NCBI RefSeq assembly: GCF_000330505.1
Contig: NW_004191835.1
Coordinates: 80,428 to 144,427 of the forward strand
Direction: 5' to 3'
Length of the DNA: 64,000 bases
From: Entamoeba invadens IP1
Lineage: Eukaryota; Evosea; Mastigamoebida; Endamoebidae
Of this stretch, positions 1-64,000 are shown one piece after another. Under the pieces are notes generated by a model, which saw only the letters and a program-made list of their open reading frames with translations, searched no databases and was not told where the DNA came from. How positions within the stretch are numbered: the stretch's first letter is position 1; every line of letters starts with the position of its first letter. The translations under genes were made by a program, and so were the position numbers.

Positions 1-1685
1 GCAACGAAAACAAGTTTGTTCGCCATATATAGAGCTTCTTCGACCAGAAATTTGCAACGTTATAAATGACAAATGCTATATTTATTATTATTTTGTTATA
101 ATTTTACTACACTAATAACTCTTGGTATTTTCTGCGAAAAATCGTCCAAGTGGTTTTTTGAACTGGGCGAGTTTTCATTTGGTATGTTTTTTTCGGCTAT
201 AAGATATCTACAAATATAGTTTGTATTACTATATTTTATGGGTTCTTATCAACAACATTAATCAATTGTTTGGAAAGCATCTTGGTACCTCTTCTTATTG
301 CTTTTTGGTTATAAAACCCATTGTTTTATTTGTTTTTATTGGTGTACCAGATGTGTTGGTATCAATATGTCAAAGTTGCTCAATATTTCTTTTGACCAAA
401 AAAAAGCGTTTTCAAAAAATTCTTTTTTCAAAGAAAAACGTCGAATTGTAAAAATCGACCAAATAAATTCAACATTTCAAATTTATGAATGATGCCCGAT
501 TCTCTGGTATAAAAATACGAATTATGATTTGAAAAATACTTGATTGTCCAACAAATACACGATTCATTTACAGAAATGAAACGTATGAACCCAACAAATA
601 CACTTTTTGATTGTAATATCATATTACTATTTTAAATGGATATTTATTTAGGTCGTTGCATTTTTATAATTATTTAGGAAAGATCAACAACGGCGTTTTC
701 GGTGTTATTATACCAATATGCAAAACAATAATAATATTATCCTTTTGTGGAAACATTGTATCGTTTAATGCTAACTTCAAAATGTTGTTTCATTGCTTTG
801 AATGAATATCTTATTCAACAACTTCATAATTTGATATCTCAATTGCCTATGATTTTGAAAAATAATCATTCACAACGTTTTAAATTCTCCGTGTGTTTTT
901 ATCAAGCATCTGCCGTTTTAAAATATAAAATACAGTAGAGGTTTATAACATTAAGATTTCTATTGCAACCTCCTTTTTGCCTAGTTGACAGACATCATAC
1001 TAACGTGTTTTTACGTTTAAAGTTAAAAACGTTTCGTATACGTGGCAAAATTCTCGTTAAGTCCCCAGATAAAATCAACTTATATATATTTTGAAAAAGG
1101 TTGTAAAATCAACCAACTAAATAATATTACAAATATTGAAAGTGGTGAACTTCAGTAAAAATAAAATAAAGTAAATGGTAATTATGTGAATAAATTTTGA
1201 TAAACTTATTAAAGTATTAACAGTTCATTTTTAAAACAATTTTTTTTAAATCATAATATTATCTGATTAAATTATATTATATAAAAATAATCATATTATT
1301 TAATACATAATAATTCTTTTTAACACTTTTTTTCTATTAGATTGTAAAGTTTTTATGTATATTCTAAATGTTTATTATAATTTTACTATACTTTATAATA
1401 AATAAAAATTATCAAAAAATATATTCCAATTATTATCAATTATTAGTTTATTTAATTAAAATATATTTATTATTTAACTATGAAAAAACAATTAAAAACT
1501 TCTGATTAATAATAATGATTTTACATAATACAAACTACAAAATAAAACTATAATTGTAAAGTAAAAAAAGCAATAACAATAGTTTTGTGGTACAGGGGTT
1601 AAAGAAAGTATAATATGAAATAGTAAAGTACTAGTATAAGAAAAAGTTTTGAGAACGAACTAACCCTGGCCATTAGTGAGGAGAC
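1..1685. other. Gene-free AT-rich stretch
   Basis: I see no convincing gene here. The open frames present (for example 221-451 and 747-938) are short, lack recognisable motifs and have the base composition of the surrounding AT-rich DNA. The last 30 bases are the leader of the ribosomal protein gene. Confidence 0.6.
1662..1668 (+). promoter_or_regulatory. AACCCTG element ahead of eS17
   Basis: The 7-mer AACCCTG ends 17 bases before the start codon and follows GAACGAACT. The same core AACCCT(G/A) sits 20-50 bases ahead of four other genes in the window (MetRS, 14-3-3, the RRM-like protein and the WDR74-like protein). It may be a core promoter or initiator element. That role is inference from recurrence only. 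Confidence 0.4.
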
Positions 1686-2036
1686 ATGGGAGGAGTCCGA
1701 ACAAACACCATCAAAAGAGCTGCCAGAAACATGATCGAGAAGTACTACCCGATGTTGACTCTTGACTTCAACACAAACAAGAGAGTTGTCGACGAGTTTG
1801 CCGTTATCAGCACCAAGAAGATGAGAAACAAAATTGCCGGGTACATCACCCACTTGATGAAGCGTATTCAAAACGGCCCAGTCAGAGGTATCTCTTTCAA
1901 ATTGCAAGAAGAAGAAAGAGAAAGAAGAGACAACTTCATCCCAGAAAAGTCTGAAGTCCAAACCGACAACCTCGTCACTGACGCTGTTACCCTTAAGATG
2001 TTGGAGGCTATTGGAATGCCAATGAACAAGAAATAA
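1686..2036 (+). CDS. RPS17: 40S ribosomal protein S17 (eS17)
   Basis: This 116-residue protein is the small-subunit ribosomal protein eS17, a structural component of the 40S head. The start [21 protein letters not shown], the block [21 protein letters not shown] and the following [12 protein letters not shown] are the family signature in the expected order. The length is slightly under the usual 120-135 because the variable C-terminal tail is short. The ATG at 1686 gives the conserved N-terminus directly. No intron is present. An AACCCTG motif lies 18 bases upstream. The next gene converges from the other strand. Identification is very secure. Confidence 0.96.
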
Positions 2037-2173
2037 GCTATCCCTTCCGTTTTTTTATTCGATCGATTTGTACTATTAGTTACTGGTTATAATACTATTA
2101 CTGTCTAGTTTAATGCCGTTATTTGGAATGAACCTTAAAGCCTTACAAGTTGTTTAATAGCTACATTAATACA

Positions 2174-3181
2174 TCAGATCTCAAAGAGAAACGTCCCACA
2201 CTCTTCATAACTCTTCGATAACACAGAATGCGACTGGAACAAGGAAAGCGCAGAAAACATACAAGCCCCGTCGAAAGAAGGCATCTCGGAGTCATGAGGA
2301 ATCACTTCCCACTCTTTGTCAGTTGAACACTTACTCACGTAATGTCGCACTTTCTCAAAGAAGCCAGTAAGTTGGGTGGTCCCACCATATAAATGTATTT
2401 CGTTACTTTTAAAGTCGTGTAAAATTGAATTGTCGATGGAACGCTCAAGCCATTTGGTTATGGAAGAATCCCCTTCAAATAATACTTCGCCACATAAGAC
2501 TCTATTTGGGCCAATGGTTAGTATGGTATTGTCCGGGAGAGTGTAATTCTTTGTGTCAAGTACTATACCACGTGCATTTGTATCAATGACCACTTCAAGT
2601 AAATACGCCTTTTTGACAACATCTAAGTCAATTAAATCAGTTTTAAATCGTTTGTTAAAATTTGCTGTCACGTCGACACCACCGATATCTAAAAACATTG
2701 CTGTGCCTTCAAGTACTTTGCATTGATGATAACAACAGATCTGAGTCACTTCAGCACCACTCTCTATGACACACCCAGACGTTTTGGAAGAGCTAATTAA
2801 ACACATCAGAGGTCGGTTACACAACACAACCTTCCCAAAGTTAAAGTACTCAAATAAAAGTTGTTCCATGTGAAACGGAAATGACGTTTGTTTGCACATG
2901 GAGTGCGTCACTATGATAGATGACCTTTCATTCTTTGTAAATCTGGTCACTTCCTCTATCTTTTCAATGGCTTCTTCAAAAAGGTCTTGAAGTCGTTGCC
3001 AGTCGATGACCTTCCCACGTTCAATTGGATTAAATTTGTGTGTGATGACCTTTTCTTGACCAAAGACATTCAACACTTCTATGCCAGAGTAGTGGATGTA
3101 TATTACTTTTGCTATACCTTCTGTATTTAAACCAAACCTGATTGATTGACTTCCTAAATCAACAACAAGGACTTCTTCCAT
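2174..3181 (-). CDS. Divergent actin-related protein
   Basis: The product, about 335 residues, has an actin fold read from four landmarks. The phosphate-1 loop is DLGSQSIRFGL near the N-terminus. A degenerate phosphate-2 segment follows (VIESGAEVTQI), then LDIGGVDVTANF. The adenosine-loop motif is YGGTTQLTGFFEKV. The C-terminal end (CMFSALSLFQ...YEECG) parallels the actin end in which a Tyr-Asp/Glu-Glu-x-Gly motif precedes the C-terminus. The first in-frame ATG is at 3181; an upstream extension would need a TTG start. The sequence is far from conventional actin, so it is an Arp of unassigned class, perhaps a chromatin-remodelling or dynactin-type Arp. It is read in the same direction as MetRS, whose stop lies 126 bases upstream of this start. 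Confidence 0.75.
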   Translation of the reverse strand: MEEVLVVDLGSQSIRFGLNTEGIAKVIYIHYSGIEVLNVFGQEKVITHKFNPIERGKVIDWQRLQDLFEEAIEKIEEVTRFTKNERSSIIVTHSMCKQTSFPFHMEQLLFEYFNFGKVVLCNRPLMCLISSSKTSGCVIESGAEVTQICCYHQCKVLEGTAMFLDIGGVDVTANFNKRFKTDLIDLDVVKKAYLLEVVIDTNARGIVLDTKNYTLPDNTILTIGPNRVLCGEVLFEGDSSITKWLERSIDNSILHDFKSNEIHLYGGTTQLTGFFEKVRHYVSKCSTDKEWEVIPHDSEMPSFDGACMFSALSLFQSHSVLSKSYEECGTFLFEI

Positions 3182-3306
3182 GTTATGTATTATATGGTCT
3201 TCATTTTTCAAAGTTCTTTTGGAAAAGGACTTTTTAATTATTCATTATAGAAAAAGGAACTAAAAACGACAATCTAAAAAGACTTTGAGGTTTTCAATAA
3301 TTCACT

Positions 3307-5559
3307 TCATCTGACGGTTCCATCAACTACATCATCAACAGTGACTTTCACACCAGTGCCTTCGACTATTAATGGCGTCACATCTGTAAGCACATTCCCA
3401 CCTTTTAACGACAATTTCATTTTACCAACAACATCGATGACAATGGGCTTCACTGAAATCGTCACCTTTCCTTCGGAAGGAACTACACGTTTTCCAATTT
3501 CAATGTCTTCTGTTGGGTGACAGAACTTAACGGACTTTCCATCCAAAGAAGTTGCAGCAAGAATCATCCCTTCTGAAGCCACTCCTCTCAACTTGGAAGC
3601 TTTCAAATTGCACACAAAGACCGCCTTTTTGCCTTGTAATTCTTCTGGTTTATAAAATTCGGCCAATCCAGCAACAATGCTTCTTGGCTTCTCATCACCT
3701 ACATTCACTTTAAGAGCTAATAAATGCTCTGAATTTGGATGTGGTCCAGCTTCGACTATTTGGCCGACTCTAATATCCAATTGGAAGCCATCTAACACTT
3801 CCTTGACATTTGCTTGTTTCTTCTTCTCATTAACAGTTGGTTTTGCCTCCTTTGGTGCTTCTCCTTTGATTCCTCCAAACTGCTCTTTGAATTTGTTGAT
3901 TTGATCGATTGTGATGGCGTGGAACAAAACACCGATCTCTCCCAACGTGGTGTTTCCCTCCAAAATAAGGCCAAATTTGGCTGGGAAGTCCATCATCGCA
4001 ACACCAAGTTGCTTTCTAACTTTTTGACCAAACTCGGGGATATATGGGTCGAGTACTAACGAGACGAAGTACAAGATATTCAGTGCAAAATATGTAACAT
4101 CTGCTGCTCGCTCTTTATCAGTTTTGATGACCGTCCAAGCCGTTGTGTCTTGAAGGTATTTGTTACCGACAGATGAGATCGCCATCGCCAATTTGACGCC
4201 TTCCTTCAATTTGACGTTCTCCATTGCTTTAGTGTATTGCTCATAAAGTCCGTTAATCTCTTCAATTGCTTTGTTTTCAACGTCTAACATCTTTATGATC
4301 TTTCGTGGGATCTTCCCGTCGAAATTCTTGTTAGAGAATGTCAACGTCCTTTGCGCCAAATTGCCCAAGTTCTTTAATAACTCGTTATTATTCTTTTCCA
4401 TTAAATCAGTCCACAAAAAGATGGTGTCCGACTGCTCTGGTCTATTCATTAATAAGTAGTATCTCCACACTTCAGCTGGAATGCCAGTCTTCATCGCGTC
4501 ATCACCAAACACACCCGTCCCATTGGACTTGGAGAATTTACAGTCCTCATAATTGAGGTACTCAGTAGTCGCCAATTTACGGACCATAGTCCATGGCATC
4601 CCACTCCCTAATAAAGTACTTGGGAAGATAACAGAGTGGAAGACAATGTTATCCTTTCCTAAGAATTGAGTCAACTCAACATGCTCGTTGTCCATCCACC
4701 ACTTCTTCCAATCGTCTGTGTAATTGGCGGTGATAGATAAGTACCCAATAGGCGCATCAAACCACACATAAAAGACTTTGTTCTCAAAACCTTCCATAGG
4801 TACTTTAGTCCCCCATTTCAAGTCTCGTGTGATACAACGCCCTTTCAAATTGCCGAGCCACGCCTTCGTCGCACATGAACAGTTATTTGGCCACTCGTAC
4901 TTCTCCATAGTCTCATTCGCCCATGTGTCAAGTTTGTCAGAGATCTTTGGCAAGTCAATGAATAAGTGCTCTGAACTCTTTCGAATGGGGACCGTCTTGC
5001 ATATCTTGCAGTGTGGGTCGATTAACTCGACTGTATTGATCAATTTCTGACAAGCATCACATTGGTCACCACGAGCACCAACAGAGTGACAGTACGGACA
5101 TACACCCTCCACAAATCGGTCGGCTAAGAACCTTTCACACTTCTCACAGAAGAATTGCTCGACGGCTTCTTTGTAGATGTAATGGTTGTCGTTCAAGTGA
5201 TTGAAGATGTCTTGTGTGATTTCAGTCTGTTTCTCTGTGGAGGTCCTCCCAAAGTAATTGAAGGCAATGTCAAACCAGTCGTACACTTCTTTGTGAAGCT
5301 TATAGTACTTGTCACAAATCTCTTGTGGAGTGCAATGCTCTTGAATCGCCTTTTGCTCTGTGGTAGTACCATACTCGTCGGTGCCACAAACAAACATGGT
5401 GTTGTACCCTTTAAGACGGCAATAACGAGCATAGACATCGGCGGATAAGACACAGCCGATAAGTGTGCCCAAGTGTGGGTAATTGTTGCAATATGGCAAA
5501 GCGGAGGTAATAAGAATATTACGCTCACCAACTTTTGGAACAGGAATGGGAAGGGACAT
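3307..5559 (-). CDS. Methionyl-tRNA synthetase with EMAPII-like C-terminal domain
   Basis: This 750-residue cytosolic class Ia synthetase charges tRNA-Met. The HIGH-type signature is PHLGTLIG near residue 27. Paired CxxC knuckles (CEKC, CPYC, CDAC, CKIC) form the zinc-bearing connective peptide around residues 135-190. The KMSKS loop appears as KFSKSNGTG near residue 340. From about residue 590 a tRNA-binding EMAPII/Trbp111 domain follows (LDIRVGQIVEAG, then KLRGVASEGMILAA), as in several plant and invertebrate MetRS fusions. A Lys-rich linker joins the two parts. No intron is seen. A GAACCAACCCTA motif lies about 40 bases upstream of the ATG at 5559. Confidence 0.95.
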   Translation of the reverse strand: MSLPIPVPKVGERNILITSALPYCNNYPHLGTLIGCVLSADVYARYCRLKGYNTMFVCGTDEYGTTTEQKAIQEHCTPQEICDKYYKLHKEVYDWFDIAFNYFGRTSTEKQTEITQDIFNHLNDNHYIYKEAVEQFFCEKCERFLADRFVEGVCPYCHSVGARGDQCDACQKLINTVELIDPHCKICKTVPIRKSSEHLFIDLPKISDKLDTWANETMEKYEWPNNCSCATKAWLGNLKGRCITRDLKWGTKVPMEGFENKVFYVWFDAPIGYLSITANYTDDWKKWWMDNEHVELTQFLGKDNIVFHSVIFPSTLLGSGMPWTMVRKLATTEYLNYEDCKFSKSNGTGVFGDDAMKTGIPAEVWRYYLLMNRPEQSDTIFLWTDLMEKNNNELLKNLGNLAQRTLTFSNKNFDGKIPRKIIKMLDVENKAIEEINGLYEQYTKAMENVKLKEGVKLAMAISSVGNKYLQDTTAWTVIKTDKERAADVTYFALNILYFVSLVLDPYIPEFGQKVRKQLGVAMMDFPAKFGLILEGNTTLGEIGVLFHAITIDQINKFKEQFGGIKGEAPKEAKPTVNEKKKQANVKEVLDGFQLDIRVGQIVEAGPHPNSEHLLALKVNVGDEKPRSIVAGLAEFYKPEELQGKKAVFVCNLKASKLRGVASEGMILAATSLDGKSVKFCHPTEDIEIGKRVVPSEGKVTISVKPIVIDVVGKMKLSLKGGNVLTDVTPLIVEGTGVKVTVDDVVDGTVR

Positions 5560-5599
5560 CGTCGTTTGATTTGTTTTTGAGGATTTCGATATTATGAAT

Positions 5600-5606
5600 T
5601 AGGGTT
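5600..5606 (-). promoter_or_regulatory. AACCCTA element ahead of MetRS
   Basis: Read on the minus strand, AACCCTA lies about 41 bases before the MetRS start codon, within GAACCAACCCTAATTC. It matches the core motif found ahead of eS17, 14-3-3, the RRM-like protein and the WDR74-like gene. The regulatory role is inferred only. Confidence 0.35.
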
Positions 5607-6193
5607 GGTTCTATTTACTTGATGGTTTAAATTATTTAAATGTGTCTATTATAATATGTGATTTTATTACTATTTTGGCTAATTGGGTGACACGTAAATA
5701 TCGTGTAACAGGTAATATAGAAATGGCTTGTAGATGTTTTGTAGAAAAAGTTGCAATTAAAATGATTTTTGGGAAGACTGAGTCTTGAAATGTTTTTTTT
5801 TGGAGTCTAGTTACACATATACTAGTTATTAATAAATAAAAAACTATTTATTTTTAATTAACTGTATTTTATAATTATACAATTATAAACTATTACCAAA
5901 TATTAGATTGTTTTTTCTCAAAAAACTCAAACTCATGAATAATATAAGATAATTGCCAAGACGACTCAAAATTGAAAAACTACATCATTAAAAAATTTAA
6001 CTATAAAAAACTATTATTTTTTTAATTGAATTTTATAATTTTTTTGCTTTTCGAATTGTTAAAAATTTTAAATAAAAAAGTGATTTTTTATAATAATTAT
6101 CATATAATAAAATTAACTATAAAATGAACGATAATAAAAAGTTGAGTTTTTGATTAAATTGATCCATGTGACTCAAAAAATCATTTTCTTCTT
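5607..6193. other. Divergent intergenic region between MetRS and MCM8
   Basis: This is an AT-rich spacer between divergent genes, so it should carry both promoters. Beyond the AACCCTA element at its left edge I see no coding sequence or clear motif; most of 5820-6160 is runs of A and T. Confidence 0.5.
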
Positions 6194-8395
6194 ATGTCGA
6201 TGGAAGAGATGAAATTCCGTTTACAACAACAATACTTCTTAAACCCGAAATCCGGTGATTCTGAACTTGAATTGGCGGCGGTACTAATCCCATGTTTCGA
6301 AGAATCTGTTGATTCGACACTATTTCAAGGCCATACTGAGGTTGGTATGAACATTCAACTTGACCAATTGAAAGGGTTGGTACCGGAAGAAGGCTTTGAA
6401 CAGCTCTTGACGGAGAAGCCTGAAATTGTCATTCCCGCCATCGAGTACTCCATGCACGTCATTGCGCTCAAAAGCTCGCCGAATCCAGAAGACGCGTTGA
6501 ACTGTCAGTGTATCGCGAGGATTCAATTTACTAAGCCGACGTCGACGATTAAAGAGTTAAAGGCGTCGACCATTGGCAAACTTATATGTATCAAAGGGAC
6601 TGTCATTCGAGCTTCGTCGATTAAACCGTATTTGGTCTCGATGTCGTTTAAATGTGGGACGTGTAATTATCAGAAGGACGTCCGCTTCAAAGACGGGAAA
6701 TATAAGTTGCCAAAGAAGTGTGAAATGTGTAATATGACATCGTGGATACCTTTGCGAGAGACCGTCCACATCACGGAGACACAGAAGATAAGAGTTCAGG
6801 AAATCGATGAGGGGGAGGGGAGAATACCACGAAGCATCGAATGTGAATTAGTCCACGAATTAGTCAACACCTGTGTTCCAGGAGACACTGTGATAGTCTC
6901 TGGTGTACTGAAGCGCAATGAAACACCCCCAACGTTTAGTAAATTTAAGAAGAAAAACGATCAGACAATTTACGAGCCATTCATTGATGCAAATCACTTG
7001 GAAAATTGTCGTGCGGAGTCTGGAGAGAGAGACGTGACTGAATTCTCTGCAAAGGACATTGAGTTCATCGAGACGATTAAAGAGAAGAACAATATTCTGA
7101 AACTACTTGTGCACTCCCTCTGCCCTCCCATCTTCGGACATTACATCGTGAAGACGGCAATGATTTTGGTGTTATTTGGAGGGACACGAAGCCACGAGAC
7201 ACGAATTCGAGCGGACTCCCATTTACTTGTTGTTGGCGATCCCGGACTTGGGAAGTCGCAAATCTTGCGGGCAGTTGCGAATGTTGTTCCTCGAGGTGTT
7301 TACGTCTCCGGATCCTCTGCAACGAAAACTGGATTGACCGTGGCGCTCCATAGAAATCCTGGAACATCGGATTTTACATTAGAGAGTGGTGCGTTGGTTC
7401 TTGGAGACCAAGGAGTGTGCTGCATTGACGAGTTTGATAAAATGGAACGAGCAGACCACTCGTCGTTGTTGGAGGCAATGGAACAACAAAGCATTTCAAT
7501 AGCAAAAGCGGGTATCTGCTGCACTTTACCTGCTCGAACGTCGGTGATTGCGGCGGCAAATCCCGTTGAAGGTCATTTCAATCGGGGGAAGACCGTTGCT
7601 GAGAATATTAATATGCCGTCGCCATTACTTTCCCGCTTTGATTTGATATTTGTGTTGGTGGATAACCCGGACTCGGAGAGCGACAGAGCGTTGTCGGAGC
7701 ATATTATTAACATGCATGCGGACAAGAACAAACGGAAGTACACCAACACGCGAATGTCACAAATCTTATCGAAGAGTCAAACACAAGTGGAGAGTGGAGG
7801 GAGACAGTCGTTGAGAGAGTATCTGGCTGACCACGCGAATGAAAGCTCGGACCCATTGCCCCCACGGCTCTTCCGAAAGTACTTGGCATATGCAAAAGCA
7901 AATGTCCATCCAATTCTTAATGATGAAGCAAAACTGGAACTCCAGAAATTTTACATTGAGCTCCGACAGAGTTTTAAACAAGACGACGACACGCCAGTAA
8001 CGACACGACAACTTGAAAGTTTGATTCGGTTGACCGAAGCGCGAGCAAAGGTGGACTGTCGCGAGATGGCGACGAAGGGGGACGCGCTTGACGTGATTGA
8101 GATCTTCAAAATAGCGTCGTTGACCGGGATTGGTGGGATCGCGAATACCCCGGTCATTGATTTCAGAGCGATTGGCGGCGTGAGAGGGGGGAAGACCAAA
8201 ATGTTGAAGAGTCTTGTGATGGTCTTGCAGACGGAAGCGAAGAAGAAGGGTTCGACGATGTTCACCAACAACGATTTGAAGAACATCGCGTCCCAAATGC
8301 AAGTTCCTGACATGAATGAATTAGTTGATCGACTCAATCAAGAGGGGTATTTACTAAAGCAGACGGGAGCGTATAAGTTGATCACAGGACTATAA
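6194..8395 (+). CDS. MCM8: MCM8 helicase
   Basis: This 733-residue AAA+ helicase matches MCM8 rather than MCM2-7. The diagnostic block is GRIPRSIECELVHELVNTC followed by VPGDTV, and SLCPPIFGHYIVK precedes the ATPase core. A C-x2-C...C-x2-C zinc finger lies at residues 153-179. Walker A is GDPGLGKSQ near residue 346, Walker B is CIDEFDKM near 409, and the arginine finger SRFDL is near 480. A C-terminal winged-helix segment follows. The length is slightly under the usual 800-840 because the N-terminus is short. MCM8 family members act, usually with MCM9, in homologous recombination and crosslink repair. No intron is seen. The 3' end converges on the DENN-like gene, only 83 bases away. Confidence 0.9.
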   Translation: MSMEEMKFRLQQQYFLNPKSGDSELELAAVLIPCFEESVDSTLFQGHTEVGMNIQLDQLKGLVPEEGFEQLLTEKPEIVIPAIEYSMHVIALKSSPNPEDALNCQCIARIQFTKPTSTIKELKASTIGKLICIKGTVIRASSIKPYLVSMSFKCGTCNYQKDVRFKDGKYKLPKKCEMCNMTSWIPLRETVHITETQKIRVQEIDEGEGRIPRSIECELVHELVNTCVPGDTVIVSGVLKRNETPPTFSKFKKKNDQTIYEPFIDANHLENCRAESGERDVTEFSAKDIEFIETIKEKNNILKLLVHSLCPPIFGHYIVKTAMILVLFGGTRSHETRIRADSHLLVVGDPGLGKSQILRAVANVVPRGVYVSGSSATKTGLTVALHRNPGTSDFTLESGALVLGDQGVCCIDEFDKMERADHSSLLEAMEQQSISIAKAGICCTLPARTSVIAAANPVEGHFNRGKTVAENINMPSPLLSRFDLIFVLVDNPDSESDRALSEHIINMHADKNKRKYTNTRMSQILSKSQTQVESGGRQSLREYLADHANESSDPLPPRLFRKYLAYAKANVHPILNDEAKLELQKFYIELRQSFKQDDDTPVTTRQLESLIRLTEARAKVDCREMATKGDALDVIEIFKIASLTGIGGIANTPVIDFRAIGGVRGGKTKMLKSLVMVLQTEAKKKGSTMFTNNDLKNIASQMQVPDMNELVDRLNQEGYLLKQTGAYKLITGL

Positions 8396-8478
8396 GAGAT
8401 ACGACAATGTGATGTTTCGAGTGTGTTGAATGAAATAAATCAATGGATTACTGGTATTTGATACACTTATAACAATTT

Positions 8479-10078
8479 TCAAACACAAACACAGCCTGCA
8501 CTGTTGTCCCCAGACTTGAGAGAAGTCGTTCCAAATCGGGTGTCGGGAATGACTGCGCGTTTTGCAACGATTTCGTCGGTCTCGACGTATATTCGCTCTT
8601 GTTCTATTTTACGTTGAAGATTCTGTGTGTGAGTGTGGGTTGCGTCTTAGACAGTGAAACGGAGTTATTGAAGAGACAACACAAACTAAAACAATGAACT
8701 TCTCACCATCGGGAAGCTTGCTGTAAACGTCGGGATACATCAAACACTTTGTCGCGAGCTCCCCGTAGTCAATTAATACATTCCACATCTTTTGTTCGAT
8801 GAATGGCTTCTTTTGAACAGCATACCGGATGAAGGAGTCAAGTCGTGAGTTTTTCATCTCGCTTGGGGTGTACCGCAACCCATAGAACCCCGTTGACACA
8901 TCGAGGTGACAATATTTCACAAAGGGAGATGCTAAGTAGCTCGTTGTTTCACACAAGACAAAGATTTGAGTGAACTTTGTCTGAAGGGGGTCTAACACGT
9001 CTTGTCTGTCGATAACAAGAATATTCGGGTTGGACCCGTTAGACACACCAGCAAAGCAAAACGACGAGAGGAACATTGCGATGTCGACCAATTTAGTTTT
9101 CTCGTAGTCGACACTTGAGTATATAATAATTTGCAGACCGGAGAGGAGCGACAACAACACGCTGGGAAACACGTTTTGTAAATCAGTGACGAACTGTGGG
9201 AAGCCGTATTTATTGGACTTTTCATTTTGCGATGATGGGAAGACATAAGGCGGGAATGGAGTTGGGAAGTCTTGCTGGTACTCTCGTTGCGAAACTTTGC
9301 GTTTCTTCGTGTCACCTTTTTTGCTCTTTTCTGAGTATGGCGACTCCATCGACCAGTTGAAGAGTGAATGACCGCCACACGCAATGATATGTGAAGGGTG
9401 TGAGTAATTAGCAAAGTCGTTTTTGGGGGAGTAAATCAAGTGTGTGGTCAGGAGTGGAAACGTGAAGGTGTTGATGATTTGTTTGAAAGTGTATTTTGGA
9501 TCTCTGGCGGTGTTTATAAGCGTCTCTAAAGGCATCACACTGTCATAGGTCCCGCGAACATCTTTGAGCAAAAGCGCTGTTTTTTGGAAGGCCGAGGCGA
9601 TTTGCGTCAGTCGTTCGATTAACAATTCTGTTTGTGGTGTTGTGAAGGGGACAGATTGGATGACTGCGACACAACAGGTAGTGACGTACCCTCTCTTGTT
9701 GGAAGGGTTAAAACAAGTGAAGTGAATGCTCTGAATGTTATGATGTCATTTGGTCATTATTATATGAAGAAAGACACAACAAACAGCGATGTAATAAATA
9801 TTGATTGTATGAATGAGAACAGTGACGGGGGAATACTCATAATAATCAGCTACCATTATCATCCGAATTATCTCTTTCTCCATCGTCGGAGTCAGTTGTA
9901 TGTTAAGGTGTTTATAACTGATGGTTTCACCAGAAACATTATCAAATTCCACCACAAAGAGTCCATTGGAAAAGTCAATAAATCCAACTTCTTCGGTGTC
10001 GCCAAATGGCGTTAGGGATAATTGTGGTATTGAGGAGACAACGTCAGATATGTCTTCACTTGCTTCGACTTTTGTCAT
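8479..10078 (-). CDS. DENN-domain-like protein, three exons
   Basis: Three minus-strand exons join in phase: 10078-9785, 9730-8687 and 8622-8479. The introns (9784-9731, 54 nt; 8686-8623, 64 nt) both start GTTTGT and end CAG. The 493-residue product begins with a short acidic leader, then LFVVEFDNVSGETISYKHL, which resembles the upstream DENN (longin) strand pair. After the first junction, NKRGYVTTCCVAVIQSVPF resembles the KRGY...SLV+LSKLPY block of DENND6/AVL9-type proteins, followed by a region with a hydrophobic helix pair (SVLLSLLSGLQIIIYSS). DENN proteins are Rab exchange factors in membrane traffic; a folliculin-type relative is also possible. The C-terminus reads GCVCV, a possible CaaX-like end. 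The exon structure is secure; the family call is moderate. Confidence 0.5.
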
Positions 10079-12803
10079 TTAGTTTTTACAGTTTCTTAGT
10101 TTGTGTATAGTATTATCTTGTATAATTATCTTATTATAAATGTACTAATATATTATTTTTCTTATTTTTTCAAAAATCTTTGTCAAAAACTAGTAATTTA
10201 TTGTTTTTTATTAATTAATTATAATTGTAAAAATGGTGTTTAAAATAGAAAAGAACGTTAAAATTATAGTAGTTTGATATTAATTTATTTGTTAAAAATG
10301 GTTGATAAAGTATAAAAATATTAATAATAGAAGAAATGAATTTAAATAGGTTTGTTGTTATTAAGTAATTTTAATTTAGACAAACTTAAGTTTTAATAAA
10401 ATTGAATAAATGAAGTGATTTGAAACAAGAAGATATTCTTAAGCAATTATTCATATAAGTTTGATGTATGAAATGTTTATGATATGATAACATTATGAAT
10501 TGATGCTTATTAATAATTAAATCTTATTTACACAATTCATTTGTGTTTTTAAGGAAAGGATAATAAAAAATGTTGGCTGTGCTTGTGATATGTTATAAAT
10601 TAAATCGGTATTTGATATACACAATTGAGTATTCAATTGAAGACAATTAGAAGAATGAAAATATAGATCAACAGTTTTTAAAACACCAAAGCCAAATAAG
10701 TTACTTGAACGATAGTTGTGAAAGTAGACTTGCAAATGAAATTTCGGAAAACAATTAATATAATGGTACATGTAAATATTCATTTGTAAAACAAAGTGTA
10801 CAAAGCGTACAAAGTACACGATCGAGTCGTACGCAATTAACTTGGCACAAATTGAATTTGTTCATCACTTTGAAAATCCATTTGAATGCCAAGCTTTCTT
10901 TTATTCATTTTTTGACAAATTGGCTTGCTTATGAAAATATTGGTCTTATTTTCCATTGACCACGCGCAAATAAAAGAAGCGTTTACTTGTGTTCCCGTTG
11001 CTTTTCGAAAGATAAAGAATGAGACCAAAATGGACACAAATCACCAAATACTATTTGGTTTTGATTTATTTGAGTTTGATCGGCATTCATAACTATGTGG
11101 TATATTAACGTTAGTTTTACGTATTAAAAACGAAAAAATGGTGGACTGCGTTTTATTTTGCTGAATTTCTTCAAACATAATTTGTTCCCTTCGAAAACAA
11201 GAGTGCACGTTAGTTCAATTTGTAATTAAAGAAAAAGTTGTATGGTGATTCATCGCCAAATCTGGATGCAAACTCATCCAAATTTCGGCGATATTAATGT
11301 AGCCGTTAATACATTTTTAAACTTTAATGTTGTAAAGAATAAGTTCTTCATTTTTTATTTTGAAAAACGCAAGACCGAAAAGTGTGAAGTGGAACTGCTC
11401 AGGAGCATCAACAGAGAGACAATCAAAAAATAAATTGACAAACTTCGTCAAATCCCAAAGAAAGAACATTTTATCTTTCTAATACATTATTAAATACATT
11501 TATTTATTTATTTATTATGACATTTATTTTGTTAAGTAATGTGGGACATTTCGAACATATCGCCGTATTATTTTATTTATAAACAGGGTGCTCTTTTCTT
11601 TGATTTTATGGGGGTTTTATATAAAAAAATAACTTCTTTTATTCATTTAAAAACACTGTTTTTCAATCGCTCGTTTCATATTACTGTATTATAAATTTAC
11701 TATAAAATGTCACTCAAAGTAATATTGAATTGTATTCATAAAACATCATCGTTTAGAATGATGCTGTAAATAGAAAAGTATAGCATTTTTATTATATTAG
11801 CATATTTCAATGTATCCAGATTTCGGGAAACTGGTGCGATCCATAATTAGTGAACCACCACAAAGATTTCCAAATACCTCTGATAAACTTTTCCAACAGC
11901 AACTGTTGCTAATAAAAACATAAAAAAGTTTATATTATTAATAATAAAAAGTGGTGTGGATACAGTTGGAGACATTATAGGTATTATGCCTAAGTGAAGT
12001 CTTTTCACACTATTATTCTAAATGTCATTTGCACTGGCATCCCGAATGTTTTAATTGAAAATGTGAAATATTTATTCAATGTGAACTGGAAAAATTGTTT
12101 GGCACGTTGAATTCTCAAGTAATTCAGTCGTATAAACAATAGTTCATGTATTATATTTTTCAAATAAGAATGTGTGAATGACAGTATGTAGTTAACTTAC
12201 CCCGAACAATTAAATAGCTCATTGATTTTCCCTTTCTTTTTTGTTATAAGAAATACCAACCGTGCACGGCAAAAGTCGCTTTTTACTACAAATAGTTGAC
12301 AATGTTGAAAATCTTCATTTCTGCCGTTTCTATGCTTTTACCACATTTTAAACGAATAATTATATAAAAAAACTTTGAATTTACCAAAAATAAAAACGAC
12401 TGTCGATTTGAAATGCTGTGAACCTGGCATAGAAAGAGTTTTATTGTCAACTAAAAATAGAATTACTTAAAGAAACCATTCTTCACAAAAAGGACGGAAA
12501 TACCCTGAAGAAAAAACTTTGCATTTCTATTTTAAATTGTTCGGCTTGTGAAAAAAAAATTAATAAATTGGCACGCCAAAGTTGGTCGTCTTTCTACTAC
12601 CACGGAATTTTGGAAGATATAAATATGAACATGTTAACAACATATTCCATTGCGCCAGGACTCTTTTTTTAAACATGTGAAACAAAATAACTTTCTTGGA
12701 ATAGATAGTACAAAATTACTCTTCTTCATTTTTCTATGTATCGTAAAAAGAAAAACAAATCATTCAAAAGCTGACAGAAAAATGACTGAAAAGTCCAATT
12801 GCA
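10079..12803. other. Gene-poor 2.7 kb stretch
   Basis: There is no supported gene. Three short open frames occur (10517-10819 minus, 10837-11037 minus, 11242-11433 plus). The last spans a hairpin at 11252-11292 and is probably not coding. An imperfect fold-back lies at 12293-12453. The composition is typical intergenic AT-rich DNA, with slightly GC-richer islands around 10830-11300 and 12240-12640 that could be decayed genes or structured RNA. Confidence 0.5.
11252..11292. repeat. Hairpin-forming inverted repeat
   Basis: The arm ATCGCCAAATCTGGATG (11252-11268) is nearly complementary to CATCCAAATTTCGGCGAT (11275-11292), with one mismatch and one bulged base around a six-base loop. The function is unknown. 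Confidence 0.6.
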
Positions 12804-13382
12804 ATGATGGATAATGACAAGCCACATAACAGTTCTGTCATCAAGAAGCAACAAGAAGCGCGCAACTTACAGTCGGACCTTGAGTGTGTACTTCTTGCTC
12901 TTCTCTCTTCAAAGTACAAATTCACAATTGCAAAACCACAGAAGAAGGCAGAATACTCGAGACAATTTATTAAAGTGAAAAATATGATTAAATTCGATGA
13001 CCTGAATTTTACATTCCATGTTCAAAAATTTTTCAAGAAGTGCAGTTTGGAGTCGATTTCACTCTCCCTTAAAAATGGTCTTACTCAAAAAACCGCCAAA
13101 AGAAGATCACAAGCGTATAAAAGAAGACTTGCACTTCATTTATTTGAAGACTTGTTACTCGAAGATGGTTTTCTAATAACAACTCACAAAGAAAATCGGG
13201 AAGGGATTATAGGCGATGTCACTATATATAAAAACAACCTTCCATCATTCTCTAAAAATGATATCCAAAATATAGGGCCTGTCATATGGGATTTCCTCAA
13301 TGAACGACTCGGTTCTTCCTTGCAAGTCACTATCGACTTTTCTGAACTCTCCTGTTTCCTCAATACCCAAACCAATCTGTAA
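12804..13382 (+). CDS. Orphan protein, helical and Lys/Arg-rich
   Basis: This 192-residue product matches no family that I recognise. It opens with a Lys/Gln-rich helix, then a hydrophobic stretch (DLECVLLALLSSKYKF) and a basic central helix (KTAKRRSQAYKRRLALHLFEDLL), then a mixed strand region (GDVTIYKN). The order of elements parallels the orphan gene at 21498-22178, with a matching basic-then-hydrophobic helix (KNLKRRRDLNKAALSFNSIF), which suggests distant paralogues. The ATG at 12804 follows a stop-closed frame. The gene stands alone between large AT-rich spacers. A nuclear or DNA-binding role is possible but unsupported. Confidence 0.6.
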   Translation: MMDNDKPHNSSVIKKQQEARNLQSDLECVLLALLSSKYKFTIAKPQKKAEYSRQFIKVKNMIKFDDLNFTFHVQKFFKKCSLESISLSLKNGLTQKTAKRRSQAYKRRLALHLFEDLLLEDGFLITTHKENREGIIGDVTIYKNNLPSFSKNDIQNIGPVIWDFLNERLGSSLQVTIDFSELSCFLNTQTNL

Positions 13383-13848
13383 ATCTTGTGAAGATATTGT
13401 GTTATTCGTGTTTTGGGTTTGGATGTAATTTTCCACCACGAAATTTATAAGTAGTGTTCTATTATAAGAGTGTCTAACTATTTTCTATAATGGGATACGT
13501 GTTTCCAATATAATTTATTTTATAATTTATTTTATTATTACTTAGTAGTTCTTAATTCAGGAAATCAAGGATTTTTCGTTTTAGATTGAAAACAATGAAG
13601 TTTTTTAAATTGACATTTACGATATTTTATAGTAAAACATCGGGATATTGGCATCCAATGATCATAAACTATTTTCATTCGATTGTTTTATAACAACACA
13701 ATGTTATTCGAATCCCATTATATTTCTAGTAAAAATGTTATTCATTGTTGTACAACAAATTCTATAATTAATTATCGAAAGAACCATAAAGCAACAGTAC
13801 ATTTAGTTATACATTAATAATAAAATAAACTAGACGTAACAAAAGCAG
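13383..13848. other. Convergent intergenic spacer
   Basis: This is the 3' flank of both neighbouring genes. It is AT-rich, and I see no gene or notable motif apart from small palindromes such as TTGTTGTACAACAA near 13745. Confidence 0.5.
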
Positions 13849-14838
13849 TTACTGAGATAAACACTTGAAAATTGTATGATCTAAGGCTTCCTTAGCAGTG
13901 AGTCTTTTTTGGTGATCAAGGACGAGGAGTTTGTCCATCAAGTCGAAAACAGTGTTGTCGACCAAAGCTTCATTAGTATCATTTTTGAAGGTTTCCCACT
14001 TGATTCTTTTCTTTCCGAGTAATTGTTCTCTCAGTCTTTTTTCGAGAGTTAAATTATAAGTCTTTTCATATTCAAGGAACTCGTCGGAGCCTAAGACGTC
14101 GATAATTTTGACGAGTTGGTCGTTGTTGTTTGCGCCTTTAAATAAGGGGTCTTTCAATAGAAACATTGTCGCTATCATACATCCGACACTCCACATATCT
14201 AAGGAGTAGTCGTACTCTTGGAAGTCTACTAAGAGTTCTGGGCCTTTATAAAACCTCGACGCGACACGGACGTTGTATTGTGTCCCCGGCTTATAAAACT
14301 CGGCAAGCCCCCAATCGATCAAACGAAGCTTTTTAGTCTTAGGATCGATCATCACGTTGTGCGGCTTAATGTCGCGATGCATGATTCCCATCGAATGAGT
14401 GTAGTCGAGTGCCTTTAAGAGCTCGCGGAGGTAATAGCACAGCTCGACGTGTGAAAGTGTCCGATATAACGTTCTGAAGTCGACATTATCGACGTATTCC
14501 ATTACTAAAGCAGGCGTCCGTGTCGACGGTTCCATGACGACATCATATAATTGAATGATATTCGGCCCATCTCTTAAGTCTTCAAGTATTAAAATCTCAC
14601 GATTGAACTTCTTCGACTTGACAGGCTTCAAGACTTTAATCGTACATGGGACATTCTGTTCAACTACAACTCCTTCAAAGACATCACTGTATTTCCCTCG
14701 ACCTAATTTCCGGACTATTTGATACGGATCTTGTACTCCCCACTCTATATGGACATTTTCATAGTCATAGTATGACTCTGGATGGGATGATAAAACATCA
14801 CAATACACTCGCGACTTACTCGGAGGACGAGAACTCAT
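13849..14838 (-). CDS. CK2A: Casein kinase II catalytic subunit alpha
   Basis: This 329-residue Ser/Thr kinase is CK2 alpha. The glycine loop LGRGKYSDVFEG is followed by the ATP-binding lysine in TIKVLKPVKSKK. The catalytic loop is HRDIKPHNVMID. The magnesium loop is DWG rather than DFG (RLIDWGLAEFYKPG), a hallmark of CK2. The activation segment VRVASRFYKGPELLVD and the later SLDMWSVGCM also match. The length agrees with the family. CK2 phosphorylates acidic sites in many nuclear and cytosolic proteins and normally pairs with a beta subunit, which is not in this window. No intron is present. The start at 14838 gives the family-typical N-terminus. Confidence 0.96.
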   Translation of the reverse strand: MSSRPPSKSRVYCDVLSSHPESYYDYENVHIEWGVQDPYQIVRKLGRGKYSDVFEGVVVEQNVPCTIKVLKPVKSKKFNREILILEDLRDGPNIIQLYDVVMEPSTRTPALVMEYVDNVDFRTLYRTLSHVELCYYLRELLKALDYTHSMGIMHRDIKPHNVMIDPKTKKLRLIDWGLAEFYKPGTQYNVRVASRFYKGPELLVDFQEYDYSLDMWSVGCMIATMFLLKDPLFKGANNNDQLVKIIDVLGSDEFLEYEKTYNLTLEKRLREQLLGKKRIKWETFKNDTNEALVDNTVFDLMDKLLVLDHQKRLTAKEALDHTIFKCLSQ

Positions 14839-15604
14839 GGAAATTATTTTTTTGGAGTTTTTCTTTTTTTTTCATCTTTATAACATTTAAAAAAAAGGGT
14901 TTTTTGTGTTGAACAAATTTTGGTTATTCAAAATGTTATTGTTAAAGGAAATAACATTTTTAATACCATTGTTTGTTGGTTGTAAAAAAGTAAAAATATA
15001 TTATTAAGAATGTACTATTCATGTATTATTAATTAATGAAAATATAAATGGAAGACGTCATTACTAAATAATTGTTATACATATATTTTATTATTTTGAC
15101 TTTTTAATATTTGTTTTAATTAATTATTATATTTAAATAATACTTTTGATACATAAAAATTTTGATTATAATATAATTCAATAAGTATTTTATAATACAA
15201 TTATTATGTATTAAAAATTATAGTAAGTAATATTATAGTAAAAATAAAAATGGTAGTAGAAGTTTGACTTCTTCGATAACGATGAGTTTTGAAAACCTCA
15301 AATACCAACTGATTATTCCTCAAGCTACGAACTACAAAATTTGATAAACCAAAAAAAGCTTAAACGAGATCGATTTTAATATCCTGAAATTGTCCTCAGC
15401 AGAAAAGGAAGTTCGTTTGGTGTGGAGGTTGTCACTTTCCGAATAGTAAAAGTGTAGTAAAACGAACGAAGGGAATAGTATCTCAAAAAAAAGAGATTGA
15501 AAAAACGAGCGAATAAAAGGAAGGGAGATTTCTAGAAAGATAAAACGAGAAGGGCAGAGAAGAACCCTGGTGATAAGAAGGAACTTGAGAACTCAAAAAC
15601 GCAA
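14839..15604. other. Divergent intergenic region, CK2 alpha / 14-3-3
   Basis: Most of 14900-15260 is nearly pure AT. From 15260 to 15604 the composition is more balanced and probably forms the 14-3-3 promoter and leader, including the AACCCTG motif. A stretch near 15275-15350 has weak C/D-box-like spacing but no convincing snoRNA. Confidence 0.5.
15563..15569 (+). promoter_or_regulatory. AACCCTG element ahead of 14-3-3
   Basis: GAAGAACCCTGGTG sits 36 bases before the 14-3-3 start codon. The same GAAGAACCCTG string occurs ahead of the RRM-like gene at 24546-24556. The role as a core promoter element is inferred. Confidence 0.45.
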
Positions 15605-16330
15605 ATGGCTGAATCACGCGAGGATTGTGTCTTGCTCTCCAAGTTGGCGGAGCAAAGTGAAAGATATGAGGAGATGGTCCTCTACATGAAGAAGGTCGCT
15701 GCATTGAACACTGAGTTGTCAGTAGAAGAGAGAAACCTTCTTTCTGTTGCCTACAAAAACGTTATTGGTTCAAGAAGAGCTTCATGGAGAATCATTAGCT
15801 CGATGGAACAAAAGGAACAGACTAAGGGCAACGAGAAGCATGTTGAAATTATTAAGGGCTACAGAGCTAAAATCGAGAAGGAACTCTCGGAGAAGTGCGA
15901 GGACGTCTTAGCCGTTATCAGAGACAACTTGTTACCAAACACTACAACCAACGAAGGAAAAGTTTTCTATAAAAAGATGGAAGGCGACTACTATAGATAC
16001 TACGCCGAATTCACTGTCGACGAGAAACGACAAGAAGTCGCTAATAAGTCACTCGAGGCTTACACTGAAGCGACGAAAATCTCAGACGCAGAACTCCCAC
16101 CAACTCATCCAATCAGACTGGGCCTTGCTCTCAACTTCTCCGTCTTCTACTATGAAATTATGAACGAGGCTGATAAGGCTTGCCAATTGGCTAAACAAGC
16201 TTTCGACGACGCTATGCAAAAGCTCGACGACGTCCCAGAAACTAACTACAAGGACTCCACCCTCATCATGCAATTACTCAGAGACAACTTGACTTTGTGG
16301 ACCTCCGACGGAGGAGACGCAGATGAGTAA
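15605..16330 (+). CDS. 14-3-3 protein
   Basis: This 241-residue adaptor binds phosphoserine/phosphothreonine peptides as a dimer. The two family signatures are present: the N-terminal-half helix with [20 protein letters not shown] and the C-terminal-half motif [21 protein letters not shown]. The intervening [20 protein letters not shown] is also typical, as is the acidic tail GGDADE. The basic residues that line the phosphopeptide groove (Lys in the first third, RRASWR, and RYYAEF preceded by Y-Y-R) are retained. No intron is present. The leader carries an AACCCTG element. Identification is certain; the isoform cannot be assigned. Confidence 0.97.
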
Positions 16331-16629
16331 GAAATCTATTTCATTTTTTTCTCTTTTTCTGGTTTTCTATTTTTTTATTAGAGGTTTTCTTGCAGTCGTA
16401 CTTTTTTGAAGGATTTTTACGGCTGAAAGTGACACTTTTTTGTCTTTTATTATTTGCTTTGTTATTCTGTTTCTTTATAGTATTTTTATTATTCTTATTA
16501 TTTAATAAGTATTCATATTTCATTCGTATTAATAATAATAAATTTGTTATTTGATATAGTTCCAAAGAAGTTTTTTGCTCTTTAATTTTTTTTTTTGTAA
16601 ATTGGAAAAAACTTGAAATGAATTATTAG

Positions 16630-18295
16630 ATGGAAAGAAGAATGAATAATACACGCGCATCACCATCAAGACAGTACGGACTGTTTGATCAAAAAAGAGG
16701 AGAAAAGAAAAGAGGAGGAAAGGGAAGAGGCGGTTTTTCGAATTCGAGAGGAGAACAGCAGGAAAGAGGACACGAGAAACGTAGAGATCCATTTGAAGAT
16801 CCACAAAGTGAGAAAGACAGCTTTGGGGAAAGAGAAATAAGAGATGACGGAAAGAGAAGATATGACAGAAATTCAAGAGGAGGAAGACAAAGCACGGAGA
16901 GAAGATATAAAACTCAACGAACGACAGAAACAAAGGAAAATAGTGAAGGAAAGTCACAAATTACCGAAAATCTCGAGATTGAGAAAAGTCAGAAAAATGA
17001 CGAGAAACGTCAAAGAAATGAGAAGAGGAGGAAAGAAGGAAGAGAACAGCGAAAGGCCCGGATGGAAATGCAACGAGAAAATGAGAAGAAAATGGTCGAG
17101 GAGATGGCTAAAGAAACTTGGAAGCCAAGAAGAAATGACGTCAACGACGTTATTAAAGAGGTCAAAGACTCCATGACCGACCTAGATAAGAATAAACCAA
17201 CCGAGGAAATGTGTGGGGCAAACGACTTACTGGAGTACTTGTACTCAAAACAATTTGCGCCATGGGAAGTAGGAAAGGACGGAGTGCCCAACCCTATTTT
17301 GATTGTCAAACCCTATAAGAGACGAACAAGCGCAAATGAGGAAAGTCCGTGTGACTTCAGAACAGAGGCGGCACTCTGCGACTCGCTTGCATTTTTGCTG
17401 AAAATTATGGACGATCCAAAGTTTGAAAACATCCCACTCGATGACAAATTTATTTATGTGTCGGAGCGGATTAGATCGATTCATACGGATATCATACACG
17501 AAGGATATGTCTCAGTACAAATATTTGACATAACAAGAGCCGTCATCAAATTCTGTTTGTTTTTTCTACTTTTGTTACTATTAATTGCACTCTTTTTAGA
17601 TATGACAAATAGATGCGTTTTACTCATTCATGATCAATTCAGACAATTTCGATTACGCGAAACAACAATTGAAACAATGGATGTTGACTTTACGACAACT
17701 TTACAAACACATCAATAGAATCAAAAACGAGGAAGACATTAACTACATATTGGAAGATATTGAAAATGATACTTACGACCAAGTGCTGATCATGAACCAA
17801 GTCCAGATACAAGAAATGTTAGATGGACAGAACGAGTTTGATGGTGTATTGTTGATGATAGAGATCAACGAAGCAATCAAGAACTGCGAATACGGAAGGT
17901 TGAAAACGCTTTTGAAAGAGATCCCTGTCAGTATCGACACTATCGTTTTTCATGCCGTTTTTAGAATGCGGCTTATCGAGATGAGGCACTTAGTTTTCAA
18001 GAAGTGGGTCGGGACAATGCAATTACCCATTCCCGTTTCTTTTGCCAAAGACGCGCTGCTCTACGATACTGAGAAGGAGTGTGTTGACGACTTGGTGTCG
18101 TGTGGAATTGATGTAAAAGATGGGACCTTCCTTGCTAAGGATTTCGACCTCCGTGATTGCAAACGTATCCCACGAAACAACTCTGAAATTTTAATTGGCG
18201 AACTCGAGGTTTCCAAAGCAGAGGTATGTGGAGACATTCCTTGGTCGGAGTTCTTCTTTGGGTGTGGGGAACAGTCTTCTGAAGTTACTGAATGA
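16630..18295 (+). CDS. SAC3/GANP/THP3-family protein, two exons
   Basis: Exons 16630-17554 and 17613-18295 join in phase across a 58-nt GTTTGT...TAG intron (535 residues). The first 180 residues are a highly charged, Arg/Lys/Glu-rich low-complexity region with RGG-like pieces (KGRGGFSNSRGEQQERG). A SAC3/GANP/THP3 region follows: FRTEAALCDSLAFLL, then FIYVSERIRSIHTDIIHEG, equivalent to the family's DRLRAIRQDLTIQ element, then VIKF+YAFYSFM across the splice junction. Family members scaffold mRNA export (TREX-2) or splicing-linked complexes and contain a PCI-like fold. It lies downstream of 14-3-3 on the same strand. The readthrough frame after 17554 that ends at 17718 is an unspliced artefact. 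Confidence 0.75.
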
Positions 18296-18361
18296 AAGAC
18301 TTTTATCGCTTATATTTTATTTATCCCGTTCATTTATTTCAATGGAAATAAATCAAACAAA

Positions 18362-19534
18362 TCAATAAGAATAACAGAGTAACCAAATGAGTATCAGCAC
18401 AAAGGTGAGAGCGATGTACATTGGTGAGAACGTCAACCAGACCGGCTTGTCTGCCACTTCCACATTCTTTTTCGGCAAAGTTTTGAGATTGTTCACTGTT
18501 AAGATTTCATCTGAAATTAAGTCATCCACCACCGCTGTGACATTCACTTCTCTGCTTCCCATTATTTGAAGTATTTCGATTTTCTCGAAAACAACCGTTT
18601 TAAGCGGGCAGTCGGTGATTTTGAGTGTCTTCACGGTGGTCCCATTGATTGTTTCAAGTGTTTTGCAGCACACAAACTCGGCGAGTTCGAGTTGTTTTGC
18701 TTCTTTCAGATCGACTCTTTTCAGTGCACTTGCATACCTCACAACAATAATCTTCAATTGATCGCCTGCAATGTATTCTGGGAACCCAAGTGGGTTTTCG
18801 ACTTCAAGAGAGAGTGTCTGGTCGACTGGGACGAATGCGCCTATAACGATGAGATGTGCCGCTTTGATCCCAAGGGTTTTAATTTTTCCTGTTAATACAA
18901 CGGCGTTATAGTTCTCGTTCAACGTGACTGTCTTTTCCGAGTCAAAACTTCCTTTCAGTTTCAAGTTGTGTGGGAGATAAAACTTCTGAATCTTCTGCTT
19001 GTAAAACTCGTAGACTGAGAGCTGAAGTGAAAGAAACTGATATGAAGCGCCGGAAGGCGTCATTATCGTTTCAGGAAGAATCAAAGAGCGTCGTTGAGGG
19101 ATCGACTCGTTTGTCTCTGAATTTCTCCCGGCGACTATGACGTTGTCGTGGATCTTGTACTTCTCAACGACTTCCTCGTCGAGACCAAAAACAATCAAAA
19201 CAACTTGAACTGTCGATGGAATGAATGCTAACAACTTGTCGAAGAGAATGAGTGTCTTTGGGTGCATGGAGAGTATAAGTCGTTGTGGAGGGGTTGTTTT
19301 ACACATTTTTGCAATAGACATGAAAATGTGAGGAAACCACCCAACGGAGAACATAACTTTCAAAATTTTTGTTTGTGGGAAGACAACAGTGTCGTCATCT
19401 GTAAAATAGACGGTGTGCGTCGATTGAACTGGAATTTCAAGGGTTTTGAACTTCTTTGATATGAAGAAATAAGGTGTAGGGTTCTCAACGTAAGAAAGTA
19501 TGTTTGAAAGACTTGGAACGTCAAGTGCCGTCAT
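18362..19534 (-). CDS. Tail-anchored protein of unknown function
   Basis: This 390-residue product starts with a possible F-box-like or adaptor segment (LDVPSLSNILSYVENPTPYFFISKKF). It continues as an irregular series of leucine/isoleucine-rich strands (TLKITDCPLKTVVFEKIEILQI) resembling a degenerate leucine-rich-repeat ladder. The last 25 residues contain a single hydrophobic segment (MYIALTFVLILIWLLCYSY) that ends the protein, which suggests a tail anchor in the ER or another internal membrane. No signal peptide is seen. It converges on the SAC3 gene, 66 bases away. Function is not recognised; the LRR assignment is tentative. Confidence 0.7.
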   Translation of the reverse strand: MTALDVPSLSNILSYVENPTPYFFISKKFKTLEIPVQSTHTVYFTDDDTVVFPQTKILKVMFSVGWFPHIFMSIAKMCKTTPPQRLILSMHPKTLILFDKLLAFIPSTVQVVLIVFGLDEEVVEKYKIHDNVIVAGRNSETNESIPQRRSLILPETIMTPSGASYQFLSLQLSVYEFYKQKIQKFYLPHNLKLKGSFDSEKTVTLNENYNAVVLTGKIKTLGIKAAHLIVIGAFVPVDQTLSLEVENPLGFPEYIAGDQLKIIVVRYASALKRVDLKEAKQLELAEFVCCKTLETINGTTVKTLKITDCPLKTVVFEKIEILQIMGSREVNVTAVVDDLISDEILTVNNLKTLPKKNVEVADKPVWLTFSPMYIALTFVLILIWLLCYSY

Positions 19535-21497
19535 CGTGTCTGTGTGAATTATCGAGTTTTGATTATAAATTGGAAAATTTTATGAAAAAGCGAGATTGAG
19601 ACGAACGGAAAGAATGTTATTTGCTTTTTTTTCATTTTGAGGTAAATGTTGACACAAAAAAGAAATTGAAAAGAGCAGAATAATTTTTTGATTAATTTTT
19701 GTAATAAAAATGTTATTTAAAGTGTTATTAAAAACAACATTTTTTGGGTTGTAAATACTTTTTAAAAAGTTTTTTTATTGAAGTGTTTTGTATGTGACTA
19801 TTAAAAACTCAAAATAAACACAATTTGAACTCTTTATTATCTTAAAGTCTTTGAAAAGCAAATGTTAAGATAATGTTAAACCTCCATTTAAATTACATTT
19901 TTGAAATTATTATGTGTTAATAACTTTAATTTTGTTCTAAATGTGTATTATTATAAAAAAGCAAGTTTTTTATGAACAATTGCATATCAATTTCAGAAAT
20001 TTATTAAAACCAATGAACACCCCAATCCAACAATTAATCTTATTAAGTCGGTCTTTTATTGGCAGTTTCTGGTAAATAATTGAAAATTCCACACAAAGAT
20101 TTTCAAATGTATTTAACCCAAGAAAAAACAAAACAGATATAGAAATTTTAAATTTAAAGGCAAAATTGTTATGGTTAACCTCATTAAATCCTTGTATTCC
20201 AAAACAACGTTTAATTCATTAGACATTTTTCTCTCTGTTTTTTATCCTGTTTTTGTAACATCAAAACAACAACTCAACAATTATTAATACTAAACATTGA
20301 ATCTTTATTTATTAAAATAAAGTTTGAGTGAAAGATATATATATTTATTATTAAAACTACGACTGATTTTTGTGAAGTTCTTCACCTTATTGTTTTTGAT
20401 TTTGTATTATTTTGTTGAGAGTTGATAAAAAGCTTCATAAAGTATCAAAATACTTTATACTTTCTTTGTTTAATTGCTTTGGACTCCATGAAACAAAATA
20501 TAATTGTTAGAGACAAAAAATTATCAACATATCTTTTTCGTGTATTTTTGGGAGTGAACAGTGTATCTATTAAATCTTGTAATTGATTCAAAAAAGTTAT
20601 TTTGTGTTGTAGTTGGGTAATGAAAAATAATAAAGTTTTTTATTTAAACAATTTACTTACGATTTTTGTGGATTAAAAAGTACCAGAAAATAATATTTTG
20701 GTTTTAATGAATCTTTTTCTTGATAGACCAAGAATCAAACTAACAATATTCGGAAAGTACCATTTCTGTGTCAAGTAGGTATTTAAATCATTTTTGAAGA
20801 TATAAGAAACCTTTTCACCGAATAACAAACTTTTCAAACGGCCAAATACTATAATTAATAATAATTATTAATAATAATTATAATAAATCATAATAAATTA
20901 TTGGTTTGATTTATTTTTATTAGTGAAAGAGGATTAAAGAATTTGAGAGATAAAATTGTTTTTAAAGTTCAATTACAGCCAATATCTGGGTATGGAGATG
21001 GCCCAAAATGATGACAGATAAGATTGTATGGTAAAGTCTATATAAGAATTTATACGAAAATGAAAACCATCCAAAAAGCCCTCAAAATAAATATTTTTTT
21101 AGCATTGATCCTCTCAAAAAATACCATTTTTGAGTTGAATTATTAGGCAAATCTGGTTTCAGTTTACACAAATTTTGTAATAAAATGCAATTTCAGAGTT
21201 ATTAGGGAAGTTGTGTGCTGTTATTTTAAAGATGCCAAAGAAGTTGCCATTTATTCTTAAATGACCAAAAAACTTTTAAAAAATAACAAAAATGAATAAA
21301 AGGTTCAAAAATGTCAAAAATAGAGTCAAAAAAATCAGATGAGCTTTATAAAGCAAAATTTTGCTTTTTAAAATGAACGTCAACCTAACAAAACAATGTA
21401 GCCAGTGTACTAGCCACAATAATAAATATATTTGATTGGATTTGACTTTTTAATAACGACATATTTAAACCAATTTAACACTATCTATTTCATAAGA
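19535..21497. other. Gene-free 1.9 kb AT-rich stretch
   Basis: Nothing coding is supported. The region is uniformly AT-rich, with simple repeats such as TAATTAATAATAATTATTAATAATAATTATAATAA around 20850-20885. It separates the tail-anchored gene from an orphan gene. Confidence 0.55.
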
Positions 21498-22178
21498 ATG
21501 TCTGTCTTAATGAGCGCTCAAAAAGAATCGAAATCGTATGAAGCTATTCAACAAGGTATTCTAATCTCGTTGTTGGTGGCTAATGGAGTCTCAATTGAAC
21601 TGAATTGTCCAAGTCGATTTGCATCTAAAACAATGCAACTCTTTGTTATTCGAGATGTGTATATCAATAATATATCTATTGACTTTGGAAGGAGAGTGGA
21701 AGAAGAATGCCAAAAACAGTACGAACTGGACTCTCGTGAAATGGGTGTCAAAAGCATTGGAAAATCACAAGACAAACTTGTCAAGAATTTGAAGCGACGA
21801 AGAGATCTGAACAAAGCGGCTCTTTCATTTAATAGCATCTTTAATTTAGTACAAAACTATGGATATACCTTCGACTTAAAACAAGTCAAAGGTTCGAAGA
21901 AAACACTTCAAATGATTAAAATTAAAAATATCAACTTTAATGGTATGGTGTGGATGAATGAAGACGAAATAATACGTCGAGGTACTTTGGTGAATCAATA
22001 CATCACTTCTTTGTGCAGAAGAGGAACATCAAGTCTAACATTTGAAGGGTACGACCCCCAGTTGTACCAAATTTTAACATCGCAAGAGAATAAGCAAGAC
22101 AATTACTCTCAAGAGACTTTAAGCGGATCTGTAATGACACAAGAACGCCCAAAACTCTTTCTCAAACTTGTTTTATAA
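21498..22178 (+). CDS. Orphan protein, possible paralogue of 12804-13382
   Basis: This 226-residue protein has no family that I recognise. An N-terminal hydrophobic helix (GILISLLVANGVSIEL) is followed by a Phe/Ile strand region, a very basic helix (KNLKRRRDLNKAALSFNSIF) and a strand segment (QMIKIKNINFNGMVWMNEDEI). This order resembles the orphan gene at 12804. Both stand in gene-poor surroundings. I chose the ATG at 21498, since extension to 21432 needs a non-ATG start in AT-rich leader. The C-terminus is Gln/Ser-rich. Confidence 0.6.
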   Translation: MSVLMSAQKESKSYEAIQQGILISLLVANGVSIELNCPSRFASKTMQLFVIRDVYINNISIDFGRRVEEECQKQYELDSREMGVKSIGKSQDKLVKNLKRRRDLNKAALSFNSIFNLVQNYGYTFDLKQVKGSKKTLQMIKIKNINFNGMVWMNEDEIIRRGTLVNQYITSLCRRGTSSLTFEGYDPQLYQILTSQENKQDNYSQETLSGSVMTQERPKLFLKLVL

Positions 22179-22435
22179 CTACATCATGGTATTTTATTTG
22201 TTATCTTCAATCTAATTATAACATTATTAAACAACAATTTTATTACTTATTAATATAACACTAGTATAAACATCGAGATAGAGTATTTTTGCAACAACAA
22301 ATACAATAACAAAATGGCACTAAAATAGAACGCCTTCAAAATAAGTTAGTGATGCCTTACAATTGTCGACAAAAAAATCTATTGTAAAAGTTACTCAATA
22401 GAAAAAAAATAAAAAAAACTACAAATGTTGATAAA

Positions 22436-23125
22436 ATGTCAACGAATTATATCGAGCCGTTGTTTTTCACAAGTGACCCTCCCGACGATGAAATCAAAAA
22501 ACAAAAGAAAGCTTATAAAGTGTATCCACGTCTACCAGAAATGAACTTAAAAGATTATTGGCTCTCGGACAAAGAGACGTTTCGTACATTCACAGAAAAG
22601 TTCCAAGAGTCGTGTAAAAGTTTGAGTGTATTAGCAATGAAATACACTCAAATTGACAGACCAACACTCTTTGACTCCGAGGAATCACACAAAGAGAATA
22701 TCCAGATGTTCCTCTCTAAGCAATTGAAGGCAATGTGTTTCTTCTTGACGACTGATGGCGACTTGTACGCTACTAACTCCGTCTTGACATCAAGAAAGAA
22801 TGACTTCATTAATGACGAAACTTTCCGAATATACCAATTCTACACTCAGGGGAAAAAATGCTTCATCTCGTGGAAGCGTAACCCAAACAGTCGTGACCCT
22901 AAGAAGTCTATTGAACTCTTCGACATGTGTTGTGTGGGTAATATAGAAATTTTCTGTGTATACTCCGCTTTCACAATTGATAAACATAGTAAAATGGAGT
23001 GGTACGAGGAGTTTGGAAACGATTACCTAGTCGAGGAATACTCATCAAATGAGGATTTAAAAGCTACTAAATACCCAAAAAACTCAAAAATCAAGCATTA
23101 CCTTGTTATAGCTTTCGATCTATAA
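22436..23125 (+). CDS. Hypothetical protein
   Basis: The product is a 229-residue soluble protein of mixed alpha/beta character. It has no signal peptide and no membrane segment. It has several aromatic and cysteine residues (FDMCCVGNIEIFCVYSAF) in what look like beta strands, and a regular codon usage distinct from the flanks, so it is very likely a real gene. I recognise no domain. The leader is A-rich, and the ATG at 22436 follows in-frame stops. Confidence 0.7.
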   Translation: MSTNYIEPLFFTSDPPDDEIKKQKKAYKVYPRLPEMNLKDYWLSDKETFRTFTEKFQESCKSLSVLAMKYTQIDRPTLFDSEESHKENIQMFLSKQLKAMCFFLTTDGDLYATNSVLTSRKNDFINDETFRIYQFYTQGKKCFISWKRNPNSRDPKKSIELFDMCCVGNIEIFCVYSAFTIDKHSKMEWYEEFGNDYLVEEYSSNEDLKATKYPKNSKIKHYLVIAFDL

Positions 23126-23593
23126 TTGTTTAGTTTATTTTTTATTTACTAATGCTCTGGTTTAATTTTTATAATAATTATTATTGTATATTTATAATAT
23201 TTAATTACTATTAATAATAGTAGAAATTAATCGAATAAAAAAACCATTAATTAATGTTATTTATTTTATATAATATAACTATTCAATATGTTACAATTTA
23301 TTCGATAAAAAAATCATTAACAAAAAAATAGGGTTTCCAAAAAAGAGATAAAACACTCACAAAAAAAGGGTTTGACGAAAAAGAGAGAATTTTTGGGAAA
23401 ATGTCTGAAAAGAGAAAAAATGTTTTATCGAAATATTTTACAATTTTTGATAACGAAAATAAAAACAGTTAATCCGAGTGAATTAAAAAATATAGCACAA
23501 TAATAATAATAAAGCTAATAATTATAAAATGATCCAATATTAGTTTTTAAAGCGGAAGAATAGGATCCCAACACGATAAGAAAAAGTGAGAAA
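23126..23593. other. AT-rich spacer upstream of histone H2A
   Basis: No gene is seen. The spacer is dominated by A/T runs and should contain the H2A promoter, but I cannot identify an element with confidence; the AACCCT motif is absent. Confidence 0.5.
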
Positions 23594-24157
23594 ATGAGTG
23601 ATATAAAAAGAAGCGGCCACTGTAAAAGCACAAATCGTGTTTTCAACATGGCCGACAAAGAAATTGCAAAAGAAGAAGTGAAAGAGGTGAAAGCCACCGA
23701 AAAGAAAGTAGTCGAAGAGGTGAAAAAAGCCAAAAAAGAAAAAATTGAGAAGAAACCACGCAAATCGACGGAGAAGAAGACGAGTAAAGTGGATGAGGAA
23801 GGGAAGAAGAACACATTGTCGAAGAAAGCTGGACTTCAATTCCCAGTTGCTAGAATTCATGCGGCATTGAAGAAAGGAAGATATGGAGAACATGTGAATA
23901 AGATGGCGTCCGTCTATTTAACCGCTGTCATTGAATACTTAGTCGCCGAAGTTTTGGAACTTGCTGGCGGGCAAGCTAAAGACTTTGGGAAGACTAGAAT
24001 CACACCAAGACATATCCAATTGGCAGTCAGATCAGATCTCGAGTTGAACGACTTACTCAAGGACGTCACTATCATTAATGGAGGCGTCTTCCCTAACGTC
24101 CCTACAGCTGTTAACACTAAGGGAAAGAAGAAACCAGCTCAATCTCAGGTGGTCTAA
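23594..24157 (+). CDS. H2A: Histone H2A with long lysine-rich N-terminal extension
   Basis: The 187-residue product carries a complete H2A fold from about residue 75: [60 protein letters not shown] and the docking-type GGVFPNV. The C-terminus ends SQVV, reminiscent of the SQ phosphorylation site of H2A.X. Unusually, roughly 70 residues of Lys/Glu/Val-rich tail ([22 protein letters not shown]) precede the fold, against about 20 in typical H2A. An internal ATG at 23648 ([10 protein letters not shown]) is an equally plausible start and would shorten the tail by 18 residues. No intron is present. Confidence 0.93.
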
Positions 24158-24604
24158 TGTACTCCTTTGTCTTATTCGATTTTTAAGTTCTGTTGCTTTT
24201 AAAGATTTGCGTCAAAGTTTTGATGGTTCTGTTTTTAATTCAATTTTCTTTAGTTGTTGACTATAAGTCAACAAGATTGATGTAAAAAATAAACTATAAT
24301 TATAGTTTATTTGTTATAAAAAATAGTAATTGTCCAAAAATCTTGAGGAGTAGAATTTATGACAAGAGTTGATTTGGATGAATTCAAATCTTAGAGAAAA
24401 CACCTTTCATTGAGAAGTTTGAGTCATTACCAAAGAAGAGGAGATAAGAACCAAAACTGCCAAGTGTTCGGATAGAATAGTAACAATATAATAAAACTAT
24501 AATTAAATACTAGTAAGAGTGCCAATTAAATAAGAGTAGAGTGAAGAAGAACCCTGAGGGTTATGAAAAGTAGAAAAGGAAGAAAACATCTCTGAACAAA
24601 CAGT
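24158..24604. other. Spacer and leader between H2A and the RRM-like gene
   Basis: The first part is the H2A 3' flank. The stretch 24340-24600 has a more balanced composition and forms the leader of the next gene, including the AACCCTG element. No other gene is supported. Confidence 0.5.
24550..24556 (+). promoter_or_regulatory. AACCCTG element ahead of RRM-like gene
   Basis: GAAGAACCCTGAGG lies 49 bases before the start codon at 24605 and shares eleven consecutive bases with the element ahead of 14-3-3. The role is inferred from recurrence. Confidence 0.45.
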
Positions 24605-25417
24605 ATGGCCGAGGTTTCTACTACAGTTGTTGCACAACAAGAAGTGAAAACTGAGGTCAAAGAAGTCACACAAAAAGAAGTGCAAGGGGAAGAGAAAAAG
24701 GAGGTAAAAGCGACTCTTGAAGGACAAAAAGACTGGAAGGACATGATTGCGAAAACAGTAGTCCCAGTTGTACCAGCTGCAGGAGCTAAAGCCCCCGAAG
24801 TTGTTACGGAAACTAAACCGGTTGCACAATCGACGTTTTATAAGGACAAATATAACGAAAGCGATTTTGTCTTGATGTTCATGAACCCAACACAACCATT
24901 GGAGAACTGGATGGTAAAGGAATTACTTGAAAACATCGACGTGAAAGCTCGTGGAATTAGACAAGGAAAGACAGGCAAGTGTTATGCCGATTTTGAAGAC
25001 CAAGAAACTTGGCTGAAGGTCAAGGCGTTGAACGGAGAACAGGTGGGGGAAACCACAATTTTTATCAGTGACGTCCCTCCTAGGACTGACGCCCCAAAGA
25101 ATGGTACTTACTCCAAAGATAAAAAGACCCAAAAACCATTCAATAAAAAACAAGGAGGATTTGGCCAAAAGCACGACCAACACCCCAAGAAACATGAAAA
25201 GACACTCGAAGAGAAAAAGAAGGAAGAAGAAATCAAAAAGAAGAAGGAGGAAGCTAAGAAGAAAGCAGAAGAGAAAAAAGTCGTTTTAAATGAAGAAGAG
25301 AAAGACGAAGGGTGGGAAGTCTGTGAGAAAGGTGCCAAACAACAAAAGAAAAAGACAACAAAGAAAACACACATCGACGGCATCGTAAAGTCGAAGAAAT
25401 TCTTCGACGAGGCTTAA
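24605..25417 (+). CDS. RRM-like RNA-binding protein
   Basis: This 270-residue protein has an acidic, Val/Lys/Glu-rich N-terminus. A single RRM-type fold follows at about residues 78-155: FVLMFMNPTQPLENWMVKELL as strand 1 and helix 1, then CYADFEDQETWLKVKALNGEQV and TTIFISDVPP. A long Lys/Glu charged region (EEKKKEEEIKKKKEEAKKK) and the terminal IDGIVKSKKFFDEA follow. The canonical RNP1 aromatics are only partly kept. The layout recalls eIF4B/eIF4H-type or other translation-associated factors, but that is a guess. Strong coding bias and the shared promoter-like motif with 14-3-3 and eS17 suggest high expression. Confidence 0.65.
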   Translation: MAEVSTTVVAQQEVKTEVKEVTQKEVQGEEKKEVKATLEGQKDWKDMIAKTVVPVVPAAGAKAPEVVTETKPVAQSTFYKDKYNESDFVLMFMNPTQPLENWMVKELLENIDVKARGIRQGKTGKCYADFEDQETWLKVKALNGEQVGETTIFISDVPPRTDAPKNGTYSKDKKTQKPFNKKQGGFGQKHDQHPKKHEKTLEEKKKEEEIKKKKEEAKKKAEEKKVVLNEEEKDEGWEVCEKGAKQQKKKTTKKTHIDGIVKSKKFFDEA

Positions 25418-25771
25418 TAGTCTTTTGTAATTCTTTTTTAGGTTTATAGTTGTCCAATGCTTTTTTTAATAAACTTTGTCATCAAAACTGGTTGATAATG
25501 ACGTAGTGACCAATTTCAATGTGAATTAGTCAACACATTTTATATTGTATTTTATATTACCAATCAATTAGTAAATTATAGTAATTGCAATATACTATAT
25601 ATATTATAGTAATATATTATAAAAAATATTTATAGTACTATATAATACTATATAATACTATATAATATTATTAAAACCATTCAAAAAGAAAAAATTAACT
25701 TTAAAGGAAACTAATGTAATAAGAAGAAAAAAGTTCTTTAAAAAAAGAAATAGAAACAACTTGAAAAAGAG
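25418..25771. other. AT-rich spacer with tandem decamer
   Basis: This spacer between the RRM-like and RasGEF genes contains three tandem copies of TACTATATAA (25636-25665), listed separately. No gene is seen. Confidence 0.5.
25636..25665. repeat. Tandem repeat, 3 x TACTATATAA
   Basis: Three perfect head-to-tail copies of the decamer lie about 105 bases upstream of the RasGEF start. The same three-copy array occurs at 37528-37557 near the Beclin start. Confidence 0.85.
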
Positions 25772-28351
25772 ATGCTTGGTGTAGTCGACGAAAAACGACA
25801 AGAACTGGAAGAGGATATCCAATCACTTAAACTTAAAGTTTCGATGTTGGAGGCTGAAAAGTACAAGAAAATGAACACATTGAATAAGAAAGCACTTGAA
25901 GGGGATCAACTCACGACAGAAGAGAAGGACATGCTGAAGAAAGAGGTAGATTTAGTAGAAACGCTTCGCAACGAATTACAGAAAGAACCGATTAAAGAGT
26001 CGCGCTCAAGAAGACTTGAACAAAAACGAGTTGACAGACACTCTCTCTCATTAACCTTTCGAAGGAAGAAAGGAGTCATTTCATTCACTTCGATGACAAC
26101 GAAAACTGCTGGGGAGAGTGTTTCAATAGGGGAAGCGAACTCCGGGAAATCGGGTGCGCAAGAGATCAAGGAAATATTGCAGAAAGCAAAGGAAGAGAAC
26201 CTTTCAAAGGAAGATTTGATTGATAAAGTGTCTGCGTGTATCAATAGGATCTATCAAGAGTTCCGCCCATTCCAATTAACAGCATTAAAAAGTGTCGACG
26301 AAGACGTCATTGTGCAACAAAAGTCGAACACGCGGTTTTCTGTCTATAACCAAGTCCTCCCCCACTTCGATGAAGTGACTGTGGACGAAGAAGTCAATCG
26401 CCTTGGTGAGAAAATGGTGTTGGGGTATGACGATTTGGTGATGCGAGTGTGTGACTCTGTTGCTGTTGTAGCTTCTGTGTTAGTCGACACCGTCTCTTTT
26501 GCGTCGCTCGCTGTCGCGCGCCCTGAAATTGAACAATATATTACACAGTTCCAAACTGCCATTGAAGCGTTGAAAGTGAAGATCATTGGATTGATGACTA
26601 TAGTTAAAGAGCTTATAGAGACATATGTGAAGTGTTGTGAGTGTGTAGATGACGACTTCAAGAAGTACTTAGAAAATTACAATTTTGGTGTATCTGTGCT
26701 CCAAAAGATCGACTTAGAGCCTGTTGTGAACAGTTTCATAGTAGAAGCGGCGAAGGGTGAAGGACAACAACTTCGAGTAGGGTTTATTGAAAAGGACTTC
26801 TACGAGAGTGGGGAGAGTCTCTCTTCTGTGGTGTCGCGACTGATTATGGTCATTGGGAATGTGGTGCGCAATCGAATTAGTAAAATGGAGGACGTCACGA
26901 AGAAGAAGAAAAAGGATAAAGCGGACGAGGATAACCCTTTTGTATTGCCGAGTAAAGACATTGTGAAGCTGGAGTTCAATGAAGTGACGTCAGTCTGTTA
27001 TTCGTTTTTAGAATCGCTGAAAGTGTATGTGGGGAAGGTCTACACTGCGCGTGAAGTCAGAAATATCAGTGAGAATTCGACGACGCGATTGAAGGAAGAG
27101 CCGTGCGACTTTTGGCAAGAAATCCGGTCGAAAGAAGCGCCGAAGACGAATGGAGACCCGCCCGAGACGAAACTTGCTGCGGGATCATTGAACCGAATTA
27201 TTGAAACGCTCACATCGCCCCTATTTAATGACACATTATATAGAAGAGCGTTCATGTTTTCATTTCCTGTGTTTACAACAGCGAAGAAGGTGATTGATAC
27301 CCTCTTTACACGATTTATGGTACCCCTTGGAGATAAACCTTCTGATGAAGAAAAGAAAACTGCGATGGTCATTAAGTCGCGAGTGATTGTTGCGTTGAAG
27401 TATTTCTGTGACGATGCGCTTGATGAATGTAATCAATCCCTGCTGGAATATATGAAAGACTTTTTGAACCGCCCGGAACACGGAGAATCGTATCAGAAAA
27501 GCTTGAAGAGTTTGACACAAACGATTGACAAACGACTGTATGAAAGAAATCAAATGATATCGAACTACTTCATCCCACCCGTCGACTTGTTCTTTACGCA
27601 AGATATGTGCTCCCCGACACTCTTCTTCACACGAATGGACGATTATGAAATAGCAAAACAACTGACGATGGTAGACTCTGCGATTTATAGAGCCGTCCGA
27701 TCGACTGAATTAATTGGTCTTTCATTTGATAAGATGAAACATAGAGCCCCGAATGTATGTAAAATGTTGTCGCGATTGGACGCGATTTCACACTGGATAG
27801 GAACAACAATATTGATGTTCTACGACGTCGATATGCGAGCGAAGATCTTGAACAAGTTTGTGAGTATTGCGGACAAATTGTATCAGTTGCAAAATTTCCA
27901 ATCACTTGCGGCGTTTTACTTTGGGTTTGAGTACCCGCCGGTCTCGCGACTTGGAGCGACAACAGCACTTCTGACTCCTCAAAGCACGAAAATCATTAAG
28001 ACGATCTCAGCACTGTTTTGCCCTGATAATCAGAACTATAAGTTATACCGTAATTTATTAATAGAAGCGAAGGGAGCGACGGTCCCATTTGTGGCAGTCA
28101 TAACGAAGGATTTGACATTCAATTTGGAGGGGAACGAGAAGTTTGTCGACTCGCCACAAGGGAAACTGATCAAGATGGAAGTCCAGGAACGCTCGATGAA
28201 GTACATCGACGAGTTCTTGTCATTCCAACAATTCAACTACAACTTCCCAGTCGTTCAACCGATATATAACTACTTGAAGAACGTCATCTGTCAACCGGAG
28301 GATCTCCTCTATAAGACATCAGTCACCGTCGAACCAAGAAAGTCGAAGTAA
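25772..28351 (+). CDS. RasGEF (CDC25-domain) protein
   Basis: This 859-residue guanine-nucleotide exchange factor is for a Ras-family GTPase. The first 75 residues are coiled-coil-like (EEDIQSLKLKVSMLEAEKYK). The middle is helical without a recognised domain. A REM (RasGEFN) domain follows from about residue 473 (NRIIETLTSPLFNDTLYRRAF...FTTAKKVIDTLFTRF). The CDC25 catalytic domain covers about residues 625-840, with YRAVRSTELIGLSF, DAISHWIGTTILM and the helical-hairpin region QLQNFQSLAAFYFGFEYPPV followed by SRLGAT. Entamoeba encodes many such proteins. No intron is seen. A RapGAP and a Ras-like GTPase lie elsewhere in the window, but a functional link is not implied. Confidence 0.88.
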   Translation: MLGVVDEKRQELEEDIQSLKLKVSMLEAEKYKKMNTLNKKALEGDQLTTEEKDMLKKEVDLVETLRNELQKEPIKESRSRRLEQKRVDRHSLSLTFRRKKGVISFTSMTTKTAGESVSIGEANSGKSGAQEIKEILQKAKEENLSKEDLIDKVSACINRIYQEFRPFQLTALKSVDEDVIVQQKSNTRFSVYNQVLPHFDEVTVDEEVNRLGEKMVLGYDDLVMRVCDSVAVVASVLVDTVSFASLAVARPEIEQYITQFQTAIEALKVKIIGLMTIVKELIETYVKCCECVDDDFKKYLENYNFGVSVLQKIDLEPVVNSFIVEAAKGEGQQLRVGFIEKDFYESGESLSSVVSRLIMVIGNVVRNRISKMEDVTKKKKKDKADEDNPFVLPSKDIVKLEFNEVTSVCYSFLESLKVYVGKVYTAREVRNISENSTTRLKEEPCDFWQEIRSKEAPKTNGDPPETKLAAGSLNRIIETLTSPLFNDTLYRRAFMFSFPVFTTAKKVIDTLFTRFMVPLGDKPSDEEKKTAMVIKSRVIVALKYFCDDALDECNQSLLEYMKDFLNRPEHGESYQKSLKSLTQTIDKRLYERNQMISNYFIPPVDLFFTQDMCSPTLFFTRMDDYEIAKQLTMVDSAIYRAVRSTELIGLSFDKMKHRAPNVCKMLSRLDAISHWIGTTILMFYDVDMRAKILNKFVSIADKLYQLQNFQSLAAFYFGFEYPPVSRLGATTALLTPQSTKIIKTISALFCPDNQNYKLYRNLLIEAKGATVPFVAVITKDLTFNLEGNEKFVDSPQGKLIKMEVQERSMKYIDEFLSFQQFNYNFPVVQPIYNYLKNVICQPEDLLYKTSVTVEPRKSK

Positions 28352-28410
28352 GTCGAATGTTAAGTGCAAATTATTCCAGGAGTTAAATAGTTTGGAGAAA
28401 GAAAAGGAAG

Positions 28411-29220
28411 TTAAACAACCATAATTACGTTGAACTCTGCGCCATCGGTTATTCCTCGAGTAAATAAGGTTTCATTTGCATTGACTTCTTCACCTGAAAA
28501 GAGTAATTTAAAGTTGGTTTTGGTACACCCGGGAAAGTAGGAGGCCGTTTTGTCTCTGAGTTGCGCTAATGTCGTTGACTGAGGTAATTCGATGTCATGC
28601 TTTTCAGTATTAGTTCGCTTGAGAGTAATTTTGATAGTGCCATTTCCCGTCTCGATGAGACTCTCCTTGTCGAAGGATTTCACAAAAAAGTGGACGGTCT
28701 GTATGTGTAAATAGGCGTAATTCTTGAGGACTTGTCTGTCGAACATTTCTATTGTCTTTTCTTTATCCCATAAATATAAAGCTAAATAAGAGTTTTCAGT
28801 GAGACGGATAGTAGGGTTCTTGGTTATAATCATCTTCTTTAAATCAGACACTTTTGTCATATCATTCACTTCTAAGAAAAAGACGGGAATCTTGTTTAAA
28901 AGATCTTTGACTTTGATGTTAATGATATTGGGAACATCAACAGGTTTGGTGAGGCGAAGAAGTATATTTTTGCGGTCGAATTGCTTCATTAATTCGTTTG
29001 GTTGAATGGGATCAAAAGTCTTTTTAGTCGACTCTTTGAAAAGTGTCATATAAAAGATGGGAATGCCAGTCTTGTTATATATCCTTTGTTTGATTTGGTC
29101 TTGCTTATCTAAGTTGTTCACGATAATTTGTAATGGGTTACTCTCGATGTACATCCCCTCGAAAACAATTCCAATCCCATTCAGTGGTTTGTTAATTGCT
29201 TTAAAGTCCTCAATATTCAT
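28411..29220 (-). CDS. Ubiquitin-like-domain protein
   Basis: This 269-residue protein has a C-terminal ubiquitin-like fold (about residues 195-269): GTIKITLKRTNTEKHDIELP, then TTLAQLRDKTASYF, KLLFSGEEVNANETLFTRGI and a final strand ending MVV rather than Gly-Gly, so it is not processed for conjugation. The two preceding segments (IGIVFEGMYIES...DKQDQIKQRIYNKTGIPIFYM and IINIKVKDLLNKIPVFFLEV) have the same strand-helix rhythm, which suggests up to three tandem ubiquitin-like folds. Proteins of this type usually act as adaptors for ubiquitin or proteasome pathways. The stop lies 60 bases from the RasGEF stop, tail to tail. Confidence 0.65.
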   Translation of the reverse strand: MNIEDFKAINKPLNGIGIVFEGMYIESNPLQIIVNNLDKQDQIKQRIYNKTGIPIFYMTLFKESTKKTFDPIQPNELMKQFDRKNILLRLTKPVDVPNIINIKVKDLLNKIPVFFLEVNDMTKVSDLKKMIITKNPTIRLTENSYLALYLWDKEKTIEMFDRQVLKNYAYLHIQTVHFFVKSFDKESLIETGNGTIKITLKRTNTEKHDIELPQSTTLAQLRDKTASYFPGCTKTNFKLLFSGEEVNANETLFTRGITDGAEFNVIMVV

Positions 29221-29308
29221 TTCGTCGATTTACTTTTTTATAAGTTCCTCTGCTTTATCTGTTCTTTATTAAATGATGTTTCTTTTATTTAAAAAAATAG
29301 AGAAATAC

Positions 29309-29346
29309 TATTCTATATAATATATGATAATATATTATATAGAATA
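29309..29346. repeat. Perfect 17-bp inverted repeat
   Basis: TATTCTATATAATATAT (29309-29325) and its exact reverse complement (29330-29346) flank the loop GATA, between the ubiquitin-like gene start and the Dnmt2 stop. It could form a cruciform or act as an end signal for the Dnmt2 transcript. Confidence 0.8.
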
Positions 29347-29374
29347 CTAATATAGATTCATAAAAAAATATGAG

Positions 29375-30620
29375 TTATTTCATATCAGAAAAAAGATGCT
29401 CCATTAATTGTGATATAACATAACACGAAACACTATTCCCAAGACATTGATATTGCCCTTTCTCCGAGACGCCGGCGACGTTTGTTGTAAATGTTTCTGG
29501 AAACCCATGAATTCCTTTCTATTAGAATGTAATGGTATGCAATTAAGAAGACAAACTTTTAATTTCAGTTGGGGTGAAGTACCTCAAATGTAGGTTTAAT
29601 AAGTCTTCTGCCTTCTTCACACTCTCAAAAGTCTTATATTGAGTATTTCAATCCGACGCTATACAACAGAATGAATAGAACAAACGTCGACTTGTGGTGC
29701 TAATATCGATCCGGTTCCTTCAACTATTTTCGTGTATGACTTTGTGAAGCAACACGTTCTTTGGCTCTTCACACCAACGATATCTACACATCATTTGTTT
29801 GTTGTTTGTACTCACCATATGCACAAGAAACAAACCAAAGAGCATTCCCTTCTTCAACAACAATTCCTTCTTCACTTCAAAGTTAACATCGACGGTGTTC
29901 TCAAGAAATGTGCTGACGGACACATTCTCGTACTTCACAAAGGTACATGGCGTCTCAAATTTTGTTTTCCGAGCCATCACATAATATCGAGTCCGACTGT
30001 TTGGTATACCAATTTGGTGTGGCGAGATGACGATGTCTTGGATGTGATATTCAAGTTCGTTCAACACACACATGATGTCTTTGAAGACAAGTGACTCTTT
30101 AAAGAGTGGGACGTTCTCAATGAAGATGTGTTCCGGCTTGTTCTCCATGTTTTTAAGAACATCTCGATACAAATGTAACACACTCTTTGCACGTGGGTCG
30201 TCGATGTCTTTATGTTTCGACATAATCGAATTGTTATATGGTTGGCATGGGGGACTCATGAACCAGACATTCGCTCGTTTCTCTTCAATCCACTCGACAC
30301 TCACGGTATCCAAGTTCTTCTATTGGTCACTCCTTCATTTCTTCTGTTAATCATACAACAAACCACCACTACCTTTTCCTTGTAGTTTCCTTCATAAATC
30401 GTATTCGCTATTTCATCTATTATGTCACCCTCTCACCTTCTTGTATTATAAATTATAATAAATTATTATCAAAAATTCTATTAAACCACAACAAACTGAT
30501 ATCTATTGCACAAAAGGTCGTGTTCGTGTGTACCTTTGACCGCTCCAGAGACGCTCGAAGGCCACCAATTCCACTGAAGAACTCGAGGATCCTTAAATCT
30601 GGTTTTGTCTCTGTGCTCAT
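29375..30620 (-). CDS. Dnmt2-family cytosine methyltransferase, six exons
   Basis: Six exons join in phase: 30620-30497, 30416-30364, 30319-29836, 29783-29686, 29632-29557 and 29514-29375. They yield 324 residues, close to Entamoeba Dnmt2 proteins. Motif I is LRILEFFSGIGGLRASLE. After the first junction comes INEIANTIYEGNY. Motif IV is MSPPCQPY with the catalytic cysteine, motif VI is FIENV, motif VIII is QIGIPNSRTRYYVMARK. The Dnmt2-typical DIVGV...RTCCFTKSYTKIVEGTGS follows, and the end has LRYFTPTEIK, GFPETF and QYQCLGNSVS. The family methylates tRNA-Asp at C38 and was proposed to methylate DNA in Entamoeba. All five introns (80, 44, 52, 53 and 42 nt) begin GTTTGT; three end TAG and two AAG. 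Read unspliced, it would wrongly look like a pseudogene. Confidence 0.92.
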
Positions 30621-30720
30621 ACCGACTCATTATTAAGTTAGTGTGAAATATATAACCATTTTAATAGTAAATGAAACTAAAAATCAAACTATACGAATGG
30701 ACTTAATAAAAGTGCACGAA

Positions 30721-31335
30721 TTAGTCTTTCTTTGCTTTTGTTGCTTTCTTCGGAGTCAGAAGGCACGTTGGTTTCAGTGGTTTTCGGAGTTCTTCAAGTC
30801 TTTTATTCACTTTGCTTCTGAAGAGCCTGTCGCACTTTTTGAGGTTAATCCCCTCCACGACGCATCTTGGAGCTTTCAGTTTCTTGTTCAAGTAGTCGCA
30901 AATCTTTCCCGCGCATTTGTCGTGAATAGTGTACGTCTTCTCGATCTTGTTGAGCTTCGTTTGTGGCTTCAAAGAATCGACATAGGCGTTCATCGCATTC
31001 ACAAAGGTGTTAGTTTCACTGACCTTCTGCTCGTCTTTCATCGCCTCAAATTGAGCTTTGTAGACCTTTTCCTGTGCTTTTTGTTGAGGTGTTTGTGTGA
31101 GTTTGACTGTTTTAGCATCTCCTGGGAATTCTGGTAATACTAAAGTCGATTCTATAGCAGTCAAGCGGTGTTGATTCAGTCGATCTTTGAAATTAAGTTG
31201 TTTCACTATCCGCTCCAACTTTTTCGTTTCGTTCTTACAACGCTTTTTGTTTTGTTTCATACCACACCCGTCCATACGTGGCGGACACTTAATAGCCTCG
31301 CACAGGACCAGAACAATTAAGAATATCATTCCCAT
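30721..31335 (-). CDS. Small secreted lysine/cysteine-rich protein
   Basis: This 204-residue product begins with a clear signal peptide (MGMIFLIVLVLCEAIKC). The mature part is strongly basic, with cysteines in short clusters near both ends (CPPRMDGCGMKQNKKRC near the N-terminus; DKCAGKICDYL and RCVVEGINLKKC towards the C-terminus) and a Lys-rich tail. It has no membrane anchor, so it is probably secreted or lysosomal. I recognise no domain. The gene lies between the divergent Dnmt2 start region and the WDR74-like gene. The start at 31335 is the first ATG and gives the signal peptide; MIF at codon 3 is an alternative. Confidence 0.7.
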   Translation of the reverse strand: MGMIFLIVLVLCEAIKCPPRMDGCGMKQNKKRCKNETKKLERIVKQLNFKDRLNQHRLTAIESTLVLPEFPGDAKTVKLTQTPQQKAQEKVYKAQFEAMKDEQKVSETNTFVNAMNAYVDSLKPQTKLNKIEKTYTIHDKCAGKICDYLNKKLKAPRCVVEGINLKKCDRLFRSKVNKRLEELRKPLKPTCLLTPKKATKAKKD

Positions 31336-31434
31336 TATTTTAATAGTACATTTTCAAGTTTTGATTTTAATTTTTTGAAAGCACTATGAAAAAAATGTAC
31401 TATAAATTTACTATTTAATGTAGTATAATATCAA

Positions 31435-32937
31435 TCAATTAGAAATGGCAAGACAAGACGGCATGCGCTTCAAATATATCTTCGAGACCGGCTTCCTCAG
31501 GCGCAAATCCCACACATACGCCCAACGGTCTAAACAGATCCCTATCAAATAATCACCACTCGAATACAACTTAACACTCCCTTGTGGCCCTCGAAGCGAT
31601 CCACAGATAAGATTGGTCATAGTATTCACAATATAGATCTTCCCTTCACACGTCGCACAGACGACTAACCCTAAATGTGTGAATGGACAGACAGACCGAA
31701 TCGGACATGTGTCGATTTTTAAAGTGATTAAAGGGTGTTTGTCTTCGATTTTTGCTCTTCGTTCGACGGGGTTAGAGAGGGTGTTGTTGATTGTAATTTT
31801 GAATTTGAACTTTGAAAGGAGCATCTTCTTTCTTTCAATGAACGAATAGCGTTGTAAAAGGCCTTCAGTTGTTCCTAAGAATATCTCTTCGTCGGCAACA
31901 GCAGCACAGATGTGGTGGTATTGACACACTGGTGAACTTTTGATTGTACCATCAAAGTTGTACTGACGAATAGGTAAACTGTTGTAACTTCCTGAATAGA
32001 CACAATCGTACCCAACATCAAAGACACCAATATGAAGCCCTGATACTACTGTTGGGATGACAAAATTCAATGGGCTCTCTTCTGTGGGTAACGCACTTTG
32101 CTCTTCGTTCTTCTCTTCATTTTCACTCTCAACGGAATTGTCGCCAGAAACACTAAATGACTTTGAGGTATCGACAGACTTTTCTGAGTTCTCGGAAGAT
32201 CCTTCTTTTTCCGAGGTCTCGGAGGAGTGCGCACTGTTCTCAGAAGAACTGTTATCATCCATTTCACCAAGATCTTCAATACCACCAATCTCTATACCAT
32301 CATCTTTATTCTCGTCTTTGTGTTGCTTGGATTTGATATCACCACTTTCTTCCGATTTTTCACTCTGGTCTTCAGAATTTGGATTTAAAAATTGGTCGAC
32401 ATCGACACCATCGAACTCCTTCATATCCTCCGAGTCAAATTGTTGACTTTCTTCGCTGCTTTCGTCTTGTATGAGTGGGACTTCTTCAAGAGGTTGCGTG
32501 GGGACACTCATCTTACTTAACTTGCGAATGAAAAGTGCTTTCCCGTTAATTATTTGTGACAAACTCCCATCGCCTTGTAACACTATAACCGCTTTTTGTC
32601 CAATTGATGTGTATTTCAATGTGACATTAGGGTTAGTCATCAATGGGTCTTGTTCCGCAGCCAATTTCATTAAAACGATGGGGTGTTTAGACACCAATTC
32701 AATCTTTTCAAGAGAATATGGCTGCATTGTAATTTTATAGATTACAGGCGAGTGCGATAATGACATTAAAACAGCTCCATTCGTGTAACGACTCGATGCT
32801 GGTACACTTGGGTCAAACACAACAAAAGAAACATGGCTGGGTATTCGTGTGATATCCCCTGTCGTCACTAACACTTTTGGAGGGTCGAGCGATATTAATT
32901 TCAATCCACCGTTGGGCAGTCCTACCACTGCGCGCAT
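31435..32937 (-). CDS. WDR74/Nsa1-like WD-repeat protein
   Basis: This 500-residue protein has beta-propeller halves on either side of an acidic Ser/Glu/Asp-rich insert (about residues 156-286). The C-terminal end CLDRWAYVWDLRLRKPVSK followed by IYLKRMPSCL matches the last blade of WDR74/Nsa1 (LDR..R+.D..TRK...KVYLK), a factor of pre-60S ribosome assembly in the nucleolus. Earlier blades are weak (VFDVGYDCVYSGSYNSLPIR, HLGLVVCATCEGKIYIVNTM). The acidic insert is rich in potential CK2 sites (SSEESQQFDSEDMKEFD). No intron is present. An AACCCTA element lies 23 bases upstream of the ATG at 32937. Another WD-repeat role is possible. Confidence 0.6.
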   Translation of the reverse strand: MRAVVGLPNGGLKLISLDPPKVLVTTGDITRIPSHVSFVVFDPSVPASSRYTNGAVLMSLSHSPVIYKITMQPYSLEKIELVSKHPIVLMKLAAEQDPLMTNPNVTLKYTSIGQKAVIVLQGDGSLSQIINGKALFIRKLSKMSVPTQPLEEVPLIQDESSEESQQFDSEDMKEFDGVDVDQFLNPNSEDQSEKSEESGDIKSKQHKDENKDDGIEIGGIEDLGEMDDNSSSENSAHSSETSEKEGSSENSEKSVDTSKSFSVSGDNSVESENEEKNEEQSALPTEESPLNFVIPTVVSGLHIGVFDVGYDCVYSGSYNSLPIRQYNFDGTIKSSPVCQYHHICAAVADEEIFLGTTEGLLQRYSFIERKKMLLSKFKFKITINNTLSNPVERRAKIEDKHPLITLKIDTCPIRSVCPFTHLGLVVCATCEGKIYIVNTMTNLICGSLRGPQGSVKLYSSGDYLIGICLDRWAYVWDLRLRKPVSKIYLKRMPSCLAISN

Positions 32938-32959
32938 TGTAGATGTCTGTTTTCTATTT

Positions 32960-32966
32960 TAGGGTT
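32960..32966 (-). promoter_or_regulatory. AACCCTA element ahead of the WDR74-like gene
   Basis: AAAACCCTAAAATAG on the minus strand lies 23 bases before the start codon. It matches the core shared with four other genes in the window. The role is inferred. Confidence 0.35.
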
Positions 32967-33084
32967 TTATTGTTCGAAAATAACCCTAATGAGACAAATA
33001 TCTTAGGCAACGTCAATCATAATGCGAGTGAAAAAGAGGCAATTTTCCCTAAGATTTTAAGATAAAGTTCAGTTGAAAAATTAC

Positions 33085-35869
33085 TTAAACGAAATTCCAG
33101 TCCTCGTCGTCGGAATTGTCTTCTATTGCTTTTGCGTTGTTGTTTGAAACGGGTTGGACGTTAACTGGTTTCGCGGCTTTGCCCTTGACTGGTGCCTGCT
33201 CCTCTTCTATTTTTTCCTCAATTTTGACGCCCTTGAATTCCTCCTTTGTGTCGTTCTCGACAATTTCCTTTGCATTTGAGATATCTTCCTCAATGCTGTG
33301 TTGCTTTCCAATACATGGCCACTCCTTTAGACTCGCCAGTTTTACTTTAATCAACGAAAATGGAATTTCCTTTCTTTCTTTTCCACAGAATTTCTTCAGC
33401 TTCTCGCTGATTTCGACCTCCTTTGATATCTTCTCGGCCAACTCTTTAAATCCATACCGTTGAGCGGCGATGTATCCAAGCTTCCCATTCGCTAAGAAAC
33501 TCTCTTTGACAAGCAACTTTTTATCCCCAACCAAAAGGCCTAATATCACCTTTTGGGAGTGTGTCGCATCCAATGTCTTCAGTCGCTCTGCTGATTGTTG
33601 GTTTCCTGTGTATCCACACAAGTATGTGACTCGATTGAAATCGCCAAGTTGAACAAGTGCAAATTCTCCAATCTTCATTTGTCCATTTTCAATCGCCTTT
33701 TGCGCGAGTTGTCTCCAGTAATGCGGCAGCCCAAGTTCCTTAGCGGCTTCCAGCGCTGCTCTGAAATTGCCGCATTGCAGTCCTATGTTAAATTTGGCGT
33801 GTGTGTCTCGGACAAAGAGAAGTGCCAAGTCGGCGTATTTGTATTTCAACAAGAACGAGATGATGGCGTCGCCAATGAACACCGTTGACTCCAAGTGCTT
33901 TTTAATTCTTCCCAAATCGCCATTTAACACGGCAGCTTTGAAATCCACATCAGACAAGTCAATATCAGACACTTTAATTTCACTTTGTCTGTCAATCGAC
34001 AACACACCAGTCCCATTGTTCATCGATGTCATTAAATACAACACAGAATTGCCAGTGTTTTGTACTATCCCAATCTCACCACTCGGTAATAAATATTTGA
34101 TGTGCGTGTTCGTGGAGTATAACACTACCCCTCGCGACACCACTATAGCACTCTTCACTTGACTCGTTTCCGTTGTCTTCACACACATCGCATACTTCTT
34201 CCCATCATCTTTCATCACTACAATCGACTTCCCTCCATATATTACAACGGCCTCTTTACTACAATACCCTCGTCGTATACCTTCGGCCTCTACTTTAAAT
34301 AACTCACTTCCAGTCACATCCATCACGCGACACACATTTGGGCTAAAACAGAGAAAAACCCCCTCTTTATTCCCAGCACTAATGTATTTGACACTCTCCC
34401 CAACGTCTATCGTCCCTACCTCTTCCCCTTTCATCACATCAATTTTCTTCACAGTCTTCCCATCAAGCGCAAGAAAGTATTTCCCACCAACATAGCACAC
34501 AGAACTCCCTTTGTTCGTCTTCGTCTGTTTACCACAGAAGATTTGGTAGTTCTCACCATCAGAGACCATCACAAGATCTTTCGCTTGTGGAATGGCTACC
34601 ATATGTTTTCCATCCTCCACTGTGTATAACATCTTAATTTCTTTACTCTGCACATCATATTTGTTCACAGAATTGCCACATTGGTAATACACATTCTTCC
34701 CACTCACAAAGTACATCGGTCGCTCCCCAAAGAGTTTAAACACCTTCAGTCCAACGTCACTTCCTATCGCAAAAAGTTGTTCCAATGGATGTTTCTCAAC
34801 ACACCATATCCGGCCTTCTGTTCTGAAGCTCCTCAACAGTTTCTGGCTCTTGATTTCAAAGACATTGACACACTTGTCTTCACTCACAGAGATCAAATAG
34901 TCACCCATCACAGTACAAGCAGTAACGTTGTGTGTATGCCCTCTAAAGACTCCTTCATTCCAACATGACGTGTCGTTATACCTCCACATCTTTATCGTTT
35001 TGTCGTCTCCACACGTGAAAATGAGTTGGACAGTCGGGTGGAAGATCGCATAGTTGACGGCAAGCTGCTCGGGTAAGATGTTAAACTTAACGCACCCAGC
35101 CAAGTCAATAGCACCGTCTCCTCTCGGTTCATTTTCATACAAATCTTTGATGTCCCACACTCGGACAGTTCCATCGTACGACGACGAAATTACCATTGGG
35201 ATCTCCGGTTTCGGATGGAAGTGCGCTGAGAGGACAAAATGGTCATGTCCCGTCATGATCGCAATACACTTCAATGACAAGTAATTCCATATTCGGATGG
35301 TTCTATCGTCACTACAACTCAAAATCCAAGGCTTCGTTGGGTGGAACTAATCGTCAGAACATCACAGTTTCTAAATTCTATGGTCTCGAGTAATGGTGGT
35401 ATTTTTACTATAAATTATAATTTATAAATTAATATTATATAGTAAATGGAAATACCTCACCAGAACCTACCATATATCTTATCCCAATGCGTTTGTTTTA
35501 AAATCGTTATATTCAAAATGACGAGCAGAATAAACAAACATAAGTTGATCTGACGTAATCGGTATGTCCCTTAAACACACCAACACAAGCATTTTCAGCC
35601 TTTGTGTTTCTGTAGTTCCACATTTTGATGAGGCAGTCATCCCCACCTGAAACAACCAAAGGACGGCTTGGGTGGAATGAAAGACCACGAATCGCTCCGG
35701 TGTGAGCTGTTGGGTAAGAGTGTAACATAATTTTTGTGCGATAGTCCCAGATTTGAATATCTCCGTTGTGAAGTGAGCACATCAAAAGTGTTGACGTTGG
35801 ATGGAACACCGCCATCTTCACTCGGTCGCTTTTGTTCTCCAAATTGAACTTCAGCTGAGTTCTCATCAT
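33085..35869 (-). CDS. Coatomer alpha subunit (alpha-COP), short form, two exons
   Basis: Exons 35869-35540 and 35346-33085 join in phase across a 193-nt GTTTGT...TAG intron, giving 863 residues. The first blades match alpha-COP: FHPTSTLLMCSLHNGDIQIWDYR, SFHPSRPLVVSGGDDCLIKMW, then across the junction VRSTY|FHPTKPWILSCSDDRTIR, which aligns without gaps to the family. The second half contains the coatomer WD-associated region (LIKYKYADLALLFVRDTHAKFNIGLQCGNF-like segment). Typical alpha-COP is about 1,200 residues and ends in an epsilon-COP-binding domain. Here the protein stops after a charged linker with the C-terminus DDEDWNFV. The acidic-Trp end recalls motifs that bind delta-COP. COPI drives Golgi-to-ER transport. 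Confidence 0.87.
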
Positions 35870-36183
35870 TTTGTACTTTCTCAGTTCTTCTCTCTTTTAC
35901 TCAGTTCTCCTCTTTTTTTCTGTTTATGTTGTCAATAACATTTTTATTTAACGACTGATTTTTTTTTATTTTTATTTCCATTTTTTTTATTTTCCTTTTA
36001 AACTAGTTTTTAATAATTTTGTTGTTATTATAATTTACTTTTAACTTTTTATATGGTTAACTCGTTATATATATTAAACTCATTAATTATTAGGTGATAT
36101 TCAACTCAATTATTATAGTTTTTTTTAATATAATTATAGTATACAGATGGTTCAAAGTAAATGAAGAACATTACAACACACAT
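35870..36183. other. Spacer between alpha-COP and Beclin
   Basis: This T-rich spacer of about 310 bases is the alpha-COP upstream flank and the Beclin 3' flank. I see nothing else. Confidence 0.5.
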
Positions 36184-37455
36184 TCACTTTGCCTCTTCTT
36201 GCCCACCCTTTTCTGGACGTGCTTGGTGCTTTTCATTGTCCAAAACATAGACAAGGGTTGTGTAGTTCAGAAGAAGGTAATTGAATATTTTCATCATCCC
36301 GCCAAGTGCCCTATTCCACTCGTCCACTTTGAGTGGATCAAACACCAGTGAGTAGCTCTTCTTCATGTTACTATCATAAATACACATTGTGGTTACTTTG
36401 ACTCTATTTGTTATCAAATTCTATTTATAAAAACTATACTTGTTATACTATAAAACTATTATGATATAGTAACTAGACTCGACATGAAAAGGATGTTTAG
36501 AAGCAAACGAGTAATGATACTTCTCCTTCAATTTTGGCCATACAGTTGCACACTTCTCAAAGATGTCTCCAAAGTATATTACCAAGTACTTAAACCCCTC
36601 TTTAAATGACACATCGACTTCATGGTAAAACGATTGTACTGCTAAATACAAATTATACACCGTCTTCTTCTCCCCCTTTCGCACTGATATTTGTGACCGA
36701 TCATCAAAGGGTATCGGCACAATACTATTCTCACTCAGCACTTTCTTCCCAAGTAAGTATATCCCCATCACAAATTTGCCAAGAGCCATGTTAAATTCAT
36801 CAACACACTCAACAGAATACCTTAACTTGAAGCCACCAATCGAAACAAGTCCGTCGTCAAAACACTCGATCCCAAATAAATTACCTAACACACACAATTC
36901 CTCACTCCTTTTGACTTCTTCTTTTAAACACAAAACACTCCGCTGTAACTCGATGTTCTCGACTAATGAATTCTCCACTTTGTGAAATATGTCGTTGTAA
37001 AATATCCAGAACTTCCTCTCTAAATTGTCGACACAACTCTCGTCAAATCGCGCTATCTCATCTTGAAGGTCTTTCATCTGCTCAAACGACTTCTCTTTCA
37101 AATCTCTGAGCTTCTGGACGTTCTCGTCGTTTAACTTCGTGCACTCATATCCTTTAATAATGACGTCCATATCTTTGATGTCGTCTTGAACATCATCCAA
37201 TTCCTCTTTCAGTTCAATCCATTTCTGTTGATGATACTTTTCCAAATCCATGAACTCGTCCATTCTTTGCAACACAAGTTGGAGACATTCCTCACATAGA
37301 AATGAAGTCGACTTAAATCCCGACTCTCCAACTAACGAACAATTCGCATCTCGATCATCACCTGTTAGTGTTTGATTCGTTGTTTTTGATAATTCAATAT
37401 GTGAGTACAACATTTGTTTACACCCTTGACATATCAACAAAGCCGCATGTTGCAT
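36184..37455 (-). CDS. ATG6: Beclin 1/Atg6, two exons
   Basis: Exons 37455-36509 and 36403-36184 join in phase across a 105-nt intron (GTTTGC...TAG), giving 388 residues. The N-terminus has the Atg6 CxxC pairs (CQGCKQML near residue 10 and LCEECLQLVLQRMDE near 53). A long coiled coil follows (about 70-190), then the evolutionarily conserved domain: LGNLFGIECFDDGLVSIGGF, DEFNMALGKFVMGIYLL and the last piece YSLVFDPLKVDEWNRALGGM, equivalent to SYSIKTQFNSEEQWTKAL of Beclin. The splice restores HYS|VKVTTMCIYD with the expected spacing. Beclin is a subunit of the class III PI3-kinase complex in autophagy and endosomal traffic. The donor GTTTGC is the only non-GTTTGT donor I found. Confidence 0.85.
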
Positions 37456-37527
37456 CTGTTCTTCTTTGTAACTTTTTCAAGTTCTTCAACTTATCTCCTT
37501 TCTTTAGTTTGAGCTCGTTAATTAAAA

Positions 37528-37557
37528 TACTATATAATACTATATAATACTATATAA
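37528..37557. repeat. Tandem repeat, 3 x TACTATATAA
   Basis: Three perfect head-to-tail decamers lie between the Beclin start and the S41 peptidase stop, identical to the array at 25636-25665. Confidence 0.85.
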
Positions 37558-37612
37558 TAAAAAAGTATTGTATAATAAAAATATGATTAACAAATAGAAA
37601 GTGTCTAATGAA

Positions 37613-39934
37613 TCAATTCATTGCTACCTCCTCTAACCTCGAGTAGTTGTTTCCTGTTTCCAATGCCACATTTTTGTTCTTTCTTAACCAGCATATTGTG
37701 ACCCCAATGATTACAATAATGACTACTATAACCAATACAACAGTTATCACAGAAATGATAACGACATTCCAATCAAACTTCTTGACGTTCTCAGAACCCT
37801 CACTCGAACTATTTGACTCACTTGAAGTCGTTGAATGACCCGATTCGTCAGATTTAGACTCAGTCGAAGTGTTTGATGAGGCACTTGATGTTTCGTGTGA
37901 ACTACTTGAACTTTGCGATGGTTGTGATGAAGAGTGTGACTCCGCTTGACAGACATCCCTCACACACTTTTGATTGAAAAAGTCGAAGTAGTAGTTCTCA
38001 TCACAGTATGTGGGAACACACACTTCACTCCATCTCCCATCGTCACCACACACATACCCACCATGAGCGTGCTCAACAGTCATTTTACTGTCACACAATT
38101 CACTTCGTAAAACCAACTTTTTGTTATCTTTGTTGCATTGTGTTCTATACTTCTCTGCTACACTTTTAATTGTTCGTGCAAATTCGTTGACTCGCGTCAC
38201 GCCATAACTCCCCAAGAAAATTTGTTCGTCGACAACGTCAATCAAATACTCTCGCGGGACTTCTTCGCTGTAGTTATAGTTGTACTTGTACGTCTCTACA
38301 AATCCAAATTGCATCGAAATGCCCATCTCTGTCATTTTGTCTTTCTCCGCTTTAGGCAGCACTTCGTCAAATGTGGCAATTGCTGTTGGTGACTGTCCGA
38401 CATCGTGGTCAATTAATTTCCCTTCAGGGTCTCCAAAGTACCCAACTACAATAGCGCCGCCTTTCTCTTGTAGTCCTTTAGTCAACAATGAACACGCAGA
38501 ATAACAGAAAGCGTCGGACATTAACACAATTTCAGTCGGCTTTCTTGGATTCTTCGTCAGTAATTTGTCCAGTGTTGATGTTTTTATAATTTCCGTTTTG
38601 GATCTCATATGCTTGACATCACCATAATTAACAGTGACGGGTTCTGTATAAAATGACCCAATTGTGCTACTGTTATAACAATTCTTGCACGTTTCAGTGT
38701 CTACAAATAAGTCATTGAACCCATTTTGAAACGCTAGTACTGTGTTGTCACTTAATCTCACACTTCCATAGTTGTTCACATCGACATCATTGCTCAACGC
38801 CTTCTCTATGATACTTTCAAGGTCAAGATACCCCCCACCATTAAGCGGAAGAATGACTCCAATAGTTCCATTGTTTTCATCAAACTTTTCAAAGCAGCTT
38901 TTAATAGCAGAGATATAGTATCGTATTTCAGCTACTTCATCTGTTGAGAAACTCGATATCTTGAGTACATTCACTTTCTCGTTGTCGATGTCTAATATCT
39001 GACAATTGATAGACTCGGATACAGTTTCTTTGACACTTCTTTTCTTCCTCACTTCTGAAGACTCAAACAAATCCTTTGCGGTGATTATCTTCGCTCCAGC
39101 AGTTCTCCTCTTTTTATCGATAAATTCCTTCATTTGTGCAATCTGCAATTGTTTTGATGTTTTCTTGTTGTTATCAGTTGCCCTAATACTTCCGCCTAAA
39201 TTCATCATTTGGTAGTTCACCGATATATTAACTCCGTTTTTGTATTTAACAGTGATGGGCGTTTCTAAGTACTCTTTAGTCAGTGGAGCATAACTCATCA
39301 TAAACATCCCAAACATTTCCTTTGCATATGTGAATTTCGCGTGTTCATTTTTCATCCCAGCAAACATTTCTGCGAATGTTCTGATGTACTGGAAAGGAGT
39401 TTGACCATCGATTTCTTCAACCTCGACTTTCTCGTTCTCGACGACTTCTGGAGGCATGGTCAAGTCAAACGCGGTGATGATGTTGAGTGCTGGCAAGTAG
39501 ACTTTTTTGTCTGTTTCGATAGTCATCGTGAAAGGAAGAACAGCCGCGAAGTCTTCGATGAAGTAGTTATGTTGTGTGTTACTTTTTAGAGAGATACTGA
39601 TATGTAAGTCGTGTAAATCGAAAATAAGTCTTTGGAATTTGTAGAAGTACTCCACAAAGTTTTGTTTTCCAGTCTTTATTTCGTTGAGTCTCTCGTCGAT
39701 GTTGACTTTGTGAAAGAAGTTTGAATCGAAGTCGGGTTGTGGTGGGTTTTGAGTAATATCTTTATACACGTAAGCGTCCAATGCGTGAGTAATAGCGTTT
39801 TTAAGACTAACAGAGTCTTCTTCTGTAATAGTAATGGAATCAAAACACTCGAAAGCTTGATCTATAGTGCAGTTCACTGGAGTTTCACATGGTGAACTAA
39901 TCGCAACGAAGAGAAGAAGAAAGAGGACAATCAT
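37613..39934 (-). CDS. Membrane-anchored S41-family peptidase
   Basis: This 773-residue type I membrane protein has a signal peptide (MIVLFLLLFVAISSPC), a large extracellular part, a Ser/Glu-rich stalk (about residues 670-722), one transmembrane helix (VVIISVITVVLVIVVIIVII, about 724-749) and a short tail ending RLEEVAMN. Peptidase S41 features are the strand GTIGVILPLNGGGYLDLESI and the nucleophile region VLMSDAFCYSACSLLTKGL near residue 478 followed by GGAIVVGYFGDPEG. Cysteine-rich modules lie before the stalk (CDENYYFDFFNQKCVRDVC). Entamoeba encodes several such surface S41 proteins. It should sit on the plasma or phagosomal membrane. The stalk looks suited to O-glycosylation. No intron is seen. 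Confidence 0.82.
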   Translation of the reverse strand: MIVLFLLLFVAISSPCETPVNCTIDQAFECFDSITITEEDSVSLKNAITHALDAYVYKDITQNPPQPDFDSNFFHKVNIDERLNEIKTGKQNFVEYFYKFQRLIFDLHDLHISISLKSNTQHNYFIEDFAAVLPFTMTIETDKKVYLPALNIITAFDLTMPPEVVENEKVEVEEIDGQTPFQYIRTFAEMFAGMKNEHAKFTYAKEMFGMFMMSYAPLTKEYLETPITVKYKNGVNISVNYQMMNLGGSIRATDNNKKTSKQLQIAQMKEFIDKKRRTAGAKIITAKDLFESSEVRKKRSVKETVSESINCQILDIDNEKVNVLKISSFSTDEVAEIRYYISAIKSCFEKFDENNGTIGVILPLNGGGYLDLESIIEKALSNDVDVNNYGSVRLSDNTVLAFQNGFNDLFVDTETCKNCYNSSTIGSFYTEPVTVNYGDVKHMRSKTEIIKTSTLDKLLTKNPRKPTEIVLMSDAFCYSACSLLTKGLQEKGGAIVVGYFGDPEGKLIDHDVGQSPTAIATFDEVLPKAEKDKMTEMGISMQFGFVETYKYNYNYSEEVPREYLIDVVDEQIFLGSYGVTRVNEFARTIKSVAEKYRTQCNKDNKKLVLRSELCDSKMTVEHAHGGYVCGDDGRWSEVCVPTYCDENYYFDFFNQKCVRDVCQAESHSSSQPSQSSSSSHETSSASSNTSTESKSDESGHSTTSSESNSSSEGSENVKKFDWNVVIISVITVVLVIVVIIVIIGVTICWLRKNKNVALETGNNYSRLEEVAMN

Positions 39935-40695
39935 GAATTTTTTAGATTGTTGGATTACTTTTTTTTAAGGAAAAGTGTAACTGGAATGAGTTTTCTATAA
40001 GAAATACAATATTTATAGAGTTAAAAATGGTTGATTTCTCATTATTGTTCTTAAACATTAAAAATAAATTTAACGAGTCATTTTTATATCGTGTGTCATA
40101 TATAAACGAGTTTATTTTGTATACTAAAGAAGAATTTATTAGAAGAACCAAAAAAAGTTTTTTAATAAATTGATGGTTTTTTATTATTAAATTAATTAAA
40201 TACAAATGAAAAAATAACGTTAATTATTCACTTTTAACACAAAATTGAAGTAAAGTTAATTAGTTTGTCTTTTTAAAAAAGTTTAACTTTATATTAGATT
40301 TTGTGTTCAGAGGTTAATTTTTTTAAAATTTTTAAAACAGAAGTTAGTTCTAATTTAAATATCTTATTTCAATTTATTTCTATTAATTTATAACCAATAT
40401 AAAACATAATAAAAAACTTGACAAATTGTTAGTTTTTACATAAAAATTAATTTGTTTGAAATTTAAAAAAACATATAATTTATTATATTATTTAATATAT
40501 ATTTAATATATTATTATACAAAATATATGTATTAAAAATTAGTAATTTTTAATTGTTAAATTAGTAATTTTGTTAATAATAAATTGTTCACTTTTGTTAA
40601 TAAATAAATAAAAAAAAATTAAAATTAATAATAAATAAAGTGTTTGAGAAATAATTATATTTTTTTTTCAATTTTTAATTTTTTTTGTTTGTTGT

Positions 40696-40877
40696 AAAAC
40701 GTTGTCCTTTTTATCAATTTATACACAAATAATTGTTTAAAACCCTGGGAATTAGGTTAAAATTGAAAAATTGGGAAATATTTGGGAAAAAAACTAAAAC
40801 GACGATTATTTTATATTTCGAACATGATCCCGATATTTTCCAATTTTCATTGACCAAAAAGTTTAGGACAACGTTTT
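40696..40877 (+). repeat. Dispersed repeat unit 1 with inverted ends
   Basis: This 182-bp unit begins AAAACGTTGTCC and ends with the exact reverse complement GGACAACGTTTT. The interior contains GGGAATTAGGTTAAAA followed by an AT-rich part and CATTGACCAAAAAG. It resembles a small non-autonomous inverted-repeat element. Confidence 0.7.
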
Positions 40878-40913
40878 CTGACTAAAGTCTGTCTAAAAAC
40901 GTTGTCCGCTTGT

Positions 40914-41103
40914 AAAACGTTGTCCATTTGACAAAATTTTACACAAAAATATGTTGAAAAATTTAGGAATTAGGTAAAAACGATCAAATCCCGGTAAAAA
41001 TTATGAAACGATGTTTTGGGATTTTTTCGAATTGTTTCCCGAAATATTCCAGTTTTGATTGTCCAAAAATGCCTGGACAAAGTTGGAGAGCGGACAACGT
41101 TTT
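40914..41103 (+). repeat. Dispersed repeat unit 2 with inverted ends
   Basis: This 190-bp unit has the same 12-bp ends as unit 1, with an extra AAAACGTTGTCC just outside at 40896-40907. The interior shares GGAATTAGGTAAAAA, a TTTTGGGATTTTTT segment and GATTGTCCAAAAAT with the other copies. Confidence 0.7.
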
Positions 41104-42290
41104 CACGCTGACTATAACTCTAATATGATTATTTATAACAATATTATAATAAATAACAAAACAGTTAAATGATTGTCATTTATAAATAGTTTGACTCGAA
41201 AAATATTCGAATTTTTATTTTGAGAACGGAAATATGAATAAACTCTATTTTTTGTTTGAATTTTATTAATATTTAATAGAACAATTTGTTAAATTTTATT
41301 AAATACTATCATTTTGAAAAAATTAGTTTTTTATATAAAAATAATTGATAAAAACTACCATTATGTTTTTATTTTTATTAAAAAAAACTTTTCAAAATGT
41401 CAAAACTACAAAAAATTGTCCAAAAACGGATTAAGAAAAACACGATTATAATAATCATTTTTAGACAACTTTTAAGCTATACTTTAATCGTATATTTCTA
41501 CAATATTATAAATTTGTTAAGTTGTGTTTGAAATTCAAAACTTTTTAATTGTTATGCAAGTTATAATGAATGACATTTTATTGAAATTTGCCAATTATTT
41601 GATTTAAAATGAGCATTTATTTGATAATAATAACTATTTCATTTAGTTTGTTATTCCAATATTGTTTTGTCAAATCAAAAATAAACAAAGTTATTTAGTT
41701 TAAAATAGTTCAATATACTCCCAATAAATACTCTTCAATTCACATAAAATAACAATAATAAATCCCCCCAAAAACGAATAACTTTTTTATCAGTTTCTAT
41801 TAACAAATAATACCCCCAAATAACACAATAAATAAAAGCATTAATATAGAAAATTTTAATATATTTATTTTAATAATAATACGAATTGACCAAACTGTGA
41901 TTTTTGCTTTTTTGAAATTTCCAAACTAACAATCTAGAACCCTAACCAAAAAGTGTATTTTGCCCTATTACTAACCGTTTTTTATCCTATACTATTAAAA
42001 ATTACAATTAAATTATCAAAAAACTAAATTTTCATTACAAATGAAAACAATTTTTGAAATTATTTTTTTTTACCAAAAAGAAGATTATAAATAATAACAC
42101 CAATTGACTCAACAAGTATACTGATATTTACCTCAAAAATCGGGTGTTAACTGGAACTGTAAAACTATGAAATAAAAACTACTTTTTCAAATAACAAATA
42201 ATTCACAATGAGTTCGAGCAAAATCGGGTTTTAAGTAGTATTTCAATCATCTAAAAAAAACGAGTAATTTTTTTTCAATTTTATATAATT

Positions 42291-44975
42291 ATGTCCAATT
42301 TCATCAATTTTCATTTTACAAATTTGATTTTTGATAAAAGAATCAAATTTATAACTTACCCTCCATTTTCATTTTACATGCTTAATCATTACACCGAAAG
42401 AAATAAGTATCACTTAGCCAATAAAATCCTTCGAGGACAATGTATGACCGTGTCGGGCGTAGAACGCATCCGCAATCGACTCTCTTTAGAATGTGACCAA
42501 CTCGCAACACAAATCGACACCCCATTAACGCCAGAAATGCGGTGGGAAAAGATACAGAACGAACTTAACGTCAAAGAGTTCCAAATAGAATCATATGTAA
42601 GGAGTAATTTAGACAATACAGAAGTCAGATCAGTGTGTGTACTTCCAACATGCTACCCCCTCATCAGAGGTGTATTACAAAATATTGACCGAGTCAACGG
42701 CTTCTTCCCTAACTTTGTCGAAACGGAAATGCGTGACGACTTCTTCCAAAACAATATTATAGTGCTTCGGAACACACAGAACTACTCGAGAGTCACACAC
42801 ACGTACTATTATAAAGACATAACACAGGACGAATGCATTAGGGTTTTCTCCAATTTCCAACAAAACGGATTTGATCATTACATCTTCCACGCAAAGAAAG
42901 ACGGGAAGAGTTGTGTGTTCACAATGGAAGTCAAAGCACCGATTAACTCAACACAAGTGACTTCAGTTATTCATTTGTTCAACGTCGAAAGGTGTTTCAT
43001 AGGAAACATGTACGACCACATCAATGGCGACCAAGAGTTTTCCGACTTGATGTTAATGGAGAGGCAAATGAATAAGTTGATATACAACAATGAATTCTTC
43101 CCAGTGGTTATTCATCGCAATTCAAAATTCAATGTCTTTGCAAACCACGACTTCTCTGAAATAGTGATTAAGGGCGAAAGCAGATTCAGACAGAAACAAC
43201 AGACTTACGTGGAAAACTTATTGCGAATGGCAGAACACGACATTCTGTTCGCAACAACACAGCAAATCAAGAAGGGAAGGATTCTCACTTACTACCACAA
43301 ACAATCAAACTTCTTGAACGGCACAGTACTCACGACGGATCTGTGTGTTGGGATGAAACAAATAGAGGGGTGCGTCTTCATCGGATCGCAAAGTGTGAGT
43401 CCGAAGATATCAGGGTGCACTTGTAAGCATCCCCAAAGTGACAATTTCAGTGTAGTGTTGTCGTGTGAACGCGTCGAATTTTTTAGGGACCACGCAGTCA
43501 CGTCTTTTTATCATCATTTTTTCACGCCATTTTTGTCGGCTGTCAATCGGGAGACGAAAAGAAACTATTTGTCTCATATCACCATCTTAATGTTATCGTC
43601 TCGAATTTGTTTAGAAAATTGTATTAATTTTGACTATCTGCTCAACTTTTCAGACGCATTTTTAGCTGCCAAAATGATGTTAGTTATAGTGTGCTCGATT
43701 AAGAAGAAAGTGATGGAAAAGAGAATTGAAGAACGAAAGCCACAGAGATATCTCTTTGAAAGTGAAACACCTCTGACTTGCCATATACTGAAACTCAACC
43801 AAAAAACACTGATTACTATTTTGGGGTTTCTTCCACTCGAAGATCTTTTTAAAGTGTCTTTAGTCTGTAAAAAGTTTGTTACTTTTTTGTCACATATTTT
43901 GGAACTCTATTGGTATCTGTAAATTCTGTTATATTCAAAGAACTTACACGATAGATTGCACGAAGTTTTGGTATTCAACGTTGATATATGGAAGAACTTC
44001 TACACGATATATTATGACCCCAGTACACTCCACAGCAATAAAGTGTTTCCCAAGGTGACTGATTATCGTCAAGAGACCATCAAATGCTACAACTTGGCGT
44101 ACCGGTGGAAAAGCCGCATACCTTTAAAACGTGAGACATACACTTCTTTTTATGCTCCAATCAATTTCATTTACATCAAAACAGACGCTTACTGTGTTAT
44201 TGGGAGTGAGCTCGGGTATTTCTCTCGTCTTGGGTTTGAGCCCAAGTTGAGGAAGTTACGGGAAGGTCTTACACTGAAACCGATTGCTGGGGTGTATTGC
44301 GAGAAGAACGCGAGCAGTTATCTTAGTGTTTACTTTAAAAATGGCGAGATAAGGAAGTACAGTGAGAGTAAAGTCCTTTTCAAGAAATACATTGGGAGAC
44401 CATTCCAGAAAGTGTACTTTTGGGACGATAATGGATGCGTTTCCGGTGTCGACGAGACGTCTGTGTGTTGTTACGATTATGTCAAAGACTCTGTTATTGT
44501 GGAGTATGTCCCCCACACAGTAGAAGTGACGGAGATCAAGAAGATGAATGAAAATATAATTGTGACATCCTCTGATGATGGGACGATATGTGGGTTTGAC
44601 TTACGGAGTAAGGAGATAGCATTCCGAACAGACTCACATCTAAGTGCAGTGACTACATTTGATTCTTTTGATAATTACATAGTCTCTGGAACAGCGAATG
44701 GAGAGATTAGAATGTGGGATTTGAGAGCAAATGTCTTTTGTTATGACAGACAGGTCCACAACGGACGAATTAATATGTTGGAGTGTTTCAACAGAAAGAT
44801 AGTGTCTGGGGGACAAGACAGACAAGTTGTGTTGTCGGGCTTTGAACGTGGGTGGATCGGGAATATCAACACTATATATACACACCACTCTGCTGTTATG
44901 GCAGTAGCATTTAATGATCGGTTCCTCCTCACGGGGTCACAAGAAGGATGTTTGATCTTGTCAAAGTATTGTTAA
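42291..44975 (+). CDS. F-box/WD40 protein with novel N-terminal region, two exons
   Basis: Exons 42291-43873 and 43955-44975 join in phase across an 81-nt GTTTGT...TAG intron, giving 867 residues. The splice completes an F-box: LITILGFLPLEDLFKVSLVCKK then LHEVLVFNVDIWKNFY, with the usual VC+K and W-K-x-x-Y spacing. WD repeats follow (IVTSSDDGTICGFDLRSKEI, IVSGTANGEIRMWDLRANVF, IVSGGQDRQVVLSGFE, LLTGSQEGCLIL). Such proteins are substrate receptors of SCF ubiquitin ligases. The first 490 residues have no domain that I recognise. The F-box lies in the middle rather than near the N-terminus. An alternative donor at 43919 (36-nt intron) also keeps frame but gives a poorer F-box. An ATG at 42378 is an alternative start. 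Confidence 0.75.
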
Positions 44976-45901
44976 TTGTATTGTAGTTGTATTGTTTCAG
45001 TTCTATTCAATAAGTCAAAATCTCTTTTAATAAAACAATAGATACATTTATTATTCAAAAATAGAAAAGAAGAGACCACTTTTGGGCACAACATTTTGAT
45101 GGTGTTTATGTAGATTTATTTACTTCTGAAAGTATTTAATACTCAAGAATTGGTGCTAATAAATGGTCTTCATTCTTTCTTTTTACTGACATTAGGGGTA
45201 AAACACCCAAATGTTCACCGGTATTATTCTTCTTTTTTTAATTGCCAGCATAATCAGCAGAATTTGACCGTTTCCTGTTCTTATTGAATATAAAAGACAA
45301 TAATTGAGCTTACAATCGGGTCGATTTTTCACTATTTAAAGTGTTTGATAATTAGTTATGTGTTGTAAATATGACAAAAAAAAAAAGATGTTGCGTGACT
45401 ATTGAAATTAATATGTCCGACACAAGAAATCCCGAAATCGCCCATATTTTATTGATAAAATTATTTCGTTTTTAAGCTCTTGGCAAATAATGGTTATGAT
45501 TCACCAATACATCTATCTTTGTTTATTTTCTTCAAAAGTCTTAAATCACCGTCTCCAAAATTAAACTTCCGTTTTGTTCTTCTTTATTATTTTGTATTAA
45601 ATATATAGTACAATTAACTAAATATTTGTGTTAAACGATAGTTAATTTGTATTGGTATTCTTATTGTTTTGGATATCCGTAAGGCTCCCGGGTGTTTACG
45701 CATTTTTGTGGAGGAGTTCCACAGTTTATTTACATAGAGGCCAAAATTCCAAAAACAAAACGATTACCCCGAGATAAAGGAGTAGGTTGGAGTCACTAAA
45801 AAAGAACCGATTCAAAGATTTGTGGTCTATGAAACCCCCTTTTCTTCGGGAATATGCGACACTTAAAACTCTTTTTTTTCCTTGACAAAACCATCGAATA
45901 A
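44976..45901. other. AT-rich intergenic stretch
   Basis: No gene is supported. The minus-strand open frame at 45726-45929 is short and overlaps the leader of the next gene. Confidence 0.5.
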
Positions 45902-46891
45902 ATGTCAATGCACTCGAATCGCAATTCAAGCCAAATGCTCTCCCTCACACATCGTAGAGTCGTTTCTGTCTCCGAACCTAAGATCGCTCCACGATTCGTC
46001 GCCCCAACACTGTTGGACCTTTCTAAAAGTGAATCGGCTACCTCCCCTCACAACCGTCAAAACTTGATCCGCGTCAAGGACGTGACTAACCGCGCGAGGT
46101 TAAAACGAAGAGCCTCACATGACTATAACTGTAATGATGGTCAACTTCCCCAAGAGTTTTTAGAAAGTAATTCACCCGCGACAGGAACAACGCCGTTAAT
46201 CCTAATCAATCGAAGAAAAAGTATCGGCGCATTCGAAGTGGAAGACAGCAACAGTCTCGACAACTCCGACTCACCTCGTCAAGTCAAAGAGAAGTCCTGC
46301 ACTCCCAAGATGACGGAGATGTTCAATTGTGAAATCGATAGTCAGTGGTCCTTCCCACTTTCTGGTCTTTCCAAAAACCGTTTTGATGATGAAGTCTCTA
46401 AAATTACGAACACAAAAGTCTCAACATCAAAAGTATGTGAAGGTGACATTTCGAGTAAATTGCAAGTCAGAGTCCCTTATATTCAGTTTGTCAAAAACAC
46501 GTCAGGCGTTGTTATAATGATTGAGGATGAAAGGGGTCTTGTCTATGGATTTTACTGTTACCAAAAGCTCAGTCCTTCCCAAGACCTTCGAACATCTGAA
46601 AAGTTTTGGAAGACGTGGAATTGGACGCCCTGTGAGGAGGTCATTTTCTTCTACTTTTCAAGAGACTCCAAAAACATACAGTTTGTCGCGTCAAGGGAAA
46701 ACGTGAGGATCTCTGTGTGCATCTACACCAATTATGCTGCCTTTTGTGCCATTGGGATCCCTGTACACCACGTTGCATTCACAAATACTGGGGTGTGGGG
46801 CGATGCAACACTTTCCGAACTCTTTAAAGTGTGCAATGCAAACGTACCTTCTTTTGGTCACACCAAGCACGTCATCTTCGCCAAATTGTAA
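45902..46891 (+). CDS. TLDc-like protein
   Basis: This 329-residue protein has a disordered, Ser/Asn/Arg-rich first half (about 1-140; NSLDNSDSPRQVKEKSC). The C-terminal globular half resembles the TLDc domains abundant in Entamoeba: IQFVKNTSGVVIMIEDERGL and VYGFYCYQKLSP, then EEVIFFYFSRDSKNIQFVA, and a final strand (HTKHVIFAKL) where TLDc domains have F.i..vEVW-type strands. TLDc proteins are linked to oxidation resistance and V-ATPase regulation in other eukaryotes. Resemblance is by pattern only; key glycine positions are not all present. No intron is seen. Confidence 0.5.
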   Translation: MSMHSNRNSSQMLSLTHRRVVSVSEPKIAPRFVAPTLLDLSKSESATSPHNRQNLIRVKDVTNRARLKRRASHDYNCNDGQLPQEFLESNSPATGTTPLILINRRKSIGAFEVEDSNSLDNSDSPRQVKEKSCTPKMTEMFNCEIDSQWSFPLSGLSKNRFDDEVSKITNTKVSTSKVCEGDISSKLQVRVPYIQFVKNTSGVVIMIEDERGLVYGFYCYQKLSPSQDLRTSEKFWKTWNWTPCEEVIFFYFSRDSKNIQFVASRENVRISVCIYTNYAAFCAIGIPVHHVAFTNTGVWGDATLSELFKVCNANVPSFGHTKHVIFAKL

Positions 46892-47021
46892 ATTTGTTGT
46901 TTATTGCTTGGTTTACTATTGAATAACAACGTTTCACATGTCTCTATTATGATACAAATAATTTGTTAAACAGTCAATTCACTATAAAAATACTTATTGT
47001 AAAAAATTAGAGTCAGACTGT

Positions 47022-48129
47022 TTAATTGGAGTCTACAGTCCTCATTTTGAAGAATGCTAGTAATTCTCCATTGATCCCATTCTGGTTGGTTATAGTCTTC
47101 ACTACTCCATTTCTCTCTTTGATGTACTTCTCTATTTGTGTCACGTGTTCCTTCACCCCACTCTTTGCAAAGACTTCAAGTTGTTTGAGTTGCTCCTTTG
47201 TGTGAGTAAGAAATTGAATACCATTTCAATGAAGTTATAAACAAACGATATGCTCACTCTTCAAGACATTTGCTTCTTGGTATTTTGTTATCACTAAAAC
47301 CAACTCGTCGATATTCTCTTTGTACGCCTCAACTGATTTCGAAAGATTCATGACACGACTGTAAAAGTCGAATCGTGGTATTTTTTCGCTGTTGTATCAA
47401 TATTGATTGTCTATCTCTCAACAAATAAGTAACAAACTGGACTATCCTTTTCATCTCTCGAAAAGTAGCTTCTGAAATGTCAACTCCTATTTTCGTCAAA
47501 TACCCAAACGCCTTCTCTCGTTCACTCACTTCTCTCATCTCTTCAAGTTGTCTGTCCTTCTTCACTAAGTTGATTTTATCCATTTTATTCTCCATAACAA
47601 CTCCTCCAATTTTCTTCTTCTTAACATACTCATTGAAACACTCTTTTGTTTTGAGTCTAAAGTATCTCTTATAAGCAGACGAGTTCTGGTAATTCCCCGA
47701 CTTAAACATTTTCCAGGTGCAGCTCTTGGAAACATCCTCTTTGCTTTGTTTCCATGTCTCAAACTTTTTCAACGTGTTCTGTCGCTTCTTCTCCTCTTTT
47801 TCTTCAAAGAACTTGATGAACTCCGTGTCTTTCAAAACTTCATTATAGCACTCAACGTCCCAGTCATCAACACTGTCACCCAATTGATAGTAATATTCAA
47901 GGTACTTTGTATATTCAACATACTCCTCTTCTTCATTTTGAACGTTTTGGTGTGGCCACAACCAAGCGAGCCATGAATTATTTGTTTGTCTTGGGGAAGG
48001 GGGTGACTTTGAGAAGATGACTTGTGGCGTTGGGGTGTAGACATTCAACTTTGGTACATCAACACTTCCGACTTCGTCATTTGAGGATGTGTAGTTTGTC
48101 ACGAATAGAAGTTCTTGTGATATCGACAT
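47022..48129 (-). CDS. Coiled-coil protein of unknown function, three exons
   Basis: Exons 48129-47438, 47388-47247 and 47195-47022 join in phase across introns of 49 nt (GTTTGT...CAG) and 51 nt (GTTTGT...AAG), giving 335 residues. The N-terminus is Ser/Pro-rich and contains SWLAWLWPHQNV. The rest is mostly charged helix: FFEEKEEKKRQNTLKKFETW, then ENKMDKINLVKKDRQLEEM, SVEAYKENIDELVLVITKYQ and EQLKQLEVFAKSGVKEHV. The length and helical pattern of the last 200 residues would suit a BAR or Vps5-like dimer, but no signature proves it. The ATG at 48129 is the first in frame. Unspliced, the gene would appear to stop at 47329. Confidence 0.65.
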
Positions 48130-50310
48130 TGAATCTCCTTTTGGAGATGGGCTTTCAAAAAAAAACAATGAAGAAAGTGAAAAGGGTTTGACTTTTCTTT
48201 GTAACGTGATTTGAGAAGTTTGAGTTTATTAAAAGGTATTGTTTGTGAGCGAATTGTAACGAAATTTTTCGGGAAATAAATAGTCATTTACATTTTTCCA
48301 TTTTTATAACTTTTTTGTTTTTTATTTAGAATAGAATATGGGTTTTTATAATTAAAATTGTCATAATTATTTATAACATATTATGATTAATGCATTTGTG
48401 GGATTGTTTGAGAATGTGTTGATTCGTTAAATGGTTATGGTAATTTAAACTATTTTTAGTTGAACGAAGATGAGAAATTCTCTTCTTTAGAATTCTGGTC
48501 AAATTACATTCCCAAAAACTTCTGACTTTGAATTTTATTAATATAATAAATTATTAGAATTAACAAAATATTTGTATGTTGTAATAATTTGAAGTTTTGG
48601 GAAATGATATTTAATGATTTGTATTATTAAAAAATTTAACTTTTTTATTATATTATTAATTATTTTTAATCAAAGCAATAAGTCTCGTTTCTATTTTCTA
48701 TTCAATGAAATAACAAAATTATAAAAAAACTATTTGTGAAATTATATTTTTTAATAAAATATAATAGTTTTTAAATAGAAATAGAAAAAAGTGGTAAATT
48801 AATTATTAGTTTACTAATATATTAAATAATAGTAGTAAAACATTAATCATACTATAAATAATTCTATTCAAGTTTTAATCAAAATAAAATCATTCACTTT
48901 TGTTTAAATTGATTTATTTTTACTAATGTCAATGATTTGCTTTAAACTCATTTTGAGTTTCACACAAAACGTCATTTCAGTACAACAAAGATATTTGTTG
49001 AATTTGTATTTAGAACTGTCAACTTCAAATAAACACTAATTCATACCTTGATATGATTAATAAATCCACCATCATCAAAAGTCAAATAATGGCAAACGTG
49101 TTTTACTGATACACAAATAACAACAATTATTATAATGATAATAGTAATAATATAATAATTGTTATAATAATATAATATTATAATGATAATTGTTATATGT
49201 CTTTATTGTGTTCTTTCAGTTGATATTTAGAAACACTTGAATTATAAACACTGTTACTAAACCATTTGTTTTTTACAACAGAATGATATGTATAGTTCAG
49301 GATGCTCTGTATCATGTATAATTAGAGTCACCATGCATGTTTTTTTGTGTTCATTTTTTGTTATAATCTATAAATAATCTATTCTTCATGTATAACTATT
49401 ACCCTCTGAGTCCACAACACTTTTTAGTTGTTGACACTCTGTTTTTCTTTGTAATTTTTCTAAAAGATATTATTATAATAAATATAATATTATTAATTAT
49501 ACTTATTATATAATAATGAGCCCCAATTATCAAACAATGAGAACATAAGAGGGGTTTTGTCATTTTGTCATTGTAATTTTCTTACAGTTTTTTTCTGTAT
49601 GGTATTTATTAACTTGTGAACTAATAAATTATAGTAATTTATCTAACCTTTTTTAACTATCCATTCAAATATCATTTAGTTCATAATTGCCATCGTTATT
49701 ACCTATAAATACATCAATTAATAAAGAGTAATATAACAACTAATATTAAATGTAATTTTTAAAACTACAGTGAACAATTATCAATAAAAAAACCCAAAAA
49801 AGAAAAAACAGAACAAAACATTTTTTCGTCTTATTTTTTGCTGTTTTTTTTAGGAACTTTTCAATTACCAATTTGAATGTATTCTTAGATAATCAACCTT
49901 CTTAATATCCGGGAAACTCCCAAAATTAAAAGTAGAATGAAGTTTGAAAAATGATGTTGTTATAAGCATATTTGAGTATTTTCTGACTGTGTACAGTTCA
50001 AAGCAAAAGAATTGAGTTTTTGTTTGAATTGCCTCTTAAAAATTGAAATGATTTTATATTATATTCAACACAGACAAAATTGGCTTCTTCTGACAATTAT
50101 TTATTGATTGATAACTTTTTACTTGGATTGACCCGCATTGACTGGAGTTATTTGTTTAAAACAAAACTCAAAAAAATTGAACAATGCCAAGCTGGAAAGT
50201 TTGACAAAAGTTCTTACCTATTAAGAACTGACGTATAGTAAACATCTTTTTCTTTGATATTCAATTCTCTATTGTTAGTTATAGAACTGGTAGAACTCTC
50301 TTCACTCGTT
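48130..50310. other. Gene-free 2.2 kb AT-rich stretch
   Basis: Nothing coding is seen. It contains simple AT repeats, notably the self-complementary ATAATTGTTATAATAATATAATATTATAATGATAATTGTTAT region around 49155-49197. It should hold the divergent promoters of its neighbours. Confidence 0.55.
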
Positions 50311-52273
50311 ATGCAACCTTCAAACCAAACACGCAACATCTGGGCGAACTTTTACTGTGCAAACTTTATTCCACCAACCCTAAAAAACAGTGGGCGGGAC
50401 TTGACGGGAGTGTTTGTATATCAAAGTGCCAAGAGCGACAAAGCTGAACGTGTGAAAACGACTGTTGAAAAGGGGACACTTAACCCAATATGGAATGTTC
50501 CCGTCCTATTAGAGGAAGTGAAAGCAGAGAGTGAACTTGTGGCCCATGTGACTGATGGTTCTAAAGTGATATCTACAACAAGCATTCCACTCTCATTAAT
50601 ACACAAAGAAAGAGTCATGTTGGTAATGCCGTTGTATTCTTTGACTCACGAATTTTCGGGGTTTGCAAAATTTGTGTTTTTTGATGGTAACAAGCGTGAG
50701 GATATCGGAAACGTCATGTTCAAGTATGCCGACAACGACAATAAAATGTTAGTTCATCGTGGGTCTGGGCGATTAGAATTGTATGCAGAGAAGATAAGTG
50801 GTGACTCTGCGCATATATTTAGTGCAGAAGTTAAAGGCAAGCGGTTGAGGAATGTCACAAAGAAGAAGAAAGGGGAGAGTAGTGATGGGAATAAGTTTCT
50901 GATGTATTTTGAAATAGATACTGAAGACTCAATTACTCTAGAAATTGATGATAAAAAGGAATATACAACACAAGAAGTGATTTACTTCAGAGAGAAGACA
51001 ACAACTTACTCCACAATAGAATGTGCTTTAGCAAAATACACTCTGAAAACTGTTTTCTATTCACCCGACAAAATCGAAGAGAATGAAATTTTGCCTTCCA
51101 CTGCATTTTTCAAAAAGGATGGCTGGCTGCAACAGGGGGATATCCTTACAGAGAGTTATATCGAATTTGAAAATGAAGATGAATTGACAGACTTCGTGAC
51201 TAAAGAGACGTGCCAGAAGTTTAATGTTGAGTTCGATAACACGTGCACAACAACTCGGATATCCAACGATTTGCCGGTACTCAACCCATATTATTATGAA
51301 ATGCCTATGAAGACTATATTGGACAAAACAAGTGACAAGAAGCTTTATGGCTTTGGCGAAGACTGTCTGATAGCGTGTGGAGATCAAGACGAGGACAACA
51401 TATGTAAAACGTTAATACTTCACCCGCAAATGACTCTCAAGTGTTACATGGACATTTCAAAATTGGACGAATCGCTCAATGAAATTTTGAAAACAACAAA
51501 ATTGAAAACCAAACAACTTCCTTTGAGTTTGTGGGAGAAGGTCATACAACTCGAAACAAAGTTTTGCTCGACAGACGAGAAGATTGGGGTGTTGTATGCA
51601 AAAAGTGGGCAAACCTCCGAACTCGAGTTTTTAAGCAACACAACGTCATCACCACAGTTCGATGAGTTTCTTGGAATCCTTGGAGAGAAGGTTGCGCTCA
51701 AGGGGTTCAAGAAATTCAAAGGAGGTCTTGATGTTACTAATAATGAGAATGGAGAGTATTCGGTCTATACAAATTACGATAATTCCGAAGTGATGTTTCA
51801 TGTCTCCACTTTAATGAAAACACCAATGGACGATCCACAGTATTTGGACAAGAAGAGACATATTGGGAATGATGTTTGTGTCGTCATATTTAAAGAGGGT
51901 AACGAGCGAGTCGATATCACTTCATTTGTGTCACACTTCAATTGTTTGTTTTAACACATTTAAACGTTCTTTAGTTGTGCTGAAGAGGTATTCACATATA
52001 GCAATTTTCATTATAGTGCGACCAATTGAAGATAAGGGCGAACCATCATATGAAGTGTGCGTTGTCACAAAGAAATCAGTAAATGCTTTTCTCCCTCGCA
52101 TCCCAGCGTCAAAAACATTTAAACGAGAATGCGCGTTCAAAGAGTGGCTTTTGCAGAAAGTATTTAATGGGGAGCGCGCCGCACTTTTAACAGACCAATT
52201 CATCAAATCTCACACCGTTGCAAGAAGAGGACTATTCAAAGACGTAGTTTCCTCTTCGTTGCAAAAAAAGTGA
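50311..52273 (+). CDS. C2-domain RapGAP, two exons
   Basis: Exons 50311-51943 and 52002-52273 join in phase across a 58-nt GTTTGT...TAG intron, giving 634 residues. The N-terminus is C2-like (LTGVFVYQSAKSDKAE...GTLNPIWNVPVLLEE), a probable membrane-binding module. The C-terminal Rap/Ran-GAP domain contains KKRHIGNDVCVVIF, which includes the catalytic asparagine-thumb region of Rap1GAP. After the splice come IFIIVRPIEDKGEPSYEVCV, then AFLPRIP and FKEWLLQKVFNGERAALL. It should stimulate GTP hydrolysis by Rap-type GTPases at membranes. Two other in-phase TAG acceptors (51974, 52016) exist; the chosen one aligns without gaps to Rap1GAP. The ATG at 50311 is preferred over upstream non-ATG codons. 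Confidence 0.82.
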
Positions 52274-52466
52274 ATGTGTATGTCAAGGCACGTGTTTATT
52301 ATAAATAAATTATAGAGTTTTAGTTCATTCATAATTTAATAATTATTAAATTAATAAACAACAATTAGTATCCTTTTAAATTAAACTTTGCAGGCTTAGT
52401 AAAAGGGATGAGGAGGAATACAAGTATAACTACACAGTTAATTCTACTATTTAAAGTAAGAAAAAG

Positions 52467-53318
52467 CTATAATATAAGTAAAATAAATAACAAACAAATA
52501 GAAGGGAAATGAACGCATGTGATGACGACTATTTGTACATAAGGAGCTAGTTCATTTGATAAACTACTAATTGTGGTTGACCGAGTCGAGATTGAAACGA
52601 GTTTGTAGAAATACAACACAAACCGAATTGCTGCTTGGACCATAAAAAGGACAGCAACAGTGTCCACACATATCATAGTCTTCAATGGAGACAAGAGAAT
52701 ACCAGAAAATGAAACGCCATCTTTTGTCATGTAACTCAGTATAATCGCATTTGTGCAAGCAACAAACATGATGCCACAATAGAGAAGTGTTAAAACACAG
52801 TAATAAGACCAGAGCAAACCACAGTCGAACATGTCTGTTATTAATGCATTTGACTTGATTGAATATCCATACAAAAAGAGTCCAATTGAGGGATTGATGA
52901 TAACGATTAAAACGACATAACACCCTTGATTGATACGTTTGCACACATTAAAGAGCTTCGGCTTGTTGTAAAGTGCCTTGTCGATGTAATCGTTCATCAC
53001 GTCAAGTGCGACGTAGAAGTATGTGAATTGGAAAAAGTGACTAAAAGATGAAGTGAGGAAAGCCACTACGTTCCATATAGTCGATGTAGTGGTCGGATTA
53101 TCTTCGTATACTGAGAGATCAATGTAATCAAATATGAGTGTGAGTACAACACACACTAAAAAGAGGTACATACACACAAATGTCATATGAATACGTGTGT
53201 TCAGTTTATCACATCGGATCGTGTAGATGACATGAAGAATAATTAACACTATAAGCGCTATTATATGAAACGAAGTTAACAACCAAACTTCAATCTTGGT
53301 GTCTAAATTCTCGACCAT
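52467..53318 (-). CDS. Seven-transmembrane-type protein
   Basis: This 283-residue polytopic membrane protein has about seven hydrophobic segments: SFHIIALIVLIILHVIYTI, MTFVCMYLFLVCVVLTLIFD, WNVVAFLTSSFSHFFQFTYF, CYVVLIVIINPSIGLFLYGY, WSYYCVLTLLYCGIMFVACT, MICVDTVAVLFMVQAAIRFV and VVITCVHFPSICLLFILLIL. Loops are short, and no large domain is present. The layout is like THH1/TOM1-type or GPCR-like proteins, but no diagnostic motif is visible. The start at 53318 is the first ATG. It lies tail to tail with RapGAP, about 190 bases apart. Confidence 0.7.
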   Translation of the reverse strand: MVENLDTKIEVWLLTSFHIIALIVLIILHVIYTIRCDKLNTRIHMTFVCMYLFLVCVVLTLIFDYIDLSVYEDNPTTTSTIWNVVAFLTSSFSHFFQFTYFYVALDVMNDYIDKALYNKPKLFNVCKRINQGCYVVLIVIINPSIGLFLYGYSIKSNALITDMFDCGLLWSYYCVLTLLYCGIMFVACTNAIILSYMTKDGVSFSGILLSPLKTMICVDTVAVLFMVQAAIRFVLYFYKLVSISTRSTTISSLSNELAPYVQIVVITCVHFPSICLLFILLIL

Positions 53319-53763
53319 AGCCTTCAATCGTGTAAATTATAAGTTCATTGCAAATGTTTTCGAGTTGTGGAGTAATATTTGAAACACATTTGGTTATTAG
53401 AGCAAGATTCTTCATTTGGTTATAAATTAATTGAATAATCATAATGCAACGCTGATATAAATATAGTTTGTAGTTGAATTAAAATTAATATATTTATTGA
53501 TTTGGTAGAGTTATGACAACTTTAATTAATTGTTAATTAAAAAAGTTATATACTTCTATTTTTGTGTAGTAATTACAATGGTATTAAAAACTAATAAGAA
53601 GAAACTAGAATTCCAGTTATTCCAAAAAAAAATTTGAAACCCTTTTTTTCCTATTTTTGGAAAAAAATCAACAGAAACTATTCTTACTATATTGTGCTAC
53701 TTTTTACTATACTGAATAGTTTTAATTTGAAAACAACTGAAGTACTCAATAAGTATACCATTT
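53319..53763. other. Divergent AT-rich spacer
   Basis: This upstream region is shared by the seven-TM gene and the RRM/zinc-knuckle gene. No clear motif is visible. Confidence 0.5.
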
Positions 53764-54879
53764 ATGGCACTTCGACAATACTCATATAACTCTAATGGAA
53801 TGCAATTTGACCACTCAAAGGAGGAGAGAATCCAAGAAAACATTAAAAGACATCCGCTGTTCCAACAAGACACGACTGAAGTTCAAAACGAAGATACAAA
53901 CCCTATCGATTTGACACAACCGACTTTGGTTGAAATAGTCGAGTCCAAAGAAATTGAATCTCAAGAAGGCGATAAAAAGGACACCACACAATATATACCT
54001 AATGTCTTAACACCAATTCCTAAACGATTTGTAGAAAATGCCGACGATGACCAAGAAGTGAAGAGAGTCGAGACGCCTTACTCGGCTATATCAAAACAAC
54101 AAAAAACAAAAGCCCCCCAAAGCCCTTCAAAAGTCCAAGACCACAAAAAGAACTTAACTCTCGTTGAACGGTTTTGTGCAGAAAAGCCACACAAACAATC
54201 GCCACAACCCGACCGTCCCGTTTCGACAACGAAATTTGGAAATCTGGAGACAATCGTTAACAATGAAAACAAAGACATCTACGAAAATGGAGTTGCAATC
54301 TATTTGGCTTGCGACGAGGTAGTCACTTACACGTTATTCATTGGTGGATTACCTCCGAAATTTGATGTTGCAGCGCTCAAGAAATTGTTTGCCAATTACG
54401 ACGCGTCCAATTTCAGAGTAGTGACAGACCCGGAGACAAAAGATTGCAAAGGGTTTGGTTTTGTCGAGCTGTATACGAAAGACGCAACAAATATGGCAAT
54501 CGACGAGTTGAATGGCACTAAAGTCGAGAACCGAAAACTTCAAGTTAAACTCTCTGACCCACAATCAAAGAAAAAGGTTGTGTGTTTCTTGTGTGGAGAG
54601 AGTCACTTGTTCAAAGACTGTCCACATAAGACTGAGGAAATGTACAAAGACAAACTTAATGACTTGAGGCGTGAAAAAAAGAAGGAATACACTCAAAACC
54701 ATACCGAGAATCATCACACAGAATCAAAAAGAGTCATTCCAATACGATACGAAAAACAAGATAAATACATCAAGAAAGACAATGACCAAAATTACTACGG
54801 CAAAAGATATGAAAGGGATTCGAGAGATTATAGAAGTGGATATGACCACAATCGTAGTTGGAGAAAGGATGAACATTGA
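53764..54879 (+). CDS. RRM and CCHC zinc-knuckle RNA-binding protein
   Basis: In this 371-residue protein a disordered N-terminal half precedes an RRM (about residues 190-262), with RNP2 as LFIGGLPPKF and RNP1 as KGFGFVEL. It is followed immediately by a CCHC knuckle CFLCGESHLFKDCP (about 273-286). The tail is Lys/Arg/Tyr/Asp-rich (YGKRYERDSRDYRSGYDHNR), typical of mRNA-binding or splicing proteins. An RRM followed by a knuckle is seen in SR-type and zinc-finger CCHC RRM factors. No intron is present. The role is probably nuclear RNA processing, with the exact family unassigned. Confidence 0.85.
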   Translation: MALRQYSYNSNGMQFDHSKEERIQENIKRHPLFQQDTTEVQNEDTNPIDLTQPTLVEIVESKEIESQEGDKKDTTQYIPNVLTPIPKRFVENADDDQEVKRVETPYSAISKQQKTKAPQSPSKVQDHKKNLTLVERFCAEKPHKQSPQPDRPVSTTKFGNLETIVNNENKDIYENGVAIYLACDEVVTYTLFIGGLPPKFDVAALKKLFANYDASNFRVVTDPETKDCKGFGFVELYTKDATNMAIDELNGTKVENRKLQVKLSDPQSKKKVVCFLCGESHLFKDCPHKTEEMYKDKLNDLRREKKKEYTQNHTENHHTESKRVIPIRYEKQDKYIKKDNDQNYYGKRYERDSRDYRSGYDHNRSWRKDEH

Positions 54880-55097
54880 AAGTGAGGTGCACTCGATTAA
54901 ACTTTTGTTGATTGAATGATATTGTGGTTTTGAAGTCTTTTAATAACGGAATGTAGTGATATTATAATAATAATATATTATAATAATATATTACTATAAT
55001 AACATATATAATTAACGGAATTGTTTATAGAGTAACAATTCTATATACTCAATTTAATCTCCGATAAAAAGTACGTCTTTTTTAATCAATACAAATC

Positions 55098-55801
55098 ATG
55101 TTTTTAGTAATAAAATTAATTAAAAAAATACTGAAAAAGAAGATGAAGCCAGTGAACTGCTCAATATTCTTGATGGGAAAAATTGGTGTTGGGAAAAGTA
55201 CTTTTGCACTCCGATTTTGTCACCAAGTCTTTGTAAAAATCAATGAACCATCAGACTTAAATAACTACAAACGAGTTATTAAGTTGACTGAGAGTGACGG
55301 CGAACAACGTGACGTTGTTGTGGAGTTGATAGACCAGTGTTTGTTATCACAGAGTTTTTAAATTAACGTTCAAACTCAATCGCAGACAACCCATCAGATG
55401 TACCACAAATCTTGGAATCTTATATGAATAACACGGACGGATATTTCGTCTTTGTTTCTTCAACGAACCCAAACTCTATCAAAGAAGTCGATGTGATCCA
55501 AGAGATACTAAAAAGGTATTCAAGTAACCACAACAATAAGGCGTTACCTATCATCCTTGTGGAAACGAAGTGTGAGGACATCAATAATTACTGTGTGTCA
55601 CAACACGAAGTTATCAAATGCGCAAAAAAGTTGCACTCTGATGTGGTCAGAGTGTCATCGCTTACTGGATTTAATGTGTATACTGCAATTAAAACAATGT
55701 CGTCGATCGTCGTGCGAACAAAACCAAATCCCGTCTCTGAAACAACCGTCGGTGAAGCGTTTCAACTCTCACACAATTCAAAACAGTGTGTTGTTGTGTA
55801 A
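55098..55801 (+). CDS. Atypical Ras-like GTPase with CaaX end, two exons
   Basis: Exons 55098-55338 and 55386-55801 join in phase across a 47-nt GTTTGT...CAG intron, giving 218 residues. The P-loop GKIGVGKST is intact, but Ile replaces Gly at the Ras position 12. The G3 motif DxxGQ is replaced by DQYNP. After it, ILESYMNNTDGYFVFVSSTN follows the Ras pattern. The G4 NKxD motif is degenerate (ETKCED), and G5 is SSL. No switch-I threonine is obvious. The end CVVV is a CaaX box, so the protein is probably prenylated. Conventional hydrolysis is unlikely. A second ATG at 55143 (MKPVNCS) places the P-loop at the usual distance from the start and may be the true one. Confidence 0.78.
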
Positions 55802-55875
55802 TTCAACAGTTCCGTTACTTTAAAATGCAGTCAAACAATGTGGAGTTATCAAAAGAATAATAACAATGGGTTCAT

Positions 55876-57063
55876 TCACAGACAATCAATATATTCTCGG
55901 CTCTCCTTTTTCGACTCTAAAATGATGACTTGTGCCAACTTGACAAGACTTCTCATTGGAAATGGTCGAGCGCGCAGGAGAGTACTCACCGGGGTTTTTG
56001 AACGCAATAACTCCTCTCTTGACAGTAAGAGTTCTGCACAGATAATATAGATGAAATACGATGGCCGTGTTGCTACTAAGAAGTCGAACAATATCACCAT
56101 CTCCTCTTTCGAATACTTTTGACTACCAAAGCTGATGTAGTGATTTGTTAGGACGGAAATTTCTTGAAAGATATGAAGAGACAAATCGAAGTCGATGTTG
56201 GTGATGATCCTCATTAACGAGATTTGCCAACAACTTTCGTCGTAAAAGTAATTTGTCATGTTCATTAAGAACGATGTGCACGCGCAAAAGGCTTGGAGCT
56301 CCTCATAGACTTCCATGAAGATATCAACGATTTGTGGGATATGTTGCACATCTTTATGCATCACTTCAAGTACATTCTGGATACAATGACACACGCGTCG
56401 GGTTTGTTCTCGGCGTTGGTCATTGCACTTAATCTCTTGCAACTCCCATTCGATGGTGTTTTCATTGCCTTGATCCAGTGTTGATCTTAAAAGAATCATA
56501 TACACCTGAGCGTTTGATGGGAGTCGTTCTAATAAAACAGACCACGTTATTGCTCTCAAAGTGTTCTGATCTGATGGTATCCCTTTCATTAACACCATTT
56601 TCCGAAGTAACTCAATGTCCCCTATTTTGGTTTGAATGACTTGTTGGACATCTAAGTCCTCAGACACGTCGACTTGGTTTATTGGAGCACTTTTTGATTG
56701 ATTGAAACTCTCGGAAATATCAAAGTCACTCAAGTCGGACAAAAAATGTGGTTTGACTTTTGGAGCCCCCTTTACGCTCGTCGGTTGTTGTGTATCAAAC
56801 GAATTCCAGTCGGAACCATCATCAAAATCAGTGATGTCACTTTTCTTCCCCAACTCTTCTTGATTTGTCGGCGCACTTTTCGAAGTTTGAAATGAATTTG
56901 ATGGCGTGGAGGTACTCGAAGAATCTAAAGGCCTTTTGGCGGTCGGGGTCACCACAATTTTTGAGTTGATAAATTTATTTGAATCAGTTTGTTTGAAACC
57001 AGTTAAACTCCAATCAAAGTCATCATCCAATTCCCCTTTATCAAAGTCACTCGCATCACACAT
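55876..57063 (-). CDS. TBC-like (Rab-GAP fold) protein, degenerate
   Basis: In this 395-residue protein the first 150 residues are disordered, with acidic-Trp motifs (DDDFDWSLTGF, DDGSDWNSFDT) and a repeated Ser-Ala-Pro-x-Asn-Gln unit (KSAPTNQEE, KSAPINQVD). From about residue 155 a helical domain resembles TBC: LRAITWSVLLERLPSNAQVY, then a region with IPQIVDIFMEVYEEL and FDFLVATRPSYFIYIICAEL. The catalytic arginine (IxxDxxR) and glutamine (YxQ) fingers are not evident, so it may bind Rab without GAP activity. No intron is seen. It converges on the Ras-like gene, 74 bases apart. Confidence 0.5.
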   Translation of the reverse strand: MCDASDFDKGELDDDFDWSLTGFKQTDSNKFINSKIVVTPTAKRPLDSSSTSTPSNSFQTSKSAPTNQEELGKKSDITDFDDGSDWNSFDTQQPTSVKGAPKVKPHFLSDLSDFDISESFNQSKSAPINQVDVSEDLDVQQVIQTKIGDIELLRKMVLMKGIPSDQNTLRAITWSVLLERLPSNAQVYMILLRSTLDQGNENTIEWELQEIKCNDQRREQTRRVCHCIQNVLEVMHKDVQHIPQIVDIFMEVYEELQAFCACTSFLMNMTNYFYDESCWQISLMRIITNIDFDLSLHIFQEISVLTNHYISFGSQKYSKEEMVILFDFLVATRPSYFIYIICAELLLSREELLRSKTPVSTLLRARPFPMRSLVKLAQVIILESKKESREYIDCL

Positions 57064-57264
57064 AATGCGATTATATACATTTTTTCAAGTTAAGTTCGAT
57101 TGACTCTTCGAATATAAAATGTATTATATTTTATAGTTATTTTAATTATATTCATATTGGTGCTTTAAAAAAAATATTTAAAACAAAAAGAGAAAAAAAA
57201 CGAAAAATTGTATTAATGTTAATAATTTTTGATATTAGTATTGTATAGCTTGTTATTATAATTA

Positions 57265-57272
57265 AATGATAT
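57265..57272. repeat. Target-site duplication, left copy
   Basis: AATGATAT immediately precedes the left terminus TAGTGCTTCGCAG. The identical 8 bp follow the right terminus at 63271-63278. An 8-bp duplication is the hAT-superfamily length. Confidence 0.93.
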
Positions 57273-57335
57273 TAGTGCTTCGCAGTTTGTGAACTGAAGT
57301 TTTTTTCTATTTTTTTTCAAACTGAAAAAAAACAC
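57273..57335. repeat. hAT terminal inverted repeat, left
   Basis: The first 15 bases TAGTGCTTCGCAGTT match the reverse complement of the right end exactly. The next 45 align imperfectly through AACTGAA, a long T-run and a CTGAAAAAA stretch. Confidence 0.88.
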
Positions 57336-58232
57336 ATTTTAGAATTTAATTATTTGTAATAGCTTTATCTCCACTTTTGGGATTAATTTATTTAAACACA
57401 ATTATTAAGAAACATAATCATAAACTGTAAAACAAAATCAAATTTGAAAAAGATAAAGAAAAAACCCAAAACTTTGAATATTTTTTAGTTTTTGATAAAA
57501 AAAACAAAATTTGACCAAAAATGCATATTTTGAAAAAAAATATAAATACAAAAAACAATGAAAAAACAAATAATACCAATGACCATAAGTTTTAATTATA
57601 TCAAAAAACACAATTTTATATTTAATACTTTGGTAATTGTGTATTGTTTGACTTATTAAATTTTTGTTATTTTATCGCAAATCTGAATGCTCATATAATT
57701 AATAATAATCATAATCTTTAAACAAACTGATTATCAAATTTAATGTTATTATTATGTATTCAAATTAACAAAATATAGTTCAAATTTCAATGAATAGTTT
57801 TAATTAACACTTAAATGGCTTAAAGAAATTTTTTTGAAGGCAAGGAAAAAAAAGACATAGACGCCAATTTAAAAAAAGTACTTAAAACAACCCATGTCCC
57901 TTTTGGGACATAATCTTACTCAAAAAAAGTATAAATGTTAACTCGATTATATAAGATTTTGCATTATTTTTTCAAAAATACACTTTTCTCTCAAATTCTT
58001 TGATAACGATTATACTATACTCATTTCTATTATTTATTACTATGTATCACTTGTGTCGGTTTTCATTCAAACCAACGTGTATACATAGTGACATTATCAT
58101 ACTCAAACATACTTATTTGATTCTCAAGTTAATTAATGTTCTAACTTTATTTTTTCAGTTGCCAAATGAAAATCATTTAGAAAAAATTCAGAATAAAAAT
58201 ATATTTTTAAAAGTCACTTATTTTAGAAACTA

Positions 58233-59812
58233 TTATTTTTTCTTGGGGTTTTTGCATTTTGGGCACAAGAAAAGTGAGTGTTTAGTGCACACTGGAAGAC
58301 CACAAGATTCACATATTCTTTTTGTTCGAGCCTTTTCAACTTTCTTGCAAAAAGCACAAAATCTCTTTTTGGCAACTGTTAGTGATTTTTTTTCTTTGGA
58401 ATTTGTTATAATTTTGTTTTTCCCAACAACGTCTTCCCACCATTTTTGAAGTCCACACTCAACAAACAGCTGTCTTTTTTCTTCTCCTTTTTTCATCCCT
58501 CGATCAAGCCTTCTTTTAACGTAATTCTCACACATTTGTTCAGACAATTTAATTAAAAAATCAAAATGAGACATTTTTGTTTTTTCAAACATGGCATAGG
58601 CATTAGTGCAGCAACAATCCAGGATATTTTGAACAATTGCCAAATTGTATCTTCTCGTTTTCATTTTGCACGAATACTCTTGGCAAAGTTGATCAAAAGT
58701 ATCAACTGGAGTTTTTGTATAATTGTAAGCCACATTTATTGAAGATTTTCCACTTCGACTGTCAATCAATGGAATTTGAATTTTATTGGTAACAATAATG
58801 ACAGTTTTGCTTTTGTTTGGGTTAAAAGCAGTCAAAAGAATGTTCCCTTTTGAATAAAAGCGTGTATTTTTGGGATTTTTTTCTTTTTCTTCTTCTAATT
58901 TCATTTTTTCTTCTTTAATTTCAATCTTTTCTAAATTTAAGAATTTTTGGGAAGATAGAATTTTTTCAGCTTTTTCTTTGTATTTTTCCCTTTTTGTTCG
59001 GTTTTTTGGCTCAGCTGGACCAATTTCCCCAAGTTTAAAAAAAATTTTGTCCCATTCCTCCTCAATTTTCGCAATCGATTTTTTGTTTTTCTTTTCCATT
59101 TTTTGTACTTTCCTTTCTTTNNNNNNNNNNNNNNNNNNNNNNNNNNNNNNNNNNNNNNNNNNNNNNNNNNNNNNNNNNNNNNNNNNNNNNNNNNNNNNNN
59201 NNNNNNNNNNNNNNNNNNNNATTTCTTTTGCTGCTGAAAAATTGGTTTTTTCCCTTTTTTGATCTCTTTCATTTTTTTGTCGCACCGGAAACATCGAAAC
59301 AATTCTTTGAATCTATCTCGCTTCATGCCTATTCTTAAAAATATAATCCCGAATTTGTGGCTCCAAAGGCGATCAACGTTTCCCCTTCTTTGGTTTGCCC
59401 CAATATAAATCAAAATGCCAAGAAAACATTCAATTTCTTCGAAATCAGTTGGGATCCATTTCCCGTTAATTAGTTCTTCTGCCTTTTCATTTGTACCTTC
59501 AACAATTAATTCAATCATTTCATTTGAAAACATTTTTCTAAAACATTCCAAAGGAGATTTGAAATCTTCAGAAAAAACGGTTTTCGAAAAATTTTCTTTT
59601 TCACAAAACTTTTGAAAATCAAAAATCCCAAGTTTTGGTTCGATTTTTGACCATCCATCCAAATAATCATCTTTTTCTTCAAAAAAACATTCTTCTTCTT
59701 CATTTTCTATTTTTTGATCATATTCTTCAACATTATTTTCACAAAAAAATGGATCATTACTTTCGTCATCACTTGATATTAAACAATCATCTTGTTGGTA
59801 TTCACACTCCAT
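58233..59812 (-). CDS. piggyBac-family transposase, interrupted by assembly gap
   Basis: The N-terminal part (from ATG 59812) is acidic (DDCLISSDDESNDPFF) and continues into the DDE_Tnp_1_7 region (ECFLGILIYIGANQRRGNVDRLWS, then MKRDRFKELFRCFRCD). After 100 unknown bases the frame resumes with a long charged segment, NVAYNYTKTPVDTFDQLCQEY (the third conserved Asp block, usually GGVDxxDq), and a C-terminal cysteine-rich zinc domain (CAFCKK...CESCGLPVCTKH...CPKC) typical of piggyBac. The two sides of the gap are in different frames, as expected if the gap length is arbitrary. The region expected to carry the first two catalytic aspartates lies in or beside the gap. Activity cannot be judged. 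Confidence 0.85.
59121..59220. other. Assembly gap (100 N)
   Basis: Exactly 100 unknown bases lie inside the piggyBac transposase gene. The round length suggests a placeholder of unknown true size, as often occurs where repeats break assembly. Confidence 0.98.
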
Positions 59813-59899
59813 GAATTGAAAAAAAAAGAACAAAAAGGCAAAAAAATAATAATGGTAAAATTTTGTTTATGTATGTCCATTAAGGAAAGGTTCAGCCAA

Positions 59900-62583
59900 T
59901 TAAGTGTTAATAATCGGTGGGTCTTTATTGTTTAAGTCTAGATCATAAAGATTAAAATTTTTGCCAAATTCGTGAAGAAAAACCAGCTCTTCCAAGTGTA
60001 TCGGGGTTAATGAACATCTTCGTTTTGTTTTGATCAGAGAGCACTGAGAAAACAATCGCTCAGATGATGATGATGAAGCGAGAAGACAAAGATATTTATT
60101 AACAAGTCTGGTTAAAAGTGGAAACGATTTTGTGTTGTTTCTCCACCACACAAGAGGATTTTTTGCGTTCGGATCAAGACTGTTTTTGTGGAGTATTGGT
60201 ATTTGCAAGTATGTATTTATCTCTTTTTTGGCTTCAAGGCACAAATCTTTTTCATTGTAATACACCATTTCATCATCATTTTCACTACTAAACTGAAAAA
60301 TGTTTTCAAGAGAGTGTGTTGTTTGAGAAGCACGTTCCTTGGTAATAAGTCTGTCTTTATTCAATTTCACCACCTCGTTTAATAAAAGTGTTTCATATTG
60401 AACTTCTCCAAAAGAGACTCTTAATCCTGACATATTCACATCAAATGATTGAAACCCACGAATTTTATAACATGGGTTTAATAGCGCAGATAAAATGTAA
60501 ACGGGGTCTTTCATTATATTTCTTTTGGTTCCAAGAAAACGCTCGATGATTTGGTCAACAATGTTAATTATGTACAATTTAAGTGCATGGTTAGGAGTTT
60601 CCATCTGAAAATCACAAAACCCATAATTGGATTTTGGCAAACTACTTTGTTGTAAGTGTTGTTCAGATACAAATCCATTGGTCGTTGATCCAACAATTGG
60701 AAATGTTTCCACTTCATCGTAAAAATAATGCCGTTCATTTGATTGGGTTTTTACATAGGCGAAGTTAATATGATCATTCAAATTACAACTATCTCGTGTT
60801 TGTCTTAAAATACGAGCTGGATAATCTAGATCGGTTGCTTTAGTGTCATCATCTTCAATTATATTATATCGATTCTTTAATAAAGTGATTAAATGGACAA
60901 CTGTATAAATAACCTGAGAAAGTGTTGGATAAGAATCAGAGCTAAATCTATTTATTATGAAATTGATGTATTTCGAAATATCGATATAATTTCTCATATC
61001 AACAATATCATTTAAGGAAAGTTCATATGTTTGTAAAAAAATAGTTTTTTAAACTAAATTTGAAATTTCATTGGCTTTTTTTTCAATTGCGGTGTTTATA
61101 TATTTTGCAAGAAGACACACTCTATTAATCATTAAATACTCTCCAAACCAACGAGTATCACCCGGTTTCACAAGTTCTAACGGCCTTGTAATGTGATCTT
61201 TTAGCTGAGCATCTTCCATTTCTTTGGATAACAACACACTTTGACTGAATAAAGTTACCAATTTTTTGACTCGACTTATAAGAATTTTATATCTTACGAC
61301 ATCTTCTGTTGCTTGATTAGCTATCAAATTGAAGGTGTGACAACAACACCCAATAGATTGTTTTCCACTGTTTTTTACCGCGTTTAATTCGCTTGCAGCG
61401 TTGTCTGTAATTACATAAAAATTACCTTTAAGTCCCCAACAATCAAACATTGAAGTTAAATTATCACCAAGAAAAGCTCCTGTTTTTGTCTTTTCATCAA
61501 GTTGTTTTAATTCTAATATAAGAGACTTCAAATTGTATCTTTCGTCTAAATAATGAATTGTCAAAGAGACAAATTCTTGTTTGCACATAAAAGTGCACCA
61601 ACCATCAGTTGTACAACAAAAATACACCAAAGGTAATACAAGTTGGTGTAATTTTGTTTTTGCCGCTCTAAACATTTTTGGTACAATAGTCCTTGAAATA
61701 ACATCCGAAGAAGGGATGCTCAAATCAGGACGTATACTATGAACGAAGTCGACAAAGGCCCGACTTTCAACATGTTCAAAACTAAGTTCAGATGACACTA
61801 TATAACATCCGATTTTTAAATTAAGATCACTTACTTTTTTGGTCGATTCAATTGTTGGATTTTTCATTTTTAATTGATCATCGTGTATAGTTATATGTTT
61901 CTTCATATCTGTGACACTTTCACTTGTCGTATCAAATGAATAATATTGACCACAATAATCACACACCAAAAGATAATATTTGTCAGATAACACAACGAAC
62001 TTGGGTTTTTTCCCGTCCTTTCCTTTTGGTAAAACACCACAAAGAGAGTTTGTGTTTTTGTCAACCACCCAGATCGAACATCTTTTCCAGACATCTTCAG
62101 CAATAACAAAATGTTCTCTTGTTGGTGGAAGTTTCAGTTTCATTGAGTCATCAACACTTGTATAAGGATTTTTACGTTTTGGTGGTTTTACTATTATAAG
62201 TTCTTTTTATCATCAACATCCAAATGATCTTCAACCTTTTTTGGAGATTTTTTTGTTAATTTCTTTGTAGGTTCTGGACTCGTTGGCCATAACACATCTT
62301 TTTGTATTGGATTTTCATGAGTTATTAACGATGTGATTGTTTGTTTTTTATGTGAATTTTTTGTTTCTATTGTATTTGGTTGTTTTTGTGTAACAAAATG
62401 TATCGGAAAAGTGTTTATAGTATTTTTTGGTGAATGATTGACAAATGAATTACTAGTTGTTTTTATTTCTGTCTCGTCATTGTAAACAACTGTATTATTA
62501 TCAGGAGGCTTTCCTTTGTTTGAACAAAGTTTAGGAATTGTTGTAAAACTCCGAGGTAAAGATAATTGTAAGTGTTTAGACAT
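59900..62583 (-). pseudogene. hAT transposase with BED finger, two lesions
   Basis: Three consecutive open segments (62583-62194, about 62190-61049, 60997-59900) form one transposase of nearly 900 residues. The first is a Lys/Pro/Thr-rich leader. The second has a BED-type finger (YYLLVCDYCGQYYSF...HITIHD) and RNase-H-like blocks CCTTDGWCTFMCKQEF and VITDNAASELNAV, then CCCHTFNLIANQA. The third carries the hAT dimerisation end: NPLVWWRNNTKSFPLLTRLV and SSSSERLFSQCSLIKTKRR. Two lesions separate the segments: a one-base shortfall consistent with the run of five A (T on the plus strand, 62204-62208), and a single in-frame TAA at 61051-61049. Few other defects are visible, so inactivation is recent, or one or both lesions are sequencing errors. 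Confidence 0.87.
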
Positions 62584-63207
62584 TGTGTTTATATTTTGTT
62601 ATTTTTTGTTTTTGTATGTGTTACAAGTTACACTAACTCATATACAACTCAACACCACGATGCAACTTTTTAAATGATTAAATATTAATTATTAAATATT
62701 ATAATGTTAAAATTATTTTTAATTATGTGTCAACACATTAAAAAGTTAAGTTGCTCAAAAAATCATTCGTATTCGATTATTTGTTTTTTATCATGTTATG
62801 TTTAACTCTTATTTTATAATTATTAATGTAATGTATTAGAACTTGTAAAGATGCTAATGAGATGTCGCAGTATCATGTTTTAAATTGTTGAACTGAACAA
62901 TTTAAAGATGTGTTTTATTCAAAAAATAAAGTCCATTTTTTAATTAATACATTTTTGTTTTTTAATTTAATATTTTTTGTTAAACTACTTTTTGGTTCAA
63001 AATTTTTAGTTCTTTCAATTTTTATATTGTTGTATACACGTTTTCAGTTAATCATATTATAGACAATGTTGATGTAATTGGTTTCAAAAGTGCGATTTCG
63101 GTAAATCTATCTTATACGGCTCCCATTTATTTTTTCCTAATTGTTGTCTTATATAAAAAGAAAAAAAAGCAATTTGATAAAACCCTTTTCACATTATTTT
63201 AAACAAT

Positions 63208-63270
63208 GATTAAGTCTTTTTTCAGGAAAAAAAATCAGTTAAAATTCAGTTAAATAACTGCGAAGCACTA
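63208..63270. repeat. hAT terminal inverted repeat, right
   Basis: Ends ...AACTGCGAAGCACTA, the exact reverse complement of the left 15-bp terminus. The inner part has matching CAGTTAAA and A-run segments. Confidence 0.88.
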
Positions 63271-63278
63271 AATGATAT
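63271..63278. repeat. Target-site duplication, right copy
   Basis: AATGATAT, identical to 57265-57272. Confidence 0.93.
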
Positions 63279-63420
63279 CTTTCTAATAATAAGTTGTTAT
63301 CTTATGAATTATTATATTAATAATTTGTAGTTAAATTGATTTAATCAAAATATACTAACACAAACAATTGTTTTTAAATATTATGTATTAACTCTCAGAC
63401 ATACCGATGGCTGGACAAAC

Positions 63421-63446
63421 CAATAGTGCATAAAAATGCACTATTG
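63421..63446. repeat. Perfect hairpin, 11-bp stem
   Basis: CAATAGTGCAT and its exact complement ATGCACTATTG are separated by AAAA, and a T-run follows. It lies outside the hAT element. Purpose unknown. Confidence 0.8.
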
Positions 63447-63787
63447 AAAATTTTTTTTGTTAAATATGTACTATAATTTTATAATAAATTAAAAATGGAA
63501 TAACAAGATCAAAGGGTGATCTAAAAAACAAAAACTTTGAGAAAAAAATAAGGTTTTTATTTTTTTCAAAAACAAAAACCATAAAATCTGGCAAAAAGCG
63601 AGTATTGGTAAATAGTAAAAACATTTTGTTTAAAAAAATGTTTTTAAAACCTCAAAAAATAATAATATTATTTGATAATTAACACACAAATTACACCATT
63701 AAATGTATATATAAATATTAATTCTTCGATACAATATAATTCATATAATTATAACATATTCATTTGCTAAATTTTGTCTGGTCTGTA

Positions 63788-63967
63788 GCGTTGTCTGCTG
63801 ATTTTTAGGCCATTATAAACGAAAAATTCTGGGATTTTTTTTAAATTTAAAAATCGTTGTTTCAATATTTTTCCAGTTTTTTTTCATTTTTACCTAATTC
63901 CCGTTTTTTTAAAAAACAAAAATCATTTTTTGTAAAAAAGACAACGAATGGGGAACAGACAACATTT
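63788..63967 (-). repeat. Dispersed repeat unit 3, inverted
   Basis: Read on the minus strand it shows GTTGTCT...CGTTGTCTTTTTTAC, then CGGGAATTAGGTAAAAATG, an AAATCCCAGAA segment and a closing AGACAACGC. This is the same order as units at 40696 and 40914. The 12-bp ends are diverged (GTTGTCT instead of GTTGTCC). Confidence 0.6.
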
Positions 63968-64000
63968 ATCGACTGACTCTAGTCGTTTTTTATTAATTAA

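Follow-up and report, generated by a model that had tools for sequence, protein, structure and literature searches.

The stretch of DNA analysed here, a window of 64,000 nucleotides from Entamoeba invadens IP1, raises a question of both identity and order: does it hold a hAT transposon with a piggyBac element inside it, and if so, which of the two came first? Overall, we believe it very probable that a hAT element entered AATGATAT, and that a piggyBac of a young family later entered the TTAA at the hAT stop codon. On this model the hAT would have inserted by cut-and-paste, duplicating 8 bp; a piggyBac from a family of near-identical copies would later have used as its target the TTAA where the hAT transposase reading frame terminates, and this TTAA would have been duplicated in turn. 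The model draws on the ends and target duplications of both elements, the homology of their transposases, siblings of each, and an empty site in relatives, all of which are directly observed; points against it include the three of nine paired hAT copies that lack a duplication, and a 100-N gap in the piggyBac.

The hAT element and its relatives

The hAT element occupies 57273..63270 (5998 bases as assembled, with the transposase on the minus strand), beginning at 57273 with TAGTGCTTCGCAGTT, the inverted copy of which ends at 63270. Its terminal inverted repeats, 57273..57287 on the plus strand and 63256..63270 on the minus strand, are perfectly inverted over the first 15 bases and weaker to about 45 bp, over which identity is 78%, so that the end alignment proposed in the original prediction bears out the boundaries given there. 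Among perfect 15-mer inverted pairs 1-8 kb apart in the whole window, these ends are the sole pair; it appears once as 57272/63271 and once, a base further in, as 57273/63270, the register that has an exact 8-bp repeat outside. That repeat, AATGATAT, stands at 57265..57272 on the left and at 63271..63278 on the right, an exact match as had been claimed, and chance identity of 8-mers between the flanks, estimated from 2.3 kb to the left of the element against 0.7 kb to the right, amounts to 119 of 1,613,755 pairs, or 7e-5. The element has two of the features that mark membership of the hAT superfamily: short terminal inverted repeats common to its copies, and an 8-bp duplication.

Copies with the same termini are present elsewhere in the genome, of which 35.0 Mb in 233 contigs was searched; the end searches score only the best candidates, so the counts from them are lower bounds. 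The left end returned at least 16 matches, comprising the window end, the element's own other end and 14 others. The TAGTG end motif, accepted if no more than 2 of 12 bases mismatched, falls at the predicted base in 13 of the 14 other left-end matches listed and likewise in 13 of the 14 other right-end matches listed; the left-end miss (L024) has an N at a motif position, and the right-end miss (L027) is a match stopping short of the end. Across the genome the end motif occurs 27 times with at most 1 mismatch, the two in the window element included, versus once for a reversed control. Nine copies, counting the one in the window, have both ends. Four of these (the window copy, L013, L017 and L018) carry 8/8 duplications of four different sequences, and two (L009 and L011) match at 7 of 8 positions. 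The remaining three (L012, L019 and L020/L021) match at 3-4 of 8, which amounts to no duplication, and the last of these pairings, across 11.8 kb, is perhaps mistaken. The same 8 bp recurring at unrelated sites, which had been named beforehand as a reason to doubt a target duplication, was not seen: AATGATAT lies beside either end in none of the 8 other paired copies.

Several of these relatives have histories of their own. The left ends of L010 and L016 share 14 identical bases of flank, and the two may be one insertion later duplicated with its surroundings. L009, L011, L012 and L019 share with the hAT a left arm of about 260-320 bp and a right arm of about 310-330 bp, the latter being split by inserts in L009, but their middles are unrelated or only 71-75% similar to it; at 2225-2233 bases, L011, L012 and L019 likely form a non-autonomous hAT subfamily. 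L017 and L018 are internally deleted derivatives without the part corresponding to window 57590-61600, and are uninformative on the piggyBac site.

The transposase gene of the hAT lies on the minus strand in three parts: an N-terminal open frame (62194..62598) in a different frame from the other two, a catalytic part (61049..62206) closed by an in-frame TAA (61049-61051), and a C-terminal part with the dimerisation domain (59900..61048), the present stop codon of which is within the piggyBac end. The last two parts, 62206-61049 and 61048-59900, are one frame split by the TAA. The hAT transposase predicted inside the element is confirmed by Pfam, which finds Dimer_Tnp_hAT (PF05699) in the C-terminal part with E 7.6e-17. 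Hermes (PDB 6dww and 2bw3) is matched by the middle frame, in its catalytic part, and by the last, at its C-terminus, in both cases remotely (E 3.8e-06 and 1.8e-07). This alignment shows RNase-H-like catalytic blocks of Hermes type around the first two aspartates, around a C..H pair and around a glutamate in the C-terminal part, the two D and the E presumably being the catalytic residues. Pfam assigns no family to 61049-62206 or to the N-terminal frame, and the catalytic part, searched against a set of 5.8 billion proteins, gave no match at E 0.001 among 1721 candidates. The only close relatives found for it within the genome are fragments, in L018 (87% identity over 213 residues) and L017 (77-84%), and the rest of its 38 matches are at most 50% identical.

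As assembled, the gene is no intact single frame, broken as it is by the TAA at 61049-61051 and by a frame break near 62200, and introns or sequencing errors are possible sources of the interruption. Alignment of four copies near 62200 shows several short indels between them, the majority within runs of A; a programmed frameshift and an intron were considered there, and we make no claim because a low-coverage sequencing error is inseparable from a real change. The gene differs from L018 by 10 synonymous and 21 non-synonymous changes and from L017 by 14 and 19, which suggests weak or no constraint between the window copy and these two, both internally deleted. Because its gene is interrupted, this copy would now need transposase from elsewhere. 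The element had been described as complete, a term that holds for its ends but not for its gene.

The piggyBac element and its family

The piggyBac element lies on the minus strand at 57808..59906 (2099 bases as assembled, including the 100-N gap), with ends CACTTAAATGGC and GCCAATTAAGTG and TTAA target duplications at 57804..57807 and 59907..59910, so that the junctions read TTAA-CACTTAAATGGC on the left and GCCAATTAAGTG-TTAA on the right. The first 12 bp of the two ends agree as inverted repeats with 1 mismatch. The gap, at 59121..59220, stands for about 420 bases in siblings, and the middle of the element is unseen. Open frames for the 5' part of the transposase (58937..59866, DDE_Tnp_1_7 positions 1-97) and the 3' part (58233..59312, positions 248-349 and a cysteine-rich tail), both on the minus strand, retain this Pfam family on either side of the gap (E 7.8e-21 and 5.5e-07), and the presence of a piggyBac inside the hAT, as originally predicted, is thereby upheld. 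Insect piggyBac has CCC-type ends, and differs in this from the window element, the ends of which are CACTTAA.

Six near-identical copies lie elsewhere in the genome, with 98.0-100% identity per arm, and each shares the ends of the window element and is flanked on both sides by TTAA. Their matches start at window 57803/57804 (17 bases earlier in L032) and stop at 59910-59914. Five of the six are full-length, at 2412-2421 bases, and the sixth (L034) has a 100-N gap of its own and measures 2133 bases as assembled. The smallest counts of substitutions against the window element, indels uncounted, are 2 in 1998 bases (L029), 2 in 1997 (L031) and 3 in 1997 (L030). DDE_Tnp_1_7 was found in all three siblings scanned, out of the six (E 1.6e-37 to 2.3e-55). 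The longest stop-free stretches in the five full-length siblings, at 226-417 residues, point to broken frames, whether real or from low coverage. Because the copies are almost identical, the nearest at 2 substitutions in 1998 bases, their sequences mark this as a recently active family. More distant matches are also present, 11 of the 18 listed having 68-85% identity, and some other loci fetched contain N stretches longer than 100.

The terminal sequence TTAACACTTAANTGGC occurs 65 times in the genome with at most 1 mismatch, the two in the window element included, versus 3 times for a reversed control. Among these matches are eleven inverted piggyBac-type end pairs 0.98-1.12 kb apart, probably a non-autonomous family for the same kind of transposase, since this spacing is too short for a 2.4-kb element. 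Near another hAT left end, L016:5422-7371 (minus strand) holds a different piggyBac-type gene, an uninterrupted frame of 650 residues in which the DDE_Tnp_1_7 domain is almost entire (E 3.7e-32).

Both superfamilies have been described in this organism. In Table 1 of PMC2657916, hAT elements (Chapka) and piggyBac elements (leapFrog) are both entered for E. invadens, and neither is entered for E. histolytica or E. dispar. The window elements are compared with these by description. The hAT resembles Chapka and its superfamily in its 8-bp duplication, short terminal inverted repeats, dimerisation domain and Hermes-like catalytic blocks, and differs in its foreign insertion and interrupted gene; the piggyBac resembles leapFrog and its superfamily in its TTAA target, its DDE_Tnp_1_7 transposase and its cysteine-rich C-terminal tail. 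A description of a hAT/piggyBac nest was not found in those literature titles and opening parts of abstracts that were covered, which is not proof that none has been published, and the word "nested" is absent from the main text of PMC2657916.

Order of the two insertions

The insertion point of the piggyBac is the TTAA at the stop codon and last codons of the hAT transposase gene. The original prediction had placed the piggyBac between the hAT coding region and the left end, which is correct only in part: it stands not in a free stretch but at the last hAT codons themselves, and the hAT frame now runs into the piggyBac terminus before it stops, which lengthens it by one residue relative to the uninterrupted flank. 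Consider, then, the hAT as it would read without its guest. Once a script had removed the piggyBac together with one TTAA, the joined flanks aligned as one stretch to eight hAT relatives (L009, L011, L012, L014, L019, L021, L024 and L025) at 71-75% identity. The join reads as a single TTAA in six of them and differs from it by one base in each of L012 and L014. L013 gives one more match, over 23 bases next to the join, but does not reach across it. Because eight relatives read across the join, the piggyBac site was hAT sequence beforehand, and these relatives supply the hAT copy lacking the piggyBac segment that had been sought. The empty TTAA site is read in these 71-75% identical relatives and in no near-identical hAT copy; the nearest hAT sibling by DNA, L022, which differs by substitution at 6 of 1073 bases, all in the right arm (indels uncounted), reads N over the part holding the piggyBac site. 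The length of this unread stretch was set aside as evidence for an empty sibling, since it may not be that of a sized gap.

As judged from sequence comparison, with TTAA flanking the piggyBac and eight relatives uninterrupted, it is secure that a piggyBac entered a hAT, and with it the relative order of the two elements. The sibling distances, 2 substitutions in 1998 bases for the piggyBac and 6 in 1073 for the hAT, fit the same order, few as these substitutions are. The predicted sequence of events, hAT first and piggyBac second, thus holds as a relative order of elements; the catalytic steps are inferred in addition, and so is the presence of the hAT at AATGATAT by the time of the piggyBac insertion.

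This last point matters for an alternative in which the piggyBac entered the hAT elsewhere, after which the hAT moved to this locus as a single unit with the piggyBac inside it. Were this so, the 8-bp duplication would be younger than the TTAA duplication at this locus, and one superfamily would be spreading inside another, the piggyBac carried by hAT ends. A perfect hAT duplication and identical 15-bp ends make recent movement possible, and in cut-and-paste transposition a donor copy need not remain, which counts in favour of a travelling composite. Against it, a second composite was not found: the flanks of the six piggyBac siblings (about 650-770 bases on each side) have no match to the window hAT, and the window piggyBac is absent from the other hAT copies retrieved, as far as these can be read. 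The interrupted transposase gene would also require help in trans. We consider such a journey unlikely, and prefer insertion of the piggyBac into a hAT already resident at this site.

It is highly improbable that the join is an assembly artefact, in which two repeats were stitched together across the 100-N gap. The gap does lie within the piggyBac, and both elements are repeats. Both junctions, however, are outside the gap and at an exact TTAA, the outer flanks are contiguous in eight relatives, and a misjoin would require two hAT copies, each with a piggyBac at the same TTAA. Finally, that the piggyBac is simply part of the hAT, as cargo or as one half of a two-transposase composite family, can hardly be entertained: both genes do lie in one element and on one strand, but the piggyBac is bounded by ends and TTAA duplications of its own, its six siblings sit at sites without a match to the window hAT, and the corresponding site is free of it in eight hAT relatives.

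The nest in its genomic setting

Insertion of other elements is seen repeatedly in this hAT family. One hAT copy holds a 4-kb insert (L018:2007-6054) with TATAGGGGTCATATAAATTG ends, a DDE_1 transposase and TA at its ends. The hAT copy at L009 is interrupted by two further inserts, one with a 9-bp overlap of hAT sequence and one at TA, with nested insertion recorded at L009:2842-5690. As regards the piggyBac family, both flanks of each of L033 and L034 match stretches of L023 located over 2 kb past its hAT end. By this match, these two piggyBacs sit in other repeated sequence, and the L023 copies without piggyBac read as two more empty sites.

For the E. invadens genome, a G+C content of 30% and gaps represented by 100 N are described (PMC4053983), and the window agrees with this description. 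A protein encoded elsewhere in the window (37613-39931, minus strand) matches 18 proteins: itself, nine named ones that all belong to Entamoeba, and eight unnamed. The best identities by species are 41% in E. nuttalli, 40% in E. histolytica, 39% in E. marina and 39% in E. dispar. To the left of the nest in the window lies a 395-residue open frame (55876-57063, minus strand) that starts 210 bases from the hAT left end; the hAT probably sits on its promoter side. Pfam gives no match for this neighbouring frame (55876-57084).

Nested insertions are commonplace in repeat-rich genomes. Because the hAT copies at L018 and L009 are also interrupted by other elements, the nest in the window is one of several in the same hAT family, and in that sense ordinary. 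Its practical use lies in the exact ends that it provides for one hAT and one piggyBac family in Entamoeba, and in the relative order of the two at one locus. It is an ordinary but unusually clean and well-documented case of one mobile element inside another.
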